From NCBI GenBank assembly GCA_022824685.1, contig JAJDZJ010000060.1, forward strand, positions 1 to 38,010: a DNA stretch of 38,010 bases. The letters are read 5' to 3'. Positions within the stretch are counted from its first letter, which is position 1, and every line of letters starts with the position of its first letter. Positions 1-38,010 of this stretch are shown piece after piece. The translations under genes were made by a program, and so were the position numbers. Origin of the DNA: Caldilineaceae bacterium. GTDB taxonomy: Bacteria > Chloroflexota > Anaerolineae > Caldilineales > Caldilineaceae. The notes under the pieces are model-generated. The model saw only the letters and a program-made list of their open reading frames with translations, ran no database searches and was not told the DNA's origin.

Positions 1-32
1 AGGCCCTCAGTCGGCGAGATAAGTTAAATTCT

Positions 33-141
33 CCGTCTACGTGCCATCTTTCGTACATTTCCCTGTGTCTTACCCCGACCTGGAAGAGTATTCGGCTGCA
101 TTTCGATGTTCTGACCCAATTTAGATGCAATCGCCCTGCCC
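33..141 (+). repeat. Dispersed repeat, copy 1 (inverted relative to 37868-37974)
   Basis: This segment matches the reverse complement of the last ~110 bases of the window. Two blocks are best conserved. Bases 33-46 match 37961-37974, and bases 112-131 match 37877-37896 perfectly (20 bases). The shorter match at 100-108 pairs with 37900-37908. The intervening sequence is diverged, with about one base of length difference. Both copies lie outside recognised genes. This is a direct sequence observation; the nature of the element (MITE, REP-like, or decayed transposon end) is not shown. Confidence 0.8.
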
Positions 142-256
142 TGGAATCGCCCTGGCTTGTGGCCTGTAGGGGTAGGGTGTACAATTAGAATTCGACTTGG
201 TGAGCGGCACTGCGGGAACCACCCCAAAGAGAAGCCACAAGAGTCCCATTTCCGGA

Positions 257-290
257 ATTCGGGCCAGAAAGGCGGCCCGGATCTTTATTT
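257..290 (+). terminator. Terminator-like hairpin in the leader of the first gene
   Basis: CGGGCC at 260-265 pairs with GGCCCG at 274-279 around an 8-base loop. Three more pairs, one of them G-U, extend the stem at 257-259 and 280-282. A T-rich run (282-290) follows. The hairpin sits only about 15 bases before the ATG at 305. It may terminate a transcript entering from the left of the window, or act as an attenuator for the downstream gene. No riboswitch was recognised. Confidence 0.45.
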
Positions 291-304
291 CAAGACTGAA
301 AAAT

Positions 305-2656
305 ATGTCAAGTAGAGAAACTCCGATACATCCCCACGTTCATGTTGCCAGGTTGATGGATCACCGCAATCCGCGGGCCGCCCACTTGGAAATTGTCGAG
401 CCGGCGCGGGGAGATGAGCGCGCGGCCAGAGGCAGCCTGTACATACTGATTGAGCTGATCGGCAGCAGCCCGGTCAGCAGTCATGCGGTGCGTGAGATGC
501 AGTCGGCGGTGACGCTGACGTATTACTCGGCCGGCGGTCCTGTCAGCCAGGTATTGAGGCAGGCGGTCACGAAGGCGCATGAAGTATTGCGGAATATGAA
601 CCGGAGCAGCCCGGACATTGACTTGCAGGCCGGGATCATCTGCGCCGCCTTCGTCCAGGGGCACTTGGCGATTGCCTCGGCCGGTCCCCCGGTTGCGTTC
701 GTGGCTACGGAAGAGCGGCTGGACCAGTTTCCGCTTGACACAGAGCGCTACGCGGGCAACATCGGCAGTGAGCTGGATCCGGGCATCCACACGTACAGGC
801 ACGTTTTGAGCGAGGGTGACGCGCTCTTTTTGGGTGAGAGCGAGTGGATTCTGCAGTCTGACGTCCGGACGATAGGGGGCGCAGTGGTCAGCGCTTCTGT
901 GAGCAATATGCAGGATATGGTGGCGCATCTGCGTGAGCAGGGCGAAAACGTGCCTTTGCTGGGACTGCTGCTGGTGTATTCGGATGAAGAGCGGGAGGCG
1001 GAGGCGGAAGCGGGGATGGGTCTCCCGACAGCGGTTGGGGCTTCGCCGCCGGTTCACGATGTGCCGGCGGAGGGGCGTTCCGCGAGCGGACCAGCCTTCT
1101 CTGAAGGAGGGGATGGACCCGCGCTGAATCTGCCGAGCGCAGAGACGATGCAACATCAACTGGCTGTACCTGTCCCGCCGCGTCCGAGCGTGAAGGATCC
1201 GTGGCACAGGGGCGCGCTTCGTATCCTTCGCCGCCCTTCGGGGTGGGTCTCCAATTTGCTGCACGGGCTGTTGCCAGAGCGAAAGCCGAGAAGGGAGGAC
1301 GAGACGGGCCGGGACGAGGCGGCGCAGCCTGAGGCAGCGCCTACACCGTTGGGGCAGGCCGATGAGATCGCGAGCGACTTCCCGGGTTTGCCCGAGGAGG
1401 AGGCGCCCGTGCAGAGCCAGGGTGAGGAGCGCGTCCAGCTGCCTGCGCTGCCAAGCTATGCGCCGCCGGCGCCGTCACAGGGGAACCGGCGCCGGCTGAT
1501 CATTGCGATCGCGGTTCTGCTTCCGTTGCTCACGTCGGCTGTTGTGGGGGCCGCCTTCTTACGCGAGGGCAGTATCAATCAGGAAGAGGGTCTGCAGCTG
1601 GTTGAACTGGCGGACAGCAAGTTGCTCGAAGTCCAACAGGCGCTGTCGGTGGAAGACAGGACGACTGCGCGGGCCTCTTTGAGCGAGGCGCAGCGTTTTC
1701 TGGACGAGGCGATCGTGTTGATCGGCGTGACGGACCGCATTCAGGAGCTCTCCGAGGTAATTTCTACCGAGCTCCAGGAGCTGCTGCAGGTCCGGGCGCT
1801 CTATTCGCTGGATGTACCTTTGTTGGCGTACGCTGCGGACGCCGAACCTCAGCGGGTGGTGGTGTCCAATCAGGACATCTATGTGTTTGACGCGGCCAGA
1901 CAGGCTGTTCTGCACTATCGCACGAACCCGGAACGCACACTGCTGGAAGAGGACAGCGGCGTGATTTTGCAGGAGGGGGATACTGTATCGGGGATTACGG
2001 TAGGGAGGCTGGTGGACATTGCCTGGCAGCCGCGCATTGCCGGATTTGCCGACAAGGCAAGCCTCCTGGTTTTGGACCGCAACAACAATGTTTTCCGATA
2101 CAATCGCCTGGATGGGGCGATGCATCTGGCTTTGCGGGAGCAGAGCACGCTTGAAAGCGTAGGGCAGCTGGGCGTCTACAACGGTCGCTTGTATCTGGCC
2201 GACGAAGGTTCGGACCAGATTTATCGCTATTCGCCGGCCGGCCTGGCGTATGATGATCCGCCAACGGCGTGGTTCAGCGAGCAGATACGGGGCGATCTTG
2301 CCGGGTTGATCGCGCTGGGAATCGATGGGGATATCTGGCTGCTCAGCGAAGACGGGACGTTGCTGCGTTTCCGTGAAGGCCAGCAGCTGCCGTTCAGTCT
2401 GGAGCGGATTCCGGGGTTGGGCGGCCTCATCGTAGATTTTTCGATGGCGGAACACTCGGACGGCATGCTCTACCTGGCCGACGCAACGGAAGAGCGCATT
2501 CTGGTGTTTGACAAGGAAGGGCGCTATATTCAGCAGTATGTCGACGCGGAGGACATGGCGCTGGCCGGGTTGAGAGGACTGTTTCTTGACGAAGTCACAG
2601 GCATCCTCTACATCCTGACGAAGTCGGGACTCTATGCCCATCCGTTGCCCCGTTGA
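305..2656 (+). CDS. Membrane-anchored PP2C-like pseudo-phosphatase with extracellular beta-propeller
   Basis: A 783-residue protein from ATG 305; the frame is open upstream to a TTG at 197, but that extension crosses the hairpin and looks non-coding. Residues ~40-225 resemble the degenerate PPM/PP2C-like domain that Chloroflexota carry at the N-terminus of membrane proteins, with a GSLYILIEL-type strand and an ASAGPP motif. The Asp ligands of true PP2C phosphatases are not evident, so catalysis is doubtful. A Pro/Glu-rich linker follows, then one transmembrane helix (~396-418), a helical segment (~425-500) and repeated beta-strand units to the end, suggesting an NHL/SMP-30-like propeller outside the cell. 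No Shine-Dalgarno is seen. It lies just upstream of an envelope LCP protein, in the same direction. A role as signal-sensing envelope scaffold is inferred; no function is known. Confidence 0.7.
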   Translation: MSSRETPIHPHVHVARLMDHRNPRAAHLEIVEPARGDERAARGSLYILIELIGSSPVSSHAVREMQSAVTLTYYSAGGPVSQVLRQAVTKAHEVLRNMNRSSPDIDLQAGIICAAFVQGHLAIASAGPPVAFVATEERLDQFPLDTERYAGNIGSELDPGIHTYRHVLSEGDALFLGESEWILQSDVRTIGGAVVSASVSNMQDMVAHLREQGENVPLLGLLLVYSDEEREAEAEAGMGLPTAVGASPPVHDVPAEGRSASGPAFSEGGDGPALNLPSAETMQHQLAVPVPPRPSVKDPWHRGALRILRRPSGWVSNLLHGLLPERKPRREDETGRDEAAQPEAAPTPLGQADEIASDFPGLPEEEAPVQSQGEERVQLPALPSYAPPAPSQGNRRRLIIAIAVLLPLLTSAVVGAAFLREGSINQEEGLQLVELADSKLLEVQQALSVEDRTTARASLSEAQRFLDEAIVLIGVTDRIQELSEVISTELQELLQVRALYSLDVPLLAYAADAEPQRVVVSNQDIYVFDAARQAVLHYRTNPERTLLEEDSGVILQEGDTVSGITVGRLVDIAWQPRIAGFADKASLLVLDRNNNVFRYNRLDGAMHLALREQSTLESVGQLGVYNGRLYLADEGSDQIYRYSPAGLAYDDPPTAWFSEQIRGDLAGLIALGIDGDIWLLSEDGTLLRFREGQQLPFSLERIPGLGGLIVDFSMAEHSDGMLYLADATEERILVFDKEGRYIQQYVDAEDMALAGLRGLFLDEVTGILYILTKSGLYAHPLPR

Positions 2657-2776
2657 CAAACAAGCGACATGGACAACAACGGGCATGGTTGGGGCGCGCG
2701 TGCAGTAGGTCCGCGGCGGGCGCGGTTGTCTTCAGAAGCATGCGGTATCTGCGGGAAAAGGTGTTGCGGAGATTCA

Positions 2777-2803
2777 TTGGGACACCAGTAATCGTGCTAT
2801 AAT
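2777..2803 (+). promoter_or_regulatory. Extended -10 promoter of the LCP gene, probably leaderless
   Basis: A perfect TATAAT at 2798-2803 is preceded by TG at 2795-2796 (TGnTATAAT). A poor -35 (TTGGGA, 2777-2782) lies 15 bases upstream. Expected transcription start is ~2810, one to three bases before the ATG at 2813, and there is no ribosome binding site. This implies a leaderless or near-leaderless transcript. Confidence 0.65.
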
Positions 2804-2812
2804 TCCGGCATT

Positions 2813-4381
2813 ATGTCAGAGTACGGTAACTCACCTGCCCAATCTGAAGTGCCTGACGCAGGGGAACGATTTGGCGTCAGATTGTGGGGCAGAAGTACGG
2901 CTATTGCACTGGCGGGGCTGTTCGCGGTCCTCGTTTTGATCGGCGCCTTTCTGGCGGGAAGCGCGCTTGGCAATCGCGCGCGGGAATATGCCCTGCACAG
3001 CAGGATCGGCGACATCGCCGCGGATCTCCCCACTCTGCCGAAACCGAGCGCAGAAGGTGAAGTTGCGGCGGCCCAGGAGGTTGCCGGTTCGCAAGGCAGC
3101 GGGCTCGAGCGCGAAACTGAGGATGTCGACGAATCGGACAGCCAGATCAACATTTTGCTGTTGGGTTCTGACGAGCGAATCGACGGCGATGAACCGCCCC
3201 GGACCGATACGATGCTGCTCGTCACGCTGGATCTCCGGCGCAAGACAGCCGGGATGATTTCGCTGCCGCGGGACCTTTGGGTGCCGATCCCGAACTACAA
3301 CCTGACTTCGAAGATCAATACTGCCTATGCCATCGGTGAGCAGCGCGGTTACGAGTTTGGGGGCGCGCAGCTGGCAAAGGATACGGTCAGCAGCTTTATC
3401 GGGCAGCCGGTGCAGTACTTTGTGCAGGCCGATTTTAACGGTTTTGTCCGCTTCATCGACGAGATCGGCGGCGTAAGGGTCAAAGTACCGCAGACGATTC
3501 ATGATTCGGAGTATCCGACGGCTGATTACGGGTTTCAGACGTTTTATCTGGAGGCTGGATGGCAGACTCTTGACGGCCAGACCGCATTGAAGTACGCGCG
3601 GACGCGCAATATGGACAGTGACTACGGACGGGCCGTAAGGCAGCAGCAGTTGATCAGCGCGATCGTGGACAAGGTGTTTTCTGCGGACATGCTGAAGACG
3701 TTGTTTGCCAGGGCGCCGCAGCTTTTGAACTCCACGTGGGGAAGCGTGCGGACCGATATGCCGCTGGCTACGGCAGTTGAAATAGCATCCTACATACGGT
3801 CAAACTCGTTCGATTTGCGTACACTGGTTCTGGATGACAGATACGGGGAGGAGACGTACAGCGAGAATGGCGCATGGATTCTGCTGCCGAACCGTGAATT
3901 GATCCGTACTGAACTCAAGGCGTTTTTTGGTCCGGCGGTTGCGCCCAACGGCGCGGCGGCCTCGCCGGTAGAGCCGCTGCCACCAGTTCAACTTGAGCCT
4001 CGAGCCACAAGAGAGGCTGACTCGACAGAGCTTCTGGCGGCGGACATTGGCGTCAACGTACGCGTGATGGCGGCGAGAGAGGCGCGGCTGGAGATCCTCA
4101 ACGGCACGGACCAGGCAGGCGTTGCGGCGCAGGCGCGGCGTCACCTTGAAGCGAATGGCTGGCGCGTGGTTTCGATAGGCGATGCCGACCGCAGCGACTA
4201 CCAACACACTCTTCTGGTCAACTACAATACTGACGAAACGCTTGTGCGGGAGTTGGGCGAAGAACTTAATCTGACCGCTTCGCACTATTCGATACCTGGG
4301 TTGCTCATCCCGGAATCGACCGATCTGCGCATCGTGATTGGCGAAGATTTTCTCAGCAGCATTGGCGTCGAAAGCCAGTAG
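2813..4381 (+). CDS. LytR-CpsA-Psr (LCP) family cell-envelope glycopolymer ligase with LytR_C domain
   Basis: A 522-residue membrane-anchored protein. A short cytoplasmic tail precedes one transmembrane helix (~29-51). The LCP domain covers ~112-300. Family landmarks are visible: LLGSD (D120), RTDTM (R130, D132), SLPRDLW (R153), KINTAY, and the ARTRN...DYGRAVRQQQ segment whose arginines bind the polyprenyl pyrophosphate. A C-terminal LytR_C domain (~424-515) begins with LEILNGT. Known LCP enzymes transfer glycopolymers from undecaprenyl-phosphate carriers to the cell wall or to proteins, on the outer face of the membrane; the acceptor in Chloroflexota is not established. Conserved charged residues are intact, so activity is expected. 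It has its own extended -10 promoter immediately before the start codon. Confidence 0.93.
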   Translation: MSEYGNSPAQSEVPDAGERFGVRLWGRSTAIALAGLFAVLVLIGAFLAGSALGNRAREYALHSRIGDIAADLPTLPKPSAEGEVAAAQEVAGSQGSGLERETEDVDESDSQINILLLGSDERIDGDEPPRTDTMLLVTLDLRRKTAGMISLPRDLWVPIPNYNLTSKINTAYAIGEQRGYEFGGAQLAKDTVSSFIGQPVQYFVQADFNGFVRFIDEIGGVRVKVPQTIHDSEYPTADYGFQTFYLEAGWQTLDGQTALKYARTRNMDSDYGRAVRQQQLISAIVDKVFSADMLKTLFARAPQLLNSTWGSVRTDMPLATAVEIASYIRSNSFDLRTLVLDDRYGEETYSENGAWILLPNRELIRTELKAFFGPAVAPNGAAASPVEPLPPVQLEPRATREADSTELLAADIGVNVRVMAAREARLEILNGTDQAGVAAQARRHLEANGWRVVSIGDADRSDYQHTLLVNYNTDETLVRELGEELNLTASHYSIPGLLIPESTDLRIVIGEDFLSSIGVESQ

Positions 4382-4434
4382 CGTTTTCACCTCGCTCAAG
4401 GCAGGTTCCTCTTCTACTTGTTGGGCACCCACAG

Positions 4435-5205
4435 ATGGGCGAAATCTTTTTTGGCGCGCGTCGTTTTGACGCCAAGCTGGTCGCCTTCGACAAAGACGGG
4501 ACCCTCTTCGATTTTGGCGCCAGTTGGCGTCCCGCTTTTTTGAAAGCCCTGGACAGTCTGCTTGCGCCGTTCCCCCAGCCCGCGGCGTTGCGTCGCGCGC
4601 TCTGCCGCGCGCTGGGCTATGACGCTGGCAGCGGGGCATTCAGCGAGCACGGTCCATTTGCGACGGCGACCGGCGAAGCCATCATTCAAGCGGCGGCGAC
4701 GGCGCTATTTCAAGAGTCGGCGCCCCGGTTGTCGCGGCCTGAATGCGAGCGGATGGTCAGAGACAGGTTTGCGCCGGTTGTGGCGGGGTGGGCTGCGCTG
4801 GCTCCGGCGGCGGACCTGGCAAGGCTCTTTGGTTGGCTACGCGAAAGTGAAGTCAGGATCGCGTTGATCACCAGTGACGACAGTGGACCTACGGAGGCCG
4901 CTCTGGACAGGCAGGGCCTTGCGCGCCTGGTTGACTTTGTCGCCTGCGGAGACGGGCCATTTCGTCACAAACCGGCGCCGGACGCGCTGCTGGGGGCGTC
5001 GAAGGCGCTTGGCGTGCCATTGCGCCAGGCTGCCATGGTCGGGGATACGGCGGTGGACCTGCAGATGGCGCGAGCGGCGGGAGCCGGCCTGGCGGTGGGC
5101 GTGTTGACGGGGGTGGGCAGCAGGGAAACGCTCGCTCCCCTTGCTGACGTTGTCCTCGACTCGATCGCCGAGATTGGAGTGGAGCCTATTCGGCGACGTA
5201 GCTGA
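4435..5205 (+). CDS. HAD-superfamily hydrolase (phosphoglycolate-phosphatase-like)
   Basis: A 256-residue cytosolic HAD hydrolase. Motif I is DKDGT (nucleophile D19, acid/base D21). Motif II is the ITSDD segment (T146/S147), motif III is K179 in RHKPAPD, and motif IV is GDTAVD (D204, D208). The ~100-residue helical insert between motifs I and II is a C1-type cap, as in phosphoglycolate phosphatase and beta-phosphoglucomutase. The substrate cannot be read from sequence. It starts 53 bases after the LCP stop in the same direction and may be cotranscribed. No convincing Shine-Dalgarno precedes the ATG. Its 3' end overlaps the convergent yigZ gene by 20 bases. Confidence 0.85.
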   Translation: MGEIFFGARRFDAKLVAFDKDGTLFDFGASWRPAFLKALDSLLAPFPQPAALRRALCRALGYDAGSGAFSEHGPFATATGEAIIQAAATALFQESAPRLSRPECERMVRDRFAPVVAGWAALAPAADLARLFGWLRESEVRIALITSDDSGPTEAALDRQGLARLVDFVACGDGPFRHKPAPDALLGASKALGVPLRQAAMVGDTAVDLQMARAAGAGLAVGVLTGVGSRETLAPLADVVLDSIAEIGVEPIRRRS

Positions 5206-5806
5206 CCACGTTGCCCTGACCATTGGTGAGATCGGCGATTCGGCGTGTGAAGGGCTCCAGGTTCCTGGCCGGCATCTGCAGGCGGTAGGTTACCGTGTCG
5301 GTGAACCAGGAATCCAGGATCTCGGCCGAAAAGTCCGGAAGCATCCGCAGAAAGAGGGTGACGTCACTGTAGCCGATCAGGGCCTCCACGACGACCGTCG
5401 GAATCTTCTCAATCTGCGGCAAAGTCTGCAGCGCAGTTTTGACGCCCCCGCTATAGGCTCTCACCAAACCTCCCTTGCCAAGTTTTACGCCCCCAAAATA
5501 ACGGGTTACGACGGCGACAATATCGCCGATACCGCAGTGAAGAAGCACTGTGAGCATTGGCCGACCGGCGGTGCCGTGGGGTTCGCCGTCGTCGCTCATT
5601 CCGGCCTGCGCGGACGAGCCTGGCGGGCCGACGACGTATGCCCAGCAGTTGTGGTTGGCCGTGTCGTGCTCTTCGCGCACTGCCTTGATGAAGGCTCTCG
5701 CTTCTTCGACTGTGGCCGCGGGGCCGAGCGTGGTGATGAAGTGGCTGCGGCGGATCTTCTCGTCGACCCTGTGCCGGGAGGCGGGAACCGGGTATTCCTG
5801 GTCCAT
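5186..5806 (-). CDS. yigZ: YigZ/IMPACT family protein
   Basis: A 206-residue protein of the UPF0029/YigZ family, close to the usual ~205 length. The N-terminal IMPACT domain (~1-120) shows the typical run SDDGEPHGTAGRP, then IGDIVAVVTRYFGG and KLGKGGLVRAY. The C-terminal ~65 residues form the EF-G-domain-V-like DUF1949 module. The eukaryotic relative IMPACT regulates Gcn2; bacterial YigZ function is unsettled, with nucleic-acid or translation-related roles suggested. Start ATG 5806 has an AGGGG ribosome site. It is the last of three same-strand genes (acetyltransferase, MATE pump, yigZ), separated from the pump by 235 bases in which I see no gene. Confidence 0.92.
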   Translation of the reverse strand: MDQEYPVPASRHRVDEKIRRSHFITTLGPAATVEEARAFIKAVREEHDTANHNCWAYVVGPPGSSAQAGMSDDGEPHGTAGRPMLTVLLHCGIGDIVAVVTRYFGGVKLGKGGLVRAYSGGVKTALQTLPQIEKIPTVVVEALIGYSDVTLFLRMLPDFSAEILDSWFTDTVTYRLQMPARNLEPFTRRIADLTNGQGNVVSYVAE

Positions 5807-6041
5807 TCTTGGCCCCTGAAATCGTTGACGTGCCGGGAATGACGCTGACGCCGGCTTAACTCGGAGGCGGCGTTTGAGCGGGCAGTCTACAGATTGGGAA
5901 GGTTGGCGCTTTTCGGACCGCCATGGAAAGGTCCGGCTTCGTGCGAAAGAGCCCGCGTCTTTGCACGGGTGATGAGCAACGGTCGAAATGGCCTGAGGAT
6001 TGCACTGGGCCGATCCGGACAGGGTCCACCGTCAAGTGCGC

Positions 6042-7469
6042 TCAGTTCGAGACGACCGGTTCTGGTGTTGCCAGAGGCTGCGACTGGCCTTCGACCTGGT
6101 CGGTCCATTCGGTCACGGCGCGCTTGAAGCGCTTCCAAAGGATGAAGGCGTTTATCGGCGATGTCAGGATAAAGATTCCCCAAACGTGAGCGATCTGGCC
6201 GTTGAAATGGTATACGGCCAGCCAGGCAATCGCCATGGTGGCCCAGAGGCTGGCTGAATTGACCCGCAGCGGGAAGTTGGTGTTTCCCATGCCGCGCAGC
6301 GCGCCGGACTGCACGAACAGGACAGCCCAGAACGGTTGCGCCAGGGCGACCACCTGAATGGCATTGACGCCGTCACGGAGGACGGCTTCATCCTGGCTGA
6401 AGAGAGCCATGATGGGCTCGGCGAGCAGGTAGGAGACGACGCCCATCGCCGCCATCCAGGCCGCGGCCCAACGGGTGGCGATGGCGCCCGCTTCCGCGCC
6501 CTCCTCCGGTTTTCTTGCGCCGAAAGATTGGCCGACCAGGGCCGTCGCTGCGATTGCGAAGCCGAAACCGGGCAGAAAGGACAGGGACAGAATGTTGAAC
6601 GCGATGCGGTGGGAGGCCAGGGCCGCCGTACCCAGCGAGGCAACGATCGCCGTCATGGCGGTGAATGCCGCCGAAATGAGCAGCTGTTCCAGGGCCGCGG
6701 GCACGCCGATTCGCATTACGGAGGATGCAACGCTGAATTCGGGCAGCCAGTTGCTTCGGCCCGCAATGGAGACGCCCTGGCGGCCGCGCCACATCACGAT
6801 CAGGAGAAGGATGGCTGCGAGCAGACGGGAGAGGAAAGTTCCCCAGGCGCTCCCGACTGCGCCGAGACCGGGCAGGCCGGCGACGCCGAAAATCAGACCG
6901 TAGGTGAGGAACACATTGACGAAATTGGCGAGCGCTGTGACGCGCATGGGGGTCTGTGAATCGCCCAGGCCGCGCAGCGCGCCGCCCCCGATCATCAGCA
7001 CGATGAGAACGACGACGGTTGCCATCGTGACCTGCAGGTACTCCTTGCCGATTTTGGCCACGTCGGGTTCAACGCCGAAAAGGGCGATCACCTGCCCTGA
7101 AAGGAAGAAGCCGGTGAGGGCGAGCGGGAGCGACAGGAGGATGCTCCAGATGATGGATTGGCGAGCCAGCCGAGCGGCCTGTTCGAGTTTTCCGGCTCCG
7201 AATGCCTGGGCTACGAGGACGCTGCTGCCAACGCTGAGGGCGCCGAGCGCGGCGATGATGAAAAACATGACCTGGGCTGAGGCGCCGACACCGGCGATAG
7301 CGGCTGTGCTCAGCTGAGCGACCATCCAGGTGTCGACGACCATCAGCATCGTTTCCAGGAAGCTTTCGCCGATGACGGGCCAGGCCAGATTGAAAACCCG
7401 TTTTTGGGCCGAGGGGCGCTCTGCTTCCTTTGTGCCGGAGGTCGCGACGCCGGCGGTCGATTCACTCAT
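6042..7469 (-). CDS. MATE family multidrug/metabolite efflux transporter
   Basis: A 475-residue polytopic membrane protein with ~12 hydrophobic helices in two homologous halves, the MATE layout. The start of helix 1 (LAWPVIGESFLETMLMVVDTWMV) and the sequences ALRGLGDSQTP and ALRGMGNTNFP in the two halves are family hallmarks. MATE proteins export cationic or polycyclic compounds by Na+ or H+ antiport; the substrate here is unknown. ATG 7469 is preferred because AAGAGGAA (7478-7485) lies 8 bases upstream. The frame is open to 7553, but that extension would run through a dyad-symmetric segment. The gene follows an acetyltransferase, a common drug- or toxin-detoxification pairing. Confidence 0.93.
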   Translation of the reverse strand: MSESTAGVATSGTKEAERPSAQKRVFNLAWPVIGESFLETMLMVVDTWMVAQLSTAAIAGVGASAQVMFFIIAALGALSVGSSVLVAQAFGAGKLEQAARLARQSIIWSILLSLPLALTGFFLSGQVIALFGVEPDVAKIGKEYLQVTMATVVVLIVLMIGGGALRGLGDSQTPMRVTALANFVNVFLTYGLIFGVAGLPGLGAVGSAWGTFLSRLLAAILLLIVMWRGRQGVSIAGRSNWLPEFSVASSVMRIGVPAALEQLLISAAFTAMTAIVASLGTAALASHRIAFNILSLSFLPGFGFAIAATALVGQSFGARKPEEGAEAGAIATRWAAAWMAAMGVVSYLLAEPIMALFSQDEAVLRDGVNAIQVVALAQPFWAVLFVQSGALRGMGNTNFPLRVNSASLWATMAIAWLAVYHFNGQIAHVWGIFILTSPINAFILWKRFKRAVTEWTDQVEGQSQPLATPEPVVSN

Positions 7470-7517
7470 CCTCGTGTTCCTCTTAAAAAGATCCAATTGT
7501 TCAGATGAATCCGCATT

Positions 7518-7550
7518 GAAAAACAGTGTAACAGACTGTTGGGCTGTCTG
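7518..7550 (-). promoter_or_regulatory. Dyad element between acetyltransferase and MATE genes (weak terminator or operator)
   Basis: On the minus strand AACAGT and ACTGTT form a 6-bp stem around CTGTTAC, followed by a run of Ts (bases 7518-7522). An overlapping second dyad, CAGAC/GTCTG, uses 7532-7536 and 7546-7550. The stem is short and AT-rich for a terminator. The position, ~50 bases before the pump's start codon, also suits an operator for a drug-responsive repressor. No repressor gene is adjacent. Confidence 0.35.
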
Positions 7551-7586
7551 CATTTTTCAGGCCCTGCGGATGCTCTTCGGCCCGGC

Positions 7587-8372
7587 TTAGCTGTCGGCAG
7601 ACCAGAAGAACTCCTCTTCCTGGAAGCCTGCTTCGAAACCCAGTTTTCGGTAGAGGTCGATGGCGTCGCGCGTCTGCAGGCCGGCGTGGGAGAAGCCCAC
7701 CTGGCGGGCTTGCGCGAGCAGATGGCGAATAAGCGCGCTGGCATAGCCTCTGCCGCGGTATGCTGGAAGGGTCGAAACGTCGTAGATACCCGCGATGCCG
7801 CCAGCGAGCACAAGCGTAGCGGAGGCGACTGTATCCCGCTCGACCTGGCCGATGAAGTTCCTGACTGAGGCAAGCCGGCCGAAACCGTGACGGCGGTAGG
7901 CGTCGTACCAGCGCTGCGCGGCGCGTTGGGTCATGCCAAAGCCCAGGGCCGATGCGGTCCACCAGACGCGCAAGTCCGGTTTGGTCTGGACGCGCCTGAC
8001 ACAAAGCTGAGAAGTATGGGCGCATGCGGGAACCTGTTGGAGGCGGCAGAACATCCAGTGATCGCCTGTTCCAGCAGGTAGTCCCCGGCTGGCCAGCCTG
8101 CGGCGGAGATCGCGGGGCCGGTCCTGGGGAAAGAGCAGCCAGCGCACGCCTCCTGTGTGCCGGGCGATGGCGGCCAGCAGGGCGTCAATATCTTCATCGG
8201 TTGCCGTTTCGGACAGATTGGCCCGCAGGATGTGGTTGCCCGGCGGCCCATTGGCGACGATCCAGGCCGCGTCGCTTTCGACACAGACCCGGATTCCGTG
8301 CTGGCCGTGGAACAGACGAAAATACTCGATGTAGTTCTGTCGCAGCGCTTCGATCAGCCAGAATAGGGTCAT
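7587..8372 (-). CDS. GNAT family N-acetyltransferase
   Basis: A 261-residue protein. The C-terminal third carries a standard GNAT fold. VSTLPAYRGRGYASALIRHLL is motif A with the R/Q-x-x-G-x-G/A acetyl-CoA pyrophosphate loop (RGRGYA), followed by LYRKLGFE of motif B. The N-terminal ~140 residues are divergent and may be a degenerate GNAT half or substrate-binding domain. It likely transfers acetyl from acetyl-CoA to an amine in the cytosol; the acceptor is unknown. It is the first gene of the minus-strand group leading into the MATE pump and yigZ, and is divergent from the duplicated lipoprotein gene. Confidence 0.85.
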   Translation of the reverse strand: MTLFWLIEALRQNYIEYFRLFHGQHGIRVCVESDAAWIVANGPPGNHILRANLSETATDEDIDALLAAIARHTGGVRWLLFPQDRPRDLRRRLASRGLPAGTGDHWMFCRLQQVPACAHTSQLCVRRVQTKPDLRVWWTASALGFGMTQRAAQRWYDAYRRHGFGRLASVRNFIGQVERDTVASATLVLAGGIAGIYDVSTLPAYRGRGYASALIRHLLAQARQVGFSHAGLQTRDAIDLYRKLGFEAGFQEEEFFWSADS

Positions 8373-8476
8373 TCGCGGAGGTGAAGGTGTAGCGGGCAGA
8401 CGGGCTCGGTTACGCTTGATGTCGCCTGCAGGTTTGGACGGCAGGAAATGAGAGGATGTTCCCCTGGGCTGGATGC

Positions 8477-8505
8477 TTGAAGACGAGTATATTTCATGTT
8501 ATAGT
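8477..8505 (+). promoter_or_regulatory. Sigma70-type promoter with extended -10
   Basis: TTGAAG (8477-8482), a 17-base spacer, and TATAGT (8500-8505) preceded by TG at 8497-8498. Expected start is ~8512, giving an ~88-base leader before the ATG at 8600. This rules out the longer in-frame start at 8456, which would begin upstream of the promoter. Confidence 0.65.
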
Positions 8506-8599
8506 CAGCCGAAAGCACGGGCTTCGCAAATTGGCTGGGGCGCCCTCGCCGAATTTCCCGAAATCTCGGCATCAGATTGGCTGTGTGAAGGAGTATACA

Positions 8600-10966
8600 A
8601 TGCCACCACAGTGTTTGCGGCGGGTATTCTCTTTGGCAATTGCAATGATGCTTTTCCCTGGGGGTTGCACCCAGTCGGCCATATGGAGTATTCCGGCGTC
8701 ACCTACGGCAGTGATGGGTGACGAGGCTGACGTCGCCGCGTTGGTGGACCAGCTTTCAGATGAATATGGCTTGGCTCGAGACGAATACCCACTCGTTTCA
8801 GTCCAGCCCGTGTTGACAGGCGATGAAGAGGCCCTGTTTGTAGCGCATTCGCACGGTTTCCCTGCGGACGATCCCTCTTTCAGGCAGAAAGTTTCGATCC
8901 ACGCCATGGAAGCGGATGGTTGGAAGACATTGAGTCGCGTGGATCTTGAATGCGCCGAATATCTGAATGCGTTCTCGGTTGCCCAGGCAGATGTTGATCC
9001 CGCTGACCTGTGGTTGACGGTCTTAGGCGGGGTTGGCGCCCACAGCGGCTGCCTCGAGTTGCTGCGCTGGGACGGCGAAGAGCTGGCCGTCATGATAAGC
9101 GGTTTCAGCAGCAGCCCGGACGCCGGCGCGCTCATCGATCTGAATGGCGACGGTCGGGAGGAGCTGAGGCTCAACAACAGCGATCCCTATATCTTCTGCT
9201 ATGCCTGCGGGGTAAGACAGTACTGGGCGCAGCTCTTCTATTGGGATGGCGAGACGTTGATGGAGGTGACGCCGGCGCGGCTAGGCGAGGACCAGGCCCC
9301 CGACCTGCGCGCCTTCAACGATCGGGCGGCGGAGCTTGCCGCGGCCAGCCTGTTCGCCGACGCGCTGGAGGAGATCGAGAAGGCGGAGGCGCTTGAGCCC
9401 GAGAATGCTACGGTTGCATGGAACGCGATTTGGATCCGTCACCACCTTGAGGCCAGCCGGGAGGAGGCTTCGACCAGCTCCTATCCTCTGGTGAACCACG
9501 TCTTCGCCGGTGATTGGGAGACGGCATTTGATACGTTGTGGGGGGTGGGGTTGCTAACATTCGCCAGCGACGCGCCGATACCGAGCGAATCGGCGGCATT
9601 TGGGTTCGAGCATGTCGTGGGCTTGTTGCTGGCCCAGTTTGCCGACACTGCCCTGACGTTGCAGCCTGAACGGGCGGCGGTCCACGCCCTGGGCGCGTGG
9701 GGCCGATTCCTGATCGATCCCAACGACCCGGCCGTTCAAACGGGCTTGGAACGGGCGGCGCAACTCTCTTCAGGGGACCAACGTTTCCAGACGATGGCGG
9801 ATGCATTTGAGGACCGGTCGGTAATCGTAGCGGCAGGGACCGCGGCAGCCAGTTTACCCAGTGAAGAGGCATTGCGCGACCTGCTGGCAATCGAATTTGG
9901 CTCGGCGGAGGATCCGGCGCGAAACATTGGGGTGAAGAAACTTAGGACGGAGGACGGCTCTGCGCTGTTTGCGGCGTTTACGCACGGGCTGCCGCCACTC
10001 AGTCCTACGGAACTGCACATGGTATCGATCCATGAGGCCTCGCCCAGCGGTTGGGTGGAGCTGGACAGGGTGGAGCTGGAATGTGTCAATTACCTGGACG
10101 AATACTCAGTGGAACAGGAGCTGATAGAACCCACCAGTATCTGGCTAACGGTGCGAGGCGGGGCGGGCGCGCATGGCGGCTGTCTGGAGCTTTTGCGGTG
10201 GGACGGTCAGGCGCTGTCGCTGGTCATCAGCAGCTTTAACAGCATCCCTGACGCCGGCGCGGTACGGGACCTGAACGGCGACGGACAGTTGGATCTGCTG
10301 CTTAACAACAGTGACCCGTACATCTTCTGCTATGCTTGCGGGCTGCAGCTTTACCTGGCGCGATTCTTCCATTGGGATGGACTGAAGTTCGCGGAGGCTG
10401 CGCCGAGAGAGTTGGCCGAGGAACATGCGATTGACCTGCGCGCCGCAAACAGTCTTGCGCTGGCGCTGGCAGAGTCTGGACTCTACGCTGAGGCGGCGGC
10501 AGAAATTGAGCAGGCGCAGATGATGGCCCCGTCCAACAAGACTGTGCAGTGGAACGCACTGTGGATTGGTCATCATTTGGAGGTGAGCCGCCAGCTGGCG
10601 CTCGTCAGTCCTTTCCCGCTTCTGAGCCATGTATTTGCCGGGGACTGGGATGCTTCGTTCGACGAGCTCTGGTTGATGGGTCCATCCACATCGTTCGGCG
10701 ACACGCCGATTCCAGCCGGTTCGGCGGCCTTTGGATTCGAACAGACGGTTGGGCACCTTCTGGTTCAGTACGGGAACTCGGCGTTGGGTCTTCAGCCGGG
10801 GCGCGCGGACATTCATGCGCTGACCGCGTGGGGCCGCTATCTGCTGAACCAGGACGATCCGGCGGTGACGGCGGGCCTGATGAAGGCAGCGGAGCTGGCT
10901 CCGGACGATACGCGCTTTGCCGAGCTGGCCGCCTTCTTTGCGGAACATGCCGGGGAAGAGAACTGA
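8600..10966 (+). CDS. Secreted lipoprotein-like protein with two tandem ~377-residue modules
   Basis: A 788-residue protein of unknown function. The start is ATG 8600, with GAAGGAG at 8587-8593. Residues 1-23 form a signal peptide ending at a lipoprotein-type Cys (C23); the lipobox PGGC is imperfect. Residues ~47-405 and ~424-788 are two copies of one module, offset by 377 residues. Each has a CLELLRWDG strand, a DLNGDG turn resembling Ca-binding FG-GAP/EF-hand-like loops, the identical 13-residue block NNSDPYIFCYACG with a CxxC pair, and a helical TPR-like tail ending in an AxAWGR(F/Y)L(I/L) motif. It probably sits on the outer surface, possibly binding calcium or a polymer; this is inferred. 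The fumarase genes follow 81 bases downstream. Confidence 0.8.
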   Translation: MPPQCLRRVFSLAIAMMLFPGGCTQSAIWSIPASPTAVMGDEADVAALVDQLSDEYGLARDEYPLVSVQPVLTGDEEALFVAHSHGFPADDPSFRQKVSIHAMEADGWKTLSRVDLECAEYLNAFSVAQADVDPADLWLTVLGGVGAHSGCLELLRWDGEELAVMISGFSSSPDAGALIDLNGDGREELRLNNSDPYIFCYACGVRQYWAQLFYWDGETLMEVTPARLGEDQAPDLRAFNDRAAELAAASLFADALEEIEKAEALEPENATVAWNAIWIRHHLEASREEASTSSYPLVNHVFAGDWETAFDTLWGVGLLTFASDAPIPSESAAFGFEHVVGLLLAQFADTALTLQPERAAVHALGAWGRFLIDPNDPAVQTGLERAAQLSSGDQRFQTMADAFEDRSVIVAAGTAAASLPSEEALRDLLAIEFGSAEDPARNIGVKKLRTEDGSALFAAFTHGLPPLSPTELHMVSIHEASPSGWVELDRVELECVNYLDEYSVEQELIEPTSIWLTVRGGAGAHGGCLELLRWDGQALSLVISSFNSIPDAGAVRDLNGDGQLDLLLNNSDPYIFCYACGLQLYLARFFHWDGLKFAEAAPRELAEEHAIDLRAANSLALALAESGLYAEAAAEIEQAQMMAPSNKTVQWNALWIGHHLEVSRQLALVSPFPLLSHVFAGDWDASFDELWLMGPSTSFGDTPIPAGSAAFGFEQTVGHLLVQYGNSALGLQPGRADIHALTAWGRYLLNQDDPAVTAGLMKAAELAPDDTRFAELAAFFAEHAGEEN
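8738..10966 (+). repeat. Intragenic tandem duplication (two ~1.1-kb coding modules)
   Basis: Module 1 runs from about 8738 to 9815 and module 2 from about 9869 to 10966. At protein level they align without large gaps at a constant 377-residue offset, with roughly 60% identity by eye in the core. The DNA has drifted at synonymous sites, so the duplication is not recent. Confidence 0.85.
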
Positions 10967-11047
10967 AAAAGCGTTTACAGGTAAAGAGGAAGGCAATCGG
11001 TCCCGGCACATTCTTTCCAGACACGGCTCCGGGGGAGGGCAAGTCTC

Positions 11048-11884
11048 TTGCGAACTATTGAAGTCGCGGAAGTGAGAAAGAAAGTTGGCGAACTTTTGCG
11101 CCATTCGGCGCACAGTTTGCCGGAGGACTACCTCGAGGCAATGCGGCGCGCCCGGGTCGAGGAACAGTCACCATCAGGGCAGGAGGTCATTGAGATTCTT
11201 CTGGAGAACGCCTCCTACGCGGAAGCCGAAACAGTTCCGACCTGTCAGGATACGGGCATGGCAATTCTGTTCGTGGAGGTGGGGCAGGAGGTGCGTTTCA
11301 GTGGAGGCGAGATAGGGGCTGCGCTGCAGGATGCGACTCGGGACGCCTATTCGGACCTGCGCAAGTCGGTCGTGAGCGACCCGTTGTTGCGCGTCAATTC
11401 GGGGGACAACACGCCTGCCCTGATTCACTGGGAGATTGTCGCTGGTGACGGGCTGCGGATCAGCACTCTGCAGAAGGGGTTCGGCGCTGAACTGATGAGC
11501 CGGGTTCAGATGTTTCCGCCGGCGATTGGAGAGGAGGGTGTGTACGACTTTGTGCTGGAAACGATCGAGACGGCCGGCCCGAACGCGTGCCCGCCGCTGA
11601 TCGTGGGCGTTGGTATTGGCGGTTCGCTTGACACGGTCGGATTGGCGGCGAAGAAGGCGCTGCTGCGGCCGATAGGCAGCGTCAGCGAGGCGCCGCACGT
11701 GGCGAAAATGGAGGGCGAACTGCTGGACGCCATCAATGGACTGGGGATCGGGCCGCAGGGGCTGGGTGGATTCGTTACCGCGCTAGCTGTGCATGTTGAG
11801 GTGCTGGCGACGCACATCGCCGCGTTGCCGCTGGCGGTCAACCTGAACTGTTCGGCGCCGCGGCGGGCGACACTGGAGCTCTGA
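11048..11884 (+). CDS. Fe-S fumarate hydratase / tartrate dehydratase, alpha subunit
   Basis: A 278-residue protein matching the N-terminal (alpha) part of class I fumarases and TtdA-type dehydratases. Landmarks are PTCQDTGMA with the first cluster Cys, RVNSGDNTPA, the NACPPLIVGVGIGGS block with the second Cys, and NLNCSAPR with the third. These three Cys hold the [4Fe-4S] cluster that binds substrate. The complex reversibly hydrates fumarate to malate in the TCA cycle, or acts on tartrate; sequence does not separate them, but fumarase is the default. The start is TTG 11048 with GGGGGAGG at 11031-11038. The beta-subunit ATG overlaps the stop by one base, giving translational coupling. Confidence 0.93.
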   Translation: MRTIEVAEVRKKVGELLRHSAHSLPEDYLEAMRRARVEEQSPSGQEVIEILLENASYAEAETVPTCQDTGMAILFVEVGQEVRFSGGEIGAALQDATRDAYSDLRKSVVSDPLLRVNSGDNTPALIHWEIVAGDGLRISTLQKGFGAELMSRVQMFPPAIGEEGVYDFVLETIETAGPNACPPLIVGVGIGGSLDTVGLAAKKALLRPIGSVSEAPHVAKMEGELLDAINGLGIGPQGLGGFVTALAVHVEVLATHIAALPLAVNLNCSAPRRATLEL

Positions 11885-12438
11885 TGTCACGAACTGTTTG
11901 CGCGCCGCTAGACGAGGAGACGGTCAGGTCACTGCGCGCCGGCGACCGGGTCGCGATGACGGGCAGGATATATACGGCGAGGGACGCGGCCCACAAGCGG
12001 TTGGTCGAGGCGATGGAGCGGGGCGAGGATCTGCCTCTGCCGCTGGCAGGCCAGGTGATCTACTATGTGGGACCGGCGCCGGCAAAGCCGGGGGCCGTGA
12101 TTGGCCCGGCAGGGCCCACAACCAGCGGACGGATGGACCCCTATACGTTGCCCTTGCTGGAGCGGGGCGTTGCGGGCCTGATCGGGAAGGGGAGCCGCTC
12201 GGAGGAGGTGAAGGCGGCGCTTGTCCGCCATGGGGCGGTATATTTTGGCGCGATCGCGGGCGCTTCCGCCCTGCTTGCCAGGCAGATTCGCAGCAGCCGG
12301 GTGATTGCCTACCCGGATCTGCTGAGCGAGGCAGTTCGCGAGCTGGAGGTTGAGGCGTTTCCGTTGTTTGTGGTCAACGACTGCCACGGCGGGGACGCTT
12401 ACCAGGCGGCCAGAGAGGCCTACCGACGCGTCAGGTGA
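11884..12438 (+). CDS. Fe-S fumarate hydratase / tartrate dehydratase, beta subunit
   Basis: A 184-residue beta subunit corresponding to the C-terminal domain of class I fumarase. Seen motifs are the MTGRIYTARDAAHKRL segment, VGPAPAKPGAVIGPAGPTTSGRMDPYT (substrate-binding loop) and LIGKGSRS. It forms the active heteromer with the upstream alpha subunit in the cytosol. The split two-gene form is typical of archaea, thermophiles and many anaerobes, as opposed to the fused FumA/FumB of enterobacteria. The ATG overlaps the alpha stop (TGATG). Its stop lies only 8 bases from the convergent galT stop, with no room for a separate terminator. Confidence 0.93.
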   Translation: MSRTVCAPLDEETVRSLRAGDRVAMTGRIYTARDAAHKRLVEAMERGEDLPLPLAGQVIYYVGPAPAKPGAVIGPAGPTTSGRMDPYTLPLLERGVAGLIGKGSRSEEVKAALVRHGAVYFGAIAGASALLARQIRSSRVIAYPDLLSEAVRELEVEAFPLFVVNDCHGGDAYQAAREAYRRVR

Positions 12439-12446
12439 GGGCTCCG

Positions 12447-13493
12447 TCAGCCCAGATAGTGGCTGTCGCGCTGGCTTCTCAACTGCTGCGCGGCCTGCTC
12501 CGCGGTGAGGTCGCGTTGGGGCGTTCCCAGCATTTCGTAGCCGACCATGAACTTCCTAATAGTTGCCGAGCGCAACAGAGGCGGAAAGAAGTGGGCGTGC
12601 AGCTGCCAGTGGGTGTGGTCACCTGCAGAGGCGGGTTTGCCGTGCCAGCCCATGGAGTAGGGAAAGCTGGTTTCGAAGAGATTGTCGTACCGGACCAGAA
12701 GGCGCTTCAGAATATCGGCAAGCGCGTTCCGCTCCGCCGGATTCAGGTCGGCGAGGCACTGGCGGTGGCGTCGGGGCAGGAGGAGTGTTTCGAATGGCCA
12801 GACTGCCCAATAGGGGACAAGCGCGACCCAGTGCCGGTTTTCCACGACCAGCCTCTCCCCCGCCGCCAGCTCAGCCTCCAGATAGTCCACCAACAAAGGC
12901 GCCTGTTCGGTCTCGAAGTAGGCCCGTTGCTGACAGTCTTCCTTGGCCGGTTCAGTGGGCATGCCGCGCGTCGCCCACACTTGCCCATGGGGATGGGGAT
13001 TTGAACTGCCCATCATTGCCCCTCGATTTTCAAAGAGCTGAACGTAGTTGATCTGCGGGTCTGAGGCCAGCTCTTCCTCCTGTTCAGCCCATAGATTCAC
13101 GACGCGGCGGATGGCGTGCGGGTTCATGCGCGCCAGCGTCAGGTCGTGCCGGGGGCTGAAGCAGATGACGCGGCAGATTCCCGTTTCGGCCTGGGACTGG
13201 AATAAGCGGTTGCTTTGCAGCGAACCGAGCGGCGTACCGGGATGCAACGCGGCAAAGTCGTTTTCGAAGACAAAGGTGTCCTCGTAAGGGGGATTGACCA
13301 GCCCGCCGGCCCGTTCGTTGCCGGGGCACAGGTAGCAGGAGGGGTCATATTGGGGAAGGGATTGCGTGGTTGCCGTCTCGGTCTGGCCCTGCCAGGGGCG
13401 CTTCATGCGGTGGGGAGAGACCAGGATCCATTCGCCGGTGAGCAGGTTGCGGCGCCTGTGGGGGTGCTCTGTGGGATTGAATATATCTGTCAT
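12447..13493 (-). CDS. galT: Galactose-1-phosphate uridylyltransferase
   Basis: A 348-residue HIT-superfamily enzyme that swaps UMP between UDP-glucose and galactose-1-phosphate in the Leloir pathway. The active-site motif NPHPHGQVW has the nucleophilic His pair (H167, H169) and Q171. C53 and C56 in CYLCPGN are the metal-site cysteines. The N-terminal [19 protein letters not shown] is classic for the family and argues for ATG 13493. A GTG at 13544 would overlap the ROK stop (GTGA) and add 17 residues; it could serve coupling but has no family support. It is the last gene of the radical SAM-ROK-galT group. galK and galE are not adjacent, though a distant SDR epimerase lies at 16177. Confidence 0.95.
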
Positions 13494-13540
13494 AGATGGA
13501 AGGCGGGTGGGCCTGCCTGGATGGGTAGGCCGCGGGGCTG

Positions 13541-14440
13541 TCACGAGGCCTGAAGCGCGCGTTGGGCGAGAGCAATTGCGCCAAGCACGCCGGAACGCCC
13601 TCCAAGAGCGGGCGGGACGATGTACTGCGCCAGTCCATCGGTGACAGTTGGGCTTTGAATGTAGTTGTTGAGAAGCGTCTTAACTTCCTGGTGAATCAAA
13701 GGGAAGATGTGCTTCTGTTGCATGACGCCGCCTCCCATGACGATCAGTTGAGGAGACATGACCATCATGATGGTGGTGACGCCGAGAGCAAGGTAGTGCG
13801 CTTCCAGGGGCCAGGCTTCATGGTCGGGCGGCAGCAGTTCGCCCGGTTGACCCCAGCGCGCTTCAATGGCAGGACCGTTGGCCAGGCCTTCCCAGCAGTC
13901 GCCGTGAAATGGGCAGACGCCGGGGAAGGGATCTCGTTCCCAGTCGTGTGGTATGGCGATGTGACCCATCTCCGGGTGGATGAGACCGTGCATCAGTTCG
14001 CCGTTGACCATCCCGCCCCCGCCGATGCCGGTGCCTATCGTCAGATAGACGAAAGTATCCACCTCTCTGGCGGCTCCCCACGTGTGCTCGCCCAGGGCTG
14101 CGACATTGACATCGGTGTCGAAGCCGACGGGAATGTCGAACGCATCTTGCAGGGTTGGGGCAACGGGCGTGTTGGCCCAGCCCGGTTTGGGCGTGTTGGT
14201 GATGTGGCCGTAGGCGCTGGAGGAAGGGTCCGGGTCGACGGGGCCGAAGGAGGCCACGCCGATCGCGGCGATATCGTAACTCTCCTGCTGACAGCGAAAG
14301 AAGTCGGTGACCTTCCCAAGAGTCAGTTCAGGCGACTCTGTGGGCAGGCGGATCTCCGCTCGGATGTCATCGGGGCCGGTACCCACCGCGCACAGGAACT
14401 TTGTGCCGCCAGCTTCGATCCCACCAAACAGTTTTTCCAT
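13541..14440 (-). CDS. ROK family sugar kinase (fructokinase-like)
   Basis: A 299-residue ROK kinase. The phosphate-binding motif is [10 protein letters not shown] near the N-terminus. The catalytic Asp is in [12 protein letters not shown] (D110). [20 protein letters not shown] is the ROK nucleotide/sugar loop, and HPEMGH...[20 protein letters not shown] supplies the zinc site (H160, C176, H179, C182). This zinc signature with the HPEMGH start is typical of ScrK/GmuE-type fructo- and mannokinases. It probably phosphorylates a hexose with ATP in the cytosol. It lies between the radical SAM gene (37-base gap) and galT, so it may supply a kinase step for a sugar pathway, but a galactokinase role is unproven. 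Confidence 0.9.
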
Positions 14441-14477
14441 CGTTTCGTCCTCGGGGCGTTGGGCAAGGCGCAGCTGG

Positions 14478-15359
14478 TCAGCTGCGCAGGGCTGTTACGC
14501 GACGGGCCTGGCGGGTGAATCCTTCCTGGGACCAGCTTGCGCGTTCACCTATTCGATCCCGCAACCAGTCATACAGGGCGGCTGCCCCTTCCTGGGAACG
14601 CCAGTCGGGCCAGCCGGATCGGGCATAAAGGTCCGGAATTCCGGTGCGCGCGGTCCGCTTGCCGCCCCCGCCGTCGCCGTCGACGAAGGTGTCTACGATC
14701 ACCCTGTCGCTGGCCGCCAGGAGCTGTTGTCCAAACGCCTCAACGGTGGAGAATGGCAGGCATGGGCTCACGGTAATTTGTGTTGGGATCCCGCGCTCTC
14801 GCGCCTGCCGCGCCACGCGCAGCCGCTGGGGGATCGAAGGACAGCGCGGGGTCAGGGCACGGCGAACGTTGTCGTCGTCAGTCTCGATCGTCAGGTTGAG
14901 CGTGCATCTGTCTCCCAGCGACGCCATGATGTCGAAATCCCTTGCTGCCAGCGGCGCGCGCGTCTGGATTACGAGCAGGCCGGGCGGCGTTCTCTTAAGA
15001 ACTGAGAGACAGCGGCGGGTAAGCAGGCAAGTTTTTTCGGCGCCTTGGTACGGGTCGGTTGAGGACGACATGAAGATCGCGCACTGCTCGAGGGCATCGC
15101 GGCGATGCAGACGGGCCAGTTCCGACTCCAGCCGCTGGGCAATGCCGGTCCGAGGATACACATAGGCTCCCCACTCCTGGCCGTCGTTGTAGAAGCGGTG
15201 GACGTTGGACTGGCGGACGTAGCAGTAACTGCAGCCAAACCGGCAACCGATATAGGGCTGGAGCGTGTGGCTGAAGCCGGTCAGGAAGCCTCCTGTTCGG
15301 GTCAAGGCCCGGCTGGCAGGGCGCTCTTTCAACAGAACTTCTGGGTCATTCTTCGCCAA
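14478..15359 (-). CDS. Radical SAM protein, spore-photoproduct-lyase-like family
   Basis: A 293-residue radical SAM enzyme. C39, C43 and C46 in [11 protein letters not shown] form the CxxxCxxC motif holding the SAM-binding [4Fe-4S] cluster. It is followed by [10 protein letters not shown] and by [10 protein letters not shown] and TIETDDD strand motifs seen in the SPL-like/Rv2578c-type group. Members are widespread and mostly uncharacterised; DNA-repair photoproduct lyase is only one branch, and the match is not enough to assign that reaction. The start must be TTG 15359 or later, because an in-frame stop lies two codons upstream; GGGAGG is at 15370-15375. An extended -10 promoter sits at 15386-15394. 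It is the first gene of the ROK-galT transcript. Confidence 0.87.
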
Positions 15360-15385
15360 GGTTCATCGGCCTCCCATGGCTGAGA

Positions 15386-15394
15386 AGTATACCA
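15386..15394 (-). promoter_or_regulatory. Extended -10 promoter for the radical SAM-ROK-galT group
   Basis: On the minus strand the sequence reads TGGTATACT (15394 down to 15386), an extended -10. No good -35 lies at the expected distance. The predicted start is ~15379, about 20 bases before the TTG start codon and including the GGGAGG site. Confidence 0.5.
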
Positions 15395-15409
15395 CTTCAA
15401 CTTACCCAG

Positions 15410-15418
15410 TGCTATACT
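15410..15418 (+). promoter_or_regulatory. Extended -10 promoter facing the Nudix gene
   Basis: TGCTATACT on the plus strand, 15 bases from the oppositely oriented extended -10. Predicted start is ~15425, giving a ~170-base leader before the Nudix start that contains short tandem repeats. No convincing -35. Confidence 0.4.
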
Positions 15419-15434
15419 GTTGGAGGACAGAAGT

Positions 15435-15455
15435 CAGTGGGCAGTGGTCAGAGGT
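15435..15455 (+). repeat. Three imperfect heptanucleotide repeats (CAGTGGG/CAGTGGT/CAGAGGT)
   Basis: Three contiguous 7-base units differing by one or two bases, in the non-coding leader of the Nudix gene. They resemble the short tandemly repeated TCAGTGG-type heptamers known from intergenic regions of cyanobacteria and some Chloroflexota. No function is apparent. Confidence 0.6.
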
Positions 15456-15598
15456 TGGGAGCGAGGGATGCGTCGGGGGTGGACGGTGAGCGCGGGCCGA
15501 GCTTGCTCTGTTTTGCGCGAAGTGTTGAGCCGGTGGCAGTCACTTGCGCCCAGCATTGGGCAAAGCACTTCGATTGGTTGAAACGTTAGCTGGTGGTG

Positions 15599-16174
15599 AT
15601 GAACAGGAACTTCCGTTACTGCCCATATTGCGCGAGCCCCATGGCGGAAAGGGAGCGTTTCAATGCCATGCGGCCCGTATGTTCATCATGCGATTTCGTT
15701 CAGTTTCACGATCCCAAGGTTGCCGTCATTGGCCTGGTTTTGCATGAGGACAGGGCTCTGTTGATTCAGAGGGCGGTTGATCCTGCAAAGGGCAAGTGGT
15801 CGTTGCCGGGGGGATACATGGATGCGGGGGAGATGCCGGAGGAGGCGCTCAGGCGGGAGTTGATGGAAGAGGTTGGGCTCAAGGCGGCTATCGGCGAGTT
15901 GATCGACATCTTTCCGATGGCCGGAGATCAGGGCGCGCGAATTGGAATCGTGCTGGCGTTTCGGGCGGAGCCGTACGCCTCGGCCTCGATTCCCTACGTA
16001 GCAGACGATGCGCAGGACGCGGGCTGGTTTCGGGCCGAGGAGATCCCCGTTGACCTGGCCTTTGAATCGACCAGAACATTGTTGGAGGGCTGGGGAGAAT
16101 CTTCGTTGCCGGCCCCTGAAGACGTTGGACGGATACGGGAGGATGACGCGTCAGGGCAGGCTGAACACCGTTGA
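15599..16174 (+). CDS. Zinc-ribbon Nudix hydrolase
   Basis: A 191-residue protein. The N-terminal zinc ribbon has C8/C11 (CPYC) and C28/C31 (CSSC). The Nudix box at residues 72-94 fits GX5EX7REUXEEXGU exactly (G72, E78, R86, E87, E90, E91, G93). The architecture matches zinc-ribbon NADH-pyrophosphatase/ADP-ribose-pyrophosphatase relatives, which hydrolyse nucleoside diphosphates linked to another moiety with Mg2+. The exact substrate cannot be called; the SQPWPFPxS NudC signature is absent. ATG 15599 is chosen; a GTG at 15593 is in frame. The next gene starts two bases after its stop, implying coupling. Confidence 0.9.
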   Translation: MNRNFRYCPYCASPMAERERFNAMRPVCSSCDFVQFHDPKVAVIGLVLHEDRALLIQRAVDPAKGKWSLPGGYMDAGEMPEEALRRELMEEVGLKAAIGELIDIFPMAGDQGARIGIVLAFRAEPYASASIPYVADDAQDAGWFRAEEIPVDLAFESTRTLLEGWGESSLPAPEDVGRIREDDASGQAEHR

Positions 16175-16176
16175 CC

Positions 16177-17325
16177 ATGAAACTGTCCGAACGAGGGGAA
16201 GAAAGAGGAGTTGAGGCTGCTGGAATGCATCGAACTGAGCGCGAGCAACATCAGGAAGATGATGACGAAGCACGGGCCGTAAAGAGGTGTCTGATAACAG
16301 GCGGGGCGGGCTTCCTCGGCATCAACCTTGTCCGGCATTTTCAGGCGCGCGGCATAGAGGTTGTGTCGTTGGACATCGCACCATTTGATTATCCCGAGAA
16401 GGAATCGGTGAAGGTTTTGGACGGCGACATTCGGGACGTGGATGCGGTCCGCGCCGCGATGGAGGGTGTGGACCTGGTGGTTCATGCTGCGGCGGCGTTG
16501 CCCCTCTATAGCGCCGAGGAGATATATTCCACTGATGTTGACGGCATCAGGAAAGTGCTGGAGGCGGCGCATGAATTGGGCGTGAAGCGGCTGATCCATA
16601 TTTCATCCACCGCGGTCTATGGCATTCCGGATCATCATCCTCTGAAGGAGGACGACGAGTTGCACGGGGTTGGGCCCTATGGCGAGGCCAAGATTGAGGC
16701 GGAAGAGATCTGCCTGGCTTTCAGGCAAAAGGGGCTGTGCGTGCCCATCATCCGGCCGAAATCATTTGTGGGGCCGGAACGGCTTGGCGTTTTCGCTCTG
16801 CTCTATGACTGGGCAATGGATGGGAAGAACTTTCCGTTGTTGGGTAGCGGCAGGAATCGCTATCAACTGCTGGATGTGGAGGACCTGTGCGCGGCTATCT
16901 ATCTGGCTGCGATGCTTCCGCGCGCCAGAGTCAACGATACTTTCAACATTGGGGCGACCGAGTTTGCGACGATGAAGGAGGACTACCAGGCTGTGCTAGA
17001 CTATGCCGGACATCGCAAACGGATCATACCGCTGCCGGCTGCGCCGGCAATCTGGACCTTGCGCCTCTTGGAGAGGATGGGGATCTCGCCCCTGTACAAA
17101 TGGGTCTATGAGACGGCGGCGACAGACTCGTACGTTGACGTGACGAAGGCGCAGCGGCTTCTGGGCTGGGATGCAAAGTTCAGCAACCAGGACGCGCTGG
17201 TACGGAACTTCATCTGGTATCGGGAGAACCTGGCCAGCTTCGAGGGCAGCAGCGGCGTTTCCCACCGCGTTCCCTGGAGTCAGGGCATTTTGAAGGTCGC
17301 CAAGGTTCTGTTTTCTCTCCCCTGA
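16177..17325 (+). CDS. NAD(P)-dependent epimerase/dehydratase (extended SDR)
   Basis: A 382-residue extended short-chain dehydrogenase. The Rossmann motif TGGAGFLG begins near residue 41. D66 after the second strand (SLDIAPF) favours NAD. The catalytic set is S143/S144/T145 with Y168xxxK172 in GPYGEAK. C-terminal RPKSFVGPERLG and GRNRYQLLDVEDL are typical of NDP-sugar epimerases and 3-beta-HSD-like members. It probably oxidises or epimerises a nucleotide sugar. Residues 1-35 are a charged extension not expected in the family. Translation may really start at a later codon such as ATG 16225; the start is uncertain. It is coupled to the Nudix gene. Confidence 0.85.
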   Translation: MKLSERGEERGVEAAGMHRTEREQHQEDDDEARAVKRCLITGGAGFLGINLVRHFQARGIEVVSLDIAPFDYPEKESVKVLDGDIRDVDAVRAAMEGVDLVVHAAAALPLYSAEEIYSTDVDGIRKVLEAAHELGVKRLIHISSTAVYGIPDHHPLKEDDELHGVGPYGEAKIEAEEICLAFRQKGLCVPIIRPKSFVGPERLGVFALLYDWAMDGKNFPLLGSGRNRYQLLDVEDLCAAIYLAAMLPRARVNDTFNIGATEFATMKEDYQAVLDYAGHRKRIIPLPAAPAIWTLRLLERMGISPLYKWVYETAATDSYVDVTKAQRLLGWDAKFSNQDALVRNFIWYRENLASFEGSSGVSHRVPWSQGILKVAKVLFSLP

Positions 17326-17367
17326 TTGCGTCGCGGGCACTTGCCGGCGACTCTCCGGCGGCCTTTG

Positions 17368-17832
17368 TCAGCTCTCCTCTTTTTCATCCTCGCCGGCTTC
17401 GGGTTTGACCGGTATGTCCTGCGGGGCGCGGGACTGGTCCTCATCTTCCTCGAAGCTGTCGGCAAACTTCTGGACCTCCTCTGAGGCCGTCCGCAGCCCG
17501 GTGGCCAGGCCTTCTTTCAGTTCGGCGGCGAGGGCGCTTTCGCGAACTCGATGCGCCACCTTGGCTGCCTGTTCCTGGAATTCCTGGCCCTGTTCGCTGC
17601 GGTTGAATCGTTCGAGCGCTTCTTCGACGCTGCCGACGAGTGACCCAAGGCCGCGGCGCAGATCCTCTTCCAGTTGAAGGCGCTGTTCACTGCTCCATAC
17701 CTTGCGCGCGGCGTGTGCCATGGCTTCGACAAGGCGCTGGATTTCCTGCGCGATGTCGTCGTTCTGGCCGAATTCCTGGTCTTCTTCTTTGCCTGGATTC
17801 TCAGTCTGCCGCTCCCGGCGTTCCTCTTCCAT
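17368..17832 (-). CDS. Hypothetical acidic helical/coiled-coil protein
   Basis: A 154-residue highly charged protein (Glu/Gln/Arg rich) without Cys, signal peptide or membrane helix. It is predicted almost entirely alpha-helical. The stretch ~25-120 has heptad-like hydrophobic spacing (IQRLVEAMAHAARKVW, LRRGLGSLVGSVEEALERF). The N- and C-terminal ends are acidic and probably disordered. I do not recognise a family; similar small proteins with apolipoprotein-like helices occur in Chloroflexota. The start ATG 17832 has an excellent AGGGAGG site (17838-17844) at 5-base spacing, supporting a real gene. It is 50 bases downstream of the amidase-like gene on the same strand. Confidence 0.7.
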   Translation of the reverse strand: MEEERRERQTENPGKEEDQEFGQNDDIAQEIQRLVEAMAHAARKVWSSEQRLQLEEDLRRGLGSLVGSVEEALERFNRSEQGQEFQEQAAKVAHRVRESALAAELKEGLATGLRTASEEVQKFADSFEEDEDQSRAPQDIPVKPEAGEDEKEES

Positions 17833-17882
17833 TCGAACCTCCCTGGTAACGGTATCGATGTTTACATTACGCTGGCGGGGCG

Positions 17883-19187
17883 CTACAGTTTCGCGGCGCT
17901 GTGCAGGTCGCGGCTCCAGTCTTTGAACTCGTCTTCAAGGACTGCGGCGAGGGCCAGCACGATATCCTCGCGCCAGGGATGGGATACGATCTGCACGGCG
18001 ACAGGGAGACCGTCGACGTCAGTTGCGACGGGCAGGACCGCGGCCGGGTAGCCGGTCAGGTTGAAGGGGACTGTGTAGTCGAAGCGCTGACGGTCTCGGG
18101 CGCCGATGGCGGGCGCGGTGTGGTGGACCGCCGGGCAGAGGATGGCGTCGTAGTAACGGATGTACTGGAGCATATTGGACCGGAACTGATCCCAGGCGTG
18201 GAGGAGCTCGACCACATCCTGGCCGCGCGTGCCCGCCATGCGGCGCCAGCCGCGGTCCAGGTCTCGGGCGCCCCCGACCAGATCAAGCGGGCGGTTCTCG
18301 ACCACCTGGACACCGGCGCGGGAGAGGGCCTGGGCGGACGCGCCCACCGCGTTGGCCACAGCCGAGGTGACGAGAGAGGAAGGATCATAGGGGAAGGATG
18401 CGATTGTCAAATCGCGCAGCGGCAGTTGGGCAGGATCATAGAGGGGTTTGGCGGTGACGCCGCTGTCGACGTAATCGGGCCCGGAGATGGTTCTCAGAGC
18501 AAGGAGAAGGTCCTCAACACGGCGGGCCGCGGGCCCGATTTGCGTCCGCTGGTCGGTGAATCCACCTGGTTGGTTGTATACGCCGGAGTTGGGGACGCGG
18601 CCCTGGGTCGGTTTGATGGCGGTAATGCCGCAAAAGGCCGCGGGCACGCGCATGCCGCCGCCGGTATCGCTGCCAAGGCCCAGGGGGGAGCCCCCCGCGG
18701 CAATCAGAGACGCTTCGCCGCCGCTGCTGCCGCCCGGAGAGCGACCGGCGATATGGGGATTGCGGGTTTGACCGATCACCGCGTTCTCGGTGTCGGCTCC
18801 GCTGCCTGACGGGGGGCAGTTGGTCTTGGCGAGGAGAATTGCGCCGGCCTGCTTCATCCTGGCGACGACCGCGGCGTCGGTCCGGGCAACGGGTTGGTTG
18901 CGAATGCGGCGATCCAAGGGGCTCTGCAGACCGGAGGTTGCGAAAGTGTCTTTCACTGTAAAGGGCAGGCCGTGCAAATGGCCCAGATCCTCTCCGTGGG
19001 CTTGACGCTCGTCGGCGCTTCGCGCCTTCTCCAGCGCGTCATCGGCGACTGCGGTCACGGCGTTAAGTTGGGGATTCATGGATTCGATGCGGGCCAGAAA
19101 GGCCGCGACGACCTCCTGCGCGGAGAGCTCGCGACTGTGTATCATTTGCAGCAGCTGGGTTGCGGAGGCGGTATAGATTGTTTCCAT
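17883..19187 (-). CDS. Amidase-signature family protein lacking the Ser nucleophile
   Basis: A 434-residue protein with the amidase-signature fold. The Lys of the Ser-cisSer-Lys triad is present (K79 in GLPFTVKDTF), as is the cis-Ser (S154 in PGGSSGGEAS). The signature continues as LGLGSDTGG-G-MRVPAAFCG, where active members have GGS(I/L)R; the nucleophile position is Gly178 (codon GGC, 18654-18656). The usual Ser codon AGC is one base away. Active family members hydrolyse amides, for example GatA and fatty-acid amide hydrolase; this one is predicted inactive or to have another role. Otherwise it is full length and undamaged, with intact reading frame. Expressed from a promoter at 19195-19223, apparently leaderless, and followed by the coiled-coil gene. 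Confidence 0.9.
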   Translation of the reverse strand: METIYTASATQLLQMIHSRELSAQEVVAAFLARIESMNPQLNAVTAVADDALEKARSADERQAHGEDLGHLHGLPFTVKDTFATSGLQSPLDRRIRNQPVARTDAAVVARMKQAGAILLAKTNCPPSGSGADTENAVIGQTRNPHIAGRSPGGSSGGEASLIAAGGSPLGLGSDTGGGMRVPAAFCGITAIKPTQGRVPNSGVYNQPGGFTDQRTQIGPAARRVEDLLLALRTISGPDYVDSGVTAKPLYDPAQLPLRDLTIASFPYDPSSLVTSAVANAVGASAQALSRAGVQVVENRPLDLVGGARDLDRGWRRMAGTRGQDVVELLHAWDQFRSNMLQYIRYYDAILCPAVHHTAPAIGARDRQRFDYTVPFNLTGYPAAVLPVATDVDGLPVAVQIVSHPWREDIVLALAAVLEDEFKDWSRDLHSAAKL

Positions 19188-19194
19188 TGGACGT

Positions 19195-19223
19195 ATCCTA
19201 CCTCACCAGGGGGCTGGTATCAA
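19195..19223 (-). promoter_or_regulatory. Promoter of the amidase-like gene, probably leaderless
   Basis: On the minus strand TTGATA (19223-19218), 17-base spacer, TAGGAT (19200-19195). Predicted transcription start is ~19188, next to the ATG at 19187, and no Shine-Dalgarno can fit. Second apparent leaderless gene in the window. Confidence 0.45.
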
Positions 19224-19380
19224 CCGGAACTGGTCGCTTAGACTATCGTTTTTGCGGCTGTCTGGCCCTAGAATAGGGAGGGGGCCAATTGGGAGGGGAA
19301 AAGTCCACTTGCGCACACGGCTTCATAGACGTATTCTGTAGTTGTCCTTGGGCCTACGATTGTCAACAAGAGAAGCAACC

Positions 19381-20886
19381 ATGCCGCGACCCAATGTACT
19401 CTTCCTTTTTTCCGATGAACACAGCTATCGCTGTTTGAGTTTGCTTGACAGTCAGACCGGGGAACCGGTGCATACACCTGTGCTGGACGGCCTGGCGGAA
19501 CAGGGAGCATTTTTCAGCAACGCCTACTGCCAGTCCCCGCTATGCACGCCTTCCCGCATCTGCCTTCTGACCGGGCGGTCGCCGATGACCAGCGGCGGCT
19601 GGGCCAATGGCTCTTATCTGAGGCCGGAACTTCCGACGATCGCCTCAGTATTCGGCGATGCCGGATATGCGACATGCCTGGTGGGCAAGATGCATTTGGG
19701 GGGGACAAACCAGATGGCCGGGTTCGGGCACAGGCCCTACGGCGATTTGACGGGTGGGACCGGGCACCAGCGGGACCCCTTGTCCAAGCGGGAGGGGGGC
19801 TTTGCGATGCGCAGCCGAACGGCGGATGCGGGCATCACCGAGATCCCCGAGGGGGCGCTACAGGAGCAGGTGATCGTTCGGGAAACAGTCGCGTTTCTGC
19901 GCGAGCATGCCGCGGCCCAGCCAGAAACGCCCTGGCTTTTGTGCGCGTCCTTCAGCCGACCGCATTTTCCGCTGACCGCGCCAGGTCGTTTTTTCAGCCG
20001 CTACTGGCCGCAGGGGGTAACCCGACCGAAGGTAGAGCGAACCGGCGATACGGCTCATCACCCGATGACGGTTGGCATGGCTGAGGGATTCCGCACGGAG
20101 GAGGTGTCTGAAGCGGAGATGTTGAAGGCCAGGGCAGCCTACTTTGCCTGCGTCGACTATCTGGACGAGATTCTCGGTGATCTCCTGTTAATGATGGAAT
20201 CCAGCGGCCTGCTGGAAAACACGATCGTGGTCTATACATCGGACCATGGAGAAATGGCGGGCGAGCACGGCATGTGGTGGAAGAATTCCTGGCACGAAGC
20301 CGCGGCCAGGGTTCCGTTAATTATACAGACTCCATCGCAGCGCAGAGGGGACAGCGCGGGCACGCGTGTTGATACGCCGGTCAGCCTGGCGGACGTGTTT
20401 CCGACGTTGTGCGGCCTGGCCGGCATTGCGCCGCCGGAGGGTTTAGAGGGGCGTGATCTTTCGGAGGCGGCGACGCAGGGCGCGTCGCTGGCGACGGAGC
20501 CGGTGTATGTGGACAATCCGCTCCCGCGCTGGGGAGAGGGCTGCGAGAATCGGGTTGTGCGGCTGGGTCAGTATAAGTTCGTTCGTTTTCGAGGGGTGGG
20601 TCCGCCCCTCCTATTTGATCTGAGCGCCGATCCGCTGGAGCAGCGTAACTTGATGGAGAGCGGCACAGAAGAAGAGATGAAAGTCGGCCGGCAGTTGAAG
20701 GCGCTGGTTGACGGGACTTGGGACTTCGACGCGGCGGAGGCGCAGCGCCGGCTGGATGAGGAGGCGCTGCGGCGCAATTCTCTTGGGGCGGAAACGCTCG
20801 GGCAGGGCAACTGCTATCGGATGCCGGACGGGCGCATTGTGGCCGCGGACACGCCGCTATACGAACCGAGGGTCATCGCAGTGTAG
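19381..20886 (+). CDS. Type I sulfatase (arylsulfatase/choline-sulfatase-like)
   Basis: A 501-residue alkaline-phosphatase-superfamily sulfatase. C55 in LCTPSRICLLTGR is the C-x-P-S-R formylglycine site, so a formylglycine-generating enzyme encoded elsewhere is needed. Metal ligands are seen at SDEH (D12) and YTSDHGEMAGEHG. GKMHLGG holds the usual Lys/His pair, and HFPLTAP supplies another. No signal peptide is apparent, so it may act in the cytosol on imported sulfate esters. The exact substrate (glycan, choline sulfate or other) is not readable. ATG 19381 is preferred over an upstream TTG at 19342 because family N-termini begin with PNVLFLFSDEH. It is divergent from the amidase-like gene. 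Confidence 0.92.
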   Translation: MPRPNVLFLFSDEHSYRCLSLLDSQTGEPVHTPVLDGLAEQGAFFSNAYCQSPLCTPSRICLLTGRSPMTSGGWANGSYLRPELPTIASVFGDAGYATCLVGKMHLGGTNQMAGFGHRPYGDLTGGTGHQRDPLSKREGGFAMRSRTADAGITEIPEGALQEQVIVRETVAFLREHAAAQPETPWLLCASFSRPHFPLTAPGRFFSRYWPQGVTRPKVERTGDTAHHPMTVGMAEGFRTEEVSEAEMLKARAAYFACVDYLDEILGDLLLMMESSGLLENTIVVYTSDHGEMAGEHGMWWKNSWHEAAARVPLIIQTPSQRRGDSAGTRVDTPVSLADVFPTLCGLAGIAPPEGLEGRDLSEAATQGASLATEPVYVDNPLPRWGEGCENRVVRLGQYKFVRFRGVGPPLLFDLSADPLEQRNLMESGTEEEMKVGRQLKALVDGTWDFDAAEAQRRLDEEALRRNSLGAETLGQGNCYRMPDGRIVAADTPLYEPRVIAV

Positions 20887-20887
20887 G

Positions 20888-20911
20888 ATTCGGGCCGCGA
20901 GCGGGCCGAAT
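20888..20911 (+). terminator. Hairpin directly after the sulfatase stop
   Basis: ATTCGG (20888-20893) pairs with CCGAAT (20906-20911); two further G-C pairs follow after a G-G mismatch. It begins one base after the stop codon. There is no U tract, so it may be a Rho-type or mRNA-stabilising stem instead of an intrinsic terminator. The rest of the 263-base gap to 21149 shows no gene. Confidence 0.35.
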
Positions 20912-21149
20912 GCGCATTGGGCCGCTGTGGAGGAAGGAGGCGGAAAACGGTCATCAGGGCCGGATTGCAGCGGGCTGGCCGGGCGCATGTTCGCAGGAGC
21001 GAAGCAGGCACTTCAGCGCCAAATTGGGGCGAGGGGGCTCGCCGCAGTGAAGGTATCCTGAGAGCGGCATTGATTTTGATGTATGGGAATGTGACATGGG
21101 ACAACATTGAGGGGCGTGCTCCGGGGTTTTCTGTCTAAAGGAGGCAAGA

Positions 21150-21773
21150 ATGACCGTTGTTACAATTTCCCGCGAATTGGGTTCAAGAGGCACGCGCATT
21201 GCCGAGGCAGTTGGGCATGAGTTGAACGCCCCATGTATCGATAAGGAAGTTCTTGCCGAGATGGCGAGGCAGGCCGGTGTTGAGGTCGAGGTGATCGTCG
21301 AGGCGGAGGAGAAGCTGATGTCGCGCGCCGGCGTTGTCAGCCAAGAGATGCGTTCGCTGTTCTCAGCTGATCCGAATCGCCGGAACAGGCCGATGAACCA
21401 GGAAACGTATGTGGAAGGGATGAAGAACGCGATACGGGCGCTGGCGGAAAGGGGAGACGTGGTCTTTGTCGGGCGGGGAACGCAGTTGATTCTGGAGGAC
21501 CATCCGACCGCGCTGCACGTCCATCTGTTCGCGGCACCGAAGGTCCGGGCCGGCCGAATTCAGCGGCGTCGGGGCATGGCGGAGATTGGCACAGCAGAGC
21601 GAATCATTGGTCTGGCGGACGAACAGAGGCGCAGCTGGTACCAGAGATTCTTCACCAGCGCGGACTGGAAGAACAGCCGGCACTATCATCTGATGCTGGA
21701 CACGGGCCGCATTCCCGAGGCAACGGCGGTTGCGCTGATTGTGCATGCCGCCCGGACTGCCAGGCCCGATTGA
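21150..21773 (+). CDS. Cytidylate-kinase-like family protein
   Basis: A 207-residue protein of the cytidylate-kinase-like (Cytidylate_kin2) family. The N-terminal VTISRELGSRGTRIAEAVG is the modified P-loop of the group, which has no classical GKST. The central VFVGRGTQLIL strand and the RIQRRRGM and RIIGLADEQRRSWYQRFF helical segments match lid and substrate helices. True CMP kinases (Cmk) phosphorylate CMP/dCMP with ATP; members of this side family are widespread and largely uncharacterised, so nucleotide specificity is open. AAAGGAGG (21137-21144) gives a strong ribosome site. The SH3b lipoprotein gene begins 11 bases after its stop, indicating one transcript. Confidence 0.85.
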   Translation: MTVVTISRELGSRGTRIAEAVGHELNAPCIDKEVLAEMARQAGVEVEVIVEAEEKLMSRAGVVSQEMRSLFSADPNRRNRPMNQETYVEGMKNAIRALAERGDVVFVGRGTQLILEDHPTALHVHLFAAPKVRAGRIQRRRGMAEIGTAERIIGLADEQRRSWYQRFFTSADWKNSRHYHLMLDTGRIPEATAVALIVHAARTARPD

Positions 21774-21784
21774 GGGGTAATTCC

Positions 21785-23221
21785 ATGAGTCAACAGGGAC
21801 AAAAGATCTGTGTAGCCTCCAAGTCGGAACTGCCGAGCAGTGAAAGGGGGGGATTGCGGCGCGGGTCACGGCCGGCCGGGGAGATTCTGGTGGTCCTGAT
21901 TCTGGCGATTGGCCTGGTTGGCGCATGCAACCGGCAAGGCAGCGATGAGAGCCCGCCAGAGCAGGCGCCGACGAATACGGCCATACCCCTTGTTTCCACG
22001 AGTACCAGCACGGCCATGCCACCACCGGCAACGTCTACGGCAACTGCGCAGCCGACGGAAACAGTGTCTCCGACGCCGACGCCTTTCGTATTGGAGACCG
22101 CCACGGCCACCGCGACGGGCGCAGCCATGGAAGAGCCCTCGGGCAGTGAAGCGCTCGTAACTGTTCAGGGCGACATGAACGTGCGGAGCGGGCCCGGAAC
22201 CGACGCGGAGAGAATCGGGGGCGCGACGGAGGGAGAGGAGTTCGTGATCACGGGCCGGAGCGAGGACGGCGAGTGGTGGCAGATCGACTATAACGGTGAG
22301 ACGGGCTGGATATACGCGCCGTTTGTACTTGCCGCCAATGCAGAAAATGTACCCATCGCAGGGGGTTCAACGGTGGGAACGGCCCCGCCGGCAGGGACGG
22401 GGCAGGAACCGGAGGTTGGGACTGCAACCATTCTCGAAGACGTGAACGTGCGCAGTGGTCCGAGCACGGAGGAGGAACGAATCGGCGGCGCATATGCAGG
22501 GCAGGAATATGTCATCACAGGCAAGAACGGGGACGGAGACTGGTGGCAGATTGATTTCGAGGGCCAGGCAGGGTGGGTCTATGGGGAATTTGTGACGGCG
22601 ACAAACGGGGCGAATGTCCCGGTTGTGGACAGCGCGCAGGAGGAGGAACCTGCTCCTGAAGCCAGCGCGCCAACCGGTGAAACGGCCGGGCAAGGCGAAG
22701 CCACGGTCATTCTGCTCGGGGAAATGAATATACGAAGCGGGGCCGGCACCGACTATGATGTGATCGGTACCGCCGCGGCCGGACAGGAGTTTGTCATCAC
22801 GGGGAAGAACAGTACGGAGGACTGGTGGCAGATCGAATATGAAGGGCAGAGCGGGTGGCTGTACGCCCCATTTGTGGTGGCATCCAATGCGGAAGCGGTG
22901 CCCGTGGCCAACGCAACGCCGGTTCCTTCAGGCCCCGAGTCGTCGCCGACGACAGCAAGTCCTTTGCAGCCGGGCGCGCCCGCGGTCACGTTTGGCGGGG
23001 AGATCAACGTGCGGACGGGGCCGGGCACCGTATATCCGGTGATTGGCGGGTCGTCGACGGGACAACAGTTTGCGATTACCGGAAAGAATCCCGAAGGAGA
23101 TTGGTGGCGGATTGACTATTACGGCCAAGCCGGCTGGGTTGACGCGTCGCTTGTCACCGCTACCAATGCCGAGAACGTGGAGGTAGCAAACGTCATCCCG
23201 GCTCCGCCTGCCGACAGTTAA
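21785..23221 (+). CDS. Lipoprotein with four SH3b repeats
   Basis: A 478-residue exported lipoprotein. The N-terminal ~30 residues are charged, then a hydrophobic signal segment (~33-47) ends in the lipobox LVGAC (C48). Residues ~55-120 are a Thr/Pro/Ala-rich linker. Four bacterial SH3 (SH3b) domains follow at ~124-190, 212-280, 305-373 and 398-466. Each has the (N/D)xNVRSGPGT-like start, an FVITGK strand, the DWWQI strand and GxxGW(V/I/L). SH3b domains bind peptidoglycan stem peptides or other wall polymers, so an envelope-anchored wall-binding role is likely. No catalytic domain is present. ATG 21785 with GAGGGG upstream is chosen. The protein ends right after the fourth repeat. Confidence 0.92.
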   Translation: MSQQGQKICVASKSELPSSERGGLRRGSRPAGEILVVLILAIGLVGACNRQGSDESPPEQAPTNTAIPLVSTSTSTAMPPPATSTATAQPTETVSPTPTPFVLETATATATGAAMEEPSGSEALVTVQGDMNVRSGPGTDAERIGGATEGEEFVITGRSEDGEWWQIDYNGETGWIYAPFVLAANAENVPIAGGSTVGTAPPAGTGQEPEVGTATILEDVNVRSGPSTEEERIGGAYAGQEYVITGKNGDGDWWQIDFEGQAGWVYGEFVTATNGANVPVVDSAQEEEPAPEASAPTGETAGQGEATVILLGEMNIRSGAGTDYDVIGTAAAGQEFVITGKNSTEDWWQIEYEGQSGWLYAPFVVASNAEAVPVANATPVPSGPESSPTTASPLQPGAPAVTFGGEINVRTGPGTVYPVIGGSSTGQQFAITGKNPEGDWWRIDYYGQAGWVDASLVTATNAENVEVANVIPAPPADS

Positions 23222-23303
23222 GAGAAGGTTCTGCAATGGACGCGCGCGGACGGGCTTAGGTGTGTAGAGACTTCTGTTCGCGGCCAGAGGCTTGAGTAAG
23301 CCG

Positions 23304-24869
23304 CTACTGGTTGAAGCGCAGTGACCTGCCCGGAAGTTCGGGTCCGGAAAAATCGACGGGCGCGCCGCTGCGGATGACAGGTTCCCCGTTCACGATCACG
23401 TCGCCAATGCCGTCGGACAGCTGATGCGGCTGCGAGAAGGTAGCGTTATCCTGGATCGCGTCGGGATCGAAGATGACCAGGTCTGCGAAGCAGCCTTGGC
23501 TCACTTGGCCTCGGTCTTTGAGGCCGAAGCGGGTGGCGGGGGCGCCACTCAGTTTCCAGACGGCGTCTTCGAGAGAAAACAGTCCTTTGCGCACGCACGA
23601 CCCCAGTAGGCGCGCGGCGGAACCGTACTGGCGGGGATGGATAACGCCGCCTTCGTGGTAGACCCCGTCGGTACCGATCATGTGGCTATCGTGGGCGAGA
23701 AATGGCTCGACAAAACTGTCATCGCCCTGAAAGAAGACGAGCAGCACAGCCAGGTTTTCTTCGATCAGGAGATCGCAAAGGGCGTCCTGCGGCTCCTTTC
23801 TCACTTCCTCAATATACTCAGCCAGCGTATTGCCCAGGTAGATACTGTTTTCCTTGCCTGGCAGCCAGGCGATCCTGATTGCATTCATATCCGGGGCGTA
23901 GACCTGCAGGCTGCGGCGAATGTGGGCGCGCATTGCAGGATCGCGGAGCCTGGGCACCGCGGCCAGGGGTCCGTCATGCCAGATTTCGTAAGGCAGGAGA
24001 TAGTTGAGCATCGTTGACCCGGGCAGATAGGGATAGACGTCGAAGGAGAAATCGACCTCGTGGACCGCGACCTGATCGACATAGGCAAGAATGGCCTCGG
24101 TATCGGCGTCGCTGGCGGCCTTGAGATGGGAGATGTGGACGGGGACGCCGGCGCGCCGACCGATCTCGACGGCCTCCTTGAGGGCGGGCAGAGTCCCTTG
24201 CTTGTAGCGCATATGGGTGGCGTACAGGCCTTGGGCGCCGGCCATGGGCTGGCAGGCGGCGACCAGCTCGTCGGTGGAGGCGAAGCACTGGGCCGCGTAG
24301 TCGAGGCCGGTTGAGAGTCCGCAGGCGCCCTCTTGCATGCCTTGCTCCACCTGCAGCTGGATCTGCTGCATCTGCGAATCGTCGGGCGGGGACGGCCCCC
24401 AGCCGCAGATCAGTGTGCGCACGTTGGCGTAGGGAATCTGGGCAATCGCGTTTTGAACGTTGCGCCGGTGGAGGAGGGCCATGTAGTCGCCCAGTGTTTC
24501 CCAGCCTGTATAATCCTGCATGCGGAGGGCGTTCAGGCCGCGCATGTAGTAGAGCCAGTCGCGGGCCGTCTCGCGGCTGAACGGCGCGTAGGAGATGCCG
24601 TCTGCCATGATCACTTCGGTGGTGAAGCCCTGGGTGGTTTTGCTGACCAGGTGGGGCTTGCGCAGGAGCCAGCCGTCGGAATGGTTGTGGGCGTCGACGA
24701 AACCGGGCGCGACGACTCTGTTGTCGGCGTGGATGGTATGGGCTGCGTCGGCGCCGCTCAGGTCGCCGACGGCGGCGATTCTGTCGCCGCGTATGCCCAC
24801 ATCCGCGCGCCGGCGTTTCGCGCGGGAGCCGTCTATGACCGTGCCGCCAGCCACTACGGTATCAAACAC
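23304..24869 (-). CDS. N-acyl-D-amino-acid deacylase-like amidohydrolase
   Basis: A 521-residue metal-dependent amidohydrolase of the D-aminoacylase group. It has the small beta-sandwich flanks (start VVAGGTVIDG, end GCFADLVIFDPD) and a TIM barrel. Metal ligands: H61xH63 (DAHNHSD), later His in ATHMRYK and HISHLK, and Asp in MIGTDG. In classical D-aminoacylases the segment after SQG-TT-V ends NCG, where Cys binds zinc; here it reads ADG, with D90 at the Cys position. It likely removes an acyl group or opens an amide ring of an unknown substrate. The start is GTG 24869 with AAGGGAG nine bases upstream. Last gene of the minus-strand catabolic run. Confidence 0.88.
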   Translation of the reverse strand: MFDTVVAGGTVIDGSRAKRRRADVGIRGDRIAAVGDLSGADAAHTIHADNRVVAPGFVDAHNHSDGWLLRKPHLVSKTTQGFTTEVIMADGISYAPFSRETARDWLYYMRGLNALRMQDYTGWETLGDYMALLHRRNVQNAIAQIPYANVRTLICGWGPSPPDDSQMQQIQLQVEQGMQEGACGLSTGLDYAAQCFASTDELVAACQPMAGAQGLYATHMRYKQGTLPALKEAVEIGRRAGVPVHISHLKAASDADTEAILAYVDQVAVHEVDFSFDVYPYLPGSTMLNYLLPYEIWHDGPLAAVPRLRDPAMRAHIRRSLQVYAPDMNAIRIAWLPGKENSIYLGNTLAEYIEEVRKEPQDALCDLLIEENLAVLLVFFQGDDSFVEPFLAHDSHMIGTDGVYHEGGVIHPRQYGSAARLLGSCVRKGLFSLEDAVWKLSGAPATRFGLKDRGQVSQGCFADLVIFDPDAIQDNATFSQPHQLSDGIGDVIVNGEPVIRSGAPVDFSGPELPGRSLRFNQ

Positions 24870-24918
24870 GTGGCCATTCTCCCTTCAAAGTTGGATACGG
24901 GAATCGGGTGTAGTTAAA

Positions 24919-25758
24919 CTAAGCAGTTTCCTTCTGGCGAACTCTCTGCAACGTATGCTGGTAACGCCGATCCATCTCAGGTTTTTGGGCTGCGAGATAG
25001 TTTTGTTCGGCCTTGCGCGCTGTTTCGGGGCCCGGCACCACCGGAACGTCGACGACGCCGTAGGTGATCTGGTCGTTTCCCCATTGGTAGGCGCAGATTT
25101 CACCCTTGCTGATGATGAGATTCATGCCCACGTTGGCCTCGACGATAGGAACCCCGTTCTCCCTGGCCCTGGCCAGTACGGCCTGGTTCTGCTCTTTGGT
25201 CTTGCTTCCGTAGGAGGGAATGAGGATGATGCGTGCGCCGTCGAGGACGAGGGCGCGAACGATATCCGGGTTCCAGCGATCGTTGCAGAAAACGAAGCCG
25301 GCGCGGCCAATTGGTGTATCGAAGGCGCGAAGGCGGTGGCCGACGCGATTGAAGCGCCAGGAGGAATGCGTGCCCTCCGCCAGCTGGACCTTGTGGTAGC
25401 GGCCACAGATTTCGCCCTCCTGGTCGAGAAAGAGGGCGCAGTTGTAGGCTTCATCTCCGATCCGTTCGGCGAATCCGAAGGCGAGGCAGGTGTTGAGCGT
25501 GCGGGCCAGCTTCTGGAAGCGGCGGATATAGGGGCCGTCGATGGGCTCGGCGACTTCGATCAGGGCATCGGCGGTGGCGCGACCTTCGACCACGTCCATG
25601 ACAACGTAGCCTTCGAGCGCGCCCTCGGTAATCAGGATCATGCGCGGCTCTTCCCGGGCGGCCTCGACAAACAGCTCTTCCATTCTCTGGGCATTGTACT
25701 CTTTGTCCCACTTGGCGGGTCGATAGGAGATGGCGGCTACCTTGACGCTTTCATACAT
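24919..25758 (-). CDS. Nitrilase-superfamily carbon-nitrogen hydrolase
   Basis: A 279-residue C-N hydrolase with the complete Glu-Lys-Cys triad: E45 in ITEGALEGY, K123 in YHKVQL and C158 in FVFCNDRWNPD. These enzymes hydrolyse amides, ureido compounds or nitriles through a Cys thioester. The family-typical length and the GRYHKVQLAEGT segment suggest an amidase or N-carbamoylase, not a true nitrilase; the substrate is open. The start ATG 25758 has AAAGGAAAG upstream. It lies 49 bases before the D-aminoacylase-like gene and 42 bases after a propeller gene, in one probable operon, so both may act on the same amidated substrate. Confidence 0.9.
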   Translation of the reverse strand: MYESVKVAAISYRPAKWDKEYNAQRMEELFVEAAREEPRMILITEGALEGYVVMDVVEGRATADALIEVAEPIDGPYIRRFQKLARTLNTCLAFGFAERIGDEAYNCALFLDQEGEICGRYHKVQLAEGTHSSWRFNRVGHRLRAFDTPIGRAGFVFCNDRWNPDIVRALVLDGARIILIPSYGSKTKEQNQAVLARARENGVPIVEANVGMNLIISKGEICAYQWGNDQITYGVVDVPVVPGPETARKAEQNYLAAQKPEMDRRYQHTLQRVRQKETA

Positions 25759-25800
25759 GGCGCTTTCCTTTTGGTTCTTGACCTTCGTTCGCGGGCTGTC

Positions 25801-27273
25801 CTACAGGGCTCCATGTCCCGCTCTGGCAAGGTACGCGGCGTACAGCTTTATGTCTTCCACGCGGACACCGGAAAAGTTGAGACGGAGGCGGACCGGGCCG
25901 TGTTCGCATGGCAGGGTTGCACGGTCCTTCCAGTTGACTGGCTGAGCCAGGCCGGATGAGGTCGGCGCGACGCAGTCCTTTTCCGTAAATCCGGCAATTG
26001 GCTCCAGGCGTTCGCTTACGACTTCAGCGGATACTGCGCTGTACTCGCCAATCCCATCTATATTGAGTGCTAGCTGCGCGTCTGCGCCGTCCAGATCGAT
26101 TGGCGCTGAAATCACGTGGGAGCCCTGAACAGTCCTCATGCGCGCGGCGGGAAATGGCTGAAAGTAGCCGAGCCGGTCGCGGGGCCAACTGGCGACGCGA
26201 ACGCCGTCACTGCTTTGTTCCGGCCAGGGCGCGTACCAGAAAAGCGTTTCGTCGCCGACCTGTTCGAAGCCCTGCCCCTGGATCAGGGCCGGATAGTTGA
26301 CCAGAGTATGGCCAAAGGGCAGCTCCTGCCAGCCGTCCTCTGCCGCGGAAACGATGGGGTAATCGGGAACCGGCTCGCGGTAGTGCAGGGCATCGCTGCT
26401 GACGGCGAGGCCGAGGTCCATGGTGACAAGACGGCGGTCGTTGGACGGGTGGCCGTTCCACATGCCGTAGAAGCCGACGATTACATTGCCGCGATTCCAG
26501 AGGCTGGCGCCGAGGTGAATCTGCTCTCCTGCGCTGCTGCCGGCCACTGGGGAGCGGGGCGTGACGTTCGAACGGCGCATCCCCATGCAGGAGGCCTGCG
26601 ACCAGTTTTCGAAGTCGTAGGAGATGTGGGACACCAGCTGCCGGACGCCGCCGGCATGTGACCCGCCCTGGCCGCACACGTAGTAGCAGCCGTTGTGGCG
26701 CGTTCCGCCCGCCATCTCCAGCCAGGATCCGACCGGATTGGACGGGGATTCGCGCCATGTCAGTCCGTCGGCGCTAAAGGCTGCGGCGAACCGGCTCTTG
26801 TATTTGCGCGATTGAAAGAGCATTTTGAAACGACGACCGGGGTCGGCATCGTCGGGGTCGTGGTAGACGACGCAGCTTTGGACGTGGTGAGCGCCCTGGT
26901 TGAGGTCGACGAGATTATTGTTTCGGTTGCCGTTATACGCAACCAGCCCCAGGTTCGGTTTGCGCCAGTTGTAGCCGTCGGCGCTGACGGCCAGGCAGAC
27001 GCGCTCGAACCAGCCGGCGTCCTTGCCCTGGCCGAGGTACCACATCCAGAGCTCATCGCCGATGCGATGGACAGTGCCGTAGTAGACGACGCGTTCGCTG
27101 TCAGGCGCGCCGTCACCGCCCAGCGCCACTGCGATGCGGGTCTGTCCGCAGGGGGTCATGTGGCCCTCGAGACTGAGCTCCACACCGCATTGGAGCGGCA
27201 GGCTGTGGTCGTCAAAGGGAAAGAGGACAATTTCATCCAGGTTCTGGCGAGGTCCTCCGTTTTCAATATACAT
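25801..27273 (-). CDS. Beta-propeller glycoside-hydrolase-like protein (GH43/GH32-like fold), copy A
   Basis: A 490-residue protein without signal peptide. Repeated blades contain FxxxSADGxxW motifs (LAVSADGYNWRKPNLGLV, AAFSADGLTWRES) and WMWYLGQG/LFWYAPW strands, typical of five-bladed propellers of the GH32/GH43/GH68 type and of sialidase-like proteins. The last ~110 residues form a beta-rich accessory domain (IDLDGADAQLALNIDG) resembling the C-terminal sandwich of GH32 enzymes. Catalytic acids could not be placed with confidence, so hydrolase activity is inferred. It belongs to the same broad family as the gene at 28215, sharing the RF(K/R)M(L/Y) and SADG-W features. It starts 18 bases after the PhyH stop. 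Confidence 0.75.
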   Translation of the reverse strand: MYIENGGPRQNLDEIVLFPFDDHSLPLQCGVELSLEGHMTPCGQTRIAVALGGDGAPDSERVVYYGTVHRIGDELWMWYLGQGKDAGWFERVCLAVSADGYNWRKPNLGLVAYNGNRNNNLVDLNQGAHHVQSCVVYHDPDDADPGRRFKMLFQSRKYKSRFAAAFSADGLTWRESPSNPVGSWLEMAGGTRHNGCYYVCGQGGSHAGGVRQLVSHISYDFENWSQASCMGMRRSNVTPRSPVAGSSAGEQIHLGASLWNRGNVIVGFYGMWNGHPSNDRRLVTMDLGLAVSSDALHYREPVPDYPIVSAAEDGWQELPFGHTLVNYPALIQGQGFEQVGDETLFWYAPWPEQSSDGVRVASWPRDRLGYFQPFPAARMRTVQGSHVISAPIDLDGADAQLALNIDGIGEYSAVSAEVVSERLEPIAGFTEKDCVAPTSSGLAQPVNWKDRATLPCEHGPVRLRLNFSGVRVEDIKLYAAYLARAGHGAL

Positions 27274-27291
27274 TAGGTTTCATGAACATGC

Positions 27292-28080
27292 TTAGACCAG
27301 CTCAGGCTGAAGAGCTTGTTCGCCAAATATGACTGAGAACTGTTCGCCGTTTTCGGCTTTCGTGGCTGCGTCCATGTAGCATGCGCTGAACGCCCGCCGT
27401 GGAATGTCGGTATTGTTGACTTCGGAACTGTGGGGCAGGTGGTTGTGCAGCAGGACGCTCTCGCCCGCTTCCAGCTCCAGATAGATAATTTCAGCGTCGC
27501 GAGTCAACTCTTCGGCCTGCTCCGGCGTCAGGAAGCCGGAACCGCTGGTCGGGTTGATCAAGGTGTGGTGGGCGCCGGGAACGATTTGAACGCAGCCGTT
27601 GGCGACTGTTGCCGGATCAAGGGCCGTCCAGATCGTGATCAGGGGATCGCGGTCCAGGTATCTCCAGCGGTCCTGGTGCCAGATGAGGGGGGTACCTTCG
27701 CGGGCCGGTTTGTTCATGAACATGGCGCGGTAGCAGGCGATGGTGGTCTCTTCACCGTAGACGCGTGCGCAGATGTGGCGAAAGAGCGGCTTCTGCATGA
27801 ATGCGAGGAACAGCGGGTCGTACTCCAGGTCCTGGATCTTGCGGTAGCTAAGCGTTGCGCCTTTGTGACCTTTTGTTTGAGGACCCGGTTTCCCTGTGCC
27901 CGGTTCGCGGTCCAGCTGCATTGCCATGCGGTCGTAGTCGAGCGGGGCGGTCCCCAACATGATTTCATCCATGCGTTTTTGAAGTGCGGCCAGTTCGGCG
28001 GGGGTCAGCGCCTTTCCAAGCCGCAGATAGCCCTGGGTCTGGTACTTGCGCCACAGTTCGTTTGTGAGTGTTTCGGACAT
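27292..28080 (-). CDS. Phytanoyl-CoA dioxygenase (PhyH) family protein, copy 1
   Basis: A 262-residue Fe(II)/2-oxoglutarate-dependent oxygenase. The iron facial triad is H135xD137 (WHQDRW) and H217 (NHLPHSS). R228 or R229 follows about a dozen residues later, to bind the 2-oxoglutarate carboxylate. The length and LTPAELAALQKRMD start are typical of PhyH. Members hydroxylate many small molecules, not only phytanoyl-CoA, coupled to decarboxylation of 2-oxoglutarate. The substrate is presumably that of the surrounding operon. CAGGAG precedes the ATG at good spacing. The 134 bases upstream, to the copy B propeller stop, contain a small CCGGA/TCCGG hairpin (28126-28139) and no gene. Confidence 0.9.
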   Translation of the reverse strand: MSETLTNELWRKYQTQGYLRLGKALTPAELAALQKRMDEIMLGTAPLDYDRMAMQLDREPGTGKPGPQTKGHKGATLSYRKIQDLEYDPLFLAFMQKPLFRHICARVYGEETTIACYRAMFMNKPAREGTPLIWHQDRWRYLDRDPLITIWTALDPATVANGCVQIVPGAHHTLINPTSGSGFLTPEQAEELTRDAEIIYLELEAGESVLLHNHLPHSSEVNNTDIPRRAFSACYMDAATKAENGEQFSVIFGEQALQPELV

Positions 28081-28214
28081 TCTGGGCTCCTGACAGGATC
28101 GGTCTGTTTTGGCGGCTATCCGTAACCGGAAGATTCCGGCGCGTCTGTTCTAACGATCAGGACAAGGCGCCCTGCGGCATTGTCGAAGACAGGGACCTTC
28201 AATGGTTTCGCGTG

Positions 28215-29765
28215 CTAGTCCACTCGTCCTTTCAGCCTGATGAGATACAGCGTTACGTCAGCCGGGTCGATGGTGAGCGAATAGAGTTTGGTACCCGGCG
28301 AAACGTGGAAGCGCAGCTTCACGTAGAACTCGGATTGGTGCAACCTCGGAAAGCGCCCGCTGCGGTCTTCGCCAACGCCCGGCCAGCCGGGCTTGCCGTT
28401 CCAGGAGAGCATGGCGTCAAGGGTGTCTTCGCGGATCGGATCGCAGTCGTCGACGGTACATCCGGGAATGGGCTGGCCGGTATCTTCCAGCAGCTCGTAG
28501 CGCAACTCACCGGCGCTTGCGTCGACGTTTACACGGATCTGACCGCCCCGCTCCTGGCGGAATCGATTGGTGGTAAGAATGCCGGGCGCGTAGGATTCAG
28601 CTTCGACGCTGACGTAACCGTCGGGGCGCAGGACGGCGACGCCCTTGCCGCGGCGGTTCGGTGTCGAGTAGGGTCCTTGCCAGGGCTGCGCGCTGTAACC
28701 GTTGTGGGTGAGGTTGCCGGCCATGTAGTAAAACATGAGTTGGTCATTGTGGCGGATGGGCCCGTCGGTGTAGACCATGCCATAGTCCCATGCGCCTGGC
28801 ACGCCGCGGCCGATGAACGGTTCGCGCCAGCGGGTCCAGGCAACGGTGTCGCGGCTTACAGCCAGTTGCGTTTCGACGAAACCGTCAACGCGGGCGGGCA
28901 GGGCGTTGGAGCCGCTCTCGCCGGCGCCCCAGTAGTTTTCGGCGTCGGCGATGGCGTAAGGTTCGGTGAGATCGGTCAGGAAGGTGTGGAGCATGAGGAC
29001 GTGCAGGCCGCCGTCGCTGCGGTTGAGCGGATCGAAGCCGGCGGCGTAGAATTCTGTGCCGGGCGGGTCCTGCAGGTCCTGCTCGATTACTGTACGCAGG
29101 CCGGACCAGTGCAGGAAGTCGTCGCTGTCGCGGCGGCCCAGGACGCGGGTGCGGCGGTTCGAGCCGCGCTGGGAGTAGTGGACGTAGCGGGCATCCGGAT
29201 TGATTACGCCTCCGAAGGTCTCGGCGGGGGAGCCGAAGTTGAACATCATTTTCTGATCGCTGTGGCTGCCTTCGGGATAGAGATGCCAGTCATAGCCGTC
29301 CGCGGAATAGCGAGCCAGCCAGCGCGGCTCGCCATCCTCGCCAACGCCGCTTGGCTTGTTGTCGATCTGCTTCCAGCGCCGCGCCTCCTCCTGCTCGTAA
29401 TCGTCCAGAATCATGGAGAGGTGATCGGCGGATCCGGTGGTGATGTTGTTGCGTGTTGAGCCGTCGAACTCGACCAGTCCCAGTTCCGGCCGTTCCCAGT
29501 TCAGCCCGTCGTCGGACTCCAGCGCGCAGAGGAGGTTACGGTCATCAACCCAGGCCCGGTAGTACATACGGAAGCGCTGGTTGCTCTCGTCGTAGATCAC
29601 GCGACCCGGCTGCGCGAACTGGGCGTCCCAGGGTTGATCGAAGGGGATTGAAAGCGGTTCGTCGACAGTCAATTTACGCGGCCGGTTGAGTACGCGCTTT
29701 GCGCCGGATAACGATTCGATGAAGTAGTCGTCGATGAAGAGCTGTTTTCCGGGCGAGAGTTCCAT
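28215..29765 (-). CDS. Beta-propeller glycoside-hydrolase-like protein (GH32-like fold), copy B
   Basis: A 516-residue protein with no signal peptide. It starts with KQLFIDDYFIES...LNRPRK, an opening I recall from large families of uncharacterised propeller proteins in Planctomycetes, Verrucomicrobia and sponge-associated bacteria. Blades carry RFRMYYRAW, ESDDGLNWERPELGLVEF, YSADGYDWHLYPEG and AVSRDTVAWTRW. The C-terminal beta-rich part includes ELRYELLEDTGQPIPG and KLRFHVSPGTKLYSLTI, like accessory sandwich domains. It probably acts on a carbohydrate or sugar-like compound, but no catalytic acid was assigned with certainty. It is the first gene of the five-gene minus-strand run; AGGAAC precedes the start. 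Confidence 0.75.
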   Translation of the reverse strand: MELSPGKQLFIDDYFIESLSGAKRVLNRPRKLTVDEPLSIPFDQPWDAQFAQPGRVIYDESNQRFRMYYRAWVDDRNLLCALESDDGLNWERPELGLVEFDGSTRNNITTGSADHLSMILDDYEQEEARRWKQIDNKPSGVGEDGEPRWLARYSADGYDWHLYPEGSHSDQKMMFNFGSPAETFGGVINPDARYVHYSQRGSNRRTRVLGRRDSDDFLHWSGLRTVIEQDLQDPPGTEFYAAGFDPLNRSDGGLHVLMLHTFLTDLTEPYAIADAENYWGAGESGSNALPARVDGFVETQLAVSRDTVAWTRWREPFIGRGVPGAWDYGMVYTDGPIRHNDQLMFYYMAGNLTHNGYSAQPWQGPYSTPNRRGKGVAVLRPDGYVSVEAESYAPGILTTNRFRQERGGQIRVNVDASAGELRYELLEDTGQPIPGCTVDDCDPIREDTLDAMLSWNGKPGWPGVGEDRSGRFPRLHQSEFYVKLRFHVSPGTKLYSLTIDPADVTLYLIRLKGRVD

Positions 29766-29774
29766 ACAATTTGT

Positions 29775-30982
29775 TCCTATTGTGCTCTTGAACTACGTGT
29801 CAGATGGTTGAGAAGGGAATCGATCAGGAACTTTCGGAGAATTATGTGCCTCTGCCCAGCTTTCTTGCTAGCCTTCAAACAACGAGATTCGCATCTACGT
29901 CGAAGCCTGCCGCCTTCAGTTCTCTAAGAAGCTTTAATTTCCAGCCATCAGTTTTATCAAAGCGAATGTATACTACGCCATCATAATCAGATGGTTTCTC
30001 TAGGTCTCCTTTTATCACGGCGCAAACACGCCTTCTGCCCAATTTGCCTGCGAAGAATCCAAGTTCGAAGATGACGTTTTGTCTTGCTCGAAGACGAAAT
30101 TCATTGCCACTGTTTCGTAATCTGGCTTCGTCATCCGGAGTCAATAGGACTACGGCATATCCGACTTTCTCAGCCTCTTCCTCAAATTTAGCTATGATAG
30201 TGCGCCCCCGATCCGCTTGTTCATCAAGTATTACAGGCACGAGATCTAACTCTTCAACGAATCTCGCTACTTCGTGTTTAGGTCCATCGTCTCTACCGTG
30301 AACTAAGAAGATTTTTTTTGAGTCAATCTGTCCTTCTTTTTTGGGACCGGAGGAGTGCTTTACTTGATCCCCTTCATCCCAAAAGTCTCCTATCTCCGCA
30401 ACCATCAATTTGAGCAGGTCTGAAGCCTTTGACAGACCAATAGCTAGCGCCTCTTGATTGCTTAGTCTTGGAACGCCTGACCCTCGGAGAGCCTCGGCAA
30501 ATGCGTAGTCTAAAGGATGTGGTGGAGAAAACGATATTTCGGTGAATTCCTTTACAGCAGCGTCTTCCTCCCCGTAGGCCTTAGCAATAGCCTTTTCTGT
30601 ATACCTCCGCCATCTCCTGAAGACGGGATCAGAAGTAGATAGCTTTCTCAACTGGGGTACTTTTTCGAGTGCCTTTTGCAGTCGCTCTACTGTCTTATCG
30701 ATTGGAGGCCCTGTCACTTTAATTCCTTCTTATTCAATCTTTCTGCTCATTTAGGGCAGATTTTCCAACAGGCGGAGATCGACCAACTCCATGAGTAGGC
30801 GTGCCTCTACTTGAAATCTCCAAATTGCAGTGAATTACCGCTTCCCGGTATCTTCGCTAATGGAGTTGCTTACTCCCGTAGCCTAGTGAGCTAAGCAGAA
30901 ATGCGCTCTTGCAGGTTGTGAACATATGACGTAAAGCGGACACATTTGGCCCCGACTAAGATGGCGTTTCAACTATCATCCT
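29775..30982. other. Low-GC island carrying the TIR gene
   Basis: Base composition falls to roughly 42-48% GC here, against ~60% or more on both sides, with many more A/T-ending codons. The segment separates the importer operon from the propeller operon, both on the minus strand. Bases 30718-30982 hold no gene; they include a 9-bp inverted repeat (30784-30792 with 30860-30868). No transposase, integrase, tRNA or clear terminal repeats were seen, so the transfer route is unknown. Confidence 0.7.
29875..30717 (-). CDS. TIR-like domain protein (CAP12/Pycsar-effector-type TIR)
   Basis: A 280-residue protein. Residues ~134-272 match the TIR-like nucleotide-binding domain known as PF10137. Seen are KKIFLVHGRDDGPKHEVARF, VILDEQADRGRTIIAKFEE, VVLLTPDDEAR, RQNVIFELGFFAGKLGR with the likely catalytic E218, and GVVYIRFD. 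In characterised relatives this domain cleaves NAD+ on a cyclic-nucleotide or phage signal, causing abortive infection. The N-terminal ~130 residues are helical and unrecognised, probably a sensor or oligomerisation part. No cyclase or sensor partner gene is nearby, so it is an orphan. Start GTG 30717 with AAGGA upstream (30723-30728). Codon use is AT-richer than all neighbours, suggesting horizontal acquisition. Confidence 0.88.
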   Translation of the reverse strand: MTGPPIDKTVERLQKALEKVPQLRKLSTSDPVFRRWRRYTEKAIAKAYGEEDAAVKEFTEISFSPPHPLDYAFAEALRGSGVPRLSNQEALAIGLSKASDLLKLMVAEIGDFWDEGDQVKHSSGPKKEGQIDSKKIFLVHGRDDGPKHEVARFVEELDLVPVILDEQADRGRTIIAKFEEEAEKVGYAVVLLTPDDEARLRNSGNEFRLRARQNVIFELGFFAGKLGRRRVCAVIKGDLEKPSDYDGVVYIRFDKTDGWKLKLLRELKAAGFDVDANLVV

Positions 30983-31876
30983 CTATGCCTTTATACCAGT
31001 AAGGGCAATACCTTGAATGAAGTGCTTTTGTGCCAGGAAAAAGACGATCAGTATCGGCACGATCATCATGGTTGACGCGGCCATGAGGGGGCCCCACATG
31101 GTGCGGCGCTCGAACATGAAGGCCTGGAGGCCAAGGGACAGCGTGAACTTCTCGCGCGTGTTGAGGAAGATGAGCGGGCCGGTGAAGTCATTCCAGGCAA
31201 ACATGAAGCTGAAGATGGCGACGGTTGCCAGGGCTGGCTTGGCAAGGGGCAGGATGATGGTCCACCAGATGCGGAGACGGGTTGCGCCGTCAATGATGGC
31301 GGCCTCTTCCAGCTCCATGGGGATGGTCAGGAAGAACTGACGCAGCATGAAGATGTAAAAGGGTGTGCCGAGCATGGCGGGAATGGTCAGCGGGTAGAAT
31401 GTGTCGATCCACTCCAGTTCGGCGAAGAGTAGGTAGAGCGGCACCAGCATGACGATATAGGGGATCATCATCTGGCTGACCATAACCATGAAGATGAGGT
31501 CGCGGCCGGGCGCACGTAAGCGTGAGAATGCATATGCGGCGAGCGAGCAGGTGAAGACTGCGCCGAATACGTGGGCGAGGGCGATGACCAGGGTGTTGAA
31601 AAAATAGAGGTGCATGGGGGCATAGATGAAAACGGCGGGAAAGTTGCCCCAGATGAAAGGGTCGGGCACCCAGATAGGCGGAAAGGCGAAGATCTGACGG
31701 TCGGCCTTGAGCGAAGTGCTGACCATCCAGACGAAAGGGAGCGCGAAGATTAGTGCGCCAAGGACGAGCAGGATCTGTATGCCGCCGCGCTCAAGCAGAC
31801 GACGGAGAGGCTGCCACCTGGCTCCGGGATGAATCTCGCGTTCGGATTGAGGTCCGATGGCCTGGTCGCGAATCAT
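30983..31876 (-). CDS. Carbohydrate ABC transporter permease, MalG-type
   Basis: A 297-residue CUT1-type permease with six predicted helices. The EAA loop is EEAAIIDGATRLRIWWTIILPLAKPA, the site that contacts the ATPase. The FALPFVWMVSTSLK start and the WNDFTGPLIFL block are typical of MalG/UgpE partners. It forms the membrane channel with the upstream MalF-type permease. ATG 31876 is chosen, four bases after the preceding stop, in place of a far upstream frame opening at 32008 that overlaps the other permease. No ATPase follows; the next gene is the unrelated TIR gene 265 bases away. Confidence 0.93.
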   Translation of the reverse strand: MIRDQAIGPQSEREIHPGARWQPLRRLLERGGIQILLVLGALIFALPFVWMVSTSLKADRQIFAFPPIWVPDPFIWGNFPAVFIYAPMHLYFFNTLVIALAHVFGAVFTCSLAAYAFSRLRAPGRDLIFMVMVSQMMIPYIVMLVPLYLLFAELEWIDTFYPLTIPAMLGTPFYIFMLRQFFLTIPMELEEAAIIDGATRLRIWWTIILPLAKPALATVAIFSFMFAWNDFTGPLIFLNTREKFTLSLGLQAFMFERRTMWGPLMAASTMMIVPILIVFFLAQKHFIQGIALTGIKA

Positions 31877-31880
31877 GGCT

Positions 31881-32795
31881 TTAGCTCTGCTCCGCTTCGT
31901 AGTAGACCCAACGGCTTGCCAGCTTGAACTGGACCAGCGTGAGCGCAAGCACGGCCACAAAGAGGATCCAGGCCATGCTGGCTGCGTATCCCATATCCAG
32001 AAGGACAAAGGCGCGGCGATACAGGTAGAGCATATAGAACAGCGTCGATTCGGCAGGACCGCCGCCGGTCATCACGTAGGCGGTGGTGAAGACCTGGAAG
32101 GAGGCGATTACGCTGAGGACGAGAATGAAGAAGAGCGTTGGGCTGAGCATCGGCAACGTCACGTGTTGGAAGCGCTGCCAGCGGTTGGCGCCGTCGATTT
32201 CCGCCGCTTCGTAGAGATGCTGGGGGACGCCTTGCAGGCCGGCGAGGACGATGATCATAGCGGCGCCGGAGCCCCAAAGCGCCATGAGGATGAGGGCCGG
32301 TTTGGACCAGGTGAGCGATGCGAGCCAGAGCGGGCCTTCAATCTTAACGAGTCGCAGAGTCGAATTGATGAGGCCCCACTCGGGCTGCAGAATCCAAACC
32401 CAGAGGATGGCGCCGGCGACGATGGGCACGATCGACGGCACATAGAAGAGGGTACGGTAGACGGCGATGCCGCGGGCTTTCTGGTTGAGCAGGAGGGCCA
32501 GGAGGGTGGCAACGATAACGTGCAGCGGCACGAAGACGAGCACATAATATAGCGTGTTGCCCATCGACATGCCGAAGCGCTGATCGTCTGTAAAGAGCTC
32601 GATGTAGTTCGCCAGACCGACCCAGCGGGCGGGGGTCACGATTTCGTAGTCCATGAAGCCCAACACGAAGGAAGCCGCGACCGGGCCGATTACAAAGGCA
32701 AGGAAGCCGATGCCCCAGGGGAGGAGAAAGAGATAGCAGGTCAGGGCCTCTCTGGCGGCGTTGGTGAGTCTTGGTTTGGGTTGGGCGTTGGTCAT
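31881..32795 (-). CDS. Sugar ABC transporter permease, MalF/UgpA-type
   Basis: A 304-residue CUT1 permease with six predicted helices. The family pattern is clear: CYLFLLPWGIGFLAFVIGPV at helix 1, FYVPSIVPIVAGAILWVWI, and the EAA loop LYEAAEIDGANRWQRFQHVTLPMLSP. It pairs with the MalG-type permease downstream. ATG 32795 is preferred; an in-frame TTG at 32825 would begin next to the hairpin. The hairpin at 32834-32869 lies between it and the binding-protein gene and probably lowers permease expression relative to that gene. Confidence 0.93.
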   Translation of the reverse strand: MTNAQPKPRLTNAAREALTCYLFLLPWGIGFLAFVIGPVAASFVLGFMDYEIVTPARWVGLANYIELFTDDQRFGMSMGNTLYYVLVFVPLHVIVATLLALLLNQKARGIAVYRTLFYVPSIVPIVAGAILWVWILQPEWGLINSTLRLVKIEGPLWLASLTWSKPALILMALWGSGAAMIIVLAGLQGVPQHLYEAAEIDGANRWQRFQHVTLPMLSPTLFFILVLSVIASFQVFTTAYVMTGGGPAESTLFYMLYLYRRAFVLLDMGYAASMAWILFVAVLALTLVQFKLASRWVYYEAEQS

Positions 32796-32833
32796 GGAGG
32801 CAGTCCTGACAGTTGGAGCAGACAAGCGAGAAG

Positions 32834-32869
32834 ACAGAACCGGAACGACAGGATGCCGCCCGGTTCTGT
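32834..32869 (-). promoter_or_regulatory. Strong intercistronic RNA hairpin between binding-protein and permease genes
   Basis: ACAGAACCGG (32834-32843) and CCGGTTCTGT (32860-32869) form a perfect 10-bp stem with a 16-base loop. On the minus strand it lies 16 bases after the binding-protein stop and 38 bases before the permease start. No long T run follows, so partial termination or 3'-end protection of the binding-protein mRNA is likely, as in other importer operons where the binding protein is made in excess. Confidence 0.7.
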
Positions 32870-32885
32870 TAATTCTCTAATGCGC

Positions 32886-34358
32886 TTAGGAGGATTCAAG
32901 ATTCTCCCAAGCGGCGTCGAGCGCCTTTTGGACGTCGGCGTGGGAGGCGTCGAGGGCCTCTTGCGGCGTCTGCTTCTTGGTGAGGGCGGACTCCCAGGCG
33001 TTCTTGAAACCGATCCAGAGTTCGGCGGCGGCGAGTCCGGCAATCTGGCCGCAGCCCACGGAGAAGGTCTCTGAATCGAGGTATCTCTGCATCATGATCT
33101 TCTGGCGTTCGGGTAGGACGGAGTAGTACTCGTCCAACATGAACTGCATGGCCGGCTGGTAGACGGGCGGTGTGGGGGCGAAGATCGGTTCGCCGGGCAG
33201 CTGCTGACGCGCCCATTCGGCCTTTTCGAGCTCAAGGCCGACGGTCCCTGCGGCGCGCACGTATTTCTCGCTGATCACCCACTTCATGAATTCCCAACCC
33301 TGTTCGACAAGCTCGGTATTGGGGTCGATCACGAAAGTCCAGCCGCAGGACCAGTTAACCTGGGCGCCTTCATTTGCGGCCGAGACAGGCATGAGGCCGG
33401 TGCCGTCGTAGTCGAGGTCGGGGAACTTGGCATAGCGGCCGATCATCCAGTTGCCGTAGGAGCACATGGAGACCTGGCCCTGGGCGAAGGGATCGACGGG
33501 CTGACCGGCGAAGCCTTCCATGAAGGAGGAGGCCGCGGCGTTGCCGCCGCCAAACTCGTCGATCATGTGGACGCACCACTCGAGGGCTTCGACCCATGGA
33601 TCGGTGTTAATGAGGTTGGTGCGGCCGTCCTCGGACTGGCTGACTCCGCCGTTTTCCATGGCGTAGATAAGCAGCTGATCGGACAGGCCGGGCGGGAAGT
33701 GGGGGAGGAAGCCGTAGCGAACGATGCGGTCTCCTTCCATCTTGTTCAACTGGGGCGCCATTTCCATGATGTCGTCCCAGGTCTCGGGGCCAACGTCTGG
33801 ATCGAGGCCGGCTTCTTCAAAGTGGGTCCTGTTCCAGAAGAAGTAGCGGGTGCCGGCGGTATGTGGCAGCCCATAGAGTGTGCCCTGCCAGGTGAGGTCG
33901 GCGATGGGGCCGGCCATGAAGTTGCCTTTGTCGACATTGTCCCGCTCAAGGAGGTCTTCGATGGGCCTGTAGAGATTGCGGGAGGCAAACTGGCGGAAGG
34001 TGTGACGGTTCTGGTAGGAGACGTCGGGGCCCTTGCCGGCAGCCACGGCGGTTACGTATTTGGGCGTACCGTAGACTGCTTCGCCGAGGTCACCGAGCGA
34101 CACGGTGATGTCGGGGTGCTGCTCCTGGAATACCTGGAGAACGCCTTCCGTGGTGGGATTGATGCGCCACCAAATCTGGATGTCAACGGGTTCCTGTGAC
34201 GCCGCCATTCCTTCGTCGCCGGCGGCTTCAGGGCCGGCCGGTACACAGGCGCTGGCTACCAGCGCGAGTCCGGCAACTGCGGCAGAGTTCTTCAGGAGGC
34301 TTCTCCGGCTGATGCCCTCCTGGACGTCGGTCTTTGCTGCGGAATTGACTCTCGTCAT
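32886..34358 (-). CDS. Extracellular solute-binding lipoprotein of a CUT1-type importer
   Basis: A 490-residue family-1 solute-binding protein. The N-terminus is a Tat-type lipoprotein signal: twin Arg in SRRSLLKN (R18, R19), a hydrophobic core, and lipobox VASAC (C38). The mature protein has the usual IQIWWRIN start, followed by VLQVFQEQHPDITV, and Trp/aromatic-rich segments expected for sugar binding. It captures a solute at the outer face of the membrane and delivers it to the two permeases downstream. The ligand is unknown; family membership suggests a saccharide or polyol, but the neighbourhood hints at an amidated compound. AAGGAG lies ~11 bases before the ATG. First gene of the importer operon. 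Confidence 0.93.
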   Translation of the reverse strand: MTRVNSAAKTDVQEGISRRSLLKNSAAVAGLALVASACVPAGPEAAGDEGMAASQEPVDIQIWWRINPTTEGVLQVFQEQHPDITVSLGDLGEAVYGTPKYVTAVAAGKGPDVSYQNRHTFRQFASRNLYRPIEDLLERDNVDKGNFMAGPIADLTWQGTLYGLPHTAGTRYFFWNRTHFEEAGLDPDVGPETWDDIMEMAPQLNKMEGDRIVRYGFLPHFPPGLSDQLLIYAMENGGVSQSEDGRTNLINTDPWVEALEWCVHMIDEFGGGNAAASSFMEGFAGQPVDPFAQGQVSMCSYGNWMIGRYAKFPDLDYDGTGLMPVSAANEGAQVNWSCGWTFVIDPNTELVEQGWEFMKWVISEKYVRAAGTVGLELEKAEWARQQLPGEPIFAPTPPVYQPAMQFMLDEYYSVLPERQKIMMQRYLDSETFSVGCGQIAGLAAAELWIGFKNAWESALTKKQTPQEALDASHADVQKALDAAWENLESS

Positions 34359-34836
34359 AGTTCTTGCTTCTCCTTTTCGATGCAGATTGCATGAAACTAC
34401 TGCTTAATTCTGGGAATTCCTACGCAGTTCGATCAATAGTCCCTCCTGAGCAATATTGGGCGCCTGGGAAGACGTTCGGCATGTCTCCGGCTGGATCCTT
34501 TGATGTGAGTCGCCGCTGGGTGCAATACCCGAGAATTTGGGAAAGTCGAACTCAAATGGCGTGGGACAGCTACAACAACCTCCTGACAATTAGACTTTGG
34601 ACTGCTAAGAGGAGAGTAATCGGTGGTCGAGGTCGCTGCGGACCATGGCTGCGTGTGATTCTATCGGATCACGCGAGGAATGGCAACCTCTGAGCCTGCT
34701 TCCCTCTGCCCATTACCTGCCGGGAGTGGTATAATGGTCGCTGACCGCTAGCCATGTCATGTTCGACCTCGCCGCGCCGATTCAGGGCAGGAACTCTTGC
34801 TGATTCGACCCCAAGCGAAGACGTGAGGAAAGAAAT
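34359..34836. other. Divergent intergenic region, 478 bases, no convincing gene
   Basis: The region separates the importer operon (minus) from the PhyH-M20-dehydrogenase operon (plus). It contains an extended -10 at 34727-34735 and the binding-protein leader. A 109-codon open frame (34364-34693, plus) has no ribosome site, no recognised motif and starts inside the leader; it is judged non-coding. Composition is lower in GC (about 50%) than the flanks. It is the natural site for shared regulation of both operons, but no operator was identified. Confidence 0.6.
34727..34735 (+). promoter_or_regulatory. Extended -10 promoter of the PhyH-M20-dehydrogenase operon
   Basis: TGGTATAAT with a perfect TATAAT at 34730-34735; the -35 is poor (TGCCCA at 34707-34712). 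Predicted start ~34742, giving a leader of ~95 bases before the ATG at 34837. Confidence 0.6.
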
Positions 34837-35649
34837 ATGCCGGCCACTCCTACGTTAGAAGAGCAACTCCTACATTTGAGGCTGGACGGCTGGTGTGTTG
34901 TGAAGAACGTTATCCCCGAGGAGGAGGTAAGGGCTGTACGCGAGAGTGTTGCGGAGGCCACGCTCCGGCACCAGCGGCCTGATGCGCCGGCGAATATCGG
35001 ACATCGGACCGGGTTGATCAACTACGATCAGTCCTTTGCTCCTTATCTTGTAACGCCTCACTTTATTGAACTGATCAAAGCGACGCTTGGCCAGAATGTG
35101 CGCGTTTCATTCACTTCGGCCATGATCAATTACCCAGGCAACGCACGCGGCGGGCTTCACGCCGATTGGCCATTCAACCAGCGCAATGCAGGGCATATTC
35201 CCGCGCCCTACCCCGATGTCGTCGCCCATCTGACGACGCTGTGGATGCTTTCTCCATTTACGGTTGAGAATGGCGCCACCATTATCGTGCCCGGCAGCCA
35301 CAGGATGGAGACGAACCCAAGCGCAGAGGGCTGCAGCCACGACGAAGAAGCTCCTTATCCGACCGAAATCCAGGCTGCCGGCGACGCGGGCAGCGTACTG
35401 GTGATGGATAGCCGCATGTGGCACGCGGCCGGCGCGAACAGGTCCGACTCAGCGCGTGTCGCGATGGCCATTCGCTTCGCGCCGTGGTGGCTGAATCTAA
35501 ATGGGCTTAGACCCGGCTCCGGTGAGCGGGCAAGGCAGATGGCGGCGACCGGACTTACAGAGAATGAGGTCGAATCTGTAAAGAAGGATGTGTATGCGGG
35601 TTTAGCGCCGGCAGTCCAACCCCTATTCGAACACTGGGTGGAGCGCTAA
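34837..35649 (+). CDS. Phytanoyl-CoA dioxygenase (PhyH) family protein, copy 2
   Basis: A 270-residue Fe(II)/2-oxoglutarate oxygenase. Iron ligands are H108xD110 (LHADWPF) and H196 (MWHAAG); R207 fits as the 2-oxoglutarate anchor. VPGSHRMETNP before the second His is a PhyH hallmark. It is clearly paralogous to, but diverged from, the copy at 27292. It probably hydroxylates the substrate that the next two enzymes process. GAGGAAAG (34825-34832) precedes the ATG. The stop TAA abuts the ATG of the M20 gene with no gap, so the two are translationally linked. Confidence 0.9.
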   Translation: MPATPTLEEQLLHLRLDGWCVVKNVIPEEEVRAVRESVAEATLRHQRPDAPANIGHRTGLINYDQSFAPYLVTPHFIELIKATLGQNVRVSFTSAMINYPGNARGGLHADWPFNQRNAGHIPAPYPDVVAHLTTLWMLSPFTVENGATIIVPGSHRMETNPSAEGCSHDEEAPYPTEIQAAGDAGSVLVMDSRMWHAAGANRSDSARVAMAIRFAPWWLNLNGLRPGSGERARQMAATGLTENEVESVKKDVYAGLAPAVQPLFEHWVER

Positions 35650-36828
35650 ATGGACACCGATCTCCTCGCGACATCCCTTGCCGGGCAAGTTGAGCCGGAG
35701 CGAATCAAGCAGCTTACACTGGATATGGTGCGCATCCCGAGCCCGCCCGGGGAAGAGCGCGCCGTTTCGGAATATTATGCGGATGCCTTGCGCGAGGCGG
35801 GCCTGGAAGTGGAGATGGACGATGAGTATCCCGACAGCCCCAGCGTCGTGGCGTGGTTGCGGGGCTGCGGACGGAGCCCTACGCTTCAGCTGGACGGCCA
35901 TACCGATACGGTAGATTTGCCGGGGCCGGAGCCGCGATTTGAGCATGGATTTATCCACGGGCGGGGATCGGAGGATATGAAGGCATCGCTGGCCGCGATG
36001 GCAGAGGCTGCGCGCGTCATACGCGGGGCGGGAGTCCAGCTTGGCGGTGACCTGCTTCTGACTGCGCACGGCCGCCACGAGAGCGCGACAAATGAGACGT
36101 TGATATCGCTGATCGAAAAGGGCGTCCATGGGGACACGGTGATCGTAACTGAGCTGGGCGGCAAAGACCTGCCGATTACAGGTATGGGCCTTGCATTTTG
36201 GGAGCTGAGCATTGCGGGGGACGATGAGGGCATTCACGAGACGGTGGCCGAGGCGGGAGCTCCCCACGCGGTGATGGCAGGGCTCAGGGCGGTGCAGCTG
36301 CTGCAGGAGAAGGCGGCTGAACTCGACGATATACGGCATCCTTATCTGGGCGCGGAATCCATTTTCATTGGCAGGTTTCAGGGCGGCGACTATTTTAACC
36401 GGATGCCGGCCGGTTGTGTCATTGCGGGGACGCGCCGGTTTGGTCCTGGTTGCAGCTTGGACGAGATTCGCGAGGAGTTTGAGGGGCTGGCGGCCCGTGT
36501 GCAGGAGGAGAGCGGCGCAGAAGTCGAGGTCTGGCTGGATGGGATCGAGGGATACAGGGTCGACGAAAAGGAGCGCCTGGCAAAGGTGTTGCGGCGCGGC
36601 CATCAGCAAGTTACGGGCGCCGAGCTGCCCCTGGCCGGGATCCGAGCTGCGGCGAATGTTCCCCACTTTGTGCATCTGGCGCATGTCCCTGCGCTTTACT
36701 ATGGCGCGAGCTATCTGACCGCGCATTCGGACCACGAGCGGGTCGAGCTGGCACAGGTCGTGCGCGCTACGAAGGTATACATTCATGCAATCCTCGCCTT
36801 TCTTGGCGTCGCGGAGCAGTCCTTATGA
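35650..36828 (+). CDS. M20 family metallopeptidase/deacylase (ArgE/DapE-like)
   Basis: A 392-residue M20 hydrolase. Dizinc ligands are recognisable: H84 and D86 (DGHTDTV), bridging D109 (GRGSEDMK), E168 (VTELGG) and H359 (AHSDHERV). The position that is normally Glu-Glu (general base plus ligand) reads His143-Glu144 in TAHGRHESA, an unusual substitution of the catalytic base. The dimerisation domain lies between (~185-300). M20 enzymes remove acyl or aminoacyl groups from amide bonds (ArgE, DapE, carboxypeptidase G2). Given its partners it may cleave an N-acyl or amide bond after hydroxylation by PhyH. Its stop overlaps the dehydrogenase ATG (ATGA). Confidence 0.88.
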   Translation: MDTDLLATSLAGQVEPERIKQLTLDMVRIPSPPGEERAVSEYYADALREAGLEVEMDDEYPDSPSVVAWLRGCGRSPTLQLDGHTDTVDLPGPEPRFEHGFIHGRGSEDMKASLAAMAEAARVIRGAGVQLGGDLLLTAHGRHESATNETLISLIEKGVHGDTVIVTELGGKDLPITGMGLAFWELSIAGDDEGIHETVAEAGAPHAVMAGLRAVQLLQEKAAELDDIRHPYLGAESIFIGRFQGGDYFNRMPAGCVIAGTRRFGPGCSLDEIREEFEGLAARVQEESGAEVEVWLDGIEGYRVDEKERLAKVLRRGHQQVTGAELPLAGIRAAANVPHFVHLAHVPALYYGASYLTAHSDHERVELAQVVRATKVYIHAILAFLGVAEQSL

Positions 36829-37820
36829 GCAGATCCCGAACAGTCGTTGTCACATCCAACATCTTTCCCGGCCTGGAGACTGAAAAGGAGGTCCTGGCGC
36901 CGTACAAAGTCGAACTGGTCAAGCGCCCGTGTCAGACTCAAGAACAGCTGGCCGAGGCGGGCAAGGACGCGGTTGCCCTGCTCGTGGGCAATGTGCACAT
37001 CAATGCCGAAGTGCTTTCGCATTTTCCTCACTGCCTGGCAATCGTTAAACCGTCAGTCGGTGTGGACAACATCGACATTGACGCGGCAACGGCGGCGGGT
37101 GTGTGTGTTGCCAACGTGCCGGATTACGGCACTGACGAGGTGGCGACCCACGCGATGGCGCTGCTGCTGAACGCAATCCGGTATGTCGACGCCGAGGCAG
37201 CAGCAGTTCGAGGCGGCCGCTGGCAGCCCAAGCCGCCATACCCGATCCAGCGCAGTGCGGGGCGCACGCTGGGCATCATCGGATTCGGGCGCATCGGCCA
37301 ATCTGTCGCGCGGAAGGCTTCCGGTTTTGACTGGCGTTTGCTGGCCTGGGACCCCTACCTGGATGATGAGGAGATACGACAGGGAGGCGCCGAACCTGCA
37401 GAGTTCGAAACGCTGCTGGGGCAGTCGGACTTTGTCACTTTGCACTTGCCGTTGACGGAAGAGACGCAGGGAATGATCGATGCAAGCGCGCTGGCGAAGA
37501 TGAAGCCGGGTGCCTCTCTTGTGAATACGGCGCGCGGGGGCGTAGTCGACTCCGCCGCGTTGCTGCAGGCGGTCGATTCAGGTCAGATCGCGGGGGCGGC
37601 TGTAGACGTGGTTGACGAGGAGCCGCCGCCGCCAGACCATCCGCTCTACCGCTCGGACCGCATCCTTGTGACCGCACACGTGGCGTGGTACTCGGAGCAG
37701 GCTTTCCGTGACGTGCGTGTGAAGGCGGTGCAGGAGGTGGCGCGCGTGCTGGGGGGTCAGTTGCCGTTAAACCTGCTCAACCCGGAAGTAAAACCTCGCT
37801 TCACGGTGCGCGGCGCCTAG
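36825..37820 (+). CDS. NAD-dependent D-2-hydroxyacid dehydrogenase (PGDH-like)
   Basis: A 331-residue D-isomer-specific 2-hydroxyacid dehydrogenase. The Rossmann motif is GFGRIGQS (G153xG155xxG158). D176 after the second strand (AWDPY) indicates NAD preference. The catalytic triad is R237 (NTARGG), E266 (DVVDEEPP) and H285 (TAHVAWYSE). It interconverts a 2-hydroxy acid and a 2-oxo acid in the cytosol; similarity is to phosphoglycerate and hydroxypyruvate types, with no ACT/regulatory domain. The ATG overlaps the M20 stop by four bases. A hydroxyacid made by the PhyH oxygenase and freed by the M20 enzyme is a plausible substrate. A weak GAACTG/CAGTTC stem (37836-37860) follows the stop, then the terminal repeat. 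Confidence 0.93.
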   Translation: MSRSRTVVVTSNIFPGLETEKEVLAPYKVELVKRPCQTQEQLAEAGKDAVALLVGNVHINAEVLSHFPHCLAIVKPSVGVDNIDIDAATAAGVCVANVPDYGTDEVATHAMALLLNAIRYVDAEAAAVRGGRWQPKPPYPIQRSAGRTLGIIGFGRIGQSVARKASGFDWRLLAWDPYLDDEEIRQGGAEPAEFETLLGQSDFVTLHLPLTEETQGMIDASALAKMKPGASLVNTARGGVVDSAALLQAVDSGQIAGAAVDVVDEEPPPPDHPLYRSDRILVTAHVAWYSEQAFRDVRVKAVQEVARVLGGQLPLNLLNPEVKPRFTVRGA

Positions 37821-37867
37821 CGGCCAACTGCTCTGGAACTGGTTCGACTGGATGCAGTTCGGGTCGG

Positions 37868-37974
37868 GACAGGGCAATTGCATCTAAATTGGGTCAAAGC
37901 ATCGAAATACTTCAGAATTCCCCTCCAGTTCGGGATCAGACATGAGAAGTGTTCGATTAGTGGCACGTAGACGG
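37868..37974 (-). repeat. Dispersed repeat, copy 2 (inverted relative to 33-141)
   Basis: Counterpart of the repeat at the left end. The perfectly conserved blocks are 37877-37896 (20 bases) and 37961-37974 (14 bases). On the minus strand a conserved ATG lies at the block edge. It opens MQLPCPDPNC, a Cys pair of the kind that starts some transposase zinc ribbons, but the frame soon runs into the dehydrogenase gene. The left copy has the same ATG and a similar MQSPCP start before a stop. Whether these are remnants of a transposase start is only a guess. Confidence 0.8.
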
Positions 37975-38010
37975 GAAATCCAAATGATTTCGACGCCTGA
38001 CGGCCGGTGC

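Follow-up and report, generated by a model that had tools for sequence, protein, structure and literature searches.

Coupled genes for a PhyH-family oxygenase, a divergent M20-fold hydrolase and a 2-hydroxyacid dehydrogenase head a larger gene cluster in a Caldilineaceae bacterium

In a bacterium of the Caldilineaceae, a larger gene cluster, undescribed so far, probably serves the breakdown of an amide-linked amino compound that is taken up by an importer. Three coupled genes, for a predicted PhyH-family oxygenase, an M20-fold hydrolase and a D-2-hydroxyacid dehydrogenase (the trio), are, as gene order across contigs and genomes indicates, the front end of this co-directional cluster, which is cut by a contig end. 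The window (the whole stretch of 38,010 nucleotides analysed here) is the entire contig C115 of a 5.23-Mb draft genome, and the contig ends 190 bases 3′ of the trio. From a relative in the same genus (G282, Caldilineaceae bacterium bin5, MPML01000051.1), which is a bin from the sponge Aplysina aerophoba (PMC5649159), we infer a sponge origin for the bacterium of the window.

Results

The three coupled genes

The open reading frames of the trio, their coordinates and both junctions were correct as originally predicted (Table 1), and so was the 478-base distance between PhyH and the start of the substrate-binding protein (SBP) gene of the divergent importer (34358). Within this gap, just one weak 9-base pair was found when looking for a regulatory palindrome. 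The three families had also been named correctly, as the Pfam models PhyH, Peptidase_M20, and 2-Hacid_dh_C plus 2-Hacid_dh were all matched above their cut-offs.

Table 1. Features of the window around the three coupled genes
Feature	Position	Strand	Length	Remarks
CUT1-type importer, SBP and two permeases	30983..34358	-		Pfam SBP_bac_1, BPD_transp_1; neighbour, not obligate part
Divergent intergenic region	34359..34836	.	478 bases	Without strong inverted repeat
PhyH-family Fe(II)/2-oxoglutarate oxygenase (predicted)	34837..35649	+	270 aa	PF05721, 83 bits (cut-off 22)
PhyH-M20 junction	35647..35652	+		TAA (35647-35649) abuts M20 ATG (at 35650)
M20-family metallohydrolase (predicted)	35650..36828	+	392 aa	PF01546, 64 bits (cut-off 24.6)
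His143 codon (CAC) of M20	36076..36078	+		Replaces the catalytic Glu of M20 enzymes
M20-dehydrogenase junction	36825..36828	+		ATGA overlap; M20 TGA 36826-36828, dehydrogenase ATG 36825
D-isomer-specific 2-hydroxyacid dehydrogenase, NAD-type (predicted)	36825..37820	+	331 aa	PF02826, 204 bits; PF00389, 81 bits
End overlap of the window contig with contig C12	37988..38010	.	23 bases	Exact blastn match to the last 23 bases of C12

In the PhyH protein, H108-x-D110, H196 and R207 correspond, by sequence and PDB alignments, to the expected metal and 2-oxoglutarate ligands. With this HxD...H facial triad and the Pfam cut-off passed, it is predicted to be an Fe(II)/2-oxoglutarate oxygenase; its only further oxygenase-type Pfam match, to 2OG-FeII_Oxy_5, was below threshold. 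The dehydrogenase has both the NAD domain (PF02826) and the catalytic domain (PF00389), a GFGRIG motif, and the catalytic R/E/H triad at R237, E266 and H285 according to PDB alignments, and its PDB relatives are PGDH, glyoxylate reductase and CtBP. None of the three proteins reached the cut-off of a named equivalog. For the dehydrogenase, phosphoglycerate dehydrogenase (251 bits versus an NCBIfam cut-off of 454) and glyoxylate reductase (217 bits versus 455) were rejected in this way.

The source genome holds 105 PhyH matches, and a single PhyH gene beside any given gene is therefore unremarkable; what counts is the conservation of exact junctions.

Conservation within the genus

Among the draft genomes compared, for which a simple script called the open reading frames beyond the window, the trio was present in order in 15 of 17 genus genomes. 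PhyH and the dehydrogenase each have orthologues in 16 of the 17, and M20 has orthologues in 15 of the 16 genus genomes other than G300. Wherever PhyH and M20 are both present (15/15), the gap between them is exactly 0 bases. The gap between M20 and the dehydrogenase is -4 in nine of the 15 and -1 to +5 in five others, so that 14 fall within -4 to +5, while G291 has 639 bases at this place. The dN/dS values of 0.06-0.17 obtained for each trio gene indicate that all three are under purifying selection. That these are coupled enzyme genes held in conserved order is thus borne out.

The two exceptions are of different kinds. G256 has lost M20, and only 143 bases separate its PhyH gene from its dehydrogenase gene; as both of these genes are kept there, M20 is not indispensable. 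G300, a genome that is 81% complete, is without orthologues of PhyH and the dehydrogenase.

Gene order is broadly kept across the genus, and synteny reaches well beyond the trio. The mere presence of the genes, or their linkage within the genus, is therefore weaker evidence than it might appear, and the exact junctions are more telling. The 0-base junction of PhyH and M20 is invariant even though the deepest genome pairs are close to saturation at synonymous sites, which argues that its conservation is more than chance.

The original prediction had suggested a search of genomes for conserved adjacency of the three families. This adjacency is kept within the genus and was found nowhere beyond it: neither around the closest M20 relatives nor beside the PhyH orthologues in G313 and G315 (55-57%) was a trio found. 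The statement that no named pathway contains these three enzymes agrees with the open-licence literature, in which we found no paper on such a trio.

The cluster beyond the contig end

The trio had been read as a single pathway. That this pathway is self-contained is not supported, as further co-directional enzyme genes follow, encoding a DUF3830 protein, a class III aminotransferase, a EutA-like protein and an FAH-family hydrolase. In the source genome they are located at the end of contig C12, which carries, in addition to these four, a GNAT protein and a second copy each of the EutA-like and DUF3830 genes. This contig shares an end overlap with the window contig (Table 1), and intergenic sequence of G196 maps to both contig ends.

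In other genomes the same genes lie downstream of the trio. We read the gene neighbourhoods at a few dozen loci, and family names outside the window come partly from short sequence heads, with a Pfam/NCBIfam check for some. On this basis, DUF3830 is downstream and co-directional in all 16 cluster-bearing genomes, and the class III aminotransferase in 13 of 13, as the fetched sequence ends after DUF3830 in G301, G303 and G298. An EutA/arylmalonate-decarboxylase-like protein is encoded downstream in 12 of these 13 (in G183 the second copy, farther away, is the only one), and the FAH-family hydrolase in 12 as well, with G256 as the exception. A GNAT gene is frequent, while Gfo/Idh and VOC proteins are patchy among the genus genomes, several of which had no detected copy of Gfo/Idh. 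In many genus genomes a second EutA-like gene and a second DUF3830 gene close the cluster.

The module of DUF3830, aminotransferase and EutA-like genes recurs in another class of the phylum (G538, locus L198). Plasmid records with DUF3830 had unrelated neighbourhoods or were without annotation, and no paper on DUF3830 was found in the open-licence literature.

Importer genes

A link of the trio to the divergent CUT1-type importer had also been proposed. In 11 of 16 genomes the SBP gene of this importer and PhyH point away from each other, with 0.5 to about 5 kb between them. The SBP gene of G291 is 6.8 kb off, beyond a five-gene unit, and that of G264 is on a different contig. This SBP gene was not found in the genomes of G183, G206 and G302, all of which have the trio. 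Thus, the trio does not need the CUT1 importer, and the proposed link, at least as an obligate partnership, was rejected. Immediately upstream of PhyH in G206, G302 and G291, and in the same direction, are genes for a Dpp/Opp-type importer (SBP5, DppB, DppC). No orthologue of the SBP of this second importer was found in the other 14 genus genomes, where paralogues reach near 34% at best.

A histidine clade of M20-fold proteins

The AlphaFold model of the M20 protein (pLDDT 90) has DapE (7uoi) as its best PDB fold, with a TM score of 0.86, suggesting that the M20 fold is preserved. The two-metal ligands H84, D109, E144, E168 and H359, which match those of 77 canonical M20 proteins in the alignment, are kept, and so is the lid-domain H196; in the His clade described below, one degenerate protein (L021) is an exception in these residues. 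In M20 enzymes, position 143 is occupied by a glutamate, located just before a glutamate metal ligand, that serves as the catalytic (general) base. In an alignment of 104 M20 proteins this position is His in 27 of 27 clade members, the protein of the window included, and Glu in 77 of 77 others. In a tree built from 64 of the aligned proteins, a single branch with support of 100/99 separates the His proteins from all others. The clade spans Chloroflexota, one Acidobacteriota record and one Bacillota record, and E197, F239, N250, G260 and R263 are also typical of it.

The protein therefore has the metal ligands, fold and lid histidine of the family together with His143 in place of the general base, and on the basis of its fold and profile we call it an M20-fold hydrolase from a divergent clade and not a standard M20 enzyme. 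A swap of the general base could also signal a different reaction. The catalytic column was not alignable with certainty to 5-nitroanthranilate aminohydrolase.

Neighbours of other His-clade genes fall into more than one group. The closest relative in the phylum outside the class (G521) is in an operon that reads, in one direction, M20, amidohydrolase, class III aminotransferase, D-serine-dehydratase-like, SBP5, DppB and DppC. Class III aminotransferase genes are near the His-clade M20 genes at L043 and L044, and a similar open reading frame is near that at L046. An M20 paralogue of the source genome itself, on contig C235, is divergent from a Dpp-type importer, and another His-clade M20 gene in G291 is beside a PhyH gene and a CUT1 importer. 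His-clade relatives also adjoin mannonate dehydratase-like, SDR and aminotransferase genes, and that of Paenibacillus rhizovicinus adjoins genes for a CUT1 importer, gluconolactonase, Gfo/Idh, GNAT, dihydroxy-acid dehydratase, FAH and glycerate kinase.

Discussion

The reading that we favor is that the trio opens a catabolic operon, of which it is the promoter-proximal part, and that this operon serves to degrade an amide-linked amino compound brought in from outside. We consider the chances of this reading to be evenly balanced, with both the substrate and the order of the steps deduced from protein families and gene neighbours. In its favor are the exact junctions and the purifying selection, the continuation of the cluster in the source genome and across the genus, the co-directional Dpp/Opp-type importer in three genomes, the class III aminotransferases and importers near other His-clade M20 genes, the recurrence of the DUF3830 module, and the kept metal ligands of M20. 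Weighing against it are the loss of M20 in G256, the lack of an orthologous Dpp-type importer in the other 14 genomes, the broad synteny of the genus, and the failure to find the trio outside the genus. The substrate would be a peptide-, opine- or N-acyl-amino-acid-like solute, taken up in three of the genomes by the peptide-type importer. M20 might hydrolyse the amide, with His143 as the putative base, and the amine or amino acid set free in this way might lose its amino group to the class III aminotransferase. PhyH would install a hydroxyl group on carbon, the dehydrogenase would interconvert the resulting D-2-hydroxyacid and its 2-oxoacid with NAD, and the FAH-family enzyme might finish the carbon skeleton. 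It had originally been proposed that hydroxylation at C-alpha of an N-acyl or amide compound releases a 2-hydroxyacid. Hydroxylation at the carbon bearing the amide nitrogen gives a carbinolamide, which collapses to a 2-oxoacid and not to a 2-hydroxyacid, and this part of the proposal is therefore partly unlikely.

Hydroxylation followed by oxidation would resemble the action of CsiD and LhgO in glutarate catabolism, in which glutarate is hydroxylated and the 2-hydroxyacid is then oxidized (PMC6265302). The csiD-lhgO-gabDTP operon and the present cluster both combine genes for a 2-oxoglutarate oxygenase, a 2-hydroxyacid dehydrogenase, a transporter and a class III aminotransferase. However, the oxygenase here is a PhyH protein, Pfam giving no CsiD family (PF08943), a predicted soluble NAD-type D-2-hydroxyacid dehydrogenase takes the place of LhgO, an M20 hydrolase is added, and we saw no gene for a semialdehyde dehydrogenase in the cluster. 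The M20 protein itself resembles the amidohydrolases DapE, ArgE and the aminoacylases in fold, metal ligands and lid histidine, but differs from them in the clade-wide His and in the other clade-typical residues.

Could the three enzymes instead constitute a complete pathway, with the divergent CUT1 importer bringing in its substrate? The position of this importer beside PhyH in most genomes, with its SBP 92-99% conserved there, would fit such a unit. However, three genomes keep the trio without this SBP, several more enzyme genes lie downstream of the trio in the same direction, and the importer fits better with the glycosidase-like and PhyH2 genes with which it is co-directional (27292-34358, minus strand), making such a unit decidedly unlikely. 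Nor is it probable that general synteny in a PhyH-rich genus simply keeps functionally unrelated genes side by side. PhyH neighbours are indeed common in a genome with so many PhyH matches, synteny extends well past the trio, and G256 manages without M20. Even so, the exact PhyH-M20 junction has stayed in 15 genomes despite near-saturated synonymous sites, while the flanking importers, Gfo, VOC and GNAT genes turn over, and we therefore regard mere background co-location as quite improbable.

The catabolism of sugar acids is an unlikely alternative that we retain, as both class III aminotransferase/importer genes and sugar-acid genes recur near the M20 relatives. M20 would then have an (N-acyl)amino sugar acid, or an acid related to it, as its substrate, with FAH, Gfo/Idh and the dehydrogenase completing a non-phosphorylative route. 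The mannonate dehydratase-like, SDR and aminotransferase neighbours of His-clade genes, the sugar-acid-type operon of P. rhizovicinus, and the expanded carbohydrate repertoire in sponge Caldilineae (PMC6306507) are consistent with this route. However, those M20 relatives share just 32-38% identity and fall on different branches of the His clade, the cluster is without a dehydratase, gluconolactonase or kinase, and Gfo/Idh was undetected in several genus genomes. A cluster for the utilization of ectoine-type compatible solutes is far less credible and would be very surprising. The combination of EutA-like protein, class III aminotransferase, deacylase-type hydrolase and PhyH does recall the ehuABCD-eutABCDE and doe clusters, which likewise unite an importer, a class III aminotransferase and a EutA-family protein with a step of amide-type hydrolysis or deacylation (PMC5924519). 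However, the EutA model scored only 93 bits for the G256 orthologue and 111 bits for the second copy of the source genome itself, versus a cut-off of 318; the best DoeA/EutD match in the genome (167 bits versus 613) is outside the cluster; and the trio PhyH had no match to ectoine hydroxylase (TIGR02408) at E 0.001. We identified no EutB, EutC or EutE in the cluster, where M20 replaces EutE and where PhyH, DUF3830 and FAH are added. Ectoine catabolism was rejected on these model cut-offs. As EutA has been proposed to invert the hydroxyl group of hydroxyectoine (PMC5924519), one may speculate that a EutA-like protein beside a hydroxylase could adjust stereochemistry.

Returning to the catabolism of an imported amide-linked amino compound, a bolder and less likely version, which we put forward tentatively, is that the His-for-Glu clade is a mechanistically distinct family of hydrolases (or lyases). 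It might be used here in an undescribed oxidative route in which PhyH hydroxylation comes before amide cleavage and a sponge- or symbiont-derived amide is consumed.

Sponge Poribacteria are known for their large numbers of PhyH genes (PMC3909097). The present lineage is similar in being sponge-associated and having very many PhyH genes, but here one PhyH gene is fixed in a defined operon with partners. The genus includes sponge symbionts, and substrates are not assigned here to the roughly one hundred PhyH genes in the genome. A PhyH gene that shares a defined operon with genes for a hydrolase, a dehydrogenase and an aminotransferase, joined in three relatives by those for a peptide-type importer, offers a tractable entry to the substrate of a PhyH enzyme. 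At the same time, whether a histidine can replace the catalytic glutamate of a large hydrolase family could be tested directly on the His-clade M20 proteins, which were seen in Chloroflexota, Acidobacteriota and Bacillota.

Neighbourhoods of the trio genes and their paralogues

The M20 gene has been lost naturally in a relative of the same genus (G256), in which the PhyH and dehydrogenase genes on either side are intact and the 143 bases left between them hold no recognisable M20 sequence. In another congener (G291), a different PhyH gene directly follows a paralogous M20 hydrolase of the His clade (His in place of the catalytic Glu), with a CUT1-type importer coming next.

PhyH-family matches number 105 in the single 5.2 Mb genome containing the window (whole-genome count). 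Large glycosidase-type beta-propeller-like proteins, a likeness judged by eye only, repeatedly adjoin PhyH paralogues in the genus or sit nearby. Within the window, a gene whose product carries a TIR domain of the CAP12/Pycsar type is flanked by the CUT1 importer on one side and a glycosidase-like gene on the other.

In a genome from another class of the phylum (G538), the neighbourhood of DUF3830 also encodes a GABA-transaminase-like protein and two EutA-like proteins, together with an amidase, a dehydrogenase of the succinate-semialdehyde type and a partial DoeA-like protein.

Coordinates of the features described (L, loci in relatives)
Feature	Location	Direction	Remark
Interval between PhyH and dehydrogenase	L072:13261-13403 (G256)		
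Paralogous His-clade M20, another PhyH, CUT1-type importer	L167:7501-12931 (G291)	all co-directional	
Second PhyH	window 27292-28080	minus	among the 105
Large beta-propeller-like protein (glycosidase-type, by eye)	window 28215-29765		no Pfam match
Same type	L038:15683-17104		no Pfam match
Same type	L072:4268-5980		no Pfam match
TIR-domain protein	window 29875-30717		PF10137, 132 bits
DUF3830 neighbourhood	L198:1-10880 (G538)
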